Of a stretch of DNA of 64,000 nucleotides, positions 1-64,000 are shown piece after piece. Each line of letters begins with the position of its first letter. Within the stretch, counting starts at the first letter, position 1. The DNA comes from Mycolicibacterium phocaicum (GTDB taxonomy: Bacteria > Actinomycetota > Actinomycetes > Mycobacteriales > Mycobacteriaceae). The stretch lies in assembly GCF_010731115.1 (NCBI RefSeq), contig NZ_AP022616.1:1426001-1490000 (forward strand). The letters are read 5' to 3'. The translations under genes were made by a program, and so were the position numbers. The notes below the pieces were generated by a model. That model made no database searches and had not been told where the DNA came from. It saw nothing but the letters and a program-made list of their open reading frames with translations.

Positions 1-182
1 TCCTCGGCCGAGTCGTCGTTGTGGATCGCGCCGTCGAACCACTCCCGGCAGTGCGCCCGGAAGCTGTCCCCCGGCTTGACGGTAACGGCGGGCGGGATAT
101 CCGGGTGCCAGCGGTTGTGGCCGACCAGCTTCTGGTCGGTGAACTTCTTCGTCGAATCCAGGGGGAACAGCAATTCCGGCAC
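1..182 (-). CDS. acetamidase/formamidase, 3' part outside window
   Basis: Hydrolyses short-chain amides (acetamide or formamide) to the acid and ammonia, for nitrogen and carbon supply. Only the first 60 residues are visible. They begin MPELLFPLDSTKKF and contain VGHNRWHPDIPP and HCREWFDGAIHNDDSAE, the characteristic start of the FmdA/AmdA family. The start is GTG at 182, chosen because a strong Shine-Dalgarno (GGAGGT in mRNA sense, 187-192) lies 4 nt upstream; the ATG two bases away is in another frame. The gene is divergent from an FmdB-type zinc ribbon protein, a pairing common for this enzyme. Family assignment is secure; acetamide versus formamide preference cannot be read from this fragment. 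Confidence 0.9.
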   Translation of the reverse strand, partial: MPELLFPLDSTKKFTDQKLVGHNRWHPDIPPAVTVKPGDSFRAHCREWFDGAIHNDDSAE

Positions 183-308
183 ATTTACCTCCGTAGCGAC
201 ACCAACACATACTTCCGAATGGAAGTATTCAATAATGAAGGTGTCTCGTCTGCGGATCGGGCAAGTTACATCCGGATGACGTTGCCCGAGAGGGCTTATG
301 GTGTCGTT
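183..308. promoter_or_regulatory. divergent promoter region with an 8-bp inverted repeat
   Basis: This 126-bp gap separates the acetamidase from the FmdB-like gene. It holds a perfect inverted repeat at 209-228, with arms ATACTTCC and GGAAGTAT around a 4-bp spacer. A dyad midway between divergent starts is a natural operator site. No regulator gene lies beside it in the window, so the binding protein is unknown. Confidence 0.5.
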
Positions 309-593
309 GTGCCTACCTACGTATTCCGGTGTGGCCGGGGTTGCCCGGACTTCACCGAACAGCATTCGATGGCGACCGCGCCCGCCGATACCCCCTGCCC
401 GAGCTGCAGCGGCCAGGCCAAGCGCAGAATCGGCGCGCCCGCGCTGGGCGCCGGCAACTCATCGGGCATGCGGCTGCAGGACGCCACCCGCGTGACGGCG
501 GACCGCCCGGACGTCGTCAGCAGCCTGCCCGCGAGTCGCCGTCGCACGCCGGTGACCGCGAATCCGTTGCACCGCAAGCTCCCCCGGCCCTAG
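309..593 (+). CDS. FmdB-family zinc ribbon protein
   Basis: A 94-residue protein starting at GTG 309 with VPTYVFRCGRGC, followed by CPSC about 20 residues later. This is the four-cysteine layout of FmdB-type (CxxC_CXXC_SSSS) zinc ribbons, which begin MPTY.(Y/F).C. The first pair here is C-x3-C rather than the usual C-x2-C. FmdB proteins are proposed regulators or accessory factors of formamidase/acetamidase, and the divergent acetamidase supports that role. The tail is arginine- and proline-rich and low in complexity. The start is inferred from the family pattern, because no ideal ribosome binding site precedes it. Confidence 0.75.
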   Translation: MPTYVFRCGRGCPDFTEQHSMATAPADTPCPSCSGQAKRRIGAPALGAGNSSGMRLQDATRVTADRPDVVSSLPASRRRTPVTANPLHRKLPRP

Positions 594-603
594 CCGGAAA
601 AGC

Positions 604-649
604 AAAACCCCGCGCACTCCGGGATCGCCGGAATTGTGCGCGGGGTTTT
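604..649. terminator. bidirectional intrinsic terminator between fmdB-like gene and tsf
   Basis: A perfect 14-bp stem, AAAACCCCGCGCAC paired with GTGCGCGGGGTTTT, around an 18-nt loop. The T-run on one strand and the A-run on the other allow termination from both sides. It sits between two convergent genes. Confidence 0.9.
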
Positions 650-680
650 GTCAGTGGGCAGCGGGTGAGCTGCCCAAGTT

Positions 681-1496
681 TTACTGCTGGCCGACCTCGA
701 ACCGCACGAAGCGGGTCACGGTGACGCCGGCCTCGTCCAGCAGGGCCTTCACGGTCTTCTTGTTGTCGGACACCGACGGCTGGTCGAGCAGCACGACGTC
801 CTTGTAGAAGCCGGTGACGCGGCCTTCGACGATCTTCGGCAGTGCGGCCTCGGGCTTGCCCTCTTCCTTGGCGGTCTCCTCGGCGATACGACGCTCGTTG
901 GCGACCAGGTCGGCGGGCACGTCCTCACGGGTGAGGTACTTGGCCTTCAGCGCGGCGATCTGCAGCGCGACCGCGTGCGCGGCCTCTTCAGAAGCACCGT
1001 TGTACTCGACCAGCACACCCACGGCCGGCGGCAGGTCCGCGGCACGCTTGTGCAGGTAGGTCTCGACGGTGCCGTCGAAGTAGGCGACCCGACGCAGTTC
1101 GAGCTTCTCGCCGATCTTCGCGGACAGGTCCGCGACCAGCTGCTCGACGGTGGTGCCGTCGACGGTGGCGGCCTTGAGGGTCTCCACGTCGTTGGCCTTG
1201 GCCGCGACAGCTGCGGTGAGGATCTGATCCGCGAGAGCCTGGAATTCGGCGTTCTTGGCGACGAAGTCGGTCTCGGAGTTCAGCTCGATGAGGGCGCCGT
1301 CCTTGGCGGCGACCAGGCCCTCGGCGGTGGCGCGCTCAGCGCGCTTGCCGACGTCCTTGGCACCCTTGATGCGCAGGACCTCGACGGCCTTGTCGAAGTC
1401 ACCCTCGGTCTCAACCAGTGCGTTCTTGCAGTCGAGCATGCCGGAGCCGGTGAGCTCCCGCAGTCGCTTTACGTCAGCAGCGGTGTAGTTAGCCAT
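681..1496 (-). CDS. tsf: translation elongation factor Ts
   Basis: EF-Ts catalyses GDP/GTP exchange on EF-Tu in the cytoplasm. The product is 271 residues, starting [20 protein letters not shown], with the N-terminal UBA-like domain and the signature [20 protein letters not shown]. The internal ATG at 1496 is chosen over a longer open frame because it gives the canonical MANYT start, one base after the rpsB stop codon. rpsB and tsf are therefore one operon on the minus strand, as in most bacteria. Confidence 0.98.
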
Positions 1497-1497
1497 C

Positions 1498-2313
1498 TCA
1501 GCTTTCTGTGGTGGTGGTTTCGGCGGTCTCAGCGGCCGCGGTGTCGGTGCCGGCGGTCGCGCCGGCGAGCAGTTCCTGCTCCCACTCGGCGAGCGGCTCG
1601 GCGCCTTCGGCCTCGGTCTTGGCACCCGAACGGGCCTGCAGACCCTCGGCAACCGCGGAGGCGATCACCTTGGTCAGCAGCGCGGCGCTGCGGATGGCGT
1701 CGTCGTTACCCGGGATCGGGTAGTTGACCTGGTCGGGATCGCAGTTGGTGTCCAGGATCGCGATGACCGGGATGCCGAGCTTGATGGCCTCGGAAACGGC
1801 CAGGTGCTCCTTGTTGGTGTCGACGACCCAGATGGCCGACGGAACCTTCTGCATGTCCCGGATACCGCCGAGGCTGCGCTCGAGCTTGTTCTTCTCACGC
1901 GTCAGCATGAGGATTTCCTTCTTGGTGCGACCCTCGAAGCCACCGGTCTGCTCCATCGACTCGAGTTCCTTCAGGCGCTGCAGGCGCTTGTGAACGGTCG
2001 AGAAGTTGGTGAGCATGCCGCCCAGCCAGCGCTGGTTGACGTAGGGCATGCCGACACGGGTGGCCTCGTCGGCGATGGACTCCTGCGCCTGCTTCTTGGT
2101 ACCGACGAAGAGCACGGTGCCGCCGTGGGCAACGGTCTCCTTGACGAATTCGTACGCCTTGTCGATGTAGGTCAGCGTCTGCTGCAAGTCGATGATGTAG
2201 ATGCCGTTGCGGTCGGTGAAGATGAACCGCTTCATCTTGGGGTTCCAGCGACGGGTCTGGTGCCCGAAGTGTGCGCCGCTGTCCAGCAGCTGCTTCATGG
2301 TCACTACGGCCAT
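1498..2313 (-). CDS. rpsB: 30S ribosomal protein S2
   Basis: Small-subunit protein of 271 residues, starting [28 protein letters not shown], with the typical coiled-coil region and [15 protein letters not shown] near the end. An acidic, threonine-rich tail of roughly 40 residues (ending AETTTTES) extends past the conserved core, as in other mycobacteria. It is the first gene of the rpsB-tsf operon. GTGAGG upstream of the ATG serves as ribosome binding site. Confidence 0.98.
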
Positions 2314-2601
2314 GGGTGTGCCTCACTTATATATCGGTTGTCGTCCGGCATCGGGTGATCCCGGACCCTGGCGTCTGCTGCGTGCCGGACCCAACTCGGT
2401 TGTCCGAGATGGGACCGCCCGGCATGCGGTGGCGACCCGAGATCGAGCCGCTGTGCAGGCGCGCGAAGTCAACCCACGAATGCGGATTGCAGGTGGAAGT
2501 TTACACGCTTCCCAGGGGTGCTTTGTCCACAGTGCGCCGGTTATCCACAGATCGGGTCTCTGGGGGTGCCGAAGCCTCGGCCGGGGCGCTGAACTGGGCT
2601 G

Positions 2602-3090
2602 ATGCGAATCGTCGTGCTTGTGGTGCTCGCCACCCTCTGGCCGGCCGGCGTGGCGCGCGCCGACGGCGACCGGCTGGACTGGCCGCTGCGGCCGCGACCG
2701 GCGGTCGCGCGGGTGTTCGACGCGCCCCGGCCGAACTGGCAGCGCGGACATCGTGGCGTCGACCTCGCCGGCGCTGCCGGGCAGACCGTGTACGCCGCGG
2801 CCCCGGGCACCGTGGTGTTCGCCGGCGAGCTCGCGGGCCGGCCGGTGGTGTCGGTGGCTCATCCGGGTGGGCTGCGGACCAGCTACGAGCCGGTGCGTGC
2901 GGCGGTCCGGCCCGGCGCCGTCGTCGCCGCGGGTTCGCCGCTGGGCACGCTGGTCGCCGGCCATCCGGGCTGCGGCGGGAGCTGCCTGCACTGGGGCGCC
3001 ATGTGGGGTGCGTCGTCCAATGCCGACTACGTCGATCCCCTGGGCCTGCTCGCCACCACCACGATCCGCCTCAAGCCCGATGCCCCCTAA
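2602..3090 (+). CDS. secreted M23-family peptidase-like protein
   Basis: A 162-residue protein with a Sec signal peptide (about residues 1-20, ending in ARA) and a LytM/M23 fold: RGHRGVDLAG carries the H-x3-D zinc motif and LHWG the second histidine signature. M23 enzymes cut peptide cross-links of peptidoglycan outside the membrane. The protein is short, holding only the peptidase domain, like the M. tuberculosis homologue in the same place (Rv2891, from memory). It is divergent from rpsB and followed by a small tandem repeat. The ATG at 2602 gives a clean signal peptide. Whether it is active or a regulatory pseudo-peptidase cannot be told from sequence. Confidence 0.85.
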   Translation: MRIVVLVVLATLWPAGVARADGDRLDWPLRPRPAVARVFDAPRPNWQRGHRGVDLAGAAGQTVYAAAPGTVVFAGELAGRPVVSVAHPGGLRTSYEPVRAAVRPGAVVAAGSPLGTLVAGHPGCGGSCLHWGAMWGASSNADYVDPLGLLATTTIRLKPDAP

Positions 3091-3114
3091 CCGCGAGAAT
3101 CCCCTAACCGCGAG
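3084..3114. repeat. two 14-bp direct repeats at the M23 gene stop codon
   Basis: CCCCTAACCGCGAG occurs at 3084-3097 and again at 3101-3114, 17 bp apart; the first copy contains the TAA stop of the peptidase gene. Downstream, 3120-3170 contains short dyads (CGTGT/ACACG and CGCC/GGCG). The gap before xerC holds no gene. Confidence 0.6.
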
Positions 3115-3207
3115 CGGCCGTGTTTGTACGCCGACACGCCGCAATTGGCGTGCAGGATGCGCACGTTCACCAGCCGCGAGTGGCCCCGAAATGCTCGCGA
3201 CGGCGAG

Positions 3208-4104
3208 TTACGCCCGGGGGTGGGCCTGGTCGTGGACGGCACGCAACCGGGCGACGGTCACGTGCGTGTAGAGCTGCGTGGTCGCGAGCGACGAATGGCC
3301 GAGCAGCTCCTGCACCACCCGCAGGTCGGCGCCGCCTTCCAGCAGATGGGTGGCCGCGCTGTGCCGCAGGCCGTGTGGCCCGATGTCGGGCGCACCGTCC
3401 ACCGCCGAGATCGTCTGGTGCACGACGGTCCGCGCCTGACGGGGGTCGAGGCGCCGCCCCCGCGCCCCGAGCAGCAGCGCCGGGCCGGATGTCGCGACCG
3501 CCAGTGCGGGGCGGCCGTCGGACAGCCACGCCCGCAACGCGTGCGAGGCCGGCTCACCGAAGGGCACGGTGCGCTCCTTGTCGCCTTTACCGAGGACGCG
3601 CAGCAGCCGGCGACTCTGGTCGACGTCGTCGATGTCCAGGCCGCAGAGCTCGCTGACGCGGATGCCGGTGGCATACAGCATCTCGACGATCAGCCGATCC
3701 CGCAGCGCGAGCGGATCACCTTGCTCCGCACCGGAATTCGCCGCCGACATGGCATCGACCGCCTGATCCTGACGGAGCACGGCGGGCAGCGCACGGTGGG
3801 CCTTGGGGGTCTGCAGCCGCACGGCCGGATCGGTCTCGAGCAGCCCGCGCCGCACCGCCCACGCGGTGAAGGTCTTGACCGCCGACGTCCGGCGGGACAG
3901 CGTGGTCCGCGCCGCGCCCCTGCCGGCCTGCTCGGCGAGCCACGACCGCAGCGTCATGAGGTCAAGGTCGGCGATGGTGGCGCCGTCGCCGAGGAATTCC
4001 CCCAACGACCGCAGGTCACCCAGATAGGCACGCCGGGTGTGCTCGGAACGCCCGCATTCGAGTTCGAGGAACTGATCGAACTCGTCGAGAACCGCCTGGT
4101 GCAC
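3208..4104 (-). CDS. xerC: tyrosine recombinase XerC
   Basis: Site-specific recombinase that resolves chromosome dimers at dif with XerD. The 298 residues comprise an N-terminal core-binding SAM-like domain (about 1-90) and a catalytic domain with all key residues: R149 (ATGIRVSE), K173, H244 and R247 (HGLRH), H270 (LGHSS) and nucleophile Y279 (TTQLYTH). Starts at GTG 4104; length equals the family norm. The position between the M23 gene and viuB matches the mycobacterial backbone, so this is the housekeeping recombinase and not a phage integrase. Confidence 0.96.
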
Positions 4105-4172
4105 TCCCCTACGTTGGCAGAACGCCCGCCCGATCGCCCGTCACGCCACCCGTCGGTGGCCGAGCTGTGACC

Positions 4173-5348
4173 TCAAGCGTCGACGCGCCTGCCCGCACGT
4201 TCGGCAAACGCATCGAGTGCGGCAAGAACTTCCGCGGATCGCCATACGCGATTGCGGCGGCCGGCGGTGGTCTCGATGATTACGCCTGCCTCAACCAATG
4301 GGGTCAGCACTCGCTGGGCATGTGCGGTTTGGGCCACGATGCCCGCGTCCACGAGCAACGCGGCATTGATCACTGGGCGGCTGGTCAGTAGGTCGGCCAC
4401 CTTCCACGCTCCGGAATCCGCGCGCGCGGTGATCCTGTCGTTCCAGCTGGCGCGGATGGTGCGCAGGTCTGTGACCAGCCGCCGACCGTTGACCGTCGCG
4501 CGCACGCTCGCCTCGGCAAATAGCTCCACGATGGGCGCGGCGTCACCCTCTCGGTACGCCATCAGTGCCCCGATATATCCGTCCGTATCGGCCAGCAAGC
4601 CCGCCGACACCGGCACAGTGATCTGACGGGTCAGTGCCTTGTTGCGCAGCAGCGCTTGCACCAGTGCCCGCCCCGTGCGGCCGTTGCCGTCAGTGAACGG
4701 ATGCAGTGTCTCGAACTGCGCGTGGGCCACCGCGATGAGCGGCAGTACTGCAGTGTCGGTTCGCTTCGTGAACGCGATGAGGTCGTCGATCGCAGCGGGA
4801 ATGAGTTCGTGGCGGGGGCCTACGAACGTCGCTCCGATCGGTGTCGACCCGCGACCGATCCACACCGGCTCAGTACGCCACTGCCCCGGGGTGTGCCGCG
4901 GCTGATTAGCCATGAGCGCAGCGTGCATCGCCAGGATGGCAGCGGCGTCGATGGTCCCCGACAGCGCCAATGCCGCCTGCATCGCGGCGGTGTTCGCGAC
5001 GATGTCGGCGGCGTTGCGCTTGCCAGTGCCACCGACGAGCTCTTCCTCAGCGATAGATCGTGCCGACGCCGAGAGGTTCTCGATCTGTGAGCTGGCAGCG
5101 GACTCTGACCGCAGCAGGACTGCAGCGAACGGCGCGATCTCACCGCCCAGTTCGGCGTCGAACCGGGCAATCTCGCGGCTCGCCGCTTCAGCCTCGGCCA
5201 CCACGGCGTCGGGCAGTGCCAGGTCGAGTTCGGCGATGCTTGCGGGTATAGCCGGGTGATAGGTGCCGTACTTTGGTGGCATACCTGCGTAACGAACCTG
5301 CGGCTCCCAGCGCACATCCTCATAAGTGACGGCGCCAAGTGGATGCAC
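4173..5348 (-). CDS. Fic-family AMP transferase with N-terminal inhibitory motif and C-terminal winged helix
   Basis: A 391-residue Fic protein. The active-site motif HPFTDGNGRTGR is at 216-227, with the catalytic His first. An intact class II inhibitory motif S-x3-E-N lies at 86-91 (SSQIEN), so autoinhibition is built in and no separate antitoxin is needed. The last ~70 residues look like a winged helix, often DNA-binding in this group. Fic enzymes transfer AMP to hydroxyl groups of target proteins. The start is GTG 5348; no Shine-Dalgarno is visible, so a leaderless transcript is possible. Its first codons lie inside a repeated 10-12 bp element, suggesting autoregulation. The target is unknown, and the gene is an insertion relative to the xerC-viuB backbone. 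Confidence 0.9.
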   Translation of the reverse strand: MHPLGAVTYEDVRWEPQVRYAGMPPKYGTYHPAIPASIAELDLALPDAVVAEAEAASREIARFDAELGGEIAPFAAVLLRSESAASSQIENLSASARSIAEEELVGGTGKRNAADIVANTAAMQAALALSGTIDAAAILAMHAALMANQPRHTPGQWRTEPVWIGRGSTPIGATFVGPRHELIPAAIDDLIAFTKRTDTAVLPLIAVAHAQFETLHPFTDGNGRTGRALVQALLRNKALTRQITVPVSAGLLADTDGYIGALMAYREGDAAPIVELFAEASVRATVNGRRLVTDLRTIRASWNDRITARADSGAWKVADLLTSRPVINAALLVDAGIVAQTAHAQRVLTPLVEAGVIIETTAGRRNRVWRSAEVLAALDAFAERAGRRVDA

Positions 5349-5410
5349 ACCGACATTTTACATCCATTTATGCATTAAGTGGATGTAATATCAATCCTTG
5401 CATCCACTTA
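5337..5410. promoter_or_regulatory. four alternating copies of a CATCCACTTA element before the fic gene
   Basis: AAGTGGATGC at 5337-5346, TACATCCATTTA at 5359-5370, TAAGTGGATGTA at 5376-5387 and GCATCCACTTA at 5400-5410 alternate in orientation, with unit starts spaced 17-24 bp. The middle two form a near-perfect 29-bp dyad. The first copy contains the opening codons of the Fic protein, so a protein bound there would block initiation. Confidence 0.65.
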
Positions 5411-5423
5411 TCAAGTACGCGCC

Positions 5424-6590
5424 TCAATGCACCTCGACGCGACGCAAGGCATCCGGCGTCAGGTCGGACAGCGAACGGTAGCCGTCGATGGCCATGGTCA
5501 GGTCCGTTTCGGCCAGCAGGGACCGCACCACATGAACGACGCCGGCGGTGCCGGCGAGCGCCATTCCGTAGGCGTACGGCCGCCCGATGCCGACGGCGGT
5601 CGCCCCCAGCGCCAGTGCCTTGACGACGTCGGCACCGGTCCGGACGCCGGAGTCGAACAGCACCGGCAGACCGTCGGCCGCCGCGACGACCCCAGGGAGG
5701 CAGTCGATGGCCGGAATTCCGCCGTTGGCCTGCCGGCCGCCGTGGTTGGAGCAGTAGATGCCGTCGAGCCCGGCATCGCGGACGCGCCGCGCGTCGTCGG
5801 GATGGCAGATGCCTTTGACCAGCAGCGGCAGCTTCGTCAGCGACCGCAGCCACGGCAGGTCATCCCAGGTCAGCGGGTTGCCGAAGTCCTGCACCCACTG
5901 CATCACCACGCCCTGCGGGTTCTGCTCGGGCGGCGCGGGCAGTTTGGCCCGGAACACCGGGTCACTGGTGTAGTTGGACAGGCAGTGGCCGCGCAGCTGC
6001 GGGAAGTTGGCCGTCGAGAGGTCGCGGGGACGCCAGCCGGGCACCCAGGTGTCGAGGGTGACGACGATGCCCTGGTACCCCGCCGCCTCGGCACGGCTGA
6101 CCAGGCTGGCCGCGAGGTCCCGGTCTTTCGGGGTGTAGAGCTGGAAAAAGCCTGGGGTGTCACCGAATTCAGCGGCGACATCCTCCAGCGGATCACTGGT
6201 GAGCGTCGAGACCATCATGGGGACACCGGTTTGGGCCGCGGCCCGCGCGGCATGCAGGTCACCGTGGCCGTCTCGCGAGCAGATGCCCATGACGCCGATG
6301 GGCGCCAGGAACAGCGGCGACGGCAGCTTCAGCCCGAACAGGTCGACGGTCAGGTCGCGCTCGGTGGCCCCGACCAGCATGCGCGGCATGAGGCCCCAGC
6401 GGTCGAACGCGCTGACGTTGACGCGCTGCGTCCGCTCGTCACCGGCGCCGCCGGCGACGTACGACCAGATCGACGGCGGCATCGCGGCCTGGGCGCGCTC
6501 CTCGAGTTCTACGAACGAGATCGGCAGCGTCGGCACGACGCCGCCGAGTCCCTGCAGATAGATCTCGAGTTGGTAGTCACCGAACGCCAT
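5424..6590 (-). CDS. lactate 2-monooxygenase-type FMN alpha-hydroxyacid oxidase
   Basis: A 388-residue FMN enzyme of the L-lactate oxidase/2-monooxygenase family, which oxidises L-lactate to pyruvate and on to acetate and CO2. The start ([12 protein letters not shown]) and the whole length parallel the M. smegmatis enzyme as I remember it. [11 protein letters not shown] at 281-291 contains the proton-abstracting His283 and substrate-binding Arg286; [20 protein letters not shown] is the FMN phosphate site. Cytoplasmic. Transcribed alone, with a gap on both sides. Lactate is the expected substrate, but glycolate or mandelate cannot be excluded. Confidence 0.88.
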
Positions 6591-6663
6591 CAGGCCCGCC
6601 CTTCCGTTGCAACTTCGGCTGAGGATCGCACACTAGCGCCGGCCTACGCGTCGGCTTTTCGGC

Positions 6664-7509
6664 CTATGCCTCGGCTTCGGCCTTGGCCAGCTCCGCCTTC
6701 CACTGCCGGAAGGTTTCTTCGGTGCGGCCACGGCGCCAGTAGCCGGAGATGGACGCCCATTCGGCGCCGACGCCGCGCTCCTTACGCAGGTACGGCCGCA
6801 GGTTGTGCATGACGGCCTGCGCCTCGCCGTGGACGAACACCTGGACCTGGCCGGGCAGCCAGTCGGCCGCGCGGACCGCCGCGATGAGCGGCGCGTTGTC
6901 GCCGGCCTGGTCGTCCGGCACCAGGTCGGCGCGGCCGCCGCGGTGGATCCAGTGGATCGTCACGCCTGCGGGCGCGGTCAGGTCGAGCTCGTCATCGGGT
7001 CCGTCGACCTCGATGAAGGCCTGGCCGATCGCGTTGGGCGGCAACGCTTCCAGCGCGGTGCTCAGCGCCGGCAGCCCGGCTTCGTCGCCGGCCAGCAGGT
7101 GCCAGTCGGCGGCCGGGTTCGGGCTGTAGGCCCCATTTGGCCCCATGAGGTAAGCGGGGTCGCCCGGTGCCAGCGACGCCGCCCACGGTCCCGCCACACC
7201 GGTGTCGCCGTGCACCACGAAGTCGACGGTGAGTTCGCGCTGCTCGGTGTCGACGCTGCGCACGGTGTAGGTCCGCACCGTCGGGCGCTGGTCGGCCGGC
7301 AGCTCCTCGAAGCTGTCCAGCGTCAGGGGCTGCGCCAAGCCGGCCACCTCGACGCCCGCGGGCACGATGGCGAACTTGACGTAGGAATCTGTGAATTCCT
7401 TGGGAGTGAAGGTGTCGAACCCGTTGCCGCCGAACACAACACGAATCATGTGCGGGGTCAGGCGCTGGGTGCGGAGTACTTCGAACGTATGAATCGGACG
7501 GCCTGCCAC
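6664..7509 (-). CDS. viuB: siderophore-interacting FAD reductase (ViuB-like)
   Basis: Reduces ferric siderophores in the cytoplasm to release iron. The 281 residues show the SIP family layout: FAD-binding barrel with RTYTVR at about 88-93, then an NAD(P)H-binding domain with LLAGDEAGLPALS and the C-terminal ISGYWRRGRTEE signature. The M. tuberculosis homologue in this position is Rv2895c (viuB), from memory. Starts at GTG 7509. No iron-dependent regulator box was recognised in the short upstream gap. Confidence 0.88.
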   Translation of the reverse strand: MAGRPIHTFEVLRTQRLTPHMIRVVFGGNGFDTFTPKEFTDSYVKFAIVPAGVEVAGLAQPLTLDSFEELPADQRPTVRTYTVRSVDTEQRELTVDFVVHGDTGVAGPWAASLAPGDPAYLMGPNGAYSPNPAADWHLLAGDEAGLPALSTALEALPPNAIGQAFIEVDGPDDELDLTAPAGVTIHWIHRGGRADLVPDDQAGDNAPLIAAVRAADWLPGQVQVFVHGEAQAVMHNLRPYLRKERGVGAEWASISGYWRRGRTEETFRQWKAELAKAEAEA

Positions 7510-7546
7510 GCCTCGACTATACGAGCGGCACAGCCGCGGTGGTGGG

Positions 7547-8617
7547 CTACCGAGCCAGCACCGCCGCCGTGTACTTGGGCTTCCAGCCCGACGTCAGCAA
7601 CGCGCCGACGTTCGACTCGAGGTCGTCGCGCTTGGCCGTGTCGGTGTCGCGCACCGCGAAGATGAAGGCCGGTCCACTCCAGGTGATCTCGGCCAACCGT
7701 GCTAGCACCTGCAGGATTTGTCGCGCCTGTTCGTCCTGGCTGACGCCCCGGCTCTCCGGCGAGGACGTCGGGGCACCGAATTCGGTCATCCAGATTTTCT
7801 TGTCACCGTCTCCGTTGGCAGCCATCAAGTCGTGCACACGAGCCAGATCCGACCATCCGTTGTCACCGTCTTCGGCAATACCGCCCGGAAAAACGTAGGG
7901 ATGCATCGCGGTGGCGTCGAAGAAGTTCCGCGCCCCGTTGGCGTACATGTCGGCGACGAATGTCGTCGGCGCGTCGGGTCCGGCCGCGCGACTCAGCCCG
8001 GCGGTGATGACGGTGGCGTCGGGCTGAATGGCCTTGATCGCCGGGTACGCCGCCTTGAGCAGCCCGGTGTAGACCGCGGCGCGGTTGTCGGTGAAGCCGA
8101 AGAACAGCGGCAGGTTCGGCTCGTTCCAGATCTCCCAGTCGGCGACCCGGTCGCCGTAGCGTTGCACGACGGCCGTGACGAACGCGGCGTAGTCGGCCGG
8201 ATTGATCGGTGGCGCACTGAAATACGAGCCCGGCGCCCGAGCCCAGGCAGGGCTGTACGCGATCAGTCCGAGTACCTTCAGACCCCGCTTCCGGGAGCCG
8301 TTCACCCAATGGTCGACGTAGTGCCAATTATATTGACCCTTAACGGGTTCCACGATGTGCCAGTCGATCAGCACCCGCATCCACTCCGCCCGGGTCCGGG
8401 CGACGGCATCGAGTTCGCGGTCGGCGTCGGCGTCGCTCATCCAGGACTGCGGCGCACCGACACCGAACCCATAACCGCCCGCGGGCACCGCCGGCGTCGC
8501 CACCGGCGACGGGCGCAGCCACAGACACCCGCCGATCGACAGCCCGCCGAATAAGACGATGACGGCGGCGAACCGCCCGAAGCTGCGGCGTACCCGGCGG
8601 GTCACTAGAGCGGGCAC
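7547..8617 (-). CDS. exported glycoside hydrolase (GH5/GH39-like clan A barrel)
   Basis: A 356-residue protein with a basic N-terminus, a hydrophobic segment (about 17-33) containing a possible lipobox LSIGGC (Cys31), and a TIM-barrel glycosidase domain. WEIWNEPN holds the acid/base Glu166 and KIWMTEFG the nucleophile Glu279, the clan A pattern. It probably acts at the cell surface on a polysaccharide; the substrate is unknown. Starts 5 nt after the stop of the TetR gene, so the two are co-transcribed. Anchoring by lipid or by an uncleaved helix is undecided. Confidence 0.8.
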   Translation of the reverse strand: MPALVTRRVRRSFGRFAAVIVLFGGLSIGGCLWLRPSPVATPAVPAGGYGFGVGAPQSWMSDADADRELDAVARTRAEWMRVLIDWHIVEPVKGQYNWHYVDHWVNGSRKRGLKVLGLIAYSPAWARAPGSYFSAPPINPADYAAFVTAVVQRYGDRVADWEIWNEPNLPLFFGFTDNRAAVYTGLLKAAYPAIKAIQPDATVITAGLSRAAGPDAPTTFVADMYANGARNFFDATAMHPYVFPGGIAEDGDNGWSDLARVHDLMAANGDGDKKIWMTEFGAPTSSPESRGVSQDEQARQILQVLARLAEITWSGPAFIFAVRDTDTAKRDDLESNVGALLTSGWKPKYTAAVLAR

Positions 8618-8622
8618 GGCAT

Positions 8623-9228
8623 TCAGGCGGTTGCCGGCAGGACGGGCAGCGGATCGGTGGCGATACGGTGCGCCTCTTCGGCATCAATGCCCAAGGCGCG
8701 CAACACGAGTTCGGCAGTGGACGAGCCGGCCTCACGCCACGTCTGATGGCCTTCCAGCACCATCCACATGGCGCTGACGGTGGCGCCGAGGACCAGCGAG
8801 GCGACACTGTCGACGCCGACCTCGCCCAGCTGGTAGCGGCCGGCCGCGACACCTGCGTCGACATCACTGCTCGGCGGTCCGGTCATCCACGACCGCAACG
8901 TCTCCTCGCCGAGGCCGAACTTGACGGCGAACCTGCCCAGTTGCGGATTCTCGTGCGCGTACCGGACCCACATCCGGATGCCGGTGGCCAGCCTTGTCGC
9001 GGAATCGTCAATTGTGGCGAACGAAGCCGACACGCGCCGATGAAGGTCCGCGGTGACCTCACCGACGACCCGGTCGAACAAATCGTCCATCGAACCGACG
9101 TTCCGGTACAGGGTGCCGCGGGCGACGTTGGCCTCTTGCGCCAGCTCGCTGATGGTGACCTGCGTGGTGCCCTTCTCGACGAAGAGCCGCACTGCCGCCG
9201 TCACGATCCGGTCGTCAGTCGTGGTCAT
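8623..9228 (-). CDS. TetR-family transcriptional regulator
   Basis: A 201-residue repressor. The N-terminal helix-turn-helix reads VTISELAQEANVARGTLYRNVGSMDDLFDRVV (about 23-54); the C-terminal ligand domain is unassigned. It is divergent from the ring-cleavage operon starting at 9402, and two related palindromes lie between them, one over the operon's predicted promoter. It therefore very likely represses that operon and responds to a pathway aromatic. It shares a transcript with the glycosidase gene behind it. Confidence 0.93.
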   Translation of the reverse strand: MTTTDDRIVTAAVRLFVEKGTTQVTISELAQEANVARGTLYRNVGSMDDLFDRVVGEVTADLHRRVSASFATIDDSATRLATGIRMWVRYAHENPQLGRFAVKFGLGEETLRSWMTGPPSSDVDAGVAAGRYQLGEVGVDSVASLVLGATVSAMWMVLEGHQTWREAGSSTAELVLRALGIDAEEAHRIATDPLPVLPATA

Positions 9229-9310
9229 CGCGCCGCTCCTTCCGAACCGCCCGCATCACCTGTCCAATCCAAAACGATAGCAACAGTGATTGCACATATC
9301 GCCAGCCTTC

Positions 9311-9365
9311 TGAACAACTGTGTTCAAAATACACCCTTGACTTACGTTGAACACTTCTGTTCAAT
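9311..9365. promoter_or_regulatory. twin TetR operators and promoter of the ring-cleavage operon
   Basis: Operator 1 is TGAACA-N4-TGTTCA at 9311-9326; operator 2 is TTGAACA-N4-TGTTCAA at 9347-9364. They share one consensus and have centres 37 bp apart. A -35 box TTGACT (9337-9342) and a weak -10 TTCAAT (9360-9365, spacer 17) place operator 2 over the promoter reading toward 9402, the classic repression geometry. Confidence 0.75.
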
Positions 9366-9401
9366 TCAGTACATAGTTGTTGCCACTCGAAGGGATCAAC
9401 G

Positions 9402-11159
9402 ATGATCGAACCCTCGCCGCTCGACCGAGTCCCGGTATTGATCGCCGGCGGCGGACCCGTCGGCCTCACCCTGGCGCTGACCTTGGCCCGCCAGGGTGTG
9501 CCGGCGCTGCTCGTCGAACGCAATCCGTCGACGACGACCCACCCCAAGATGGACATCACCAACGGCCGCAGCATGGAGCTGTACCGGCAGCTCGGCATCG
9601 CCGACGATCTGCGCAAAGTGGCTGTGCCGGAAGACAATCCGTTCGACGTCGCGTGGGTCACCAAACTCAGCGGCTGGGAGTTGGCACGATTCCCCTACCC
9701 CGACGTGGTCGCGCGCCGGGACGCGATCCGCGCCTGCACCGACGGCACCATGACCTTGGAGCCGCCGATGCGAGTTTCGCAGGCGATTCTCGAACCGGCG
9801 CTCAAAGACATTCTGGAGACGCGCACCGACGTCGACGTCCGTTACGGCTGGGCCCTGCAGTCGTTTCGCCAGCATGCCGACGGCGTCGACGCCGTCATCA
9901 ACTGCAGCGCGACCGGCGAGACCCGCACCGTCCGGGCCGACTTTCTGGCCGGATGCGACGGCGCCGGCAGCATCGTGCGCCGCGGACTCGGAATTGCGTT
10001 GCACGACATCGACATCCGCCGGATGGCCGCGCGTGAGATCGGGCTGCGCAAGGTTCTCGCAGGGACCGCCCGGGAATTCATGGAACAGCGGCAGACGCCG
10101 ATGGACGGCCGCGTCTACATGGTGCATTTCACGTCCACGGCCCGCGAGGTGCTGGAGCGGTTCGGCACCACCTGGCACACGCAGTCCCCCGAAGGCTGGA
10201 CCCTGATCTCGCAGAACGACCGCGACACCTGGACGTTGCACACGCTGATCGGCATGGGCGTCAAGACCGAGGAAATCGATCCGAAGCAGTTCCTGTTCGC
10301 CCGACTGGGCGTCGAATTCGATTGCGACATCGTCGTTGCCAACGAGTGGCGGCCCCGGCTGTCGCTGGCCGATTCCTACGGGCACGGACGGGTGTGGCTG
10401 GCCGGCGACTCGGCTCACCAGGTCGTACCCAACGGCGGCTACGGCATGAACACCGGCGTGGGTGACGCTGTCGGATTGGGCTGGGCACTGGCGGCCGTCG
10501 TCAACGGGTGGGGCGGCCCGCGCCTGCTCAGCGCCTACGCCGCCGAGCGCCGCGCGGTCGGGATCGCCAACCGGGATGCCTCGGCCCGGCACACCCTGGT
10601 GCGGCTGGCCATTCAAATGGCAAACCGCGCAGCACTTTCCGGACAGGGCTGGGCCGGCGAGCGCGACCGGGCCCGGCTGGGACGCGAGATTCTGGACCTC
10701 GGCAATCTCGAAAACGAGGCCGACGGAATCGAATACGGATACCGCTACGACAATTCACCGGTCATCTGTACGGAACCGGGCCAACCGCCGGCCGGCCCCT
10801 CGCACCGGTACATCCCGGGCACCACGCCTGGCGCCCGGCCACCGAGCGTCTTCCTGCCCGACGGCACGCCGCTGTTCGACCTGTTCGGGCCCGGATTCAC
10901 CCTGCTGCGTTTCACCGACGTCGACGTCACAGAGCTGACGTCCGCGGCAGCGGATCGCGGCGTCCCCGTGACCGTCGTCGACGTCCGCGACGCGCACACC
11001 CGCAGGCTCTACGAACGCGACCTGGTGCTGATCCGTCCCGATCACCACGTGGCATGGCGCGGCGACCACAGCCCCACCGACGCGGCAGCCGTGATCGACA
11101 AGGTCCGGGGTGCGGTCGACACCGCAATCCGAACGTCGCAGAAGGAGTACTCGCGGTGA
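9402..11159 (+). CDS. FAD-dependent aromatic hydroxylase (MhpA/PheA/TfdB group)
   Basis: A 585-residue flavoprotein monooxygenase that would hydroxylate a phenolic ring to a catechol using NAD(P)H. It shows the N-terminal GGGPVG Rossmann motif, the DG motif (CDGAGS) and GDSAHQVVPNGGYGMNTGVGD, which binds the FAD ribityl chain. A C-terminal thioredoxin-like extension (about 450-585) matches the phenol hydroxylase group. First gene of the operon; ATG 9402 lies just downstream of the operator-promoter region, and its stop overlaps the next start (GTGA). Substrate unknown. Confidence 0.88.
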   Translation: MIEPSPLDRVPVLIAGGGPVGLTLALTLARQGVPALLVERNPSTTTHPKMDITNGRSMELYRQLGIADDLRKVAVPEDNPFDVAWVTKLSGWELARFPYPDVVARRDAIRACTDGTMTLEPPMRVSQAILEPALKDILETRTDVDVRYGWALQSFRQHADGVDAVINCSATGETRTVRADFLAGCDGAGSIVRRGLGIALHDIDIRRMAAREIGLRKVLAGTAREFMEQRQTPMDGRVYMVHFTSTAREVLERFGTTWHTQSPEGWTLISQNDRDTWTLHTLIGMGVKTEEIDPKQFLFARLGVEFDCDIVVANEWRPRLSLADSYGHGRVWLAGDSAHQVVPNGGYGMNTGVGDAVGLGWALAAVVNGWGGPRLLSAYAAERRAVGIANRDASARHTLVRLAIQMANRAALSGQGWAGERDRARLGREILDLGNLENEADGIEYGYRYDNSPVICTEPGQPPAGPSHRYIPGTTPGARPPSVFLPDGTPLFDLFGPGFTLLRFTDVDVTELTSAAADRGVPVTVVDVRDAHTRRLYERDLVLIRPDHHVAWRGDHSPTDAAAVIDKVRGAVDTAIRTSQKEYSR

Positions 11160-12289
11160 GCAGCAACACCATTGGCGCCCACAACGGCCTGCACAGCGCT
11201 CAGGGGGCCTTGGCCGGCGAGCACCCGGGACGCTCACGCAACCCGCTGATCAAGGTGACGGACCTTGCCTGGCTGGAATTCGACAAACCCGACCTGGCGC
11301 GCGCGGAGGCCTTCGCCCACGCATTCGGCTTCGGGACCGCACTGCGCACCGACACCGAATTGCATTTGCGCGGTAGCGATCCCGACGCGCCGTGCGTCCT
11401 GATCCGGCGCGGCCCGCATACCCGTTTCCGCGGCATGGCGTTCGCCGCCGCAGACGACGCGGACCTGGTGCGACTGGCCGACAAGACCGGCTCGCGGGTC
11501 ACTGCCCTACCGGAATCGATCGGCGGAACGGGCGTGCAACTGACCGACCCCAGCGGCATTCCGGTACGCGTGGTGTCCGGCACCCATCCGCTGAGCCCAC
11601 TGCCTGCGCAAGCACCGCACACCTTCAACCTCGGCCACGACGTCGAACGGATCAACGCCACCCAGCGGCCGCCCCGGGTGCCGACGACGGTGCAGCGCCT
11701 CGGCCACGTCGTCGTCCAGTCCACCAGATACCGTGCGGCACTGGACTGGTACCTCGATACGCTCGGCTTGATCGTCAGCGACTTCTTGTACTTCCCGGGA
11801 CAGCGCGGACGCGGTCCGACGATGAGCTTCATCCGATGTGACCGCGGTTCGATCCCGACCGACCATCACACGTTGGCGCTGGCGCTGGGACCGGCGAACC
11901 GCTACGTCCACTCGGCGTATCAGGTCAGTGACCTCGACGCCCTCGCCGCCGGCGGCGAATACCTCAAAGACCATGGCTACCAACGGTCCTGGGGCATCGG
12001 GCGGCACATCCAGGGCAGCCAGATCTTCGACTACTGGCGCGACCCCGACGGGTTCATGGTCGAGCACTTCACCGACGGCGACATGTTCGACAGCACCCTC
12101 GAACCCGGATGGGCGGAGTTCAGCGCCTCCGGACTGGCGCAGTGGGGACCGCCGGCCACCGCCGACTTCCTCGGCACCAGTCCCCGGCACGCGCGCGGCG
12201 AGGTGCGAGAACTGCTCACCGCACTGCGAAGCAACAACGAATTCGACGTCAACCGCCTCATCGGCCTACTGAAAGCAGCCAAGTCATGA
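11156..12289 (+). CDS. VOC-family extradiol ring-cleavage dioxygenase
   Basis: A 377-residue two-module vicinal oxygen chelate protein. Candidate Fe(II) ligands are His184 (RLGHVVVQ), His252 (VHSAYQV) and Glu303 (FMVEHF); their spacing is very close to that of BphC-type dioxygenases. It would cut the catechol made by the preceding hydroxylase, in the meta position. Starts at GTG 11156, which overlaps the upstream stop (GTGA) and has a good GAAGGAG. The next gene overlaps by ATGA, so translation is coupled along the operon. Confidence 0.87.
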   Translation: MSSNTIGAHNGLHSAQGALAGEHPGRSRNPLIKVTDLAWLEFDKPDLARAEAFAHAFGFGTALRTDTELHLRGSDPDAPCVLIRRGPHTRFRGMAFAAADDADLVRLADKTGSRVTALPESIGGTGVQLTDPSGIPVRVVSGTHPLSPLPAQAPHTFNLGHDVERINATQRPPRVPTTVQRLGHVVVQSTRYRAALDWYLDTLGLIVSDFLYFPGQRGRGPTMSFIRCDRGSIPTDHHTLALALGPANRYVHSAYQVSDLDALAAGGEYLKDHGYQRSWGIGRHIQGSQIFDYWRDPDGFMVEHFTDGDMFDSTLEPGWAEFSASGLAQWGPPATADFLGTSPRHARGEVRELLTALRSNNEFDVNRLIGLLKAAKS

Positions 12290-13224
12290 CCATCTCCGTT
12301 CTGCGCACCGCCGACGCCTGGTGGGTGCACACCGCCACCGGCGCCGCCAAGATCCCCACCGCCGCGACCACCACCGGCGCCCTGCTGGCCGACCGCGCCG
12401 CCATCGAAGCAGCTGCCTCCGACACCACCACGGTGCCGGTCGACAGTCTCGATCTGCTCTCCCCCGTGACCGCGCCCTGCCGCGTGGTGGCCCAGATGAC
12501 CAACTACGCCTCGCACGTCAAAGACGCCGGGATGGAACCGGCCTCGATCCCGTTGACGTTCTTCCGCAAGTCGTCGGCGTCGATCACCGGCCCGTCGGAC
12601 GCGATCGTCAAACCCAGCCACGTGCGGTTCCTGGACTACGAAGTGGAGATCGGTCTGGTCATCGGCACCGACATCCCGGTGGGCAGCACCATCGACGAGT
12701 CCAACCTCGCCGACTACGTGGCCGGGCTGGTGGTCACCAACGACGTGTCCGCGCGCGACATCCAGCTGCCCCAGACGCAGTTCTACGAAGCCAAGTCCTA
12801 CCCCACCTTCACGCCCGTCGGTCCGGCCCTGGTGCTGCTCACCGCCGCCGAGCTCAAGCGCTTCGGCGAGCTGCGCCTGCAGCTGCGCGTGAATGGCGAA
12901 CTGCGGCAGGACATGCGCGTCGCCGGTGACATGATCTACTCGCCGCTGCAGGCCCTGCAATCGCTGACCCGCTTCCAGGATCTCAGCGCCGGCGACCTGG
13001 TCCTGACCGGCACGCCCGTCGGCACCGCGCTGAGCGCACCGCACAAGGTGGTCGCATTCATCGGGTCGCTGCTGCCGCCTGCCATGAAATGGAAGGCCTT
13101 CTTCAAGAGCCAGGCGCGCAACCCGAAATACCTGCACGACGGTGACATCGTCGAGACGACCGTCGCCACCGACGACGGGGCCGTCGACCTCGGTGCCCAG
13201 CGCAACATCGTGAAGTACGCATGA
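12286..13224 (+). CDS. fumarylacetoacetate hydrolase (FAH) family protein
   Basis: A 312-residue member of the FAH fold. LDYEVEIGLVIG contains the metal-binding Glu119 and Glu121, and TNDVSARDIQ contains Asp153. Family members hydrolyse or decarboxylate oxo-acids from meta-cleavage pathways, which fits its place directly after the extradiol dioxygenase. ATG 12286 overlaps the previous stop by 4 nt; the end overlaps the ligase start at 13221. The precise reaction (C-C hydrolysis, hydration or decarboxylation) is open. Confidence 0.87.
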   Translation: MTISVLRTADAWWVHTATGAAKIPTAATTTGALLADRAAIEAAASDTTTVPVDSLDLLSPVTAPCRVVAQMTNYASHVKDAGMEPASIPLTFFRKSSASITGPSDAIVKPSHVRFLDYEVEIGLVIGTDIPVGSTIDESNLADYVAGLVVTNDVSARDIQLPQTQFYEAKSYPTFTPVGPALVLLTAAELKRFGELRLQLRVNGELRQDMRVAGDMIYSPLQALQSLTRFQDLSAGDLVLTGTPVGTALSAPHKVVAFIGSLLPPAMKWKAFFKSQARNPKYLHDGDIVETTVATDDGAVDLGAQRNIVKYA

Positions 13225-14612
13225 GCCCGAACCTGTTGTGGCCCAGCTACTCCAGCCCGAACGACCTCGCCACCATCGAATCCGTCCCGCTGTCCGAGCG
13301 GGGGCTGCCGAGCTCCACCTACGCAATGCTGGTGCGGGCCGCGAAGCTGTGGCCGGAGCGCATCGCTGTCACAGTCCTGCCCGACGGCACGCGGTGGGAG
13401 CACCCGGTGCGCCGGACTTTCGGCGAACTGCTTCACGACGTGCACCAGAGCGCAAACCTGCTGTACCACTTGGGCGTTCAGCGCGGTGACGCGGTCGCGC
13501 TCATCGCACCGAACTGCGATGAGCTGATCACCGCAACGCTGGCGGCCCAGGTGGCCGGCATCGCCGCGCCCATCAACGGCGCACTCTCGCCGGAGCACGT
13601 CAGCGAGCTGGTCCGGCGCTCCGGCGCTCGGGTCCTCATCACGGCGGACGCTCAACTCGACACCTCGACATGGGCGGTGGCAGAGCGCCTCGTCGACGCC
13701 GGCTTGATCGACACCATCCTGCTGATCGGACCGACCGGCGCCACACCCGTCGACGTCCCCGCGGTGCCGGGCGCGAAGGTCGACTACCTCACGCGACTGT
13801 CCGCCGCGCACGACGGCACTCGATTCCACGGCACCACACCGGAATCCACCGATCTGGCCGCGCTGTTCCACACCGGCGGCACCACCGGCGCACCGAAGCT
13901 GGCCGCCCACACACACGCCAACGAGGTGGCCGATGCCTGGATGATCGCCGCCAACACACCGCTCGACGAATCGTCGGTGTTGTTCGCCGCGTTGCCGCTG
14001 TTCCACGTCAACGCACTCGTGGTGACGCTGCTTGCGCCGCTGCTACGCGGACAGCAGGTGCTGTGGGCCGGCCCGCTCGGATACCGGGACGTGGGGCTGT
14101 ACGGCAACTTCTGGAAAATCGTTGAGCGCTACCGGATCTCCACCATGAGCGCGGTACCGACGGTGTACGCCGTGCTCAGCCAGCTCCCCGTCGATGCCGA
14201 CATCTCCAGTCTGCGGATGGCGATTGTCGGTGCCTCCGCGCTGCCGCCCGCGGTGCGCAGCGATTTCGAGTCGCACACCGGTGTCCCCCTGCTGGAGGGT
14301 TACGGCCTGACCGAGGCCACCTGCGCCAGCGCGCGCAGCTTCCCCGACCATCCCCGGCCCGGCTCGGCCGGTCAGCGGCTCCCCTACCAACAACTCAAGA
14401 CCGTCGACATCGACGACAACGGCGGCTGGCACGACCTGCCGCCCGGCCAGATCGGCACCCTCGTGGTCGGTGGCCCCACCGTGTTCCCGGGCTACGTCAC
14501 CGACCGCAGCTCTGACGGTTTCGTCCTCGACGGCAACGGCAAGCTCGTCGACGGTTGGCTCGACACCGGCGACCTCGCCTGGGTCGACGACGAGGGTTTC
14601 GTCCATCTGTAA
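13221..14612 (+). pseudogene. acyl-CoA ligase (AMP-binding) lacking its C-terminal domain
   Basis: 463 residues of an ANL-family acyl-CoA synthetase. The phosphate loop LFHTGGTTGAPK, GYGLTEAT and the adenine/ribose motif DGWLDTGDLAWVDDEGFVHL are all present. The frame then stops at TAA 14610-14612, just before the hinge motif; the ~100-residue C-terminal lid with the catalytic lysine is missing. The sequence continues at once as the interior of a cytochrome P450 gene in another frame. This is a deletion junction and not a natural short ligase. The N-terminal domain alone should not form thioesters. If intact it would have activated a ring-cleavage or side-chain acid. Confidence 0.8.
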
Positions 14613-15411
14613 TGTCGACGGTGTCGACGATCTCGCCGCAGCGCTGCCGTTGGCCGTCGTGCCCGACCTCATCGGTTGGCCGCGCGACCAGCGCGACCAC
14701 CTGGTTGCCTGGGCGGGCGCAACATTCGACGTACTCGGGCCGCTCAACTGGCAGGCGATCAAAGCGGTACCCAACACTGTGCTCATGCTGCGCTTCGCGC
14801 GGCGCGTGGTGCGCGAACGCAACGTCATCGAGGGCAGCATGGCAGATGAGCTGCTCGCCGCCGCAGACGAAGGCAAGTTGACGCACGACGAATGCCCGAA
14901 GCTGCTCGTCGACTACATCGCCCCGTCGATCGATACCACCATGAGCGCCATCGCCAATGCGTTGAAGCTCTTCGCGATGCACCCCGACCAGTGGCAACTG
15001 CTCAAGGAGGAACCCGGCCTCATGCCAAACGCCATCAATGAGGTCGTCCGCTGCGAGCCACCGCTGCGCGCCTTCGCGCGGTGCGCGGCACAGCAGACCG
15101 AGATCGCCGGCGTCCGGATCCCCTCCGGTGCACGGGTCCTGGTGATCTATGCCTCCGCCAACCGCGACGAACGCGAGTGGGAAGACCCCGAGGTCTTCGA
15201 CATCCGGCGTGACGCCGGCCGGCACCTCGGTTTCGGACACGGTGCCCACGCTTGTGCCGGACAGGGCCTGGCGCGCCTGGAAACAACCGCGATGTTGCGG
15301 GCGCTACTCGATCGCGTGGACCGGATAGAGCTGGCCGGTACGCCGACGTGGGCGGTCAACAACATCATCCGCCGCTATGAACGCCTGCCGCTCAAGCTGA
15401 TTGCTGCTTAG
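14611..15411 (+). pseudogene. cytochrome P450, N-terminal third missing
   Basis: About 266 codons that begin abruptly inside a P450 (NVDGVDDLAAALPLAVVPDLIGW) and run to the end. The I-helix APSIDTT, the E-x-x-R of NEVVRCEPPLR and the heme loop FGHGAHACAG are intact. No start codon or ribosome binding site lies in frame at the junction, and the frame differs from that of the ligase fragment, so translation is unlikely. Roughly 130-150 N-terminal residues are lost. The ferredoxin directly behind is its natural electron donor. An assembly error is an alternative explanation. Confidence 0.8.
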
Positions 15412-15482
15412 GCGCGCGTAATCGACAACTCACCGCTTCGAGCGACTACCGCTCGAGCTCGCCATCACCAGTTAGGACAACC

Positions 15483-15680
15483 ATGAAAGTAAACGTCGAC
15501 TACAACCGCTGCGAGGGCCACGGCGTGTGCGTCGCACAAGCACCCGACGCCTTCGAACTCGATGACGATGGAAATCTGAACTACCACTTCGAGGGGCGAG
15601 AGGTCCCGACCGGAATCGAGCCAGCGGTTCGCTCGGCAGTCGATGCGTGCCCGGTCGCGGCGCTCAGCGAGGCACCCTGA
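15483..15680 (+). CDS. [3Fe-4S]-type ferredoxin, P450 partner
   Basis: A 65-residue small ferredoxin starting [21 protein letters not shown] and ending with DACPVAAL. The C-x2-H-x2-C ... C-P pattern lacks the fourth ligand of a 4Fe-4S cluster, as in mycobacterial and Streptomyces ferredoxins that feed class I P450s. It lies 71 bp after the P450 remnant and one base before the dehydrogenase start. It may now lack its partner, although other P450s exist in the genome (one at 50 kb). Confidence 0.92.
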
Positions 15681-15681
15681 G

Positions 15682-16767
15682 ATGGTTCAGACAGTGCGTG
15701 GTGTGATTTCCCGGGCCAAGAAGCAGCCCATCGAGCTCGTCGACATCGTCATCCCCGATCCCGGACCCGGTGAGGTCATCGTGGACATCATCGCGTGCGG
15801 GGTGTGCCATACCGACCTCACCTACCGCGAAGGCGGCATCAACGACGAGTATCCGTTCCTGCTCGGCCACGAAGCCGCCGGCACCGTCGAGTCCGTCGGC
15901 GAGGGCGTCACCCACGTCGCACCCGGCGACTTCGTCATCCTCAACTGGCGCGCCGTGTGCGGTGAATGCCGCGCCTGCAAACGCGGCCGCCCCCACCTGT
16001 GCTTCGACACCTTCAACGCCACCGGGAAAATGACCCTCACCGACGGCACCGAACTGACCCCCGCCCTGGGCATCGGCGCCTTCGCCGACAAAACCCTCGT
16101 ACACGAACGCCAGTGCACCAAGGTCGATTCTGAAGCCGACCCGGCCGTCGCCGGCCTGCTCGGCTGCGGGGTCATGGCCGGCATCGGCGCCGCCATCAAC
16201 ACCGGCGCCGTCACCCGTGATGACACCGTCGCGGTCATCGGCTGCGGCGGCGTCGGCGACGCCGCCATCGCCGGCGCCGCCCTCGTCGGCGCCAAACGCA
16301 TCATCGCCGTCGACACCGACAACCAGAAGCTGCACTGGGCCCGCGACTTCGGCGCCACCCACACCATCAACGCCCGCGACCTCGACCCCGTCGAAACCAT
16401 TCAGGACCTCACCGACGGCAACGGCGCCGACGTCGTCATCGACGCCGTCGGCCGCCCCGAAACCTGGAAACAAGCGTTCTACGCCCGCGACCTCGCCGGA
16501 ACCGTTGTCCTCGTTGGTGTTCCGACACCCGACATGACACTCGAAATGCCGCTCATCGACTTCTTCTCCCACGGCGGATCCCTCAAATCATCCTGGTACG
16601 GCGACTGCCTACCCGAACGCGACTTCCCCACCCTCATCAGCCTCTACCTCCAAGGCCGCCTCCCACTGGAGAAATTCGTCACCGAACGCATCGGACTCGA
16701 CCAGATCGAAGACGCCTTCCACAAAATGCACAGCGGCGAAGTCCTGCGCTCGGTGGTGGTCCTCTAG
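15682..16767 (+). CDS. mscR: S-(hydroxymethyl)mycothiol dehydrogenase / S-nitrosomycothiol reductase
   Basis: A 361-residue zinc alcohol dehydrogenase, highly similar as I recall it to M. tuberculosis AdhE2/MscR (Rv2259). Catalytic zinc ligands are Cys42 and His63-Glu64; the structural zinc site has Cys93, 96, 99 and 107; [20 protein letters not shown] binds NAD. It oxidises the mycothiol-formaldehyde adduct to S-formylmycothiol. Its place behind a P450 and ferredoxin suggests removal of formaldehyde from oxidative demethylation. ATG 15682 is chosen over an upstream in-frame start inside the ferredoxin gene. Its stop shares a CTAG with the stop of dprA. Confidence 0.93.
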
Positions 16768-17900
16768 CCCGCCCGCCTGATCCGCCACTGCCCGTCCTGC
16801 TTCTCGACCAACCCGCTGATCTCCAGCAGCGCCAGTGGCCCGAGAACCCGTTCGGGCGGCAACGCGGCGCCGACGGAGATCTGTTCCAGGCTGCGGAAAC
16901 CCCGCGCCGGCAGCGCCTCGTACACCAGCAGCTGTTCAGGGGTCAGATCATCCAGGGGCGTCTTCGGATGCTCGGGTTCGTCAGCGAGTTCGCCTATCCG
17001 TCCGATCAATTCGACGACCTGCTCGGCCCGGTCGACCAGCGTCGTGCGCCCGTTGCGGAGCAGGACGTGACACCCCGCCGACGCGGCCGACGTCACCGGT
17101 CCCGGTACCGCACACACATTGCGGCCCATCGCATCTGCCCACGCCGCCGTGTTGGCCGCCCCGCTGCGCAACCCCGCCTCCACCACCACGGTGGCACCGG
17201 ATAGTGCGGCCGCCAAGCGGTTTCGGGTCAAGAACCGGTATCGGGTCGGCCGCTCCCCCGGCGGATACTCACTGAGCAGCAGCCCGGAAGTGGCCACCCG
17301 ATGCAACAATGCGGAATGCCCGGACGGGTACGGTACGTCGACACCACCGGCCAGCACCGCCATGGTGACCCCATCCGACGCCAGCGCCGCGCGGTGCGCT
17401 GCCCCGTCGATGCCGTAGGCACCGCCCGAAACCACTGCGGTGTCACGCTCGACGAGGCCCGCCGTGATCTCGGCAGCGACATGTTCGCCGTACGACGTGC
17501 AGGCCCTGGTGCCCACGATCGCGCAAGCACGCTCGGCGATGTCATCGAGCCGGGCCGGGCCGAGTGCCCACAGCACCATCGGCGGATAACCCGACGGCCG
17601 GTCCCGCACGGCCTTGTTCGCGAACGCGACGAATGACAGGTACGGCCACTCGTCGTCGTCGGGAGTGATCAGCCGCCCACCGCGGCGATCGAGAATCTCC
17701 AAATCCCTTTCTGCACAGTCGACCTCCCGGCGGGCGGCGACACTGCCGGTGAGTTCTTTGTCCTCCCGACCACGGCGAATCATGTCCGCCACCTCGACCG
17801 GTCCCTCGTCGGCCACCAATTGGGTCAGCCGTGGGCACGGCGGCTCGACCACGCGCGACAGATACGCCCACGCCCGTCGTTCCAGATCGTCGCCACTCAT
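16764..17900 (-). CDS. dprA: DNA-processing protein DprA
   Basis: A 378-residue DprA/Smf protein, which loads RecA on incoming single-stranded DNA in competent species. The Rossmann-like core has [16 protein letters not shown] and [13 protein letters not shown]; a C-terminal winged helix (about 310-378) follows. It is the last gene of the comM-dprA pair, overlapping comM by ATGA. Natural transformation is not established for most mycobacteria, so its role here is uncertain. Backbone position as in Rv2896c. Confidence 0.95.
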
Positions 17901-19405
17901 CGCACATCTCCCTCACGGAAACCCAGCGCCGTACTGACGTCCTCGAGGTTGGGCGACTCGCGGCCCGCCAGATCGGCCAGAGACCACGCGACGCGCAAGG
18001 TGCGGTCGACACCGCGGATACTCAGCCGCCCCGAATCGAGCGACTTGCGCAACGGCTCCATCGCATCCCGGCTCAGCCGAAATTTGCGGCGCAGCACCGG
18101 CCCCGGCACCTCGGCATTGGTCCGGACCCCGACGTCCTGCCACCGCTCGGCCGCGGCCGCCCGGGCGGCGGCGACTCGCGCGCGAACGGCACTGGTGGAT
18201 TCGGCGGCGTGATCACCGAAGGCCCCGGCCAGCACCGGATGCATGTCGACCCGCAGGTCGACCCGATCCATCAGCGGCCCGGACAGTTTGCCCAGATACC
18301 GGCGCCGGTCGGCCGACGGGCACACGCAGTCCCGCGGGTTCGGCGGTGCGCACGGGCACGGATTGGCCGCGAGCACCAACTGGAAGCGCGCGGGATAGCA
18401 CGCCACGCCGTCTCGGCGGGCCAGCCGAATCTTGCCTTCCTCCAACGGGGTTCGCAGGGCTTCGAGCACGCTGGTCCCGATCTCGGCGCACTCATCGAGG
18501 AACAACACGCCGCGGTGTGACCGGCTGATCGCGCCGGGTCGCGCCATCCCGGAGCCGCCGCCGACCAGCGCCGAGACGCTCGACGTGTGATGGGGCGCGA
18601 CGAACGGCGGGCGGGTGATCAGGGGCGTATCGCCGGCTAGCAACCCCACCACCGAATGGATGGCGGTGACCTCCAACGCCTCGTCGTCGGTCAGGTCGGG
18701 CAGCAGGCCCGGAAGCCGTTGGGCCAGCATCGTCTTGCCGATGCCCGGAGGGCCCGTGAGCATCAGGTGGTGGGCGCCCGCGGCGGCGATCTCCACTGCC
18801 CACCGCGCTTGCGTCTGCCCCACCACGTCGGCGAGGTCAACGCTGTCGTCGGCGGCCGGCGCCGTCGTGTCGACCCTCTCGTCCAAGGCCGCCTTCCCAT
18901 TCAGCCACGCCTGCAGCTGACCCAGCGTGCGGACGCCCCACACCTCGATGCCATCGACCAGGCTGGCCTCGGCCAGGTTCTCCGCGGGCACCACCACCGA
19001 CGGCCAGCCCTCGCGCTTGGCGGCCATGACCGCAGGCAGCACGCCCTTGACCGGGCGCACCCGACCGTCCAGCGCCAATTCTCCGAGCAGGACCGTCTTT
19101 TCCAGCCGCCCCCAGTGCGTCTTCAAATGTGCCGACAGCACCGAACAAGCGATGGCCAGGTCGTACATGGATCCACCTTTCGGCAGCGTGGCCGGCGACA
19201 GCCCGAGCGTGAGGCGTGACATCGGCCAGCTGTTGCCGCAGTTCGCCACCGCCGCCCTGACCCGATCCCGCGACTCCTGCAGTGCCGCGTCGGGCAAGCC
19301 GACCAGATGCACTCCCGGCAGCCCTGAGGTGATGTCGGCTTCGATCTCGACCATGACGCCGTCCAGGCCGCGGATGGCCACCGAGTAGGCCCGTCCCAGC
19401 GCCAT
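17897..19405 (-). CDS. comM: YifB/ComM-family Mg-chelatase-like AAA ATPase
   Basis: A 502-residue ATPase: N-terminal Lon-protease-like fold (SGLPGVHLVGLPDAALQESRDRV), then an AAA core with Walker A GPPGIGKT and Walker B VLFLDECAEI, and a C-terminal Mg-chelatase-like domain with cysteines in PCPCAPP. ComM is a hexameric helicase that promotes branch migration in recombination. ATG 19405 is chosen because it gives the canonical MALGRAYSVA start and overlaps the yraN stop by ATGA; the open frame extends upstream into yraN without homology. Confidence 0.95.
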   Translation of the reverse strand: MALGRAYSVAIRGLDGVMVEIEADITSGLPGVHLVGLPDAALQESRDRVRAAVANCGNSWPMSRLTLGLSPATLPKGGSMYDLAIACSVLSAHLKTHWGRLEKTVLLGELALDGRVRPVKGVLPAVMAAKREGWPSVVVPAENLAEASLVDGIEVWGVRTLGQLQAWLNGKAALDERVDTTAPAADDSVDLADVVGQTQARWAVEIAAAGAHHLMLTGPPGIGKTMLAQRLPGLLPDLTDDEALEVTAIHSVVGLLAGDTPLITRPPFVAPHHTSSVSALVGGGSGMARPGAISRSHRGVLFLDECAEIGTSVLEALRTPLEEGKIRLARRDGVACYPARFQLVLAANPCPCAPPNPRDCVCPSADRRRYLGKLSGPLMDRVDLRVDMHPVLAGAFGDHAAESTSAVRARVAAARAAAAERWQDVGVRTNAEVPGPVLRRKFRLSRDAMEPLRKSLDSGRLSIRGVDRTLRVAWSLADLAGRESPNLEDVSTALGFREGDVR

Positions 19406-19779
19406 CAGCCGATGCCCTTCAGGTGCACCAGTTCCGGCTGCCGGCCACCGAGGCGCACGCCGATCACATCGATCCGGATGTCGTGCCAGCGCGCGTCCTG
19501 CTCGGCGAGCCACAGACTGGCCAGCCGGCGCAGGCGGCGGGCCTTTTCCGGCGTCACGGCTTCCTCGATGCCGCCGAACTCGGCCGTGGTGCGGGTCTTC
19601 ACCTCCACGAAAACCACCGCACTGTGGTCCCGTTCGGTGGCGATGATGTCGAGTTCACCCCACCGGCAGCGCCAGTTGCGAACCAGGACGGTCATTCCCA
19701 GCGAGATCAGGTGGTCGACCGCGAGTTGTTCGCCGAGCGCTCCGATCTCGGCGCGGGTCATACGTGGTGGTGTGTTCAT
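19405..19779 (-). CDS. YraN/UPF0102 family nuclease-like protein
   Basis: A 124-residue protein with the restriction-endonuclease-like fold: GALGEQLAVDHLISLGM, then RCRWGELDIIA and VVFVEVKTR, which form the D...E-x-K active-site pattern. First gene of the yraN-comM-dprA cluster. Function is not settled; a Holliday junction or structure-specific nuclease role has been suggested for the family. Confidence 0.93.
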   Translation of the reverse strand: MNTPPRMTRAEIGALGEQLAVDHLISLGMTVLVRNWRCRWGELDIIATERDHSAVVFVEVKTRTTAEFGGIEEAVTPEKARRLRRLASLWLAEQDARWHDIRIDVIGVRLGGRQPELVHLKGIG

Positions 19780-20007
19780 GCCGCCACCGTGTCCGGTGCC
19801 ACCGACAGATCACGCGGCGAAGACCCCGGGATACGACGACTGGAAGGCAGTTGTGCACAGTGCGCGATTCATCCACAGGGCCGTGTTACCGACTGATTAC
19901 TGCCGAGAAACGATCAATTGCTGCCAACGCCCCAGCTGCAGAAATACCCCGGGCGCTCGTCCCGTTGAACCGAGCATCAAAGCTTCAGTTACAAGGAGTT
20001 GGGGACA

Positions 20008-20175
20008 ATGAAGAAGCTCGGAATCGCCGCACTGGTGGCAAATGGTTTGGCAGCAGCGGTGTTGGGTCTGGCCGCACCGGCATCGGCCGACTACTCCCAC
20101 CACGACTGGGTCAACGACATCCACCCGCGCGCTGAGGCGCCGCAGGTCGACAACAGCGTGCATCAGAGCCGCTGA
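20008..20175 (+). CDS. 55-residue secreted peptide of unknown function
   Basis: ATG 20008 follows AAGGAG at a 9-nt spacing and encodes MKKLGIAALVANGLAAAVLGL, a clear signal peptide ending APASA, then a short polar mature part of about 28 residues (DYSHHDWVND...). The strong intrinsic terminator 11 bp after the stop supports a real, separately transcribed gene. The mature peptide is histidine- and aspartate-rich. It lies at the left border of the large accessory block. No family recognised. Confidence 0.75.
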   Translation: MKKLGIAALVANGLAAAVLGLAAPASADYSHHDWVNDIHPRAEAPQVDNSVHQSR

Positions 20176-20186
20176 GCGTCAGAACG

Positions 20187-20223
20187 ATTCGGGGCCCCTC
20201 ACCGAGGGGCCCCGAATTTTTTT
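20187..20223 (+). terminator. intrinsic terminator after the small secreted peptide
   Basis: A perfect 14-bp GC-rich stem (ATTCGGGGCCCCTC with its complement) with a 3-nt loop, followed by seven T residues at 20217-20223. The stem is symmetrical and lies between convergent genes, so it could also help stop the ilvX-like transcript. Confidence 0.95.
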
Positions 20224-20232
20224 GCCCATCCG

Positions 20233-21795
20233 CTACACCAGCGCAGGCACCGCCGCGTCGATGAGGTACGGCCCCGGTGTGGCGTAGCCGACGCGGAGCT
20301 GTTCGGCCAACTCCGCCGTGGTCGTCGCCTTCGCCGACGGCACACCCATGGCCGCTGCCAACGCGGCGAAATCCGTGGTCGGGCCCGAGAGGTCGAGCAT
20401 CGCCGCGGCTTTCGGCCCGCCGGCTTCCGCACCGACGCGCTGCAGCTCCATGCGCAGGATCGCGTAGGCGGCGTTGTTGAGGAGCACCGTCACCACGTTG
20501 AGCTGCTCGTGCGCCATGGTCCACAGCGCCGAAATCGTGTACATCGCACTGCCATCGGCCTGCAGGCACAGCACCGGGCGGTCGGGACAGGCCACCGCGG
20601 CACCCACCGCACTCGGCAGCCCGAAGCCGATGGCCCCGCCGGTCAGGGTCAGCAGGTCGTGCCGCGGCGCGCTCATCGTCGCCTGCGGCAGGAGGAACCC
20701 GCCGGTGTTGGACTCGTCCACGATGATGGCGTCGACGGGTAACGTCGCGGCCACCACGTCGACCCAGTTCTGCGTCGTCAGCGCCGAATCTGCCGGCAGC
20801 TCCGGCACTTTCAGCTCCATCAGCGCCGGCGCCGTACCCGGCGCCACCGCGTCGGCCAGTTCTTCCAGGCGTGCGACAAGGTCGCCGCCGACGGTGTGCA
20901 CCTGACAGCCGCCCGGCACCAGATCGCTCGCCTTGCCCGGGTAGGCGAAGAACGACACCGGCGACCGGGCACCGGCCAGCACCAGGTGCTCGGCGCCGGT
21001 CAGCTGGAACTGAGCGGCTTCGGCCAGATACGCCAGCCGCTCGAAGTTGGGCAGGCCGGCGCCGCGTTCCAGCCGGGCCGGGAAGGTCTCGATCAGCACC
21101 TTGGTCCCGGTGGCCGTTGCAATGCGGCCGGCGGCGCGAAGACCGCGTTCTCGGCACGCCGCACTACCCAGCAGCATGACGGTGCCGGGGCCGAAGACGT
21201 CGGCACCGGCGTCGAGCAGCTGGTGTTCGTCCGGGTCGACGCCGGCGCGGTAGTCGAACGACGCGGCCCTCGCGGCCGGCTCCCCGACCGCCGGCTCAGC
21301 GCCCTCGGTCCACGAGACGTCGGCCGGGAGGATCAGGGTGGCCACCTGCCCTTGCTGTGCCGCCTCGATCGCGGCCACCGCGTCGGTGGCGATGTCAGCC
21401 AATTTCTCGCACCGACGCACCCAGCCCGACACCGTGCCCGCCATCGCGTCGATGTCGGATTCCAGTGGCGCGTCGTACTTCTTGTGCCCCAGCGCGTGGT
21501 CACCGACGACATTGACCATCGGAGAACAGGCCCGCCGGGCGTTGTGCAGGTTGGCGATGCCGTTGCCCAGGCCGGGGCCCAGATGCAGCAGGGTGGCGGC
21601 CGGCTTGTCGGCCATGCGGGCATAACCGTCGGCGGCGCCGGTGACCACGCCTTCGAAAAGGCAGAGCACACCACGCATCTCGGGCACCGAGTCCAACGCC
21701 GCGACGAAGTGCATCTCGCTGGTTCCGGGGTTACCGAAGCAGACGTCGACGCCGGCGTCGACCAGTGTGCGGATCAGTGCCTGTGCGCCGTTCAT
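20233..21795 (-). CDS. acetohydroxyacid synthase-like TPP enzyme (IlvX-like)
   Basis: A 520-residue thiamine-diphosphate enzyme. LFEGVVTGAADGYAR holds the TPP-activating glutamate, and QADGSAMYTISALWTM with a following NN pair forms the Mg-TPP motif. Overall sequence resembles M. tuberculosis IlvX (Rv3509c) as remembered. It is probably not the biosynthetic enzyme: no small subunit (ilvN) or ilvC lies nearby, and the neighbours are acyl-CoA genes. It may act on a 2-oxo acid in degradation. GAAGGAG precedes the ATG. It lies 44 bp behind the thioesterase in the same direction. Confidence 0.85.
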   Translation of the reverse strand: MNGAQALIRTLVDAGVDVCFGNPGTSEMHFVAALDSVPEMRGVLCLFEGVVTGAADGYARMADKPAATLLHLGPGLGNGIANLHNARRACSPMVNVVGDHALGHKKYDAPLESDIDAMAGTVSGWVRRCEKLADIATDAVAAIEAAQQGQVATLILPADVSWTEGAEPAVGEPAARAASFDYRAGVDPDEHQLLDAGADVFGPGTVMLLGSAACRERGLRAAGRIATATGTKVLIETFPARLERGAGLPNFERLAYLAEAAQFQLTGAEHLVLAGARSPVSFFAYPGKASDLVPGGCQVHTVGGDLVARLEELADAVAPGTAPALMELKVPELPADSALTTQNWVDVVAATLPVDAIIVDESNTGGFLLPQATMSAPRHDLLTLTGGAIGFGLPSAVGAAVACPDRPVLCLQADGSAMYTISALWTMAHEQLNVVTVLLNNAAYAILRMELQRVGAEAGGPKAAAMLDLSGPTTDFAALAAAMGVPSAKATTTAELAEQLRVGYATPGPYLIDAAVPALV

Positions 21796-21839
21796 CGTTC
21801 TCCTTCGCCGATTCCGTCACCTGCCTGCGGACGACGGTA

Positions 21840-22640
21840 CTACCGGTCCGCGATCAGACCTTCCTGCACCAAGGTGGCGACCCGGGTTCCGTCCGCGCCA
21901 ACCAGACTGCCGGTGATCACGCCACGTCCCCGTCCCGCCGCGGGCGACCGTGATTCCAGCAGATTCCACTGATCAGCCCGGATCGGGTGATGGAACCAGA
22001 TCGAGAAATCGGTCGTACCGCTGCGATGGGTGCGCCCCTGCATGGAATGTCCGTGCACCTGCAGCGCCGGATCGATCCCGTAAAGGTCGGTGATGTAGCA
22101 GGCAATCATCATGTGCGGCAACTGTTCCGGTGGCATCGGCACGGTGGCGCGCCACCACATGCGTCGCACGAACTCGCCCGACGACCGGTCGTCGACGATC
22201 CGGATGTCGATCTCGTCGAGCGGCACCGCAGGCGCGGGCCCCGGCGGGCCGGTCAATGGCAGCAGCTCGGGATCCTCTGGCAGCGAACGGGATTCGTCGT
22301 GCTCGGGACCGGCCAGGTCTGTCGATAAGGACACCGTCGCGACGGTCAGCAGCCGCCCGGCCTGAAAGGCCTCGACCCGCCGCGCCGCCGCGGTCCGCCC
22401 GTCGTACACCCGGGCCACCGCGTAGTCCGTTGCCGCGCCGGCCTCACCACCCCGCAGATATTGCAGATGCATGGCCGTCGGACGCATCTCCGGATTCACG
22501 GTCTGGCATGCCGCGGACAGACTCTGTGCCATGAGCAGGCCGCCGAAGGCGCGCTTGCCGTCCGGTCCCCCGGCCTCACCCACCCAGGCATCGGGCCCGG
22601 CACCGGGCGACACCACCAACAGATCGGGCAGCACGCTCAC
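21840..22640 (-). CDS. TesB-like acyl-CoA thioesterase
   Basis: A 266-residue double hot-dog thioesterase-like protein. FGGLLMAQSLSAACQTV and LQYLRGGEAG match the first hot dog, and DFSIWFHHPIRADQWNLLE is the typical C-terminal signature. It hydrolyses acyl-CoA to acid and CoA. GTG 22640 overlaps the CoA-transferase stop by 4 nt, so the two are translationally coupled and may act on the same CoA ester. Confidence 0.87.
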   Translation of the reverse strand: MSVLPDLLVVSPGAGPDAWVGEAGGPDGKRAFGGLLMAQSLSAACQTVNPEMRPTAMHLQYLRGGEAGAATDYAVARVYDGRTAAARRVEAFQAGRLLTVATVSLSTDLAGPEHDESRSLPEDPELLPLTGPPGPAPAVPLDEIDIRIVDDRSSGEFVRRMWWRATVPMPPEQLPHMMIACYITDLYGIDPALQVHGHSMQGRTHRSGTTDFSIWFHHPIRADQWNLLESRSPAAGRGRGVITGSLVGADGTRVATLVQEGLIADR

Positions 22641-23839
22641 GCCACGGTCCCCGCTTCCGTCAACCGGGCGACGTCGTCTGCGGTGAGGCCCAGCCGTTCG
22701 GTCAGCACCGCCGCGGTGTCGTCGCCGAGTGCCGGCGCCGGCCGCGCCGGCGGATACTCACCATCGATCCGCAACGGCAGTCCCGGCGCCAGGTGGCGGC
22801 CGATGCGCGGCTGATCCAGTTCGGTGAACAGTGGGTTCTCGGTCACTCTGGGGCTCGCGACCACCTCACTGAAGTCCCGGTAGCGTTCCCACAGGATCGA
22901 CGTCGCACCCAGCGCCGCCGTGATCTGTTCGGCGGTGTGCGCGCAGAACCACCCGGTGAACAGGCCGGTGAGCGCGTCGCGGTGCAGGTACCGCTGCCCT
23001 TCATCGGTGAAGTCGACCCCCAGCGATTCGGACAGCGCCGCAACAGCTTTCGCCGTACCCGTGACCTCGACGAGGTCCCGGAAGTGCCGGCCGGTCAGCG
23101 CGACGATCATGAACGCGGTCCCGTCAGCGCTGACGAACTGCTGTCCGTACTGTCCGAAGATCGAATTGCCGATGCGCTCGCGACCCACGCCGTTGACCAT
23201 CACCTCGGTCAGGAAGCTGAGATTGCCCGCGGTGGCCAGGGCCACGTTCTCCAACGGGATGCTGACCCGCTGGCCCTGGCCGCTGCTATCGCGGTGCCGC
23301 AGCGCCGCAGTCACCGCCAACGCCAGGTAGAGGCCGCACGACACATCCCAGGCGGCCAGCACGTGATTCACCGGCGTCTGCAGCTCAGCGGGCCCGGTCA
23401 CCAATGGAAAGCCCAGCCCCGCGTTGACGGTGTAGTCCACGGCCGTGCCGCCGTCCGCCCGACCGGACACCTCGGCGTGGATCAGGTCGGGCCGCAGCGC
23501 GGACAGGGTCTCGTACGAATGCCATTGTCGGCCCGCCACATTGGTGATGAAGACACCGGCGTCGACGATCAGCCGGGTCACCAGGTCCTGGCCTTCCGGT
23601 GCGCGCATGTCCACCGCGACGGACAGCTTGCCCTTGTTCAGGCCCGCCCAGTAGATGCTCTCGCCGTCGTCGGTGACGGGCCAGCGGTGATAGTCCGCGG
23701 CGCCACCGACCGGATCGATCCTGATCACCTCGGCGCCGAGCTGCGTCAGCGTCATCCCCGCCAGGGGCACTGCGACGAAACTGGAGATTTCGACGATGCG
23801 CACACCCGCCAGCGGACGCGCAGACTCCGGCACGGTCAT
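22637..23839 (-). CDS. class III CoA-transferase (CaiB/BaiF family)
   Basis: A 400-residue family III enzyme. The start PLAGVRIVEISSFVAVPLAGMTLTQLGAEVIRID and SIYWAGLNKGKLSVAVD are typical, and Asp in HVLAAWDVSCGL is placed for the catalytic aspartate. The group includes CoA-transferases and 2-methylacyl-CoA racemases (epimerases used in sterol side-chain oxidation). First gene of the CoA-transferase/thioesterase/ilvX-like minus-strand cluster; divergent from the hydrolase at 23953. Confidence 0.9.
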   Translation of the reverse strand: MTVPESARPLAGVRIVEISSFVAVPLAGMTLTQLGAEVIRIDPVGGAADYHRWPVTDDGESIYWAGLNKGKLSVAVDMRAPEGQDLVTRLIVDAGVFITNVAGRQWHSYETLSALRPDLIHAEVSGRADGGTAVDYTVNAGLGFPLVTGPAELQTPVNHVLAAWDVSCGLYLALAVTAALRHRDSSGQGQRVSIPLENVALATAGNLSFLTEVMVNGVGRERIGNSIFGQYGQQFVSADGTAFMIVALTGRHFRDLVEVTGTAKAVAALSESLGVDFTDEGQRYLHRDALTGLFTGWFCAHTAEQITAALGATSILWERYRDFSEVVASPRVTENPLFTELDQPRIGRHLAPGLPLRIDGEYPPARPAPALGDDTAAVLTERLGLTADDVARLTEAGTVA

Positions 23840-23952
23840 CTGGACACCATAAAGGCCACCCGCAGCACAACCGGGCGACCCCGGGCACGTCGCGTCCCGC
23901 CGGACGGGAGGTGGTCGCGACCGCGTGACATCCGCACCGTAATTTGGAACGC

Positions 23953-24792
23953 ATGACAGAGCTGAAGGAAGTCCAGACCGAGCGCGGAACGCTGCGTTAT
24001 TACGACGAGGGAACCGGGCCTGTAGTGCTGTTTCTGCACGGTTCCGGCCCTGGCGTGACGGGCTGGCGGAACTTCCGCGGCATTCTGCCGACGTTCGCGG
24101 CGCACTTCCGCTGCCTGATCCTCGAGTTCCCCGGTTTCGGCGTCAGCGACGACTTCGGTGGCCACCCGATGATCGACGCGCAGTCCGCGGTGGTGCCCTT
24201 CCTCGACGCGCTCGGCGTCGAGAAGGTCGACATCGTCGGCAACTCGATGGGCGGCGGTGTCGGCATCAACTTCGCCATCAACAACCCGGATCGCATCGGC
24301 AAGCTGGTCACCATCGGCGGTATCGGCACCAACATCTTCAGCCCCGGCCCGTCCGAGGGCATCCGGCTGCTGCAGGAGTTCACCGAGGACCCGACCCGGC
24401 AACGGCTGATCGACTGGCTCAACTCGATGGTCTACGACGAGAAGATCGTCACCGAAGAGCTGATCGAGGAGCGCATGAAGCTGGCCTCCGACCCGGAGAC
24501 GCTCGAATCGGCGCGCCGGATGTACGGCAAGGCCGCGTTCAAGATGATGATGAAGTTCATGCAGTCGGCCGACGCGCCGCCACAGCCGTGGGCACAGATG
24601 CACAAGGTGAAGGCGCCGACGCTGTTGACGTGGGGCCGCGACGACCGCGTCAGCCCGCTGGACATGGCGCTGATCCCGATGCGCACCATCTCCAACGCCG
24701 AGCTGCACGTGTTCCCGAACTGTGGGCACTGGGCGATGATCGAGGCCAAGGAGGCGTTCGAGAGCACGGTGCTGGGCTTCCTGCAGCGCTGA
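23953..24792 (+). CDS. alpha/beta hydrolase of the meta-cleavage product hydrolase type (HsaD/BphD-like)
   Basis: A 279-residue hydrolase. HGSGPGVTGWRNF is the oxyanion segment typical of C-C bond hydrolases, GNSMGGG holds nucleophile Ser98, WGRDDRVSP the acid (Asp230/231) and NCGHWAMIEA the His259. These enzymes split 2-hydroxy-6-oxo-dienoates made by extradiol cleavage. ATG 23953 (MTELKEVQTERG) is preferred to a TTG 9 nt upstream. It could serve the HsaA/HsaC-like pair at 30-32 kb, although it is not in the same transcript. Confidence 0.88.
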   Translation: MTELKEVQTERGTLRYYDEGTGPVVLFLHGSGPGVTGWRNFRGILPTFAAHFRCLILEFPGFGVSDDFGGHPMIDAQSAVVPFLDALGVEKVDIVGNSMGGGVGINFAINNPDRIGKLVTIGGIGTNIFSPGPSEGIRLLQEFTEDPTRQRLIDWLNSMVYDEKIVTEELIEERMKLASDPETLESARRMYGKAAFKMMMKFMQSADAPPQPWAQMHKVKAPTLLTWGRDDRVSPLDMALIPMRTISNAELHVFPNCGHWAMIEAKEAFESTVLGFLQR

Positions 24793-24812
24793 CCTTCTCC
24801 CACGAGCGGCCG

Positions 24813-24851
24813 CGGCCGCGCACCGGTCCGATGGTGTGCGGTGCGCGGCCG
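24813..24851. terminator. GC-rich hairpin after the hydrolase gene
   Basis: An 11-bp perfect stem (CGGCCGCGCAC with GTGCGCGGCCG) around a 17-nt loop, starting 21 bp after the stop at 24792. There is no T-tract, so it is either an L-shaped mycobacterial-type terminator or just an mRNA-protecting hairpin. The rest of the gap to 25062 holds nothing else recognisable. Confidence 0.5.
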
Positions 24852-25062
24852 TTCGCTTGCCTCTGCAAGCCCGGAATATATTGTCCGGCTTACCAATTGA
24901 CTGTGCCGGCACATCGACATCGACCGCTGATGCGGCGGGTCACGTTGCGCGCCAAGATGATTGCCCGCCCTGCGCGCGCGGAGACAACCATCACACCCCG
25001 AAGTTCGTACCAATCCGCCGATTTCACGCAAGGCACAGTGTGCGCGCCCTAGGATCAGGCCC

Positions 25063-26451
25063 ATGAATCGCTTGTCCGGCGCCGACGCCACCTTCTGGTT
25101 CGCGGAGACCAACAGTTGGCATATGCATGTCGCCGCATCGTCGATCTACGACCCCACCGACGCGCCGGATTTCAGCTTCGAGTCGGTCAAGGCACTCATC
25201 GCGGCCCGGTTGCCGGAAATGCCGCAATTGCGCTGGCGAGTGACCGGCGCGCCGCTCGGCCTCGACCGGCCGTGGTTCGTCGAGGACGAGGAACTCGACC
25301 TCGACTTCCATGTCCGCCACATCGCGGTCCCGGCACCCGGCGGCCGCCGCGAGCTCGATCAGTTGGTGGGGCGCCTGATGTCCTACAAGCTGGACCGGTT
25401 GAGGCCACTGTGGGAGCTCTGGTTCATCGAGGGCGTCGAGGGCGGCCGGGTCGCCGTGCTGATGAAGATGCACCACGCCATCATCGACGGCGTATCGGGC
25501 GCCGGACTCGGGGAGATTCTGCTCGACATCACGCCGACCCCGCGGCCGCCGGCCGCCGAACCGAGCGGGTCACTGGTCGGCATCAAAGCCCCGGGGATCG
25601 AACTGCAGGCCCTGGGCGGGCTGATCAACATCGGCATCAAGACGCCCTACCGTGTCGTGCGATTCCTGGAACAGACCGTACGCCAGCAGATTGCCGCGCT
25701 CGGCGTCGCCAACAAGCCGCCCGGCTACTTCGACGCACCACCCACCCGGTTCAACGGACCCATCTCACCGCACCGCCGCGTCAGCAATTCCGGCGTGTCC
25801 CTCGAGCGGGTGAAAGCGGTCAAGGAAGCGTTCGGGGTCAAGCTCAACGACGTTGTGCTGGCACTGGTCTCGAGCGCCATGCGGACGTATCTCGAGGACC
25901 GCGGCGAGCTGCCCGACAAGTCGCTCATCGCTCAGGTCCCGGTGTCGACCCGGACCGAGAGTTCCAGCGATCAGGTGGGCAATCAGGTCAGCGCGATGTC
26001 GGTGTCGCTGGCGTCCGACATCGTCGATCCGGCTGAACGGATCAAGGCCATCTACGCAAGCTCCCAGAGCGCCAAGGAAATGGCGAAAGCACTTACGGCA
26101 CACCAGATCATGGGGTTGACGGACACCACCCCGCCGGGCCTGGTGGCCCTGGCCGCCCGCGCCTACACCGCGAGCAAGCTCGGCGGCACGCTCAAGCCGA
26201 TGAACCTCGTCGTCTCCAACGTGCCCGGGCCGCCCGTGCCGCTCTACATGGACGGCGCGGTCCTCGAACAGATGATGCCGATGGGCCCCTTGGTGATGGA
26301 TGTGGGACTCAACGTCACCTGCTTCAGCTACCGGGACCGGATCGATTTCGGCTTTGTCACCACGCCCGAGATGGCCAACGACATCGACGCCATGGCCGAC
26401 GCCATCGAGCCGGCGCTCGTGGAACTCGAGATCGCGGCCGGACTCAAATAG
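25063..26451 (+). CDS. WS/DGAT-family O-acyltransferase
   Basis: A 462-residue wax ester synthase/diacylglycerol acyltransferase, starting [16 protein letters not shown]. The catalytic HHxxxDG motif is HHAIIDG at 137-143; [15 protein letters not shown] and the C-terminal [14 protein letters not shown] region are also typical. Makes triacylglycerol or wax esters from acyl-CoA at the membrane/lipid-droplet surface. ATG 25063 is chosen over an upstream open frame lacking homology. One of many paralogues usual in mycobacteria. Confidence 0.95.
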
Positions 26452-26499
26452 TTCAGTAATTCCTCGACTGTCGACAGGCGTCGGCGGATAGTTAAGTAT

Positions 26500-26829
26500 G
26501 TGCCTAACCATTTGGGATCCGACGAACTCGGCCAGGTTTTTCATGCACTGTCCGACCCGACCCGCCGGGTGATCGTGGAACGGCTCGTGCAACGGCCCGC
26601 ATCGGTCAAGGCCCTGGCGGAGCCGCTGGCGATGTCCCTTCCCGCGGTCATGCAGCACCTGAAGGTCCTGGAGGACGCCGGTGTGATCGCTACCGAGAAA
26701 GCCGGCCGCGTGCGCAGTTGCCGGGTCGAACCGACGGCGTTGCGCGCAGCCGAACACTGGCTCGGAGAGCAACGCACGCGTTGGGAAAGGCAACTTGATC
26801 AACTCGACGACTACCTGAAAGGACGATGA
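26500..26829 (+). CDS. ArsR-family winged-helix regulator
   Basis: A 109-residue helix-turn-helix protein: LSDPTRRVIVERLVQRPASVKALAEPLAMSLPAVMQHLKVLEDAGVI is the ArsR fold with no metal-binding cysteines. Starts at GTG 26500 and overlaps the SRPBCC gene by ATGA. ArsR-SRPBCC pairs are a common two-gene module. Confidence 0.92.
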   Translation: MPNHLGSDELGQVFHALSDPTRRVIVERLVQRPASVKALAEPLAMSLPAVMQHLKVLEDAGVIATEKAGRVRSCRVEPTALRAAEHWLGEQRTRWERQLDQLDDYLKGR

Positions 26830-27287
26830 TCATGACGGTCACGCATTCGACGTTCACGCTGGAACGGCGCTTCCCGGCTTCGGTCGAGAAGGTGTTCCAG
26901 GCATGGGCAGATCCGCAGGCCCGCAAGCGCTGGATGGCCCGAGGAGCGGAGCACTCGCAAGACTTCGTCGTCGGTGGGCTCGAGACGGTCACGGGGTCGG
27001 ACCCGCAGGGCCGACCGTTGACCTACCAGGCGCAGTACGCCGAGATCGTCGCCAATGAACGGATTCTCACGACGTCAACACTGCACACCGGAGCGCAACT
27101 GTCGACCGTCTCGGTCACAAGCGTCGAGTTTCACGACGAGGGCAGCGACACCCTGATCGTCCTGACCGAGCACGGAATCTATCTCCCCGGCCAGGAACAA
27201 CCCGCATGGCGTGAGCACGGGACCGCAGTACAACTGGAAACCTTGGCCGCGGAGTTCACCACCACCGCCGCACCAGAGGAGAACTGA
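26826..27287 (+). CDS. SRPBCC (AHSA1-like) domain protein
   Basis: A 153-residue START-like/AHSA1 protein. FTLERRFPASVEKVFQAWADPQARKRWMA opens the fold, and HGIYLPGQEQPAWREHG with a terminal helix closes it. These helix-grip proteins bind hydrophobic ligands. Translated in coupling with the upstream ArsR gene, so it probably supplies or removes that regulator's ligand. No enzymatic activity can be assigned. Confidence 0.88.
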   Translation: MIMTVTHSTFTLERRFPASVEKVFQAWADPQARKRWMARGAEHSQDFVVGGLETVTGSDPQGRPLTYQAQYAEIVANERILTTSTLHTGAQLSTVSVTSVEFHDEGSDTLIVLTEHGIYLPGQEQPAWREHGTAVQLETLAAEFTTTAAPEEN

Positions 27288-27317
27288 GCGCGGGCCGCGT
27301 CGACCGACGCCGACACG

Positions 27318-28118
27318 TCACGCCTTCTGCGTCAGCCCCGCGTCGACGACCAACTGGGTGCCGGTGATGTAGCGGGCCTCGTCCGACGCCAGGAACACCA
27401 CCGCGTTGCTGACGTCCTCGGGCTCCACCCACGGCACCGGCAACAGATTGCGCGCGGAAAGGACCTCGGCGACGTCCTCTTCGGTCGGATTCTCCAGATC
27501 GGGCCGGATGCGCTTGAAGGTCTCCGGGTTGAGCACCATGGGAGTGCCCACCGCCCCGGGATGGACGGTGTTGACCCGAATTCGCTTGGGCCCCAATTCG
27601 TTCGCCAAGGTGCGCGCCAGGCCGACCACCGCATGCTTGGTCGCGGTGTATGCCGAGGTGTTCGCGGTACCGCGAAGACCGTTGGTGGAACTGATGATCA
27701 CCACGGATCCACCGCCCGGCCCGAAATGCGGAACACCGGCCTTGACCGTGTGCCACACCCCGGTCAGGTTGACGCCGATGACGCGCTGCCAGTCCTCGGC
27801 GCTCACCTCCCAGGCGGGCGCCGACGCCGAATGGATACCGGCATTGGCGACCACGACGTCCAACCGGCCGAACTCCCAGACCCCCTCGTCGACCGCGGCC
27901 TGCACCTCGTCGAACGACGACACGTCGGCCACCCCGGTGTAGCAGCGCTGACCACGCTGCTTCACCGCGGCGGCCAGGTCGGCCAAATCTGCTGCGGCAC
28001 CGGCGACATCGAGAGCGATGATGTCGGCACCCTCGTCGGCAAACCGCTCGCAGTGAGCCCGGCCGGTACCGCGGGCGGCGCCGGTGACGAGCACGACCTT
28101 GTTCAGTAGCCCCGACAT
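27318..28118 (-). CDS. short-chain dehydrogenase, mycofactocin-coupled type
   Basis: A 266-residue SDR with VTGAARGTGRAHCERFADEGADIIALD (TGxxxGxG), NAG, the catalytic YTATK and the DVSNAVVFLASDEARYITG tail. The opening and the LTQ-like end resemble the SDR group that uses mycofactocin and keeps its NAD(H) bound. Overlaps the Baeyer-Villiger monooxygenase gene by 4 nt. The likely logic is alcohol to ketone by this SDR, then ketone to ester or lactone by the monooxygenase. Confidence 0.87.
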   Translation of the reverse strand: MSGLLNKVVLVTGAARGTGRAHCERFADEGADIIALDVAGAAADLADLAAAVKQRGQRCYTGVADVSSFDEVQAAVDEGVWEFGRLDVVVANAGIHSASAPAWEVSAEDWQRVIGVNLTGVWHTVKAGVPHFGPGGGSVVIISSTNGLRGTANTSAYTATKHAVVGLARTLANELGPKRIRVNTVHPGAVGTPMVLNPETFKRIRPDLENPTEEDVAEVLSARNLLPVPWVEPEDVSNAVVFLASDEARYITGTQLVVDAGLTQKA

Positions 28119-29725
28119 CAGCCGGCCTTGGTCAGTTCGAATCCCTTGTACCCGGCGGCCGCCACCTCGGCGCAGATGTCGTTGTAGGCGGCGAAGCCAC
28201 CGATGAACAACATGAAAACCCTTGGCTTGCCGGGCACGTTCGCGCCCATGTACCAGGAGTTCGCCTTGGGGAACAGCGTCTGGTCGGCACGGCGCACCAG
28301 TTCGGCACCCCAGGCGTCGACCGCATCGGTGGTGGCCTCGATGGCCGCGTAACCATGCTTACCCACGTACTCGATCGCGTCGGCGATCCAGTTCACGTGC
28401 GCTTCGGCGTGCAGCACCATGTTGGCCAGCACCGCCGGCGCGCCGGGTCCGTTGACCAGGAACATGTTCGGGAAGCCGTCGACGCCCAGACCCAGGTAGC
28501 TGCGCGGTCCGTCGACCCAGTTCTGCTTGAGCTTCTCACCACCGCGGCCGGTGATGTCGATGCGTCCCAGCGCGCCGGTGAGCGCGTCGAACCCGGTGGC
28601 GAAGATGATGGCGTCCAGGTCGAACCGGGCCTCGGTGGTGGTGATGCCGGTGGCGTCGATCTTTTCGATCGGCGTCTTCTTGACGCTGACCAGCTTCACG
28701 TGCGGCTGGTTGAACGTCTGAAAGTAGTTGGTGTCGGTGCAGATTCGCTTGGCGCCGATCGGGTGGTCGTTCGGGATCAGCATGTCGGCGACAGCCGGGT
28801 CGTCGATGACCGCGCGCACCTTCTCCTCGTAGAATTTCTTGGCCTCGGCGTTGGCCACCGGGTCCACCATCTGGTCCAGGAAGGTCTTGCTGAACAGCAC
28901 ACCGCCCAGCTGCCAACGCTTTTCGAACTCGGCGCGGCGCTCTTCCTCGGACAGTTCCATGGTCAGCTTGGGGTGCGCCAGGTGCGGAGAGCCGCCGCCG
29001 CTGCGCCACGACAACTGACGCCGCTCGTCGTAGTTTGCCTTGACCTCCGCTTCGCGCTCGGCCGTCAGCGGCTCGTTGCCGGCCGGCACCGAGAAGTTCG
29101 GAGTGCGTTGGAAGACAACGAGTTCGGCGGCCTGCGCGGCAACGATCGGCGTGCTCTGGATGCCCGACGAACCGGTGCCGATGAGGCCGACGCGCTTGCC
29201 GGTGAAGTCGACGCCCTCGTGCGGCCAGTTCGCGGTGTGGTACGTCTCGCCCACGAAGGTCTCGACGCCCGGGATGTTCGGCAGCAGCGGATCGGACAGC
29301 GCGCCGGTGGCCATGACGCAGAACTGCGCGTCCACCGTCTGACCGGTGTCGGTGGTGACCGTCCAGCGCAGCGTCTCTTCATCCAGGGTCGCAGACACCA
29401 CGCGGGTATCGAGCCGGATGTCGCGGCGCAGGTCGAACCGGTCGGCGACATGGTTGATGTACGTGAGGATTTCGGCCTGGGTTGCGTACTTCTCGGTCCA
29501 GGTCCACTCCTGCTGCAGGTCCTTGTCGAACGAGTAGCAGTAGTCGATGCTCTCGACGTCGCACCGCGCACCGGGGTACCGGTTGTAGAACCACGTGCCG
29601 CCCACATCCGAGGCCGCCTCGAACACCACGACCGAATGGCCTTCCGACCGCAGTTTGTGCAGTGCGTAAAGACCGGCGAACCCGGCACCGACTACTACGA
29701 CGTCAACCTGTTCTGCGCTGCTCAT
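28118..29725 (-). CDS. Baeyer-Villiger monooxygenase (cyclohexanone monooxygenase type)
   Basis: A 535-residue FAD/NADPH enzyme. FAD motif GAGFAG (13-18), the BVMO fingerprint F-x-G-x3-H-x3-W-P at 157-168 (FVGETYHTANWP) and the NADPH motif GTGSSG (183-188) are all present. Inserts oxygen beside a ketone to give an ester or lactone, cytoplasmic. First gene of a two-gene unit with the SDR. Cyclic or steroid ketones are plausible substrates given the neighbours. Confidence 0.94.
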   Translation of the reverse strand: MSSAEQVDVVVVGAGFAGLYALHKLRSEGHSVVVFEAASDVGGTWFYNRYPGARCDVESIDYCYSFDKDLQQEWTWTEKYATQAEILTYINHVADRFDLRRDIRLDTRVVSATLDEETLRWTVTTDTGQTVDAQFCVMATGALSDPLLPNIPGVETFVGETYHTANWPHEGVDFTGKRVGLIGTGSSGIQSTPIVAAQAAELVVFQRTPNFSVPAGNEPLTAEREAEVKANYDERRQLSWRSGGGSPHLAHPKLTMELSEEERRAEFEKRWQLGGVLFSKTFLDQMVDPVANAEAKKFYEEKVRAVIDDPAVADMLIPNDHPIGAKRICTDTNYFQTFNQPHVKLVSVKKTPIEKIDATGITTTEARFDLDAIIFATGFDALTGALGRIDITGRGGEKLKQNWVDGPRSYLGLGVDGFPNMFLVNGPGAPAVLANMVLHAEAHVNWIADAIEYVGKHGYAAIEATTDAVDAWGAELVRRADQTLFPKANSWYMGANVPGKPRVFMLFIGGFAAYNDICAEVAAAGYKGFELTKAG

Positions 29726-29792
29726 AGTGCGAAGTTAGCCGTCCTCGCGATGCCCCAGTATGAGGCGTCCCGGTGAACGGACGACCCGATAT

Positions 29793-30062
29793 TCAGGGCA
29801 CAGTCAGGTCGGATTCCGCCGGGCCGCCGGGCACGATCATGGCGCCCGGTGCGGCCGTTGTTGAGTCCGGTCCCCACTCACCGTGTCCGTACGGGCCGGG
29901 TCCCAGGCAGTCCGAATCCACCCCGTGGGGACCCCAACAACCCGGCGGTTCCGCGACCGGCGATGCCAACCCCGCCGGCACGGCGCCGGCGAGCACCAGT
30001 GCGGCGGCGACGGACACGGTCGGTCCGATCGCCTGCTTCCAACGGCTTGTCCATCCGTACAT
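29793..30062 (-). CDS. small secreted protein of unknown function
   Basis: An 89-residue protein starting MYGWTSRWKQAIG, with a signal peptide (about 1-33, ending AGLAS) and a mature part rich in Gly and Pro with two cysteines (PPGCWGPHG...DSDC) that could form one disulfide. ATG 30062 with a GAGG upstream is preferred to TTG 30092. Two half-conserved DosR-like boxes lie upstream. No family recognised. Confidence 0.6.
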   Translation of the reverse strand: MYGWTSRWKQAIGPTVSVAAALVLAGAVPAGLASPVAEPPGCWGPHGVDSDCLGPGPYGHGEWGPDSTTAAPGAMIVPGGPAESDLTVP

Positions 30063-30133
30063 CGCGCTGCCTCGGCTCAGTCTGGTCGTCAACCTTCGGG
30101 CTCGACGATTCGCCGATTCCGGGCGAAGGGGTA

Positions 30134-30169
30134 GAGCCCATCGGTCCGGCGACGAGAGCCTTAGGTCCC
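30134..30169. promoter_or_regulatory. pair of DosR-box-like elements, 22 bp apart
   Basis: On the minus strand GGGACCTAAGGCTC (30169-30156) and GGACCGATGGGCTC (30147-30134) resemble the DosR/DevR box and start exactly 22 bp apart, two helical turns. They lie between the small secreted protein and the HsaA-like gene and could serve either. The match is partial. Confidence 0.35.
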
Positions 30170-30312
30170 TCCTGTGGCAAGCCAGGAACGCGATGGGACA
30201 ACCAGATCCACGTCGCTCGAGGAATTTCGTCCGCTGACCGGGAACAGCCTCCCGGCGTACCGCGGGTGAGGTAAACCATTAGTTAGCCCATCACAGGAGT
30301 TAGGAAAAGACC

Positions 30313-31494
30313 ATGACCCAGCGGGTTATCGACAAACTCGGTGACATCGCCGACCAGCTTCGCGAACAGGCTTGGGAGGCAGAGAAGTTGGGCCAGCTGC
30401 CCGACGAGACCGTGAAGCTGATGAAGGCCGCCGGCAACATCAAGTTGCTGCAGCCCAAGGAATACGACGGCCTGGAGGTGCATCCGCGCGAGTTCGCGGA
30501 GACCGTGATGGCGACCGCCGCCCTGGACCCCGCCGCCGGCTGGATCAACGGCGTCGTCGGTGTGCACCCGTACCAGCTGGCCTACGCCGACCCGAAGGTC
30601 GCCGCCGAGATCTGGGGATCCGACACCGACACCTGGGTCGCGTCGCCGTACGCGCCGCAGGGCGTGGCGCGGCCCGTCGACGGTGGCTACATCTTCAACG
30701 GCCGTTGGCAGTTCAGCTCGGGCACCGACCACTGCGAGTGGATCTTCCTGGGCGCCATGCTCGGTGACGCCGAGGGCAAGCCCCTGATGCCGCCGCAGAT
30801 GCTGCACATGATCCTGCCCCGCAGCGACTACGAGATCGTCCAGGACTCCTGGAACGTGGTGGGCCTGCGCGGCACCGGCTCCAAGGACGTCATCGTCAAG
30901 GACGCCTTCGTGCCCACCTACCGGACCATGGACGCCACGAAGGTGATGGACGGCCGGGCCCAGATCGAGGCCGGCATGACCTCGCCGCTGTACCTGATGC
31001 CGTGGTCGACCATGTTCCCGCTGGGCATCTCCTCGGCCGTCATCGGTATCGCCGAAGGCGCCCTGGCGGCCGCTCTCGACTACCAGCGTGAGCGGGTCAA
31101 CTCCAGCGGCGTGGCCATCAAGGACGACCCGTACGTCATGTACGCCATCGGTGAGGCCGCCGCCGACATCAACGCCGCGCGCCAGGAACTGCTGGCCAAC
31201 GTCGACCGCATCTACGACATGGTCGAGGCCGGCAAGGAAGTGTCGTTCGAGGACCGCGCCGCCGGCCGGCGCACCCAGATCCGGTCGGTGTGGCGCGCGG
31301 TCTCCGCGGTCGACGAGATCTTCGCCCGCTGCGGCGGTAACGCCACCCGCATGGACAAGCCCCTGCAGCGGTACTGGCGCGACGCACACGTCGGCCAGGC
31401 GCACGCCATCCATGTTCCCGGCACCACGTTCCACGCCTCGGCGCTGAGCAGCCTCGGCGTCGATCCGCAAGGCCCGCTGCGAGGCATGATCTGA
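30313..31494 (+). CDS. HsaA-like flavin-dependent monooxygenase (acyl-CoA dehydrogenase fold)
   Basis: A 393-residue protein. LPDETVKLMKAAG, WINGVVGVHPYQLAYAD, the SGTDHCEW loop, the GLRGTGSKDV hinge and the QRYWRDAHVGQAHA end follow the pattern of HsaA, the oxygenase that ortho-hydroxylates 3-HSA in cholesterol degradation. The free flavin comes from a separate reductase (HsaB), not found in the window. Followed 1 nt later by an HsaC-like dioxygenase. Likely role: phenol to catechol on a ring-opened polycyclic compound. Confidence 0.87.
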   Translation: MTQRVIDKLGDIADQLREQAWEAEKLGQLPDETVKLMKAAGNIKLLQPKEYDGLEVHPREFAETVMATAALDPAAGWINGVVGVHPYQLAYADPKVAAEIWGSDTDTWVASPYAPQGVARPVDGGYIFNGRWQFSSGTDHCEWIFLGAMLGDAEGKPLMPPQMLHMILPRSDYEIVQDSWNVVGLRGTGSKDVIVKDAFVPTYRTMDATKVMDGRAQIEAGMTSPLYLMPWSTMFPLGISSAVIGIAEGALAAALDYQRERVNSSGVAIKDDPYVMYAIGEAAADINAARQELLANVDRIYDMVEAGKEVSFEDRAAGRRTQIRSVWRAVSAVDEIFARCGGNATRMDKPLQRYWRDAHVGQAHAIHVPGTTFHASALSSLGVDPQGPLRGMI

Positions 31495-31495
31495 C

Positions 31496-32404
31496 GTGAC
31501 CGATCTGAAGAGCCTGGGCTATGTGAAGGTCCAGACCGCCGATATCGAACGCTGGCGCCAATTCGCCTTCGACGTACTGGGTTTCGCAAAGGGCAGCGGC
31601 CCCGACCCCGACGCGCTGTACCTGCGCATGGACGAACGCACCGCGCGCATCATCGTGGTGCCGGGCGACGCCGACCGCATCGTCACCGTCGGCTGGGAGG
31701 TCCGCGACGGTGCCGCGCTGCGCCGGGTGCAGGCCACCCTGGACGGCGCCGGTGTGCCGTGGAAGCAGCTGTCCCTCGAGGAGGCCGACGCGCGTCGCGT
31801 CGACGAGGTCATCGCGTTCACCGATCCGGCAGGCAACGACGTCGAGGTGTTCCACGGTGCGGTGCTGGATCACAGCCCCGTCGTGACGCCGTTCGGGGCC
31901 CGCTTCGTCACCGAGGGTCTGGGCCTGGGCCACGTGGTGCTGCCGGCGCAGGATGCCAAGGGACTGTTCACCTTCTACACCGATGTGCTGGGCTTCCTGC
32001 CCCGCGGTGCCTTCCGGGTGCCGGCTCCCCCGGAGTTCGGCCCGTTGCGGGTGCAGTTCCTGGGCATCAACGAGCGGCACCACAGCCTGGCGATCTGCCC
32101 GGCCGCGACGCTGCGCGATCCGAAACTGATCCACCTCATGGTCGAGGTCGACACGCTGGACGCCGTCGGGCAGGCGCTCGACCGCGTGAACCGGGATGGC
32201 TTCCAGCTGTCGTCCACACTGGGCCGCCACACCAACGACAAGATGGTGTCGTTCTACGTGCGGTCGCCCGGCGACTGGGACATCGAGTTCGGTACCGAGG
32301 GCATGAAGGTCGACGAACGGTATTACACCGCAGAGGAAATCACCGCCGACAGCTACTGGGGCCATGAGTGGATGGGCGTTCCGCCGCGGGCGATGCTGCC
32401 ATGA
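31496..32404 (+). CDS. extradiol dioxygenase, BphC/HsaC-like
   Basis: A 302-residue two-domain type I extradiol dioxygenase. Fe(II) ligands His146 (GLGHVVLP), His213 (LIHLMVEV) and Glu264 (WDIEFGTEG) have almost exactly the BphC spacing; TNDKMVSFYVRSPGDWDIEFG is the family signature. Cleaves the catechol made by the upstream hydroxylase. Starts at GTG 31496 and overlaps the next gene by ATGA. Closer to HsaC/BphC than the dioxygenase at 11.2 kb, which has a longer N-terminus. Confidence 0.92.
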   Translation: MTDLKSLGYVKVQTADIERWRQFAFDVLGFAKGSGPDPDALYLRMDERTARIIVVPGDADRIVTVGWEVRDGAALRRVQATLDGAGVPWKQLSLEEADARRVDEVIAFTDPAGNDVEVFHGAVLDHSPVVTPFGARFVTEGLGLGHVVLPAQDAKGLFTFYTDVLGFLPRGAFRVPAPPEFGPLRVQFLGINERHHSLAICPAATLRDPKLIHLMVEVDTLDAVGQALDRVNRDGFQLSSTLGRHTNDKMVSFYVRSPGDWDIEFGTEGMKVDERYYTAEEITADSYWGHEWMGVPPRAMLP

Positions 32405-33864
32405 GCGCCGCCCTGTCACCGGTCCCGGCGTCGTCGATCACCACCTGGGATGACGAGGCCGACGTCGTCATCGTCGGCTACGGCATCGCCGGTGCGGCCG
32501 CCGCGGTGGAGGCCTCGGCGGCCGGCGCGGACGTCCTGGTCGTCGAGCGCACCGGCGGCTGGGGCGGTGCTGCCGCCATGGCCGGCGGGTTCATCTACCT
32601 CGGCGGTGGCACCGACCTCCAAAAGGCCTGTGGCTTCGACGATTCCGTGGAGAACATGGCCGCCTTCCTGAAGGTGGCCATGGGTCCCGGCGCTGACGCG
32701 GCACGGATCGACGACTATTGCGCCGGCAGTGTCGCCCACTACGACTGGCTGGTGAGCTGCGGCGTGCCGTTCAAGCCGGTGTTCTGGGGCGAACCGGGCT
32801 GGGAGCCGCCGAGCGACGAGGGCCTGATGTTCACGGGCGGCGAAAATTCGTTCCCGTACAACACGATTGCCACTCCCGCGCCGCGCGGTCACGTGCCGCA
32901 GATGACCGACAAGGTCGCCGGCGAGCGCAGCGGCGGCTACATGTTGATGAAGCCGCTCGTGGAGACCGCCATCGCGCAGGGCGTCCGGTCGATCTACGAC
33001 ACCGAGGTGCAGTCGCTCGTCACCGAGGCCGACGGCCGGGTGGTCGGCATCGTCGCGCGCCGGTACAGCGACACCGTGGCGATCAAGGCCCGCCGCGGCG
33101 TGGTGCTGGCCTCGGGCAGCTTCGCCTACAGCGACGCGATGGTCGCGCAGTACGCGCCCCGCATCGCGGGGCGTCCGGCGGCGAGCATCGAGCAGCATGA
33201 CGGCCGGGCGATCCGGATGGCGCAGGCGCTCGGCGCCGACCTGGCACACATGGATGCCACCGAGGTGGCGTTCTTCTGCGACCCGCAGCAGCTCGTCCGG
33301 GGCATCCTGGTCAACGGCTACGGCCAGCGCTACATCGCCGAGGACACCTATGCCGGACGCATCGGTCAGCAGACGCTGTACTACCAGGACAACACCGCCT
33401 ACCTGATCATCGACGGCGATGCTCAGGAGGAGGCCATGGCGGCGACCTCGGCGACGCCGTTCCTGCGCCGCCCGGCCACCTGGGTGTGCGAGACGGTCGC
33501 CGAGCTCGAAGCGGAGATCGGCCTGCCCGAGGGCGTCCTGCAGCACACCGTCGCCTATTACAACGAGCACGCCGCGAACGGTGCGGACCCGCTGCTGCAC
33601 AAGAAGCCGCAGTGGCTGCGTCCGATCGGGTCCCCGGTCGGTGCGATCGACCTCCGCAACAGCACCGGCGGCTTCACTCTCGGCGGCCTGCTGACCACGC
33701 TGGACGGCCGCGTCCTGCACGTCGGCGGCGAGCCGATTCCCGGACTGTTCGCGGCCGGCCGGACGGCGGCAGGGCTGGCTGCCTGGGGTTATGCCAGCGG
33801 CGTGTCCCTGGGCGACGGCAGCTTCTACGGGCGCCGTGCCGGGAGGTCCGCGGCACAGAGCTGA
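32401..33864 (+). CDS. FAD-binding dehydrogenase, 3-ketosteroid delta-1-dehydrogenase/fumarate reductase family
   Basis: A 487-residue flavoprotein. VVIVGYGIAGAAAAVEASAAGADVLVVER binds FAD; GGFIYLGGG, GVVLASGSFAYSD and the C-terminal LFAAGRTAAGLAAWGYASGVSLGDG match the FAD_binding_2 family. Third gene of the HsaA/HsaC-like operon. It would desaturate or reduce a cyclic ketone. Shorter than KstD proper and less similar than the copy at 44.5 kb, so the substrate is open. ATG 32401 overlaps the dioxygenase stop. Confidence 0.85.
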   Translation: MSAALSPVPASSITTWDDEADVVIVGYGIAGAAAAVEASAAGADVLVVERTGGWGGAAAMAGGFIYLGGGTDLQKACGFDDSVENMAAFLKVAMGPGADAARIDDYCAGSVAHYDWLVSCGVPFKPVFWGEPGWEPPSDEGLMFTGGENSFPYNTIATPAPRGHVPQMTDKVAGERSGGYMLMKPLVETAIAQGVRSIYDTEVQSLVTEADGRVVGIVARRYSDTVAIKARRGVVLASGSFAYSDAMVAQYAPRIAGRPAASIEQHDGRAIRMAQALGADLAHMDATEVAFFCDPQQLVRGILVNGYGQRYIAEDTYAGRIGQQTLYYQDNTAYLIIDGDAQEEAMAATSATPFLRRPATWVCETVAELEAEIGLPEGVLQHTVAYYNEHAANGADPLLHKKPQWLRPIGSPVGAIDLRNSTGGFTLGGLLTTLDGRVLHVGGEPIPGLFAAGRTAAGLAAWGYASGVSLGDGSFYGRRAGRSAAQS

Positions 33865-33959
33865 TCCCGTCCGGCGTGTCGCCGGTGCGCGTGTCGCCGA
33901 CCCGCAACACCCACAGCCGTGTCCCAGATTTGGGCCATGAGCTGCAGAATTGACACACG

Positions 33960-33992
33960 AGGCGCCCCCTGCCAGCCCGGCTCGGGGCGCCT
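33960..33992 (+). terminator. terminator-like hairpin after the HsaA/HsaC-like operon
   Basis: A 9-bp perfect stem, AGGCGCCCC with GGGGCGCCT, around a 15-nt loop, located 96 bp after the stop of the FAD dehydrogenase. Only a short T pair follows. It separates the operon from the IclR gene. Confidence 0.6.
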
Positions 33993-34064
33993 TGTCGTGC
34001 ATATATTCTCCCGCGCTCCCGCGAAATGTGTGACAAGCCCCACCGGCATGTGATACAAACAGGC

Positions 34065-34083
34065 ATATTCCTAATAGGAATAT
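34065..34083. promoter_or_regulatory. 19-bp palindrome before the IclR gene, candidate operator
   Basis: ATATTCCTA and TAGGAATAT surround a single central A, a perfect 9-bp-arm dyad ending 31 bp before the IclR start. It is strikingly AT-rich for this genome. Placement suits autoregulation and control of the downstream esterase-SDR operon. Confidence 0.65.
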
Positions 34084-34114
34084 CGCCACGGAGCAACGGA
34101 GCTTGGAGGCCGAC

Positions 34115-34915
34115 ATGACAGCAGCAGTCGAATCCACCACCCCCAGCGCGGTCATCGACCGGGTATCGCTGGTCCTGGACGCGTTCGACGGCCCCGGCCG
34201 CCTGACCCTGGCGCAGATCGTGCGCCGCACAGGGCTGCCCCGGTCCTCCGCCCACCGGATGCTGGAGCGTCTGGTGCAGCTGCGCTGGCTGCGCCGCAAC
34301 GGCCGCGACTACGAACTGGGGATGCGTCTCGTGGAGCTCGGCTCGCTGGCCGTGCACCAGGACCGCATGCACCGTGCCGCCGGCCCGCTGCTACACGAAC
34401 TGCACCGCGCCACCGGCCTCGTCGTGCACCTCGCCGTGCTCGACGGCGGCGACGTCGTCTACCTGGAGAAGGTGGGCAACGGCATGATGACCGTGTTGCC
34501 GTCGCGCGTGGGTGGCCGTCAACCGGCGCACTGTACTGCCGTCGGCAAGGCCATCCTGGCCTACAACCAGGACGCCGAAGTCGACCTCATGAGCCGCAAG
34601 ACCAAGTACTCGATCGCCAACCGTGCCCAGCTCGCCACCGAGCTGGCCAAGGTCCGCGCCCACGGCGTCGCCTTCGAGCGCGAAGAGTCGGTGCCCGGAT
34701 TCGGTTGCGTCGCAGCGCCGATCGGCCGCCAGGGTGAGGCCGTCGCCGCCGTCTCGGTGTGTGGTCCAATGAACCGCATGGCCTTCGAACAGTTGACCGC
34801 CCCGGTGCGCATGACCGCCATGGGCATCTGGCGCAACGCCGAGGATTCCCGCGTGGCACCGACGCTGCAGCCGATGCGCCCCCTGCGCATGGGCCCGGCG
34901 CTGCAGTACGCGTGA
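34115..34915 (+). CDS. IclR-family transcriptional regulator
   Basis: A 266-residue regulator: winged helix LTLAQIVRRTGLPRSSAHRMLERLVQLRWLRR (about 30-61), then the IclR effector domain with HCTAVGKAILAYN and GFGCVAAPIGRQGEAVAAVSVCGP. ATG 34115 is preferred because GGAGG lies 5 nt upstream. Overlaps the esterase gene by 4 nt, so regulator and catabolic genes share a transcript. It probably controls this operon and perhaps the HsaA-like operon upstream. Confidence 0.93.
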   Translation: MTAAVESTTPSAVIDRVSLVLDAFDGPGRLTLAQIVRRTGLPRSSAHRMLERLVQLRWLRRNGRDYELGMRLVELGSLAVHQDRMHRAAGPLLHELHRATGLVVHLAVLDGGDVVYLEKVGNGMMTVLPSRVGGRQPAHCTAVGKAILAYNQDAEVDLMSRKTKYSIANRAQLATELAKVRAHGVAFEREESVPGFGCVAAPIGRQGEAVAAVSVCGPMNRMAFEQLTAPVRMTAMGIWRNAEDSRVAPTLQPMRPLRMGPALQYA

Positions 34916-35820
34916 GTCTCGACCCACAGATCGCCGGCCTCCTCGAGGCACTCAACGGCGGCTTCCCCGACCTGCCGAACATGACCGGCGCGCAAGCGCG
35001 CGCCGCCATCCGCGCGCGGTTCGTCGGACCTGCCGAACCCGAAGCGGTCGGCTCCGTCACCAATACGGAGGTCGACGGCATCGGAGTGCGGATCTACCGG
35101 CCCGCGTCCGATGGTCCCCTCCCGATCTTCGTGTTCGCGCACGGCGGCGGCTTCGTCTTCTGCGATCTGGACTCGCACGACGGACTCTGCCGCAGTTTCG
35201 CGAATTCGATTCCCGCCGCCGTGGTTTCGGTCGACTATCGGCTCGCGCCCGAGCATCAGTGGCCCGCGGCAGCCGAAGACGTCTATGCGGTGACGCAGTG
35301 GGCCGCCGCCCACGCCGCCGAACTCGGCGGCGACCCGACCAAGCTCATCGTCGGCGGCGACAGCGCCGGCGGCAACCTCGCCGCCGTCACCGCCCTGATG
35401 ACGCGCGACCGCGGCGGTGCCCCGCTGGCCGCGCAGGTACTGCTCTACCCCGTGCTGACCGCTGACTTCACCTATGGCTCGTACCACGAGTTCCGCACCG
35501 GCTACTACAACACCACCGCGGCCATGCAGTGGTACTGGGACCAGTACGTCCCCAACACCACCGACCGCGAAAACCCCTATGCCGCACCGCTGTCCGCGTC
35601 CGTCGAGGGCGTTGCCCCGGCCGTGCTGGTGGTCACCGGCTACGACCCGATGCGCGACGAGGCCCTGGCCTACGCCGAAGCACTGCGCGAGGCCGACGTT
35701 CCGGTGGCCGAACTGTACTACGGCGCCATCCACGGCTTCCTGACCATGCCGGTGCTCGACATCGCACACCGTGCCCGCCGTGACGTGGCCGACGCGGTCA
35801 CCAAGCTGCTCGCCGACTAG
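34912..35820 (+). CDS. HSL-type alpha/beta hydrolase (esterase)
   Basis: A 302-residue hormone-sensitive-lipase family esterase. HGGG oxyanion motif at 77-80, GDSAGG with nucleophile Ser151, Asp in VTGYDPMRDEA and His in IHGFLT. Hydrolyses short acyl esters or lactones, and could open the lactone produced by the Baeyer-Villiger enzyme nearby. GTG 34912 overlaps the IclR stop. Confidence 0.92.
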   Translation: MSLDPQIAGLLEALNGGFPDLPNMTGAQARAAIRARFVGPAEPEAVGSVTNTEVDGIGVRIYRPASDGPLPIFVFAHGGGFVFCDLDSHDGLCRSFANSIPAAVVSVDYRLAPEHQWPAAAEDVYAVTQWAAAHAAELGGDPTKLIVGGDSAGGNLAAVTALMTRDRGGAPLAAQVLLYPVLTADFTYGSYHEFRTGYYNTTAAMQWYWDQYVPNTTDRENPYAAPLSASVEGVAPAVLVVTGYDPMRDEALAYAEALREADVPVAELYYGAIHGFLTMPVLDIAHRARRDVADAVTKLLAD

Positions 35821-35853
35821 ACGGCGATTCCCCAACCAATCGAGGAGTTCATC

Positions 35854-36708
35854 ATCGGCACCTACGCTGTGACCGGTTCGGCATCCGGCATGGGCTACCA
35901 GGCGGCGGAACAATTACGCGCGCAGGGCCATACGGTCGTCGGCGTCGACCTCAAGGACGCCGACGTCATCGCGGACCTGTCGACCGCCGACGGCCGGCGC
36001 ACCGCCGCCACCCGGGTGCTGGAACTGGCCGAGGGCAAGCTCGACGGTGCCGTGCTGGCCGCGGGGATCGGCCCCGGTGCCGGCGCCGACCGGGCCCGCT
36101 TGATCGCCCAGATCAACTACCTGGGCACGGTTGAGCTCCTGACCGCCTGGCGCCCGGCACTCGCCGCCGCCGGTAATGCGAAAGTCGTTGCGCTGGGCAG
36201 CAACTCCAGCACCACGGTGCCCGCTGTCCCCCGCCGCGCCATCAAGGCGCTGCTGGCCGGTGACGCCGACCGCGCCGCCCGGGCGGTGCGGTTCTTCGGC
36301 GGCGGCGCCTCGGCACTGATGTATGCCGCGTCCAAGATCGCGGTGGCCCGCTGGGTCCGGCAGACCGCGGTGACGGCCGACTGGGCCGGCCGTGGCATCC
36401 GGCTGAATGTCCTGGCGCCAGGGGCCATCATGACCCCGCTGCTGCAGGCGCAGCTCGATTCGCCGCGTGAGGGCAAGGCCGTGCGCGCCTTCCCGATCCC
36501 GACCGGCAGCTTCGGCGATCCCGTGCACCTCGCGAACTGGATCACCTTCATGCTGTCCGACTCGGCCGACTTCCTGTGCGGCAGCGTCATTTTCGTCGAC
36601 GGCGGCACCGACGCCTACTTCCGGCCCGACGGCTGGCCCAAGGGTGTCCCCCTGCGCGGCATTCCGCGGTACGTGTGGCGGCACCGCCGGTTCGCCAAGA
36701 CCCGCTAG
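35854..36708 (+). CDS. 3-alpha-hydroxysteroid dehydrogenase-like SDR; start codon uncertain
   Basis: About 284 residues resembling bacterial 3-alpha-HSD/carbonyl reductase: (I/M)GTYAVTGSASGMG with TGxxxGxG, VGVDLKDADVIADLST, the catalytic YAASK and NVLAPGAIMTPLL. It interconverts 3-hydroxy and 3-keto steroids or similar ketones. The first canonical start in frame is GTG 35869, which would remove the first beta strand (GTYAVTG) of the nucleotide fold. A perfect GAGGAG at 35842-35847 instead points to ATC at 35854, 6 nt downstream. Either a non-AUG start is used, or an ATG has mutated to ATC. Third gene of the IclR operon; its stop shares CTAG with the AraC gene. Confidence 0.82.
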   Translation: MGTYAVTGSASGMGYQAAEQLRAQGHTVVGVDLKDADVIADLSTADGRRTAATRVLELAEGKLDGAVLAAGIGPGAGADRARLIAQINYLGTVELLTAWRPALAAAGNAKVVALGSNSSTTVPAVPRRAIKALLAGDADRAARAVRFFGGGASALMYAASKIAVARWVRQTAVTADWAGRGIRLNVLAPGAIMTPLLQAQLDSPREGKAVRAFPIPTGSFGDPVHLANWITFMLSDSADFLCGSVIFVDGGTDAYFRPDGWPKGVPLRGIPRYVWRHRRFAKTR

Positions 36709-37634
36709 GGGGACGCGGCGCGAATCGCCTTGGGGCTCATGCCGTAGCGGCGCTTGATCGCGGTGCTCAGCGCGAAGGCGGTGCCGTAGCCCACGCGGCC
36801 CGCGACGGCCTCGATGGTGGCATCGGATCCGCGCAGCAGGTCGACGGCCAGCGCCAGCCGAATCTCGGTCAGCAGTGCCATCGGCGGCTCCCCGACGAGT
36901 TGGGTGAATCGCCGCGCCAGTGCCGCTCGGGACAACCCCACCTCGGCGGCCAGCGCCCCGACGGTCCAGGGATGCGCCGGATTGTTCTCGATGAGCCGAA
37001 GCGCCGTGCCCACCTGGGGATCTCGGTAGGCGCGATACCAGGCCGGCGCGTCTTCACGGGAGAACCAACTGCGCAACGCGGCAATGGTGAGCAGATCGAG
37101 CATGCGGTCGAGCACCGCACCCTGGGCCGGCTCATCGCGCGACATCTCTTGGAGCAGCAGATCGACCAGCATGCTGTTGATCTCGCCCCGCCGGACCACC
37201 ACCAACTGCGGCAGCGCGGCGAGTAGCCGCCGGCACACCGCGCCCACCTCTTCGTAGGCTCCGGTGATCAACAAGGTCTCCGCGTCGGGGCGGGTGCCCC
37301 AGCTCCGGATGCCCAGACTCAGTGCCTCGCACAGTGGTTCACCGTCGATGGTCGTCGTGATCTGCCCCGGGTGTACGACGACTTCGGGCGCGGTCGCCGC
37401 GTCATCGGCGACGGTATAGCAGTCGGGCCCGCGGCAGATCGCGATGTCGCCCGCCTCGAGTCGCCGCCCTGCGGCACCATCCGGGAGGACGATCGCCGAA
37501 CCGCGGGCCACCACGACGATGGTGAGCGGAGCCTGGTCCTGCACCCGCAGCGACCACGGCGGGTCGAGCAACGACCGCATGAGAAATGCACCACGCGCAC
37601 GTGGCCCCTCCAACAACCCGGCCAGGGCATCCAC
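36705..37634 (-). CDS. AraC-family regulator with N-terminal cupin-type domain
   Basis: The C-terminal AraC DNA-binding domain is clear: WTVGALAAEVGLSRAALARRFTQLVG and the second helix-turn-helix IEAVAGRVGYGTAFALSTAIKRRYGMSPKAIR. The N-terminus (APLTIVVVARGSAIVLPDG..LEAGDIAICRG) is a cupin-like sensor. GTG 37634 (VDALAGLLEGPRARGAF) is chosen because family members usually begin there, giving 309 residues; an open frame continues to an ATG at 37703. Divergent from the DUF1772 gene, which it probably controls. Confidence 0.9.
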   Translation of the reverse strand: MDALAGLLEGPRARGAFLMRSLLDPPWSLRVQDQAPLTIVVVARGSAIVLPDGAAGRRLEAGDIAICRGPDCYTVADDAATAPEVVVHPGQITTTIDGEPLCEALSLGIRSWGTRPDAETLLITGAYEEVGAVCRRLLAALPQLVVVRRGEINSMLVDLLLQEMSRDEPAQGAVLDRMLDLLTIAALRSWFSREDAPAWYRAYRDPQVGTALRLIENNPAHPWTVGALAAEVGLSRAALARRFTQLVGEPPMALLTEIRLALAVDLLRGSDATIEAVAGRVGYGTAFALSTAIKRRYGMSPKAIRAASP

Positions 37635-37678
37635 ATGGAAAGCGTAGACGCTCGCGTATGGAAGTGAGGCTTTTGACG

Positions 37679-37703
37679 ATGGATCGTCCAACCTGGGATC
37701 CAT
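37679..37703. promoter_or_regulatory. inverted repeat between the AraC and DUF1772 genes
   Basis: ATGGATC (37679-37685) and GATCCAT (37697-37703) form a 7-bp-arm dyad with an 11-bp spacer, ending 11 bp before the DUF1772 start. This is a candidate AraC-type operator. Confidence 0.45.
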
Positions 37704-37714
37704 ACGGTCGGTTC

Positions 37715-38227
37715 ATGACCTTCACCAAGCTCCCCCAGCCGCTCGGCACGACGGCGCTCATCGTCGCTCTGCTGTCCTCCGGACTGCTCGCCGGCCTCTA
37801 CTACGCGTACGCGGTGTCGGTGATGCCCGCGCTCGGCGCGTTCGACGACCGGACCTTCATCGACGTCATGAACAAGATCAACGTCGTCATCGTCAATCCG
37901 CCGTTCCTGCTGACCTTCCTGGGATCGGTCGGCTTCACCGCGCTGGCCGGCGCCTGCTACCTCAGACCCGGCGCCCGCCCGGTCCTGATCTGGATCGGTA
38001 TCGGGTTGGCCCTCAACATCGCCAGCCTCGTCATCACGTCGGTGGTCAACGTGCCGCTGAACGACAAACTCGCCACGGCGGCCGGATCGACCAGTACCGC
38101 CGACCTCGCCTCGCTCCGCGCGCAGTTCGAGTCGTCGTGGTTGCGCTGGAACATGATCCGCGCACTGGCCAACACCGCGGCCACCGGCGTCCTGGGCTGG
38201 ACGCTTGCGATGCCGGTCCGCGGTTGA
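37715..38227 (+). CDS. DUF1772 (anthrone oxygenase-like) membrane protein
   Basis: A 170-residue integral membrane protein with about four helices. LLSSGLLAGLYYAYAVSVMPAL and a terminal WLRWNMIRALANTAATGVLGWTL are typical of DUF1772, a family including fungal anthrone oxygenases. Bacterial members are often controlled by an adjacent AraC or TetR regulator. ATG 37715 gives a start directly before the first helix. Function not known. Confidence 0.88.
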   Translation: MTFTKLPQPLGTTALIVALLSSGLLAGLYYAYAVSVMPALGAFDDRTFIDVMNKINVVIVNPPFLLTFLGSVGFTALAGACYLRPGARPVLIWIGIGLALNIASLVITSVVNVPLNDKLATAAGSTSTADLASLRAQFESSWLRWNMIRALANTAATGVLGWTLAMPVRG

Positions 38228-38293
38228 TGCGTGATTAACGCACGGTGACCACAACCCTGGGCCGGCGCGCAGAACTGCGGCATCGTCGCGGCG

Positions 38294-39712
38294 GTGGTGA
38301 GTTCGGAGCTCAAGGCCAGTGATGCGCAACTGGCGAAAGGCCTGCGGCGCAGGCATTTGAACCTGATCGCGCTCGGCGGGGTGATCGGCGCCGGGTTGTT
38401 CGTCGGCAGCGGCGTCGTGATCGGCAGTGCCGGACCCGCGGCCATCGTGTCGTTCCTGATCGCCGGCATCATCACCCTGCTGATCATGCGGATGCTCGCC
38501 GAGATGGCAGTGGCGCAACCGGTGGTCGGCTCGTTCTATGTCTACGCCCGGCAGGCGCTGGGACGCCGTGGCGGTTTCGTCACGGGCTGGATGTACTGGT
38601 ACTTCTTCGTCATCGTGGTCGCCGTCGAAGCCGTTGCGGGCGGACGCATCCTGCATCTGTGGCTGCCCGCGGTGCCGCTGTGGGTGCTCAGCCTCGGCTT
38701 GATGCTGGCCCTGACCGCGAGCAACCTGGTGTCGGCACGCTCGTTCGGCGAATTCGAGTACTGGTTCTCGTCGGTGAAAGTCATTGCCATCGTGGTGTTC
38801 CTGGGCATGGGTGCACTGTGGATCACCGGACTGTGGCCGCACTCCACACCCGGGCTGGCCAATCTGATCGACAACGGGGGCTTCGCGCCGCTCGGCTGGG
38901 GCGCGGTGCTGGCGGCCGTGGTCCCCTGCGTCGCGTTCTATACGGGCGCCGAGATCGTCACCATCGCCGCCGCCGAATCAGACGAGCCCGAGCGCGCGGT
39001 GACGCGCGCGATGAAGTCGATCGTGTTCCGCATCATCGGGTTCTACGTCGGATCGATCCTCGTGGTGGTGGCCATCCAGCCGTGGAACACCAAGAGCGTG
39101 AGCATCAGCCCCTATGCCTCGGTGCTCACCGTGCTGGGCATCCCGGGCGTCGCCACGATCATGAACTTCATCGTGCTGACCGCGGTGCTGTCCTGCCTCA
39201 ACTCGGCGCTGTACACGACCTCACGAATGCTGTTCGCGCTCACCACCTCTGGCGACGCGCCCCGGTTCTTCACCAAGCTGTCCCCCAGCGGCGTCCCGCG
39301 CCGCGCGATCCTGCTGGGCACCGCGGTCGGCTACGCCTCGGTTGCCGCGACCTACGTGTGGGGCGACGTGGTGTTCAACTTCCTGATCAACTCCTACGGC
39401 GCCGTCGCACTGTTCGTCTACCTGATCATCGCGATATCGCAGGTTGTCCTGCGGCGCCGGATCGAGCGGTCGGCGCCGAGCACGCTGAAGCTGAAGATGT
39501 GGCTTTTCCCGTGGCTGAGCTACGCCACCATCGCCCTGATGGCGACGGTCATCCTGGCGATGGCGTTCCTGCCCGACACCCGATCCCAGTTCCTGATGAG
39601 TGGCGTCACCCTGGCCGTCATCCTCGTCTCCTTCGAGGTGGTCCGGCGACGCCCGTCACCGGCGGCCGAGCCCGCGACGCCGGTTGCGGTCACGGCGCCG
39701 CAAGGATACTGA
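38294..39712 (+). CDS. amino acid permease, APC family (GABA permease-like)
   Basis: A 472-residue transporter with about twelve membrane helices. LIALGGVIGAGLFVGSG and EIVTIAAAESDEPERAV are APC/AAT family signatures. Similarity to GabP-type permeases suggests import of GABA or another amino acid by proton symport. Starts at GTG 38294; the product begins with a soluble MVSSELKASDAQLAKGLRRRHLNL. Stands alone. Substrate not provable. Confidence 0.9.
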   Translation: MVSSELKASDAQLAKGLRRRHLNLIALGGVIGAGLFVGSGVVIGSAGPAAIVSFLIAGIITLLIMRMLAEMAVAQPVVGSFYVYARQALGRRGGFVTGWMYWYFFVIVVAVEAVAGGRILHLWLPAVPLWVLSLGLMLALTASNLVSARSFGEFEYWFSSVKVIAIVVFLGMGALWITGLWPHSTPGLANLIDNGGFAPLGWGAVLAAVVPCVAFYTGAEIVTIAAAESDEPERAVTRAMKSIVFRIIGFYVGSILVVVAIQPWNTKSVSISPYASVLTVLGIPGVATIMNFIVLTAVLSCLNSALYTTSRMLFALTTSGDAPRFFTKLSPSGVPRRAILLGTAVGYASVAATYVWGDVVFNFLINSYGAVALFVYLIIAISQVVLRRRIERSAPSTLKLKMWLFPWLSYATIALMATVILAMAFLPDTRSQFLMSGVTLAVILVSFEVVRRRPSPAAEPATPVAVTAPQGY

Positions 39713-40271
39713 TCGCGATATCGGTAGCCGGGCCGATGACGCTTTCGATGTCCAGGTCGTCCTCGGCGGTCTGGGCGGCCAGCTCGCGCACACCGGCCAG
39801 CAGCATCACGGCTTTGGGCTTGGTGATCGGCGGCAGACCGGCACGCTGAAATCCCGGGTTGGATGCGAGTTCGCCCAGCAGCGCGGCGAGTTCGGCGAAA
39901 TTGCGCCGCTGAATCGGACGGGCGGCCGCGCCCAGCGCGGGCAGGTCGCGGATCCAGCTCAGCGAAATCGCCGGGCGCGCAGTGAGATGCGCGATGTACG
40001 CCGTGAACATTTGGCGAATCTGATTGTGCCAGTGCGCATCTGAGTCGACGGCCTGCCGGATGTCGGCGACCAGATCGTCGGTCACCGAGGCCAGCAGCGC
40101 CAGGTAGCACTCCTGCTTGTTCGCGAAATACAGGTAGAAGGTGGTCTTGGAGGCCTGGGCCACCCGCACGATGTCGACGACGGACGTCGCGGCGTACCCG
40201 CGTTCGGCAATCAACGTGGCGAGGGCGTCCACGAATCGCTGACGGGCGTCGTCATCCTCCGTGTTGCGCAT
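39690..40271 (-). CDS. TetR-family transcriptional regulator
   Basis: A 193-residue repressor with helix-turn-helix YAATSVVDIVRVAQASKTTFYLYFANKQECYLALL (about 26-60). Its 3' end overlaps the 3' end of the permease gene by 23 bp. The start codon is immediately preceded by a perfect palindrome, so it almost certainly represses itself and the divergent SMP-30-like gene. Confidence 0.93.
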   Translation of the reverse strand: MRNTEDDDARQRFVDALATLIAERGYAATSVVDIVRVAQASKTTFYLYFANKQECYLALLASVTDDLVADIRQAVDSDAHWHNQIRQMFTAYIAHLTARPAISLSWIRDLPALGAAARPIQRRNFAELAALLGELASNPGFQRAGLPPITKPKAVMLLAGVRELAAQTAEDDLDIESVIGPATDIAISILAAP

Positions 40272-40323
40272 GACAGTACGTTATCGTACTGTCCCCTGAC
40301 GTGCGAGTACGACCTCGTACTCG
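40272..40323. promoter_or_regulatory. two related palindromes beside the TetR start
   Basis: GACAGTACG-TTAT-CGTACTGTC at 40272-40293 begins one base before the TetR ATG. CGAGTACGA-CC-TCGTACTCG at 40304-40323 follows 10 bp later. Both carry a GTACG...CGTAC core, which marks them as twin operators for the adjacent TetR protein. Confidence 0.75.
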
Positions 40324-40339
40324 GAGCTGGGGGTAGACG

Positions 40340-41285
40340 ATGATCCGTGCTGTGCGACGCCCGAGACGCGGCGCCGTGGCCCGCCTGGCAGCGACGGTGG
40401 CGCTGGCGTTGCTGGCCGCCGTCGGTGTCCCGCCGACACCCGCTGCCGCCGTGGCGATCACCCGCTGCCCGTGGCGAGCCACCACCGTCGCGAGTGGACT
40501 CGGTTCGCTGGAGAACCTCGGGTTCGACGGTTCGGGCACCATGCTGGTCTCACGCACCGTCGGCACTTCCGGGCAGTTGTACCGCCTCACGCCCGACGGC
40601 AAGGGCAGCACCTTCGTACCCAATGTCGCTGCGCCGGGCAGCATCACCGTCGCCGACGGCGCCGCCTACTTCACCACCGGAAACAACTTTCTCTCCGGGG
40701 TCTTCGGCAGCAAGGACGGCACCATCGCGCGCGTGGACCTCGGCACCGGCGCGCTGACGACGATCGCCACCAGACTCACGATGCCCAACGGGATGGTCCG
40801 GTTGCCCGACGGTTCGTTCGTCGTCTCCCGCAACATCGGCTGGACCACCGGGCTGACCAGGATCAGCGCCGACGGCACCCGCGAAACCCGACTCGCGCCC
40901 TCGGTGACCATGGCCAACGGCCTGGCATACGACGCCGCGCACAACGCCGTCGTCGCGTCGATGGACCTTGCATCCCGTGAGCACCCTCGCCATCGTGGAC
41001 ATCAACGACCCCAGCCACATCCGCACCGTCAACCTCGGGCTGTTCGGGCTGTTCGGATTCCCCGACGACCTCACGGTCGGGCCGGACGGCCTCATCTACC
41101 TGGCGATGGACGGCGGCGACATCGTCCGCGTCGACCCCGACCGGCACGCCGCGTGCATTCTGGCCTCGGGGATGTTCGGCAGCACCTCGGTGCGCTTCGG
41201 CGCGGGCACCGGCTGGGACCCACAGGCGTTGTACAGCACCGACCTCTTCGGCACCGTCCGCAAGCTGACGCCGACCGCCGGTTGA
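40340..41285 (+). pseudogene. secreted SMP-30/ScyD-like beta-propeller protein with a frameshift
   Basis: A signal peptide (1-36, ending PAAA) and propeller repeats (LENLGFDGSGTMLVSRT, MPNGMVRLPDGSFVVS) run in one frame to about 40970. The family sequence then resumes in the next frame (STLAIVDINDPSHIRTV ... GWDPQALYSTDLFGTVRKLTP) to TGA 41285. One extra base, most simply a C in the CCC at 40974-40976, explains the shift and restores ...ASMDLASVSTLAIVD. Uninterrupted length would be about 314 residues. Either a recent pseudogene or a sequencing error. Divergent from, and probably controlled by, the TetR gene. Members act as lactonases or sugar-acid sensors outside the cell. Confidence 0.75.
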
Positions 41286-41369
41286 GAAGACATCCCGGTG
41301 ACCGGACCACAGCCGTCCAGCGGCACACGGGGGCCGCAAGAATCCTTCCGCGACGAAAGGACTTGCAGC

Positions 41370-42152
41370 ATGGATAGATTCAGCGACCGCCGGGTCATCG
41401 TGACCGGCGCCGGGTCGGGCATCGGCCAGGCCACCGTGGCCCGCCTGCTCGATGAGGGCGGCACCATCGTCGCGTGCGACATCTCCGCTGACGGCCTGGC
41501 CCGCACGAAGGAAGCCGCCGAAAAGGCCGGCACCGCAGCACGTCTCACCACCACGGTGCTCGACATCTCATCCGAAGAAGACGTCGCCAGGGGCGTCGAC
41601 GCCGCGGTCGCCGCCATGGGCGGACTGGACGTGCTGGTCAACGTCGCCGCGATCGAGACCTGCTCGCACACCCACCAGACGACCCTGGCCGACTGGAACC
41701 GCATCATCGCGGTCAACCTCACCGGCACGTTCCTCATGACCCGCCAGGCGCTGCCGGCACTACTGGCATCGGGGCGCGGTGTGGTCATCAACTTCACCTC
41801 GACCTCGGCGAGCTACGCCCACCCCTACATGGCGGCCTACTCCGCCAGCAAGGGCGGCATCCTGAGCTTCACCCACTCGCTGGCGCTCGAATACGCCAAG
41901 CAGGGGCTGCGCGCCGTGAACATCCAGCCCGGTGGTGTCTCGACCCCGCTGGCCAACGGCACGTTCGCCAAGATGCCCGAGGGCACCGACTACGGGTTGT
42001 GGACCAAGCAGGTCCCCATGCTCAACACCGGCAACGACGCGAACCTGGGTGACCCCAGCGCGGTCGCCGCGGTGGTCGCCATGGCGGCTTCCGATGACGG
42101 CGCGTTCCTCACCGGCACCGAGATCCGGATCGACGGCGGCGCCCACTGTTAG
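41370..42152 (+). CDS. short-chain dehydrogenase/reductase
   Basis: A 260-residue classical SDR: VTGAGSGIGQATVARLL (NAD-binding), NVAAIE, catalytic Ser in TSTSASY and YSASKGG, then FLTGTEIRIDGGAHC at the end. ATG 41370 follows AAAGGA. Resembles hydroxysteroid and 3-oxoacyl reductases; the substrate is unknown. Convergent with the SDR at 42184; a 17-bp inverted repeat spans the junction. Confidence 0.9.
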   Translation: MDRFSDRRVIVTGAGSGIGQATVARLLDEGGTIVACDISADGLARTKEAAEKAGTAARLTTTVLDISSEEDVARGVDAAVAAMGGLDVLVNVAAIETCSHTHQTTLADWNRIIAVNLTGTFLMTRQALPALLASGRGVVINFTSTSASYAHPYMAAYSASKGGILSFTHSLALEYAKQGLRAVNIQPGGVSTPLANGTFAKMPEGTDYGLWTKQVPMLNTGNDANLGDPSAVAAVVAMAASDDGAFLTGTEIRIDGGAHC

Positions 42153-42155
42153 ACC

Positions 42156-42218
42156 ATCCGCGGGTGCCCAGCTGAATCAAGTCTCAGCGGACGACGACCT
42201 CGCTGGGCACCCGCGGAT
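42156..42218. repeat. 17-bp inverted repeat across a convergent gene junction
   Basis: ATCCGCGGGTGCCCAGC at 42156-42172 and its exact complement at 42202-42218 enclose a 29-nt loop. The right arm is inside the last codons of the minus-strand SDR (D-P-R-V-P-S); the left arm is intergenic, 4 bp after the other SDR's stop. It can act as a terminator hairpin for both transcripts, without a T-tract. Confidence 0.75.
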
Positions 42219-42984
42219 CACCAAGCATCGCCCGATGTGACGGCGGCGTCCGGCCGTCGACATCGGTGATGCCATAGCGCTGGGCTTCCTCCGCCGCGAT
42301 CACCGTCTGCCCGCTGATGCCCTCCAGATCCGGGTCCCGGTACAGCGCGTTGATCACATGCCCGATGAACTCCGGCGTCTCGAAATTGCCCGCGGCCTTG
42401 GCCAGCGTCTCGGCGTCGAACGCCTGCTTGAACTTGTCGGTCAGCAGGATGCCCATCCAGATCGACAATGTCGACACGCCCGTGCCGTGGAAGTCGACCG
42501 CCATATCGGCCGCCATCTTGTCGACGCCGGCCTTCTGCGCACCGTAGGCGGGGCCGTGCATGTAGCACACCCCGCCCGGCGACGAGGTGAACGCGATCAG
42601 GCCGCGCCCTTGCGCCACCAGCAGCGGCGCGGCATGCCACGACGCCACATACGCCGACCGCAGCCCGACGTCGAGGACATCACCGAGGCCGATCGGCTTC
42701 TCCCAGAACGGCTTCGGGTCGACGAGGTTGTCATGGACCACCGCCGCGTTGTTGACCAGCAGGTCGAGCCGGCCGGACTCGTCGGCCACCCGCGCGAACA
42801 GCGCAGCCACGGCATCGTCGTCGCGGTGATCCACCGGAACGGCGATGCCGCCGTCGCCGGGATCGGTGACGGTGCGTCCCGTCAGGTACACCGTCCACCC
42901 GTCAGCCACCAATGCGGCGGCGATGCCCTTGCCGGCACCCCGGCTGGCACCGGTGACGACCGCGACCCGCTTCTCTGCGCTCAT
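42184..42984 (-). CDS. short-chain dehydrogenase/reductase, kshA cluster
   Basis: A 266-residue SDR: VVTGASRGAGKGIAAALVADG, NNAAVV, TSSPGGVCYMHGPAYGAQKAGVDKMA with catalytic Ser and Tyr-x3-Lys, similar to DHRS1-type enzymes. ATG 42984 is chosen because it gives a normal SDR start, 4 nt after the previous gene's stop. Last gene of the kshA-hypothetical-SDR transcript, so a role in steroid or related ring degradation is inferred. Confidence 0.9.
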   Translation of the reverse strand: MSAEKRVAVVTGASRGAGKGIAAALVADGWTVYLTGRTVTDPGDGGIAVPVDHRDDDAVAALFARVADESGRLDLLVNNAAVVHDNLVDPKPFWEKPIGLGDVLDVGLRSAYVASWHAAPLLVAQGRGLIAFTSSPGGVCYMHGPAYGAQKAGVDKMAADMAVDFHGTGVSTLSIWMGILLTDKFKQAFDAETLAKAAGNFETPEFIGHVINALYRDPDLEGISGQTVIAAEEAQRYGITDVDGRTPPSHRAMLGDPRVPSEVVVR

Positions 42985-42988
42985 GCCG

Positions 42989-43267
42989 TTATGGTGCCAC
43001 GCCCAGTTCGTCCTGAACGACGTGCACGACACCGGCCGCCACCGCATCCGCGATGGATTCCTTCAGCTGGCCGCATGCCAGGAAGATCCGGCCCGGCAGG
43101 CATTCGGCGCGCTGCCGTTCCTCGCACCTCGCGGCCGACTCACGCGTCCACTGCACACTGGTCTGCTGCCAGCTGCCCTTGCGCGCCAAAACCTCTGCGC
43201 CACAAGCGCGGCAGGTCACCGGCACCATCGGCATGTCGGCCAGCCGGATGTCGGGCCGCGCGGTCAT
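42989..43267 (-). CDS. small cysteine-rich protein encoded behind kshA
   Basis: A 92-residue soluble protein overlapping the kshA stop by ATGA and 4 nt before the SDR start, so clearly part of the operon. Cysteines at 19, 22, 48, 56 and 65 (CRACGAE, RCEERQRAEC, LACGQ) suggest a zinc or iron-sulfur site. A similar small gene follows kshA in M. tuberculosis (Rv3527, from memory), which suggests a conserved accessory role with the Rieske oxygenase. No family function is known to me. Confidence 0.8.
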   Translation of the reverse strand: MTARPDIRLADMPMVPVTCRACGAEVLARKGSWQQTSVQWTRESAARCEERQRAECLPGRIFLACGQLKESIADAVAAGVVHVVQDELGVAP

Positions 43268-44400
43268 CAGACCGACTCCGCGGCCCGCGCGGCGGCGATG
43301 TTGGCTGCCATCTCTCTGGTCCACGCCTCCCGCGGGACGGTGGTGTCCAGCTCGTATTCGAACCGGTCGGTCATCTCCGGCACCACATCGGCGACGTCGA
43401 CGTAGAACTGCTCGTACCACCGGCGCAGCTGGTAGACGGGGCCGTCCTCCTCGACCAGCAGCGGATTGTCGATGCGGGCCTTGTTCTTCCAGATCTGCAC
43501 GTCCTGCTCGAAGCCCTGCTTCACCCAGTCACCGAGCGCGTGCGCCGTCGCGACGGCCGCGTCCTCGGGCAGGCCTGCCATCTTCTTCACGATTATTCCG
43601 TACTGCAGCACAAAGGAATTCGCGTCGATCGGGTAGTGGCAGTTGATCAGGATGGTCTTGTGATCGGCTTCCGGGTAGTGGTACGTCAGGTCGTCGATCA
43701 TGAAGGACGGCCCGTAGTACGACGCCACCGACGTCGACCCCAGCATCTTCGCCCCCTCGGTGCCCTGCATGTCCTCGCGGCCGCCACCGTTCATGTACTG
43801 CGTCGCGACCTGGCCTTCGAAGATGTTCTTGAAGTGCGACGGCACCGAGCCGTGGATGTAGAAGAAGTGCGCCATGTCGACGACGTTGTCGATGATCTCG
43901 CGGCAGTTCACGTTGACAACCGTTGTGTACCAATGCCAATCGGTCCACTCATCGCTGCCCGCCTGCTCGATGCGCGGGATGTAGACGTCCGCCGGCGGCG
44001 CGCTGCCCTCGGGGTCGTTCCAGATGAACAGCATCCCGTCCTGCTCGAGGGTCTCCCACTTCGCGGTGCGGGCAAGCCGCGGTGTGCGCTTGGCGTACGG
44101 CACCAGCTTGCACTTGCCGTCGCCACCCCAGCGCCAGTCGTGGAACGGGCAGGCGATCTCGTTGCCCTTGACGGTGCCCTGGCTCAGGTCACCGCCCATG
44201 TGGCGGCAGTAGCTGTCCAGCACGTTGAGCTCGCCGTCCGCACCGCGGAACACGACGAGCTTCTGCCCGAAGGCGTTGATCGAGTGCGGTTTGCCGTCAC
44301 CGAGGTCCTTGGTCAGGCCAAGGCAATGCCAGCCGCGGGCGAACCGGGTCGGTGCCTCACCGGCTTCGATCTGGCGAACATCGACATCCTCCAGCGACAT
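43267..44400 (-). CDS. kshA: 3-ketosteroid 9-alpha-monooxygenase oxygenase subunit (KshA)
   Basis: A 377-residue Rieske non-heme iron oxygenase. The Rieske 2Fe-2S ligands are Cys65, His67, Cys84 and His87 (CRHMGGDL...CPFHDWRW); the mononuclear iron ligands lie in DNVVDMAHFFYIHG (His178, His183). KshA-specific stretches such as RFARGWHCLGL and VDMAHFFYIHGSVPSHFKNIFEG are present. Hydroxylates C9 of 3-ketosteroids, which with KstD opens ring B. Its reductase KshB is not in the window. Divergent from a kstD-like gene, the ideal partner. Probably one of several kshA copies in this genome. Confidence 0.93.
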   Translation of the reverse strand: MSLEDVDVRQIEAGEAPTRFARGWHCLGLTKDLGDGKPHSINAFGQKLVVFRGADGELNVLDSYCRHMGGDLSQGTVKGNEIACPFHDWRWGGDGKCKLVPYAKRTPRLARTAKWETLEQDGMLFIWNDPEGSAPPADVYIPRIEQAGSDEWTDWHWYTTVVNVNCREIIDNVVDMAHFFYIHGSVPSHFKNIFEGQVATQYMNGGGREDMQGTEGAKMLGSTSVASYYGPSFMIDDLTYHYPEADHKTILINCHYPIDANSFVLQYGIIVKKMAGLPEDAAVATAHALGDWVKQGFEQDVQIWKNKARIDNPLLVEEDGPVYQLRRWYEQFYVDVADVVPEMTDRFEYELDTTVPREAWTREMAANIAAARAAESV

Positions 44401-44422
44401 CTGATGACCATCCTCACATTGA

Positions 44423-44439
44423 AAACTGGGCTGCAGTTT
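44423..44439. promoter_or_regulatory. short dyad in the kshA-kstD divergent promoter region
   Basis: AAACTG (44423-44428) and CAGTTT (44434-44439) around a 5-bp spacer lie 23 bp upstream of the kshA start. The region lacks a recognisable KstR-type TnnAACnnGTTnnA box, so a different regulator is implied if this dyad is an operator. Confidence 0.35.
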
Positions 44440-44543
44440 GATGTTTCAGGTCTAACAGCAACGGGGTGGGCAACGCACGTGTTCTCCCGCTGGCAGGGAC
44501 GTCCGAGGCCGGAAACCCGTCTGCCGCAATACGCTCAGCGGCC

Positions 44544-46250
44544 GTGACGACATCTGCCGCGGCCACGATTCCGGCCGGCCTCGACATCGCTGACACCACC
44601 GTCGATCTGCTGGTGATCGGTTCCGGCACCGGCCTGGCCGCCGCGCTGAGCGGCCACGAGTCCGGGCTGAACGTCCTCGTTGTCGAGAAGGCCCCCGACG
44701 TCGGCGGTTCCACGGCCCGCTCGGGCGGCGCCCTCTGGCTGCCGACCACTCCCCTGGTGACCGACAAGGGCACCCCCGACACCGCGGACCGCGCCGCGAC
44801 CTATCTCGACGCCGTCGTCGACGGGACCGCGCCGGCGCCCCGCTCCACCGCCTTCCTGAAGCACGTCAACGCGACCGTCGACATGCTGGGGCGCACCACC
44901 CCGATGCGACTGTTCTGGGCCCGCGAGTACTCCGACTACCACCCTGAGCGGCCGGGCGGCCGCGCCACCGGCCGCACCTGCGAATGCCGGCCACTCGACG
45001 CGCGCGTGCTCGGCGAATACCGGGACCGGTTGCGCGGGGGTGTCATGGAGGTCAAGGTCCCCATGCCGACGACCGGCGCGGACTACAAGTGGATGAATCT
45101 GATGACCCGGGTGCCACGAAAAGGTCTGCCGCTCATCGCAAAACGGCTCGCGCAGGGTGTCGGCGGCAAGCTGCTGGGGCGCGAATACATCGCCGGCGGC
45201 CAGGCCCTGGCGGCCGGGCTGTTCGCCGGTGTGCTGCGGGCCGGCATCCCGATCTGGACCGACACCGCACTGGTCCGGCTGACCGGCGACGGTCAGCGGG
45301 TCACCGGCGCGGTGCTGTCGCACGGTGGCCGTGAGGTCACCGTCAGCGCCACGCGCGGTGTCGTGCTGGCGGCCGGTGGCTTCGACCACGACATGGCGAT
45401 GCGCCACAAGTACCAGTCCGATTCGCTCGGCGCCCACGAGAGCCTCGGCGCCGATTCCAACACCGGTGAGGCCATCCGGGCCGCCACCGACGTGGGTGCC
45501 GCCACGGCACTGATGGAGCAGGCCTGGTGGTTCCCCGCTGTCGCGTCCGCGGACGGCCGCCCGCCGACCGTCTTGCTGGCCGAGCGCTCGCTTCCCGGCT
45601 CGCTCATCGTCGACCAGGACGGCAAGCGCTTCGCCAACGAGTCGACCGACTACATGTCGTTCGGCCAGCGCGTGCTCGAACTCGAGCGGGCCGGCACCCC
45701 GGTCGAGTCGATGTGGATCGTGTTCGACCAGAAGTACCGCAACAGCTACGTCTTCGCCGCCGGCTCGTTCCCGCGGATGCCGCTGCCCAAGTCCTGGTAC
45801 CGGGCCGGTATCGCCGCCAAGGCCACCACCTTCGCCGAGCTGGCGGCGCAGATGGGTGTCCCGGTCGCCGACTTCGAGCACACCATGACGCGGTTCAACG
45901 AGAGCGCGGCCGCCGGCATCGATCCCGACTTCGACCGCGGCCTCAGCGCCTACGACCGGTACTACGGCGATCCGACGGTGACGCCCAACCCGAACCTGCG
46001 TCCACTGGTCAAGGGCCCCTTCTACGCGGTGAAGATGACGCTGAGCGACCTCGGCACCTGCGGCGGCGTCGTCGCCGACGAGCGTGGGCGGGTACGCCGC
46101 GAGGACGGCGGCGTCATCGACGGGCTGTACGCGCTGGGCAACACCGCGGCCAACGCCTTCGGCGCGGTGTACCCGGGCGCGGGCGCAACCATCGCCCAGG
46201 GCCTCGTGTACGGCTACATCGCCGGGCGGGATGCCGCGGGGCAGCTCTGA
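44544..46250 (+). CDS. kstD: 3-ketosteroid delta-1-dehydrogenase (KstD family)
   Basis: A 568-residue FAD enzyme. LLVIGSGTGLAAALSGHESGLNVLVVEKAPDVGGSTARSGGALWLP is the KstD-type FAD segment; SDYHPERPGGRATGR, ESTDYMSF, AYDRYYGDPTVTPNPNL and the C-terminal YALGNTAANAFGAVYPGAGATI follow the family. Introduces the 1,2 double bond in ring A of 3-ketosteroids. GTG 44544 is the preferred start; an in-frame GTG at 44466 would add 26 residues without homology. Divergent from kshA. Steroid specificity is inferred from family. Confidence 0.9.
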   Translation: MTTSAAATIPAGLDIADTTVDLLVIGSGTGLAAALSGHESGLNVLVVEKAPDVGGSTARSGGALWLPTTPLVTDKGTPDTADRAATYLDAVVDGTAPAPRSTAFLKHVNATVDMLGRTTPMRLFWAREYSDYHPERPGGRATGRTCECRPLDARVLGEYRDRLRGGVMEVKVPMPTTGADYKWMNLMTRVPRKGLPLIAKRLAQGVGGKLLGREYIAGGQALAAGLFAGVLRAGIPIWTDTALVRLTGDGQRVTGAVLSHGGREVTVSATRGVVLAAGGFDHDMAMRHKYQSDSLGAHESLGADSNTGEAIRAATDVGAATALMEQAWWFPAVASADGRPPTVLLAERSLPGSLIVDQDGKRFANESTDYMSFGQRVLELERAGTPVESMWIVFDQKYRNSYVFAAGSFPRMPLPKSWYRAGIAAKATTFAELAAQMGVPVADFEHTMTRFNESAAAGIDPDFDRGLSAYDRYYGDPTVTPNPNLRPLVKGPFYAVKMTLSDLGTCGGVVADERGRVRREDGGVIDGLYALGNTAANAFGAVYPGAGATIAQGLVYGYIAGRDAAGQL

Positions 46251-46253
46251 CGC

Positions 46254-46640
46254 TCAGAGACTGCCGAGATCGTCGGGCACGTCGACGGCGTATGCCCTGA
46301 GCACCTCGAGCGGCACGACCTCGAGGGTCCGCTCGTGCGTGGAGGCGAGCACCACCGGTGCCGCGTAACCGTCATTGTGCGCCCGAAGCCAGTTGACGGC
46401 GGTCACGCACCAGCGGTCGCCGGGAGACAGGCCCGGGAAGCGGTATTCCGGCATCGGCGTGGACAGGTCGTTGCCTATCGAACGCTGGTGCGTCAGGAAC
46501 TCGGCGGTCACGACCGCGCAGATGGTGTGCCGGCCGGCGTCCTCGGGTCCGGTCGAACAGCAGCCGTCGCGGTAGAAACCGGTCAGCGGTTCGGTGCCAC
46601 ACGGGTCAAGCGGGGCACCGAGCACATTGCGATCTGCCAC
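46254..46640 (-). CDS. DUF2237 family protein
   Basis: A 128-residue protein with the DUF2237 pattern: NVLGAPLDPCGTEPLTGFYRDGCCSTGPEDAGRHTICAVVT, PGDRWCVTAVNWLRA and VVLASTHERTLEVVPLEVLRAYAVD. Five cysteines, soluble, widespread, function unknown. Its stop is 3 bp from the kstD stop; the two TGA stops sit in a small CTCTGA/TCAGAG hairpin. Confidence 0.92.
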   Translation of the reverse strand: MADRNVLGAPLDPCGTEPLTGFYRDGCCSTGPEDAGRHTICAVVTAEFLTHQRSIGNDLSTPMPEYRFPGLSPGDRWCVTAVNWLRAHNDGYAAPVVLASTHERTLEVVPLEVLRAYAVDVPDDLGSL

Positions 46641-46643
46641 CGG

Positions 46644-47126
46644 TCAATCCTGCCTTACCTGGTGCGCAGTGAAAAGAATTGCCCCGCAATCGATGTCCGC
46701 ACCCGAGGTGACCGCGGCGGACAAGGTCACGTGCTCCGGCACGCGTTCGTCCATGACCACCACGGCGACAATGGGATTGAGCCCCGTGGCCTCGACCGCG
46801 GGAACGTCGTAACCGATGACGACCTGCCCCGCGGTGACGTCGTCACCCTGACTGACATGGGCCGTGAAACCGGCGCCGTTCAGCGTGACGGTGTCCAAAC
46901 CGAGGTGTACGAGAACGCCCACGTGGTCCGATGTCACCACGATGTACGCGTGTGGCATCAGCTTGAGGAGCCTGCCGCTGACCGGGGCGACCGCCTCGAT
47001 CACCCCGCGCGGCGGGTCGATCGCGGCGCCGTAGCCGACCATGCCCGCCGAGAACACGGGATCCGGGACGTCCTCGAGCCGCACCGCACGCCCGGCCACC
47101 GGGGCGAGAACTGACGTCTGACTCAC
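46644..47126 (-). CDS. PTS glucose-type EIIA component
   Basis: A 160-residue IIA-Glc family protein. VLAPVAGRAV opens the domain, and IVVTSDHVGVLVHLGLDTVTLNG contains both active-site histidines, the second being phosphorylated by HPr. GTG 47126 is preceded by GAGGAG. Divergent from the EIICB gene, which lacks its own IIA domain, so this is its phosphate donor. EI and HPr are elsewhere in the genome. PTS genes are absent from M. tuberculosis. Confidence 0.93.
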   Translation of the reverse strand: MSQTSVLAPVAGRAVRLEDVPDPVFSAGMVGYGAAIDPPRGVIEAVAPVSGRLLKLMPHAYIVVTSDHVGVLVHLGLDTVTLNGAGFTAHVSQGDDVTAGQVVIGYDVPAVEATGLNPIVAVVVMDERVPEHVTLSAAVTSGADIDCGAILFTAHQVRQD

Positions 47127-47263
47127 TGTCGCATCTCCTCTGCTGTTGCGCTCCAACAATACGAGCGGCGCCCAACGCCCTCTCACTGGTGCGTGTTCTC
47201 GTCTAAGCTTCCGCACAACTTGCGCGCCGAGTGGCGTTTTTGCGGCAGAGAAGGGTCTCGCAC

Positions 47264-48775
47264 ATGAACGGCACGGCGAAAATCGCAGGTGCACAGGATA
47301 AGTCGGACCTGCGGATTCCCGGCTTCGCTCAACTGCAGCGGCTCGGCAAGAGCCTGATGTTGCCCATCGCGGTGCTGCCCGCGGCGGGCATCCTGCTCCG
47401 ACTGGGTCAAGATGATCTACTGGGCAGGATCAAGGCTCCCGTCATCGGACCGTTCGTCCACGCCATGAGCGCGGCCGGCGACGCGATATTCACCAATCTC
47501 CCGCTGTTGTTCGCCGTCGGCGTGGCCATCGGGTTCGCCAGGAAGGCGGACGGCTCGACAGCGCTGGCCGCCGTCGTCGGCTACCTCGTGGTGCAGTCGG
47601 TGTTCAAGACCATGTCACCGGTCGTGCTGGCCGGCGAGGTCGACAAGGCCGGCGGCCAGGCCCAGATCAACTACAGCGTGTTCGCGGGCATCGTGGTCGG
47701 TCTGCTCACCGCGTGGCTGTTCGACCGCTACCACACCATCCAATTGCCCGCGTACCTCGGGTTTTTCGGGGGCAGACGGTTCGTGCCCATCGTGGTGTCG
47801 CTCGCCTGCCTGTTCCTCGCGTTCGCGATGAGCTACTGCTACCCGCTCTTCGATGCCGGCCTGACAGGCCTCGGCAAGTTCATCGGCGGCTCGGGTGCCT
47901 TCGGCGCCTTCGTGTACGGATTCGCCAACCGCATGCTCATTCCACTGGGCCTGCATCACATCCCGAATTCCTACGTGTGGTTCCTCTACGGCGACTACCA
48001 GACTCCCGACGGCCACGTCGTCACCGGTGAACTCACGCGCTTCGCCGCGGGCGACCCGACCGCGGGCATCCTCACGTCGGGCTTCTACCCGGTGCTCATG
48101 TTCGGCCTGCCCGCCGCCGCGCTGGCGATGATCCACGTGGCGAACAAGAAGCAGCGGAAGGTCGCCGTCGGCATCCTGTCGGCGGCCGCGCTGACCGCGC
48201 TGCTGACCGGCGTGACCGAGCCGCTCGAGTTCGCATTCATGTTCGTGGCGTTCCCCCTGTACGTCATCCACGCCGTGCTGACCGGGCTGTCGCTGGCGGT
48301 CGCGTACCTGCTCGACATCCACCTCGGCTTCTCGTTCTCGGCCGGGCTGGCCGATCTCCTGCTCTACGGCACGGCCCCCGCCGCGAAGAACATCCCCCTG
48401 CTCATCGGCATGGGTGTGGTGTTCTCCGTCGTCTATTACGTACTGTTCCGATTCGCCATCACGAGGTGGAACCTGCGGACCCCGGGACGGGAGCTGGAAA
48501 CCGAATTCGAGGCGGAAGAGCAGGAAAACCTCGGCGAGAGCGCGGACTCGAGGCCCGAGCAGGTGATCGCGGCATTCGGCGGCCGGGACAACCTCGTCAG
48601 CGTCGACGCGTGCATCACGCGGCTGCGCATCGAGGTCGCCGACAAGAGCAAGGTGGATCAGGACCGGCTGAAGAGTCTCGGCGCCGCAGGCGTCATCGAG
48701 GTCGGCAACAGCGTTCAGGCGGTTTTCGGCACCGGCTCCGAGGCCCTGAAGAACGACATCACCGCCGTCCTCTAG
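47264..48775 (+). CDS. nagE: PTS N-acetylglucosamine/glucose EIICB transporter
   Basis: A 503-residue membrane transporter: EIIC with about ten helices ([49 protein letters not shown]) and a C-terminal EIIB domain with phospho-cysteine in [13 protein letters not shown]. The GLHHIPN and GVTEPLE signatures place it in the glucose/GlcNAc family; NagE-type is favoured but glucose is possible. Imports and phosphorylates the sugar. ATG 47264 follows GAAGGG. Divergent from EIIA. The stop shares a CTAG with the PadR gene. Confidence 0.92.
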
Positions 48776-49440
48776 GCGTCGTGGCGGCCCTGAACCTCGC
48801 GCTCGACCTCACGCCACAGGCCCGGCATCGAACGCGGCATCCCCGCAACGCCTTTCGCCGCGGTCTGTAGCACCGCGTCGGCGTCGTCGATGTCCTTCAT
48901 CAACTCGAGCGCCAGTTCCCGCTCGGCGGCGTAGTACTTGGCCGCCCAGCGCAGCGCGATCACCGAATACGCCCACACCGGCTGCGCTTTTGCACCGTCG
49001 GAGTCCTCGGCGGCCTGCCGCTCCATGGCCTCGCAGTAGGCGACGTGCTGCTCGAGCAGCTCCCGCAGCCGGGTCGGGTTGCTCAGGTGGCCGAACGTAA
49101 CCCGCAGCAGCACACTGTGTTTGAGCACCGGCGGGTCGACGGGGGCGTTGTTGGTCCAGTCGGTCACGGCAGCCATGCCCGACTCGGTGATCTTGTACAG
49201 GCGACGGGTGCGCAGGCCTTCGTCCTGCTCCACGCGGGACTCGAGATAGCCAAGTCCCTCAAGCTTTTTCAGCTCGGTGTAGATCTGGCTGTACGACGGA
49301 CTCCAGTAGTAGAAACCGACGCTCCAGTCGATCCACTTCTTGATGTCGTAACCGCTGAGTTCCTCTTCGTACGACAACATGCCCAGCAGCGTCCAACTCG
49401 TCGCCGCCAGCGACGGTTTGCTCTGGGGCTTGCCTGCCAT
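48772..49440 (-). CDS. PadR-family transcriptional regulator
   Basis: A 222-residue PadR regulator with the winged helix [57 protein letters not shown] and a longer C-terminal helical domain (Vir_C-like, about 100-200) for dimerisation. Autonomous gene; the target is unknown. Convergent with nagE. Confidence 0.93.
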
Positions 49441-49500
49441 CTGCTTAGCCTAACAATCTATTGCCGCAAAGGCCCTAGTCATGACCGCCTGTCGGGACAG

Positions 49501-50034
49501 TCAGTGCCGGGCCACCGGCGGGGCTACGGCGGCGACGTACCGCCGTACCACCTGCTCTTCGGCCTTTTCGTCAGCCAACGGCCAGCACAGCAACGACAGC
49601 ACAACCCGCACGATCCAGTCCGCGAGGAGCGGATCCGTGATTCCGGTCAGCTCGGCTGCCGCCTGCGAGAGCCGGGGTGAGTCGAAGTCGACGAGGGCTC
49701 CGGCACGCACCACGCCCGAGGCCAGCGGGTCCGCCCGGACCACCCGCAGGGACGTCAGCACGGCCACGGCGATCCGATCGGGCCCGGTGTGCCCGGCGAC
49801 CGCCTGCGCGATCTCCTGACCGACCCGCATGACCGCGCGCGCCAGCACCCCGTCGCGCAGCGCCTGTTTACCGCCGACGTGCCGGTACACCGTGGCGCGC
49901 GAACAGCCCACGCTCGCCGCGACCTCGTCGATGTTCAATCGGTCCAGACCCCGGGCCGCGGCGCTGGCCGCCGCGGCGGCATAGATGCGTTCGATGCCCG
50001 CGTCGCGGCGATCGGCGCCGATCAACCAGTCCAT
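49501..50034 (-). CDS. TetR-family transcriptional regulator
   Basis: A 177-residue repressor: helix-turn-helix LNIDEVAASVGCSRATVYRHVGGKQALRDGVLARAV (about 34-69). ATG 50034 (MDWLIGADRRDAG) is preferred to upstream starts lacking homology. Divergent from a P450 gene with an inverted repeat between them, so it probably regulates that P450. Confidence 0.92.
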   Translation of the reverse strand: MDWLIGADRRDAGIERIYAAAAASAAARGLDRLNIDEVAASVGCSRATVYRHVGGKQALRDGVLARAVMRVGQEIAQAVAGHTGPDRIAVAVLTSLRVVRADPLASGVVRAGALVDFDSPRLSQAAAELTGITDPLLADWIVRVVLSLLCWPLADEKAEEQVVRRYVAAVAPPVARH

Positions 50035-50059
50035 CTGCCTGATACTAATCCATCGATTT

Positions 50060-50074
50060 GTCTCATAGCGAGAC
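50060..50074. promoter_or_regulatory. inverted repeat between TetR and P450 genes
   Basis: GTCTC-ATAGC-GAGAC at 50060-50074, extended imperfectly by TTT and AAA on the flanks, lies in the divergent promoter region 25 bp upstream of the TetR start. Candidate operator for the adjacent regulator. Confidence 0.5.
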
Positions 50075-50146
50075 GAAACTTCTGATTCCGTCTGCATCAC
50101 CGCAGCTCGCGGACCGTGCGTGAGACGGCCGAATTTCGGCCTTGAC

Positions 50147-51376
50147 ATGCTGTTGCATGAGCCCAAAACTCAAGGCGTGCAATTGGTTTCAGATCTGCTC
50201 AGCCCGTCCGCGCTGGACGATCCGTATGAGTGTTACGCGCAGCTTCGCCTGGCCGGTCCGGTCCACCGGGTGCCCGGCACCGACTTCTACCTGGCCACCA
50301 CGTGGGATGCCGTGCAGGAAGCCGTCAGCCGCCCGGAGGACTTCTCCTCAAACCTCACCGCCACCCTGGTGACGCGCGGGTCGCAGCTGGCGGCCTTCGA
50401 CATGGGCGCCGTCGACACCGCCGGACACGTCCTCGCCACGGGCGACGACCCGCGGCATGCGCACGAACGCAAACTGGTGCTGCCGGCCCTGGTGGCCAAG
50501 CGAATTCGGGCCCTCGAGCCGGCGATCGCCGACATCGCCCGGCAGCTGTGGCAGGACGGGGCCGCGGCCGGCAGCATCGAGTGGATGTCCGCCATCGGCG
50601 ACCGCCTGCCGATGACGCTGGTCGCCAGGCTGATCGGGCTGCCCGACGACGACGTGCCGCAGCTGGTGCAGTGGGGCTACGGCAGCACCGAACTGCTCAG
50701 CGGCGTCTTCGACCTCGATCACATCGCTGCCGCGGTGGAGACGTCGACACAACTCGCCGGCTACCTGTACGCCAAATTCGCTGAAGCGCAAGCGAATCCG
50801 GGCGACGACGTGCTCGGTGACCTCGCCCGCGCGGTGGCCGGGAACGCCGTCGCGCCCGAGGTGGCGGTGCTGATGCTGGTTCAGCTGGTCGGCGCCGGCG
50901 GCGAATCCACCGCCGGGCTGATGGGCAACGCCGCCCGGCTTCTCGCCACCCATCCCGATGTCCAGGAACAGGTGCGGAACGACCCGCAGCTGGTGCCCGC
51001 GGTGTTGGAGGAGACGCTGCGGCTGGAGTCGCCGTTCCGCAACCATCACCGGCACATCCGGCAGGACACCACGCTGGACGGCGTTCCGTTGCCCAAAGAC
51101 GGTCACCTGCTGCTGCTCTGGGGGTCGGCCAACCGTGATCCGGCGGCCTTCGACGACCCCGACGTGCTGCAGCTGGGCCGGCCGAACCTGCGCAATCACC
51201 TGGCGTTCGGGAAGGGCCTGCACTTCTGCGTCGGTGCGGCCCTGGCGCGCACCGAGGCCCGTATCGGGATCACCACACTGCTGGAGGCCACCGACTGGTT
51301 CGAGCTCGCCGACGCCGAATGGGTACCCAGCCTCATGGTGCGCCGGCACCGGCGCCTGGAACTGCGCTACCGCTGA
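50147..51376 (+). CDS. cytochrome P450
   Basis: A complete P450 of about 409 residues: I-helix LVGAGGESTAG, E-x-x-R in EETLRLESPFR and heme loop FGKGLHFCVGAALARTE with the thiolate cysteine. No ferredoxin gene is adjacent. Two starts are possible: ATG 50147, or GTG 50177 (VQLVSDLLSP), where family homology begins. A TTGACA at 50142-50147 would put a leaderless transcript start close to 50177. Substrate unknown; steroid or fatty acid hydroxylation is plausible. Its 3' end overlaps the convergent TRIC gene by 10 bp. Confidence 0.93.
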   Translation: MLLHEPKTQGVQLVSDLLSPSALDDPYECYAQLRLAGPVHRVPGTDFYLATTWDAVQEAVSRPEDFSSNLTATLVTRGSQLAAFDMGAVDTAGHVLATGDDPRHAHERKLVLPALVAKRIRALEPAIADIARQLWQDGAAAGSIEWMSAIGDRLPMTLVARLIGLPDDDVPQLVQWGYGSTELLSGVFDLDHIAAAVETSTQLAGYLYAKFAEAQANPGDDVLGDLARAVAGNAVAPEVAVLMLVQLVGAGGESTAGLMGNAARLLATHPDVQEQVRNDPQLVPAVLEETLRLESPFRNHHRHIRQDTTLDGVPLPKDGHLLLLWGSANRDPAAFDDPDVLQLGRPNLRNHLAFGKGLHFCVGAALARTEARIGITTLLEATDWFELADAEWVPSLMVRRHRRLELRYR

Positions 51377-52086
51377 CCGTCACCGGGGGTGCCGCCGGCC
51401 TCGTCACGCAGCATCCGCACCGAGATGTGCGGCAGCCGCTGCCCCGGCTTGCGGCCGAAGGTGTACTCCCACGACAAACCGCCCCACAGCTGCCAGCCAC
51501 GGCGGCGCGAGATCAGGCACAGCCCCGCGCCGACCGCCGTGCCCACCAGGACGCCCGTCTGCGCCAGCCCCAGATTCCAGAACCCGGCCACCACCGCACT
51601 GGCTGCCAGCGCACTCGTCGCGTACAGAGTGTTGCCGCCGAAAATCTGCGGAACCCGGTGCGTCGTGAGATCCCGCAGCGCGCCGCCGCCGACCGCGGTG
51701 ATGGTGCCCAGCAGCAGGGCCGGTACCCAACCGAGCCCCAGGGACAACGTCTTCTGCGCGCCGGCGGTCGCCCAACAACCGAGGGCCAGCGCGTCCACGT
51801 AGGGAAACACCGCCCGCCAGCCGCGGCCACCGATCGGCATCAGGAAGGCGATGGCCGCACCGATCACCGCGCACAGCGCGTAGCGAAAGTCGGTGAGCGC
51901 CACCGGCGGTCCGTGCTGCAGCAGGGTGTCGCGGATGATGCCGCCGCCCAGCCCCGACATCAGCGCCAGCGTCAGGAAGCCGATCGGATCCATGCGCTCG
52001 TCGCGGGCGACGATGCCGCCCAAGATCGCGTTGGTCAGGACGCCGACCAGGTCGATGACGGCGAACAGCTCGCCGATGGTCGACAC
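51367..52086 (-). CDS. TRIC/UPF0126 family membrane channel protein
   Basis: A 239-residue membrane protein with two TRIC repeats and about seven helices. VIDLVGVLTNAILGGIVA and GLGGGIIRDTLL in repeat 1, and VGGGALRDLTTHRVPQIF in repeat 2, carry the glycine-rich kinks of trimeric intracellular cation channels. Probably a potassium-permeable channel. GTG 52086 lies 3 bp after the DUF2469 stop, so it is co-transcribed with it. Confidence 0.9.
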   Translation of the reverse strand: MSTIGELFAVIDLVGVLTNAILGGIVARDERMDPIGFLTLALMSGLGGGIIRDTLLQHGPPVALTDFRYALCAVIGAAIAFLMPIGGRGWRAVFPYVDALALGCWATAGAQKTLSLGLGWVPALLLGTITAVGGGALRDLTTHRVPQIFGGNTLYATSALAASAVVAGFWNLGLAQTGVLVGTAVGAGLCLISRRRGWQLWGGLSWEYTFGRKPGQRLPHISVRMLRDEAGGTPGDGQR

Positions 52087-52089
52087 GGG

Positions 52090-52395
52090 CTATTCGGGCA
52101 GGCGCAGTTCGGGCTTCTCGACCTCTTCGATGTTGACATCTTTGAAGGTGATGACCCGGACCTGCTTGACGAACCGCGCCGGCCGGTACATGTCCCAGAC
52201 CCAGGCATCGGCCAGGCGCAGCTCGAAGTAGACCTCGCCGTCCGCGTTGCGCGGGATCAGCTCGACGCTGTTGGCCAGGTAGAAGCGCCGCTCGGTCTCC
52301 ACGACGTAACTGAACTGCCCGACGATGTCCTTGTACTCGCGGTACAGCGAGAGCTCCATCTCGGTTTCATACTTCTCGAGATCCTCGGCACTCAT
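52090..52395 (-). CDS. DUF2469 conserved actinobacterial protein
   Basis: A 101-residue acidic soluble protein, starting MSAEDLEKYETEMELSLYREYKDIVGQFSYVVETERRFYLAN and ending EEVEKPELRLPE, nearly identical in all mycobacteria (Rv2901c, from memory). Function unknown. ATG 52395 is the conserved start; a GTG 6 nt upstream is in frame. This gene marks the return of the housekeeping order after the large accessory block. Confidence 0.95.
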   Translation of the reverse strand: MSAEDLEKYETEMELSLYREYKDIVGQFSYVVETERRFYLANSVELIPRNADGEVYFELRLADAWVWDMYRPARFVKQVRVITFKDVNIEEVEKPELRLPE

Positions 52396-52478
52396 CGGCA
52401 CAGACTCATCAGTTCAGCGGTCCTTCGGTTCTTGCGGGCCATGTCTTGTTCGGATTGGCGACTAGTTCCCATTTTTCC

Positions 52479-53162
52479 TCACCCCGATCGGCAGCGCTGC
52501 CCTATCGCCGGGTTGGCAGCGAGCTTGCGCACATTGGCGAACGAGAACCGGTGCTCCGGGCAGGGCCCCAGCTCCGCCAGTGCCGCGGTGTGCGCGGGCG
52601 TGCTGTAGCCCTTGTGGATCGCGAAGCCGTAGCCCGGATGGACGGCATCCATCTCGACCATCAGTCGGTCGCGGCTGACCTTGGCCAGCACGCTCGCCGC
52701 GGCGATGCAGGCGGCCGCGGCGTCCCCACTGACCACCGGCAGCGACGGCACCGACAGACCCGGCACCCGGAACCCGTCGGAGAGCACATAACCCGGCCGC
52801 AGCGACAGGCCCGCGACCGCGCGGCGCATGCCTTCGATGTTCGCGATGTGCACCCCGCGCCGGTCCACCTCGACCGACGGGATGAACACCACGTGGTACG
52901 CCAGCGCGTAACGCCGGATCAACGGGAACAGCCGTTCCCGTTCGGCTTCGTTCAACTTCTTCGAATCATCGAGCGCCGCCAGGCTTTCCAGCCGGTTGGG
53001 GCCCAGGACACAGGCCGCCACCACGAGCGGGCCGGCACAGGCCCCGCGGCCGACCTCGTCAACCCCGGCCACCGGCCCGAGGCCGCCGCGGTACAGCGCG
53101 GACTCCAGGGTGCGCAGGCCCGCGGACTTGCGGATCACTGTGCGGGGCGGCCAAACCGGCAA
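52479..53162 (-). CDS. rnhB: ribonuclease HII
   Basis: A 227-residue RNase HII, which removes ribonucleotides from DNA. Catalytic Asp35-Glu36 in AGVDEVGRG, Asp in LSDGFRV and the [13 protein letters not shown] motif are present. Starts at TTG 53162 with the [10 protein letters not shown] beginning seen in the tuberculosis homologue, 15 bp after the lepB stop. Possible coupling with lepB. Confidence 0.95.
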
Positions 53163-53177
53163 CGGAAATCCTAAAAC

Positions 53178-54029
53178 CTATTGTCCGGTCTGCGGATTGA
53201 CCGTGACGACACCGCCCCAGCGCGACGGCGGCCAGGCGATGAAGCGGGCTTTGCCGATCACATTGGCGACGGGCACCGTGCCCGCGGTCGGGTCACCGGT
53301 GCACATCAGCGCGTTGATGGCGTCCGTCGGCGTGTTCGTGCAGTGCGCGCGTGAGTCGGCCGAGTGGGTGCGGTTGTCCCCCATCACCCAGAGCCGACCG
53401 TCCGGCACCTTCACGGGACCGAACTCGTTGCCCAGGCACGGGTCTGTCGCCGGGTCGACCATCATGGTCGCCGGGTCCAGGTACGGCTCCTTGAGCTTCT
53501 TGCCATCGACCGTCAGCCCCGTCGAGTTGCGGCACTGCACCGTCTGGCCACCCACCGCGATGACGCGTTTCACCAGATCGTTCTCATCGGGCGGCACGAA
53601 GCCGACGACCGAGAGGGCGTTCTGAATCCAGCGCATGGTCGGGTTGTCCGACCGGATCGACTTGTAGCTGATGTTCCAGTTCGGCGGCCCCTTGAAGACC
53701 ACCACGTCACCCGGCTCCGGCGAGCTGAACCGGTAGGTCAGCTTGTCGACCATGATCCGGTCGCCGACGCAGCCGCTGCAGCCGTGCAGCGTGGGCTCCA
53801 TGGACTCCGACGGAATCAGATACGGCCGCGCCACGAACGTCAGCACGAGGTAGTACAGCAGCACAGCGGTGACGACGAGGACGACGCCTTCGCGCAGCGC
53901 GGCCAGCTTCGACTTCGGCTTATCGTCGGCCTCTTCGGCCTTGGCGGCCGAGTCGGCGGTCGCTGTCGGGTCGGCGTCGTCCGTCGTCGGACTGTCCGGA
54001 GTGGTGCTGTCTTCGCTTGGGCCGGTCAC
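53178..54029 (-). CDS. lepB: signal peptidase I
   Basis: A 283-residue type I signal peptidase: acidic Thr/Ser/Asp-rich cytoplasmic N-terminus (1-40), one transmembrane helix (about 47-67), then the extracytoplasmic catalytic domain with Ser76 (PSESMEPTL) and Lys154 (DLVKRVIAVGG). GDNRTHSADSR is box E. Removes signal peptides from Sec and Tat exports. GTG 54029 start. Downstream of rplS by 43 bp. Confidence 0.96.
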   Translation of the reverse strand: MTGPSEDSTTPDSPTTDDADPTATADSAAKAEEADDKPKSKLAALREGVVLVVTAVLLYYLVLTFVARPYLIPSESMEPTLHGCSGCVGDRIMVDKLTYRFSSPEPGDVVVFKGPPNWNISYKSIRSDNPTMRWIQNALSVVGFVPPDENDLVKRVIAVGGQTVQCRNSTGLTVDGKKLKEPYLDPATMMVDPATDPCLGNEFGPVKVPDGRLWVMGDNRTHSADSRAHCTNTPTDAINALMCTGDPTAGTVPVANVIGKARFIAWPPSRWGGVVTVNPQTGQ

Positions 54030-54072
54030 GGCACCAGGCTAATCAGTTCGGCGGAAAGGTCGCCGAACAAGC

Positions 54073-54414
54073 TCAGCGCTTTTCCTTGATCTTGGCCTTC
54101 TTGCCACGGAGCTCGCGCAGGTAGTACAGCTTGGCGCGACGGACGTCACCGCGGGTGACGACGTCGATGTGGTCGATGTTCGGCGAGTGCACCGGGAAGG
54201 TCCGCTCGACGCCGACGCCGTAGCTCTCCTTGCGGACGGTGAAGGTCTCACCGATGCCGCCACCCTGACGACGGATCACGACGCCCTTGAACACCTGGAT
54301 GCGGTGCTTGTTGCCCTCGATGACCTTGACGTGCACATTGAGGGTGTCGCCGGGGTTGAAGGCCGGGATGTCGTCGCGCAGCGACGCCTGGTCGACGAAG
54401 TCCAGCGTTTTCAT
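54073..54414 (-). CDS. rplS: 50S ribosomal protein L19
   Basis: 113 residues, [31 protein letters not shown] ... [11 protein letters not shown], the exact family length. ATG 54414 is chosen over a longer frame. First of the rplS-lepB-rnhB group. In many bacteria rplS follows trmD directly; here lppW on the opposite strand separates them, as in M. tuberculosis. Confidence 0.98.
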
Positions 54415-54730
54415 CGGTGACACTTCCTTGCTAACTCGCGGGCTGCAGCCGCCGGACGCCATGCGGCGCGACGGAAAAGCCATTCTCTTTACGGACGTTG
54501 GTCGGATGCCGTAGCGGGCGGGGACACATCCAAAGCAGACGCCGACCCCGCGCCCAGCGCAGACAACTGCTCAATTGTGCCAGACAGCCGCCGGGTGACG
54601 AAATCGTGACCCCACCGGGCCCGGTGCAGTCGACATCACAGGCGGCACCGTCACAGACGTCACACCCAACACACATTTACCCGTTACGCTGATCAATCAG
54701 ATTTTCATCCATCGTGATCCGAGGAGACCC
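54415..54730. other. 316-bp divergent intergenic region between rplS and lppW
   Basis: No gene is visible. The lppW side has a possible extended -10 (TACGCT, 54685-54690) and a strong GAGGAG at 54721-54726, 4 nt before the ATG. The rplS side is a leader of ordinary composition. No riboswitch or attenuator was recognised. Confidence 0.5.
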
Positions 54731-55651
54731 ATGCGCCCGCAGCAATTGAAGCTGCTGACCATCACCGCCGCTGCGGCAACGGTGATGCTCACGGCTGGTT
54801 GCGAGGCCAAGGTCTACGGGGCGGCGCCGCCGAACAAGATCGCGCTGACCGTCGTACCGGTCGTCACCGCCCTGGAGCTGCCGGAGGCTCCGGCCGCCGA
54901 GCCCGCCGCGGCCCTGACGGGCCTCGATGCCCGCGAACGGACCGCCACCAGTGATGCCGCGGCAGCCGGCGCGTCGATCAGCACCGCGGTTCTCGACCGC
55001 AACACCGGTCAGCTGATCGCCACCGGCAACACGTCCACCCTGCCCATCGCGTCGGTGGCCAAGTTGTTCATCGCCGACGACCTGCTGCTGCAGGAGGCGA
55101 AGGGCCAGATCGAGCTCACCGCGGCCGACCGTCAGTCGCTGGACACCATGCTCCGCTCGTCGGACGACTCCGCGGCCGAGATCTTCTGGAATCGCAGTGG
55201 CGGCAACAGCGTCGTCACCCGTGTCGCGGCGCGGTACGGGCTGACCTCGACGTCGGTGCCGTACGACGGCAAGTGGTGGAACACCATGAGCACCACGACC
55301 GACCTGGTGCGCTACTACGACAAGCTGCTGAACGGTTCCGGCGGCCTCCCGCCGGAGCGAGCCAGCATCATCCTGGCCAACCTGGCCGCGTCGACGCCCA
55401 CCGGCGCCGACGGCTACCCGCAGCGCTTCGGCATCCCGGACGGCCTGTACGGCGAACCGGTTGCGGTGAAGCAGGGCTGGATGCCCGAGTGGGGCGGCAA
55501 CAACTGGATGCACATGTCCACCGGCGTGATCGGCGCCGACCGGCGCTATGTGATGGCGATCGGCGCGCTGCAACCCACCGATGACGCCACGGCCCGCGCC
55601 ACGATCACGGGCGCCGTCAAGACGATGTTCCCGGGCGGGCGAATCAGCTAG
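54731..55651 (+). CDS. lppW: lipoprotein LppW, serine beta-lactamase-like
   Basis: A 306-residue lipoprotein: lipobox LTAGC with Cys24, then a class A beta-lactamase-like fold with S-x-x-K (ASVAK), a SSDDS segment and a KQGW at the usual KTG place. The altered third motif suggests it is not an efficient beta-lactamase. Outer face of the membrane. Homologue of Rv2905 in the same location; function unknown. Confidence 0.9.
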   Translation: MRPQQLKLLTITAAAATVMLTAGCEAKVYGAAPPNKIALTVVPVVTALELPEAPAAEPAAALTGLDARERTATSDAAAAGASISTAVLDRNTGQLIATGNTSTLPIASVAKLFIADDLLLQEAKGQIELTAADRQSLDTMLRSSDDSAAEIFWNRSGGNSVVTRVAARYGLTSTSVPYDGKWWNTMSTTTDLVRYYDKLLNGSGGLPPERASIILANLAASTPTGADGYPQRFGIPDGLYGEPVAVKQGWMPEWGGNNWMHMSTGVIGADRRYVMAIGALQPTDDATARATITGAVKTMFPGGRIS

Positions 55652-55689
55652 TTCGTCAGTCGGGGCGAGCGAAGCGACGGGGAAGCGGT

Positions 55690-56376
55690 CTAGCGCAACA
55701 GATCAGGTCTTCTTTCCCGCGTGCGCTGCAGCCCCTGTTCGCGACGCCAGGCGGCAACCTTGGCGTGGTCACCCGACAGCAGTACCGGGGGCACCTCGAG
55801 GTCCCGCCACACCGGCGGCCGGGTGTAGCTCGGCCCCTCCAGCACTCCCCCGACGTGCGCCGAATGCGAATCATCTTGGTGCGACACCGGATTGCCCAGG
55901 ACATCGGGCAACAGCCGCACCACGGCCTCGATCATCACGAGAGCCGCGGACTCGCCACCGGGCAGCACATAGTCACCGATCGATACCTCTTCGACCCGCA
56001 TCCGCCGGGCGGCGTCGTCGGCGACCCGCTGGTCGATGCCCTCGTAACGGCCACAGGCGAACACCAGGTGCTGTTCTTCGGTCCACCGGTGTGCGTGTTC
56101 CTGCGTGAACAACCGGCCGGCCGGCGTCGGAACCACCAAAACCGTTTCCGGAGTGCAGATTTCGTCGAGGGCAGCACCCCAGATCGGCGCCTTCATCACC
56201 ATGCCGGGCCCGCCGCCGTACGGCGAATCGTCGACCGACTTGTGGACGTCATGCGTCCAGTTCCGCAGGTCGTGCACGCCGAGTTGGACGGTGCCGTTGG
56301 CAATGGCCTTGCCCGGCAAAGACTGCTGCAGGGCGTCGAGATACGCCGGGAAGATGGTGACGACGTCGATCCGCAT
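55690..56376 (-). CDS. trmD: tRNA (guanine-N1)-methyltransferase TrmD
   Basis: A 228-residue SPOUT methyltransferase making m1G37 in tRNA. MRIDVVTIFPAYLD, DDSPYGGGPGMVMKAP, LVFACGRYEGIDQRV and SIGDYVLPGGESAALVMIEAV (the knot that binds AdoMet) are all present. It lies 5 bp after rimM in the rpsP-KH-rimM-trmD operon. Confidence 0.98.
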   Translation of the reverse strand: MRIDVVTIFPAYLDALQQSLPGKAIANGTVQLGVHDLRNWTHDVHKSVDDSPYGGGPGMVMKAPIWGAALDEICTPETVLVVPTPAGRLFTQEHAHRWTEEQHLVFACGRYEGIDQRVADDAARRMRVEEVSIGDYVLPGGESAALVMIEAVVRLLPDVLGNPVSHQDDSHSAHVGGVLEGPSYTRPPVWRDLEVPPVLLSGDHAKVAAWRREQGLQRTRERRPDLLR

Positions 56377-56381
56377 GGATG

Positions 56382-56909
56382 TCAGTCCATCTCGAGCAGG
56401 CCGTCGGGCGGATCGATCTCCACCAGACCGTCGGCCAGCGACACCGTCGGCACCATCTGGGTGACGAACGGCACCAGCACCTCGGCGCCGGATTCCGTTC
56501 GGATGGACAGCAATTCACCGCCCGGGGTGTGCAACACCTCGGTCACCACACCCACGTCGACGCCGTCGACGGTGCGGACCTTGAGGCCCTCGAGTTGGTG
56601 ATCGTAGAACTCGTCGGGTTCTTCGATGGGCGGCAGGCTCGCGGAATCCACGAGAAACAGCGTGCCGCGCAACGCATCTGCCGCATTGCGATCGGCCACG
56701 CCTTCGAGGCGGACCAACAACCGGCCGCCGTGCTCGCGCATCGATTCGACGACGAAGGTGCGTTCAGGACCGGGATTTCGGGCTCCCGGCTTGCCACGCA
56801 GCGATGATCCCGGCGAGAAACGCTCGCCGGGATCATCGGTACGTACTTCGACGACTACCTCGCCGCTGATGCCGTGCGCCTTGACGACGCGGCCGACCAC
56901 GAGGTCCAT
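56382..56909 (-). CDS. rimM: ribosome maturation factor RimM
   Basis: A 175-residue 16S rRNA processing factor with the N-terminal RimM barrel ([28 protein letters not shown]) and C-terminal PRC-like barrel ([12 protein letters not shown]...[11 protein letters not shown]). Binds S19 and helps mature the 30S head. Two bp after the KH gene. Confidence 0.97.
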
Positions 56910-56911
56910 AT

Positions 56912-57154
56912 TTACTGGTCGGTGTCCACCACGTCGACGCGGATGCCCCGGCCGCCGATGCCGGCGACCAGCGTCCGCAGCGCGGTGGCCGTGCGGCCGC
57001 CGCGCCCGATGACCTTGCCCAGGTCATCGGGGTGCACGTGCACCTCGACGGTACGACCGCGGCGGCTGGTCACCATGTCGACCCGGACATCATCCGGGTT
57101 GTCGACGATCCCGCGGACCAGGTGCTCTACGGCGTCGACGACGACGCTGCTCAT
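56912..57154 (-). CDS. KH-domain RNA-binding protein (KhpA-type)
   Basis: An 80-residue single KH domain protein with the GxxG loop in [20 protein letters not shown]. Broadly conserved between rpsP and rimM; KhpA-type proteins bind small RNAs and mRNAs and affect cell division in firmicutes. Overlaps the rpsP stop by ATGA. Confidence 0.95.
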
Positions 57155-57621
57155 TCGGCGGGCGCTTCGGCCTCGGCCTCAGTGGCCTCGGCAGCCTCGG
57201 TCTCGGCAGCAGCCTCAGCCGCCTCTTCCTTCTTGTCCTTGCGCTTCTTCAGCGTGACGGCCTCGCCACCGGGGGCGGCGTCGGCGTTGGCCAGCGCGGC
57301 GTTGAACAGGTCCAGCTTGGACGGCTTGGGCTCCTTGACCTTCAGGGTGCCCTCGGCGCCCGGCAGGCCCTTGAACTTCTGCCAGTCACCGGTGATCTTC
57401 AGCAGGGCGGCGACCGGCTCGGTCGGCTGTGCGCCGACGCCCAACCAGTACTGCGCGCGCTCCGAATCGATCTCGATCAGGCTCGGCTCTTCCTTCGGGT
57501 GGTACCGGCCGATGACCTCGATGGCGCGGCCGTCGCGGCGGGTGCGCGCGTCGGCGACGATGATGCGGTACTGGGGGTTGCGGATCTTGCCAAGCCGGGT
57601 GAGCTTGATCTTGACAGCCAT
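57151..57621 (-). CDS. rpsP: 30S ribosomal protein S16
   Basis: 156 residues: the ~85-residue S16 core ([45 protein letters not shown]) plus a long acidic, alanine-rich tail ([20 protein letters not shown]) typical of mycobacteria. ATG 57621 is the canonical start. First gene of the operon leading to trmD. Confidence 0.98.
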
Positions 57622-57794
57622 GTTCTGCACTTCTCCTGATGATTGCCACGCTGCAATTCAGCGACTCAGGCGGATTGCCCGGTCCGGTCTTGCCTCACGT
57701 GTGTGACCGCCGCGCGGCGCATTGAACGAGTCGCGGACAGACAGCCGACCATTCTGCCAGAGCAGCCACGACCGCCCCAAATCCCGAGGACGCG

Positions 57795-58256
57795 TCAAAC
57801 CACCCGGTCGAAGCACTTGGTCTCGACGCGGCGGGTCATGCGCCAGCCCTCGGCGGTACGGACGAACTCGTCCTCGTACCAGAGGCCGCAGAACAGCACC
57901 TGGGGCTGCGCGTCGGCTTCCGCCGAGCCTTGCCCCGTCGCTTCGCTCGCCCCGGTGGGCAACACCATGGGGTTGAAGCAGATGGTGCGCGATTTCGCCG
58001 TGTCACCGGTGATGGTGACGTCGAAGTTGCCGAGCATGTGCGCATAGGCCGGGAAATTCGGCAGCACCTGCGCCAGCCATTCCTTGACCTCGGGGAAATG
58101 CCCGTCGATGCCGCCCATCGCGCGGTAGTCGATGTACGCGTCAGGCGTGAAAACCTTTGCCAGATCATCGAATTGGCGGGTATCGATGGCCGTCGAGTAC
58201 GCGACCAACAGCTGTTGGATTTCCAGACGGTCCGAGATCTCTTCCAGACTCAGCAT
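57795..58256 (-). CDS. SnoaL-like/NTF2-fold protein
   Basis: A 153-residue protein: MLSLEEISDRLEIQQLLVAYSTAIDTRQFDDLAKVFTPDAYIDY is the opening of the SnoaL_4/NTF2-like fold, and WRMTRRVETKCF closes it. Family members include hydroxylating and isomerising enzymes as well as non-catalytic proteins. The matching M. tuberculosis gene is Rv2910c. ATG 58256 chosen; a much longer open frame upstream is antisense to the dacB-like genes and lacks homology. Confidence 0.9.
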   Translation of the reverse strand: MLSLEEISDRLEIQQLLVAYSTAIDTRQFDDLAKVFTPDAYIDYRAMGGIDGHFPEVKEWLAQVLPNFPAYAHMLGNFDVTITGDTAKSRTICFNPMVLPTGASEATGQGSAEADAQPQVLFCGLWYEDEFVRTAEGWRMTRRVETKCFDRVV

Positions 58257-58292
58257 GCTCCGATTGAACACCACCAGTAGGCTGCTGGCTCC

Positions 58293-59171
58293 ATGGGAAG
58301 GTTCGCAACCGCCGTCATGGCGACCCTGACGCTCGTGTTCCTCGTCGCGCCGCCGGTTGCGGCCGCTGACCCCGACATCCAGCCGGTCGGCACCGTACAG
58401 ATCCCGGCGGGGCCGGCCCCCGCCTGGATCGTCGCCGACATGGACTCGGGCCAGATCCTCGCCGGCCAGGACATCGACCTGCGGCATCCGCCCGCCAGCA
58501 CCATCAAGACACTGCTGGCGCTGACCGCGCTCAGTGAACTGCCGAGCCTGGACGCGACCGTGGCCGGCACCGTCGCCGACACCCAGGTGGAGTGCAACTG
58601 CGCCGGCATCGTCCCCGGCCACGTCTACACCGCGCGCCAGCTGCTGGACGCGGTGCTGCTCGCCTCGGGCAACGACGCGGCCAACGCCCTGGCCGACATG
58701 ATCGGCGGCTACGACGTCGCCGTCGCCAAGATGAACGCCAAGGCCGCCGCGATCGGCGCCGTCGACACCCACGCCGCCACCCCGTCGGGCCTCGACGGCG
58801 CGGGCGGTTCGGGCTGGACGACGCCGCGGGACCTGGCCATCATCTTCCGCGCCGCGATGGCCAACCCGTACTTCGCGCAGATCACCGCGCAGCCCGCCGC
58901 GACGTTCCCAGGCAAGAACGGCAACGAGCAGATCGTCAACGAGAACCAGCTGCTGCAGCGGTACCCCGGCACCATCGGCGGCAAGACCGGATTCACCAAC
59001 GCCGCCAAGAAGACGTACGTGGCTGCCGCCGACCGCGGCGGACGCCGTCTGGTCATCGCGATGATGTACGGCATGGTGCACGAGGGCGGACCGACCTACT
59101 GGGACCAGGCCTCCCAGTTGCTGGATTGGGGCTTCGCGCAGGACCGCTCCGTCAGCGTCGGCTCGCTCTAA
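58293..59171 (+). CDS. D-alanyl-D-alanine carboxypeptidase (DacB2-like), copy 1
   Basis: A 292-residue secreted penicillin-binding protein: signal peptide 1-25 (ending AAA), S-x-x-K at 69-72 (STIK), the SGN of LLASGNDAANALADM and KTG in IGGKTGFTNAAKK. Trims the terminal D-Ala of peptidoglycan stem peptides. Lacks the C-terminal membrane anchor of PBP5. Followed by a second, related gene 73 bp on. Homologue of Rv2911. Confidence 0.94.
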   Translation: MGRFATAVMATLTLVFLVAPPVAAADPDIQPVGTVQIPAGPAPAWIVADMDSGQILAGQDIDLRHPPASTIKTLLALTALSELPSLDATVAGTVADTQVECNCAGIVPGHVYTARQLLDAVLLASGNDAANALADMIGGYDVAVAKMNAKAAAIGAVDTHAATPSGLDGAGGSGWTTPRDLAIIFRAAMANPYFAQITAQPAATFPGKNGNEQIVNENQLLQRYPGTIGGKTGFTNAAKKTYVAAADRGGRRLVIAMMYGMVHEGGPTYWDQASQLLDWGFAQDRSVSVGSL

Positions 59172-59244
59172 CCGCAGCAACCGATACCCGACCGGAATCT
59201 CGGCGCGAGCTGATCGCAGCCTGGAATCCGTAGCGTCGGCGCTC

Positions 59245-60078
59245 GTGCGCAAACTGTTCACGGCGACCGCGCTGACCCTCGGCGCATTACTGGTGACGCC
59301 GATCGCAACACCCCTCGCGGCGGCCGAACCCACCGGGCAACCCACGGGCGCGCAGGCATTTGCCAACGGCCCGGCCAAGGCCTGGCTGGTCGCCGACCTC
59401 GACACCGGCCAGGTGCTGGCGTCGCAGGATCCCGGCGGGTCGTACGCGCCGGCCAGCACCATCAAGCCGTTGCTGGCCATGGTCGTACTGGACAACCTGC
59501 GCCCGGACGCCCTGGGACGGGCCAATGAGTCGCACACCAAGGTCGAGTGTTCGTGCGTCGGGCTCAAGCCCGGCCAGGTCTATTCCGTGCGCCAGCTCCT
59601 CGATGCCCTGCTCATGGTGTCGGGTAATGACGCCGCGAACATGCTGGCGGACATGCTCGGCGGACAGCGCGTCACGGTGGCCGCCATGAATCGCAAGGCC
59701 GCGGCGCTCGGTGCCCGCAGCACCCGCGCCGGCTCACCGTCCGGGCTCGACGGCCCCGGCTGGGAATCGATCACCACCCCGCGCGATCTCGGGGTGATCT
59801 ACCGGACGGCGCTGACCTACCCCGTGATCGCCGAGATCTTCCGGCAGACGTCCGCGCAGTTTCCCGGCAAGACCCTCACCAGTCAGAACGAGTTGCTGAC
59901 CGGTTACCCGGGCGATTTCGCCGGCAAGACCGGCTACACGGATCGGGCGCGCAAGACCTATGTCGGTGCGGCGCAACGCGGCAACCACCGGCTGGTCGTG
60001 GTGCAGATGTACGGCACCGGCGATCTCTACCCCCAGGCGCGGCAGCTGCTGGACTGGGGTTTCAGCCAATACACGTGA
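59245..60078 (+). CDS. D-alanyl-D-alanine carboxypeptidase (DacB2-like), copy 2
   Basis: A 277-residue paralogue of the preceding gene, with signal peptide (1-27), PASTIKPL, LMVSGNDAANMLADM and FAGKTGYTDRARKT. Both copies share the unusual VECSC/VECNC cysteine pair, which probably forms a disulfide. GTG 59245 start. The copies are clearly diverged, so the duplication is old. Its stop lies one base from the convergent amidohydrolase stop. Confidence 0.93.
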   Translation: MRKLFTATALTLGALLVTPIATPLAAAEPTGQPTGAQAFANGPAKAWLVADLDTGQVLASQDPGGSYAPASTIKPLLAMVVLDNLRPDALGRANESHTKVECSCVGLKPGQVYSVRQLLDALLMVSGNDAANMLADMLGGQRVTVAAMNRKAAALGARSTRAGSPSGLDGPGWESITTPRDLGVIYRTALTYPVIAEIFRQTSAQFPGKTLTSQNELLTGYPGDFAGKTGYTDRARKTYVGAAQRGNHRLVVVQMYGTGDLYPQARQLLDWGFSQYT

Positions 60079-60079
60079 G

Positions 60080-61147
60080 TCAGTAGACGTTCCCGCGCAG
60101 GATCACCAACGCGGGGTGGTCGAGCACGCCCGGCAGCCGCGGGTCCTCGGCATAGCAGACGAGATCAGCCGAGGCACCGTGCTCCAATGCCGGACGCCCC
60201 AACCACTTTCGCGCGTCCCAGCTCGCCGCCCCCAATGCGTCGGTCGGGCTCAGGCCCACCCGGCCGAGGGCGGCTACCTCGTCGGCGATGCGGCCGTGGG
60301 CGATCATGCCGCCGGCATCGGTGCCCGCGTAGATGGGAACCCCGGCCTCGTGGGCGGCACCGACCCGCTGTGGGCACGTCGCGTACAGATCGCGCATGTG
60401 CTTGGCGTAGGCCGGGAACTTGGCCGCCTTGTCCGCGATCCCGGGGAAATTCTCGATGTTGATCAGCGTCGGCACCAGCGCGGTGCCGTTCGCGAGCATC
60501 AGCTCGATGATGTCGTCGGTGATCCCGGTGCCGTGCTCGATGCAGTCGATGCCGGCGTTGATCAGCCCCGGCAGCGCGTCCTCGCCGAACACGTGCGCCG
60601 TGACCCGGGCGCCGTTGGCGTGGGCGGCGTCGATGGCCTCTTTGAGGACGTCGTCGGACCACAGCGGCGCCAGGTCACCCACGCCCCGGTCGATCCAGTC
60701 GCCGACCAGCTTGACCCAGCCGTCACCGCGACGGGCCTGTTCGGCGACGTACTGCGGCAGCTGCGACTCGTCCTCGACGTCGATGGGCAGCCCGGGCAGG
60801 TAGCGCTTGGGCCGTGCCAGGTGCCGACCCGCCCGGATGATCCGCGGGAGGTCGTCACGGTCGTCGAAGCTGCGGGTGTCGACGGGCGATCCGGCGTCGC
60901 GCAGGAGCAGCGCACCGGCCTGCCGCTCGGTCTCGGCTTGCCGCTCGGCCTCGTCGGGTTCGACGGCGCCACCCGGCCCGATGCCCACGTGACAGTGCGC
61001 GTCGACCAGGCCGGGGATGATCCAGCCACCGTCGAAGATGGTGTCGGCGTTGGCGATCGGCTCGGCCGACAGCACTCCGCCGTGTATCCACCACTGCACC
61101 TCGTCGCCGTCGGGCAACCCGCGACCACGAATGTGCAGCGCCCGCAC
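60080..61147 (-). CDS. amidohydrolase family protein
   Basis: A 355-residue metal-dependent hydrolase: IIPGLVDAHCHVGIG holds the first metal histidines, VTAHVFGEDAL and CIEHGTGI further ligands and AGTDAGG the catalytic Asp. Imidazolonepropionase/prolidase-like subgroup, substrate unknown. Homologue of Rv2915c. GTG 61147 lies 5 bp after the ffh stop, so it is co-transcribed with ffh. Confidence 0.92.
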   Translation of the reverse strand: MRALHIRGRGLPDGDEVQWWIHGGVLSAEPIANADTIFDGGWIIPGLVDAHCHVGIGPGGAVEPDEAERQAETERQAGALLLRDAGSPVDTRSFDDRDDLPRIIRAGRHLARPKRYLPGLPIDVEDESQLPQYVAEQARRGDGWVKLVGDWIDRGVGDLAPLWSDDVLKEAIDAAHANGARVTAHVFGEDALPGLINAGIDCIEHGTGITDDIIELMLANGTALVPTLINIENFPGIADKAAKFPAYAKHMRDLYATCPQRVGAAHEAGVPIYAGTDAGGMIAHGRIADEVAALGRVGLSPTDALGAASWDARKWLGRPALEHGASADLVCYAEDPRLPGVLDHPALVILRGNVY

Positions 61148-61152
61148 GACGG

Positions 61153-62730
61153 CTACTTCTTCGGGAACTTCAGCTGTGACAGATCGAAGTCGGCAAGGCC
61201 CGGCGGCAACTCGTTGAGCCCCTGCGGCATGTTCGACAGGTCCGGGAAACCACCCGGCAGCGCGCTCGGGTCGAGACCGAACGGGTTGGCGGCCGCCTTC
61301 GGCGCCGTGGGTCCCCGTCCGCCCTTGCGGCCCTTGCCCGCCTGCTTGTTCTTGCCCTTCGCTGCCTTACGAGAGTTCTTGCGGCCGAACGGCATTCCCA
61401 TCTGGCCGGCCATCTGCGACATCATCTTGCGGGCCTCGAAGAAGCGGTCGACCAGCTGGTTGACCTCGGCCACGGTGACACCGGAGCCGTTCGCGATACG
61501 CAGCCGCCGCGAGGCGTTGATGATCTTGGGATCGGACCGCTCGGCGGGGGTCATGCCGCGGATGATGGCCTGAATGCGGTCCAGGTGGCTGTCGTCGACG
61601 GCTGCCAGAGCGTCCTTCATCTGACCGGCACCGGGCAGCATGCCCAGCAGGTTCCCGATGGGACCCATCTTGCGGATCATCAGCATCTGCTCGAGGAAGT
61701 CCTCGAGCGTCAGTTCGCCGGAGCCGATCTTGGCGGCGGCCTCTTCGGCCTTCTTCTGGTCGAAGACCTGCTCGGCCTGCTCGATCAGGGTGAGGACGTC
61801 GCCCATGCCCAGGATGCGCGACGCCATGCGGTCCGGGTGGAAGACGTCGAAGTCTTCGAGCTTCTCACCGGCGGAGGCGAACAGGATCGGCGCGCCGGTG
61901 ACCTCGCGGACGGACAGCGCCGCACCACCGCGGGCGTCGCCGTCCAGCTTGGTCAGCACGACACCGGTGAAGCCGACGCCCTCGCGGAAGGCGTTGGCGG
62001 TGGTCACGGCGTCCTGACCGATCATCGCGTCGAGGACGAACAGCGTCTCGTCGGGCTTGACGGCGTCGCGGATCGCGGCGGCCTGGGCCATCAGTTCTTC
62101 GTCGATACCTAGGCGGCCGGCGGTGTCGACGATCACGACGTCGAAGTGCTTGGCCTTGGCCTCGGCCAAGCCCGCGGCGGCGACCGATACCGGGTCACCG
62201 GTGGTCATCTGGTCGATGGTCACGCCGTCGGGTGAGACTCCCGGATGCGGCGCGAAGACGTTGACGCCCGCCCGCTCACCGACGATCTGCAGCTGGTTGA
62301 CCGCGCCCGGGCGCTGCAGGTCACACGCCACCAGCAGCGGCGTATGCCCTTGCTCCTTGAGCCATTTCGACAGCTTGCCGGCGAGGGTGGTCTTACCCGA
62401 ACCTTGCAGACCGGCCAGCATGATGACCGTCGGCGGCGTCTTGGCGAACGCCAGCTGGCGCGTCTCACCACCGAGGATGCCGATGAGCTCCTCGTTGACG
62501 ATCTTGACGACCTGCTGCGCCGGGTTGAGCGCACCGGAGACCTCGGCGCCCTTGGCACGGTCCTTGATCCGGCCGATGAACTCGCGCGTGACCGGCAGCG
62601 ACACGTCGGCCTCGAGCAGGGCCAGGCGGATTTCGCGGGCGGTGGCGTCGATATCGGCGTCGGTCAGCCGGCCCTTGCCGCGCAGACCCGACAGCGCACC
62701 GGTCAACCGGTCGGACAGGGATTCAAACAC
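61153..62730 (-). CDS. ffh: signal recognition particle protein Ffh
   Basis: A 525-residue SRP54 GTPase: N domain, G domain with P-loop GLQGSGKTTLAGKL and DTAGRLGID, and a Met-rich M domain with PIGNLLGMLPGAGQMKD, then a Gly-rich tail. Binds 4.5S RNA and signal sequences to target membrane proteins. GTG 62730 gives the conserved FESLSDRLTGAL start and the same length as the tuberculosis protein; an upstream open frame lacks homology. Confidence 0.97.
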   Translation of the reverse strand: MFESLSDRLTGALSGLRGKGRLTDADIDATAREIRLALLEADVSLPVTREFIGRIKDRAKGAEVSGALNPAQQVVKIVNEELIGILGGETRQLAFAKTPPTVIMLAGLQGSGKTTLAGKLSKWLKEQGHTPLLVACDLQRPGAVNQLQIVGERAGVNVFAPHPGVSPDGVTIDQMTTGDPVSVAAAGLAEAKAKHFDVVIVDTAGRLGIDEELMAQAAAIRDAVKPDETLFVLDAMIGQDAVTTANAFREGVGFTGVVLTKLDGDARGGAALSVREVTGAPILFASAGEKLEDFDVFHPDRMASRILGMGDVLTLIEQAEQVFDQKKAEEAAAKIGSGELTLEDFLEQMLMIRKMGPIGNLLGMLPGAGQMKDALAAVDDSHLDRIQAIIRGMTPAERSDPKIINASRRLRIANGSGVTVAEVNQLVDRFFEARKMMSQMAGQMGMPFGRKNSRKAAKGKNKQAGKGRKGGRGPTAPKAAANPFGLDPSALPGGFPDLSNMPQGLNELPPGLADFDLSQLKFPKK

Positions 62731-62784
62731 GGGGTTAAGCCTAACCGCAGCGCCTGCCGCCGGTACTTCGGCACCACCGTCCCC

Positions 62785-62846
62785 TTGACACGGCAACACC
62801 CGCGCCCGCAGTATTTCATCGCGCGATGAATTCATTGCCTGATGAA
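62785..62846 (+). promoter_or_regulatory. promoter and two tandem 16-bp palindromes before the FAD hydroxylase
   Basis: A TTGACA -35 (62785-62790) and CAGTAT -10 (62809-62814, spacer 18) precede a perfect palindrome TTCATCGCGCGATGAA at 62815-62830. A second, imperfect copy TTCATTGCCTGATGAA follows directly at 62831-62846. The layout is typical of a TetR/MarR-type operator just downstream of the promoter. Confidence 0.65.
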
Positions 62847-62864
62847 TTAAATGAGGAGCCTGAG

Positions 62865-64000
62865 ATGACCACCTTGAACAGCACGGACGTCGTCGTTGTC
62901 GGCGCCGGTCCGACGGGCCTGACGTTGGCGTGCGAACTGGCCATGCGCGGCGTCGCGGTTCAGTTGCTCGAACGACGCCGCGACATCCCGAACATCACCC
63001 GGGCTTTCGGCGTGCACGCGCGGACGCTGGAACTGCTGGACGCCCGCGGTCTGGCCGACGAACTCGTGCAGCGCGGGCTCCCGGTCCAGACCGTGAGCCC
63101 GGTCCCGGGCGCCGCGATCAACCTGCAGGATCTGCCCACCCGCTACCCCATGGTGCTGATGGCACCGCAAAGCCTGACCGAACGGGTGCTGACCGCACGC
63201 GCCATCGAGCTCGGTGTCGAAATCCGCTACGGCGCAGAGGTTGCCGGCCTGACGCAGGACAGCGACGGCGTCACCGTGCTACTCGCGGACCAGAGCACGG
63301 TCCGGGCCGGTTACCTCGTCGGCTGCGACGGTGCGCACAGCGCCGTGCGCACGATGGTGGGGATCGGGTTCGCCGGCAAGCAGTACCAGACGCACATCCT
63401 GCTGGCCGATGTGCAGCTGGCGAACCCGCCGGCCGACGGACTGGCCGCCGCGACCAGTCCCGACGGCGTCGTGCTGCTGGTCCCGTTCGGCGACGGCTGG
63501 TTCCGCGCCATCGCGTGGGACCGGACCCGGGAGGACGTACCACTCAGCGAGCCGGTGCCACTTTCAGAGATCAGGGAGTCCCTGCGCCGGATCGCGAAGA
63601 CCGACTTCGGCATGGGCGAGATGCGCTGGAGCACCCGGTTCCTGTCCGAGCGGCGCCAGGCCGACCGCTATCGCGTCGGGCGCTGCTTCATCGCCGGGGA
63701 CGCGGCCCACGTGCACTCGCCTCTTGGCGCGCAAGGCATGAACACCGGAATCCAGGACGCGATGAACCTGGGCTGGAAGCTGGCGTCGGCAGTCAAGGGC
63801 ACCGCACCGGCCTGGCTCCTGGACAGCTACCAGCGCGAACGCCATGCCGTCGGCGCAAAGGTGCTCAAGCTCACCGATGCGTTCAATCAACTGGTGCTGG
63901 GACGCAGCCTGCCGCGGCGACTGTTGCGGCGCATCGCGATCACCACCCTGTTGAGCACCGGACCGACCAGGCGCGCCATGGGAGGCCGCCTCAGCGGAAT
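62865..64000 (+). CDS. FAD-dependent aromatic monooxygenase, 3' part outside window
   Basis: The first 378 residues of a PheA/TfdB/MhpA-type flavoprotein hydroxylase: VVVGAGPTGLTLACELAMRGV (FAD), CDGAHSAVR (DG motif) and FIAGDAAHVHSPLGAQGMNTGIQDAMNLGWKLA. It hydroxylates an aromatic ring with NAD(P)H and oxygen. ATG 62865 follows GAGGAG at 7 nt. Divergent from ffh and preceded by two palindromes, so it starts a regulated accessory gene or operon. Only distantly similar to the hydroxylase at 9.4 kb. Confidence 0.92.
   Translation, partial: MTTLNSTDVVVVGAGPTGLTLACELAMRGVAVQLLERRRDIPNITRAFGVHARTLELLDARGLADELVQRGLPVQTVSPVPGAAINLQDLPTRYPMVLMAPQSLTERVLTARAIELGVEIRYGAEVAGLTQDSDGVTVLLADQSTVRAGYLVGCDGAHSAVRTMVGIGFAGKQYQTHILLADVQLANPPADGLAAATSPDGVVLLVPFGDGWFRAIAWDRTREDVPLSEPVPLSEIRESLRRIAKTDFGMGEMRWSTRFLSERRQADRYRVGRCFIAGDAAHVHSPLGAQGMNTGIQDAMNLGWKLASAVKGTAPAWLLDSYQRERHAVGAKVLKLTDAFNQLVLGRSLPRRLLRRIAITTLLSTGPTRRAMGGRLSG

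What the first reader, a model, noticed from the sequence alone, without database searches (positions are those of the whole stretch)
14540..14680. One junction truncates both an acyl-CoA ligase and a P450
The ligase reading frame runs normally to DEGFVHL and stops at TAA 14610-14612, exactly where its hinge and C-terminal lid should begin. From the very next base, in another frame, comes the interior of a cytochrome P450 (VDGVDDLAAALPLAVVPDLIGW) without start codon or its first 130-150 residues. Two neighbouring genes losing facing ends is the signature of one deletion, at least about 0.7 kb, possibly more with whole genes lost. The rest of the operon remains intact, so the event may be recent.
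Basis: partly seen in the sequence, partly recalled or inferred. Interest (0 to 1): 0.7.

Follow-up and report, generated by a model that had tools for sequence, protein, structure and literature searches.

The report
One deletion broke three operon genes
In this mycobacterium a single piece of DNA was lost from a gene cluster that probably breaks down aromatic compounds, cutting off the end of one enzyme gene, the start of another and the whole gene between them; it is an ordinary and probably fairly recent gene loss.

Summary
Confirmed: the acyl-CoA ligase ORF (13221-14612) stops at 463 aa, and homology to the interior of a P450 starts at 14612 in another frame. In the five closest relatives fetched, a full ligase (625-627 aa), a second FAD monooxygenase (FMO2) and a full P450 lie there in the same order. 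The window lacks the ligase's last 164 aa, all of FMO2 and the P450's first 131 of 396 aa. The relative with the best gene-order match (L055) has 2,507 bp between the breakpoints, the other four 2,584-9,323. The missing segment is not elsewhere in the genome. Among the listed rows of 396 genus genomes, only this one matches a 131-bp junction query from end to end. The joint has one or two unassigned bases and no repeat at it, as in end joining; the TAA is made by the joint. A 97%-identical full-length ligase is on record, and both remnants are open with few private changes, so the event looks recent; dN/dS does not settle it. Raw reads were not available. Ordinary gene loss.

The parts
14608..14615 (+). 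Deletion junction: homology to relatives ends at 14608-14610 on the left and starts at 14612-14615 on the right; base 14611 unassigned; the TAA stop 14610-14612 is formed by the joint
13221..14612 (+). Truncated acyl-CoA ligase, 463 aa: AMP-binding domain only (PF00501); the last 164 aa with the C-terminal domain (PF13193) lost
14612..15411 (+). N-truncated cytochrome P450 remnant (265 codons from 14614), haem-binding region kept, first 131 of 396 residues lost; no start codon at the joint in its frame (next in-frame candidates TTG 14650, GTG 14659; GTG 14470 lies in ligase sequence)
9402..11159 (+). FMO1, FAD-dependent aromatic hydroxylase (PF01494, NF004780), frame intact
11156..12289 (+). 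Extradiol-dioxygenase-like protein of the glyoxalase superfamily, frame intact (start inferred)
12286..13224 (+). Fumarylacetoacetate-hydrolase family protein, frame intact (start inferred)
15483..15680 (+). Single-cluster ferredoxin, probable former partner of the P450, frame intact
15682..16767 (+). S-(hydroxymethyl)mycothiol dehydrogenase (TIGR03451, over cut-off), frame intact
8623..9228 (-). Divergent ORF upstream of FMO1 that looks TetR-like by eye (not scanned against any library)
   Evidence: ORF only

Best explanation
A single deletion of about 2.5 kb (possibly more) removed the last quarter of the ligase, the whole second FAD monooxygenase gene (FMO2, MhpA-like) and the first third of the P450. 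The two ends were joined directly, with one or two extra bases and no repeat at the joint, as Ku-dependent end joining does; the joint happens to spell TAA and ends the ligase. Shown: the sequence, the order in relatives, the absence of the segment elsewhere in the genome, a Ku gene. Inferred: that it was one event, the repair route, and the effect. A ligase without its C-terminal domain and a P450 without its first 131 residues should both be dead (established knowledge of these families, recalled), so the strain should have lost this branch of an aromatic degradation pathway. The branch may have been an O-demethylation, since the P450 is CYP199-like and a ferredoxin and a mycothiol-dependent formaldehyde dehydrogenase follow it. 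FMO1, the dioxygenase and the hydrolase remain readable.
For: Of 16 relatives' loci examined, the P450 is full length in 16 and the ligase full length in all 10 that have one. Named loci: of 54, 51 align through ligase residue 463 and in these 51 the frame runs on at least 141 aa; a P450 follows in 24, with FMO2 between in 22 of the 24. Breakpoint distance 2,507-9,323 bp in the five closest relatives fetched. Missing segment not elsewhere in the genome: 6 weak matches, the best 69% to a paralogous P450. No repeat at the joint. Ku present. A 97%-identical 627-aa ligase and a 95%-identical 396-aa P450 are on record. Both remnants are open; private residues 5 of 463 and 4 of 265, within the range of close relatives.
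Against: No raw reads. The ancestor's layout is unknown: gaps in relatives vary, so the size is bracketed, not measured, and one event cannot be told from two overlapping ones. In one search the window's ligase tip has the highest dN/dS of three in 7 of 10 triples (0.18-0.46); the intact FAH gene does so in 6 of 10, but the intact FMO1 (1 triple) and dioxygenase (3 triples) never do (0.06-0.09), so mild relaxation of the ligase, and thus a less recent event, is not excluded. In L055 a 10-bp word shared by the two breakpoint regions exceeds the longest of 40 shuffles (9), though it lies 41 bp before one and 13 bp after the other. LigD was not searched.
Confidence: 0.9

Rival explanations
1. Assembly error: the real genome still holds the missing sequence and the assembler skipped it.
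For: Reads were not available; the closest sequences on record (97% ligase, 95% P450) are intact.
Against: Collapse normally needs a repeat at both ends, and none lies at the joint; the longest common word within 50 bp of both breakpoints is 8-10 bp in five relatives (longest of 40 shuffles 9-11; only L055 exceeds its own, 10 against 9) and lies off the joint. The genome is one 5.85-Mb contig rated 100% complete. The 463-aa protein is recorded from 2 contigs, but whether the second is an independent assembly is not shown.
Confidence: 0.05
2. Stepwise decay: two or more deletions, or an inserted element that later left with its flanks, produced the joint.
For: What lies between ligase and P450 varies in relatives, from 916 to 9,323 bp, with extra genes in L109.
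Against: No remnant of FMO2 or of any insertion lies between the two homologies; one or two bases are unassigned.
Confidence: 0.08
3. Recombination with a different operon copy joined the ligase of one cluster to the P450 end of another.
For: Divergence from L109 differs on the two sides (dS 0.22 ligase, 0.44 P450).
Against: From L055 the two sides are alike (dS 0.31 and 0.34), and L055 has both genes and the following ferredoxin in the same order. No homology at the joint to recombine through.
Confidence: 0.05
4. The shortened ligase is a working, selected form and not a pseudogene.
For: 463 codons stay open with 5 private residues, the same number as in the 97%-identical full form.
Against: Of the 120 homologues listed (of 2,955 found) only this one is so short; the other 119 have 578-654 aa. 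The lost part holds the C-terminal domain. A recent event explains the lack of decay equally well.
Confidence: 0.03

Closest known systems
Ordinary pseudogene-forming deletions joined by non-homologous end joining (recalled; passages of PMC8656161, report the pathway in M. smegmatis)
   Same: Direct joint without a repeat at it, gene ends lost on both sides, Ku present
   Different: No difference seen; the repair route is inferred from the joint alone
Intact operon of Mycolicibacterium sp. lyk4-40-TYG-92 (L055)
   Same: FMO1, dioxygenase, FAH, ligase, P450 and ferredoxin in the same order; 87-96% protein identity
   Different: L055 has the full 627-aa ligase, FMO2 and the full P450; its contig ends just after the ferredoxin
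CYP199A-type P450s (CYP199A4, PDB 4dnz)
   Same: Among the closest solved relatives of the full-length homologue in L055 (254 bits, second row)
   Different: The window's copy lacks the first third; that CYP199A4 is an aryl O-demethylase is recalled, from no call

Membership tests
Two-domain acyl-CoA ligase (PF00501 + PF13193) | N-terminal AMP-binding domain | tested here: met
   PF00501 at residues 39-425, 231 bits
Two-domain acyl-CoA ligase (PF00501 + PF13193) | C-terminal AMP-binding_C domain | tested here: not met
   Not found in the window's protein; found at 483-558 in the L055 homologue
Cytochrome P450 (PF00067) | C-terminal part with the haem-binding region | tested here: met
   PF00067 at residues 72-234 of the remnant; FGHGAHACAGQ present in the window's copy (motif role recalled)
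Cytochrome P450 (PF00067) | Complete N-terminal part and a start codon | tested here: not met
   First 131 of 396 residues missing; no start codon at the joint in frame
Deletion joined by non-homologous end joining | No direct repeat or microhomology at the joint | tested here: met
Deletion joined by non-homologous end joining | Ku in the genome | tested here: met
   PF02735, 182 bits, over cut-off
Deletion joined by non-homologous end joining | LigD in the genome | not tested
   Not searched

The most novel reading that the evidence does not exclude
The deletion was favoured: by removing the CoA-ligase, ring-hydroxylase and P450 steps it turned a long aromatic pathway into a short FMO1-dioxygenase-hydrolase route, and the 463-aa ligase domain still does something (for example adenylation only), which is why it stays clean.
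Probability: 0.04. Interest if true: 0.4.

Novelty: new member of a known kind. Interest (0 to 1): 0.15.

Why it matters
It corrects annotation: this strain should not be credited with this P450, this ligase or the second monooxygenase of the operon. It also gives a clean deletion joint in a catabolic operon whose gene content varies among mycobacteria by whole genes. It does not change any general view.

Tried and rejected
Relocation of the lost segment: rejected; one search gave 6 matches in the genome, all weak (33-319 bp; the best 69% to a paralogous P450). The fused state as an ancestral arrangement: rejected; among the listed rows of 396 genomes only the own genome matches over the whole joint (both lists were cut). 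Some rows cross the joint by part: G354 (query 27-131), G100 (1-68), G101 (1-71), G201 (1-76) and G173 (60-131). Of these I examined G354, G100 and G173: their P450s are full length (G354's matches positions 6-398 of 401 and lies directly after FAH), and G100's ligase is full length. G101 and G201 were not examined. Repeat-mediated deletion: rejected, with the 10-bp word in L055 noted under evidence against. Stop-start coupling at TAATG (ATG 14612): that ATG opens an 89-aa frame that is not the P450's. Dating by dN/dS: inconclusive, as most of the branch is probably older than the event. The P450 protein search did not list the window's own remnant, so it says nothing about the joint. Literature: searches (1 paper; 10 of 34 shown; 6 of 61 shown) were seen as search listings with abstract starts only; one search found 0 papers; PMC8656161 was seen as passages only. 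None of the titles and abstract starts shown names this locus; the strain's name is not known to me, so it was not searched for.

Full report
Observation. The ligase ORF runs from 13221 to a TAA at 14610-14612 (463 aa, ending DEGFVHL), and P450 sequence in another frame follows to 15411. Pfam gives the ligase only its AMP-binding domain, and matches the P450 piece over its residues 72-234. The full-length homologue L055:10001-11881 also has the AMP-binding_C domain, at residues 483-558.

What lay between. tblastn of the operon's proteins on fetched relatives gives extradiol dioxygenase, FAH, ligase, FMO2, P450 in this order in the five closest ones fetched (L055 Mycolicibacterium sp. lyk4-40-TYG-92, L056 M. 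llatzerense, L083/L112 Mycobacterium sp. ST-F2, L109, L111). FMO1 precedes them in L055 and L109; only its 3' end lies in L056, at a contig end; it was not matched in L083/L112 or L111. FMO2 is an FAD monooxygenase of the MhpA-like subfamily NF004829. One search was given 16 relatives' loci (some are the same places as named loci) and the own locus. The P450 match runs from position 1-10 to 398-401 of 401 in 16 of 16. The ligase is full length in the 10 that have it (ends at 619-627 of 627) and unmatched in 6 (L115, L116, L117, L118, L122, L138). FMO2 is present in 14 of 16 (not L119, L138). Content thus varies by whole genes; broken ends were seen only in the window. Of the 54 named loci, 51 align through ligase residue 463 (L106, L107 and L108 do not and were left out), and in these 51 the frame continues 141 aa or more. 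A P450 (over 50% identity, same strand, within the flank held) follows in 24 of 51, with FMO2 between in 22 of the 24.

Size. The distance between the two breakpoints is 2,507 bp in L055, 2,584 in L056, 3,292 in L083, 4,331 in L111, 9,323 in L109, and 916 in the more distant L119, which has no FMO2. L055 also shares the ferredoxin after the P450, so about 2.5 kb is the best estimate. The loss would be 164 ligase codons, the whole FMO2 gene and 131 P450 codons (396-aa numbering).

Joint. In the best rows, left homology ends at 14608-14610 and right homology starts at 14612-14615. Base 14611 is unassigned, and perhaps also 14610, since P0002 has an arginine, not a cysteine, as the next residue. 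The stop is made by the joint. No common word lies at the joint; the longest within 50 bp of both sides is 8-10 bp in five relatives, against the longest of 40 shuffles of 9-11. In L055 the 10-bp word exceeds its shuffles (9) but lies 41 bp before one breakpoint and 13 bp after the other, so recombination there would give another joint. Ku is present; LigD was not searched. End joining is the inferred route; passages of PMC8656161 report the pathway in M. smegmatis.

Real or artefact. The genome is a single contig of 5,853,197 bases. The lost segment is not found elsewhere in it: 6 matches, the best 69% over 319 bp to a paralogous P450. The truncated protein P0001 is recorded from 2 contigs, the longest of this genome's length; the other's origin is not shown. 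With no repeat at the ends an assembly collapse is unlikely. Reads were not available.

Spread and age. In one search, 171 of 396 genus genomes have a match to the two broken genes at E up to 1e-40. In the rows listed only the own genome aligns over both genes in one piece (G354 and G100 reach 33 and 8 bases across). A 131-bp query over the joint matched in full only in this genome among the rows listed; G354, G100, G101, G201 and G173 cross the joint in part. G354, G100 and G173 have full-length P450s, and G100 a full-length ligase; G101 and G201 were not examined. Of 120 listed ligase homologues (2,955 found) 1 has 463 aa and 119 have 578-654 aa. P0002, 97% identical, is full length; its source code is lgn and it has no name. 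In the eight-sequence alignments the window's ligase has 5 private residues of 463 (P0002 also 5; the others 0-55), and its P450 piece 4 of 265 (others 1-9, the distant P0137 30). Tip dN/dS, 10 triples each: ligase 0.18-0.46 in the window against 0.12-0.42 in relatives; P450 piece 0.12-0.18 against 0.04-0.32; FAH 0.14-0.43 in the window. The window's tip is the highest of three in 7 of 10 triples for the ligase, 4 of 10 for the P450 piece and 6 of 10 for the intact FAH. For the intact dioxygenase (3 triples, 0.06-0.09) and FMO1 (1 triple, 0.09) it is never the highest. So a mild relaxation of the ligase is possible but not shown. A recent event fits; the data cannot date it.

Function. The full P450's best solved matches are a chain named only cytochrome P450 (7n60) and then CYP199A4. 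The operon ends in a ferredoxin and a mycothiol-dependent formaldehyde dehydrogenase (TIGR03451 over cut-off), one of three over cut-off in the genome. An O-demethylating P450 module feeding an aromatic pathway is a reasonable guess, not a test. Against it, ferredoxin and dehydrogenase were not matched in the stretches held around the P450 of L109, L111, L112/L083 or L056. The genome also holds a full-length P450 of 396 aa about 70% identical to the remnant (G000:C1:2257488), which might cover part of the lost role; other P450s of the genome were not surveyed.

Verdict. It is ordinary gene loss, of low general interest.

Noticed in passing
L109:16019-17139 (G222): The extradiol dioxygenase match is split into two pieces (residues 1-186 and 187-374), as by a frameshift.
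   Followed up: no
L057:13060-13853 (Mycobacterium fragae): The P450 match lies in two overlapping pieces, as by a frameshift or sequencing error.
   Followed up: no
L115, L116, L117, L118, L122, L138: No ligase is matched in the operon (in L138 no FMO2 either) while the other matched genes are full or nearly full length, so gene content varies by whole genes.
   Followed up: partly
L109:4777-13225: Besides FMO2, extra ORFs lie between ligase and P450; by eye they look like an SDR, an acyltransferase and MmpL/ABC-type membrane proteins (not scanned).
   Followed up: no
L090 after 11395 (Mycobacterium angelicum): The ligase frame continues for 1692 codons, perhaps a fusion with a larger enzyme.
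   Followed up: no
P0224: A 279-aa relative of the P450 in Mycobacterium sp. 1245111.1, shorter than the roughly 390-400 aa of nearly all listed hits (P0144, 294 aa, is the other short one), may be another truncated copy.
   Followed up: no
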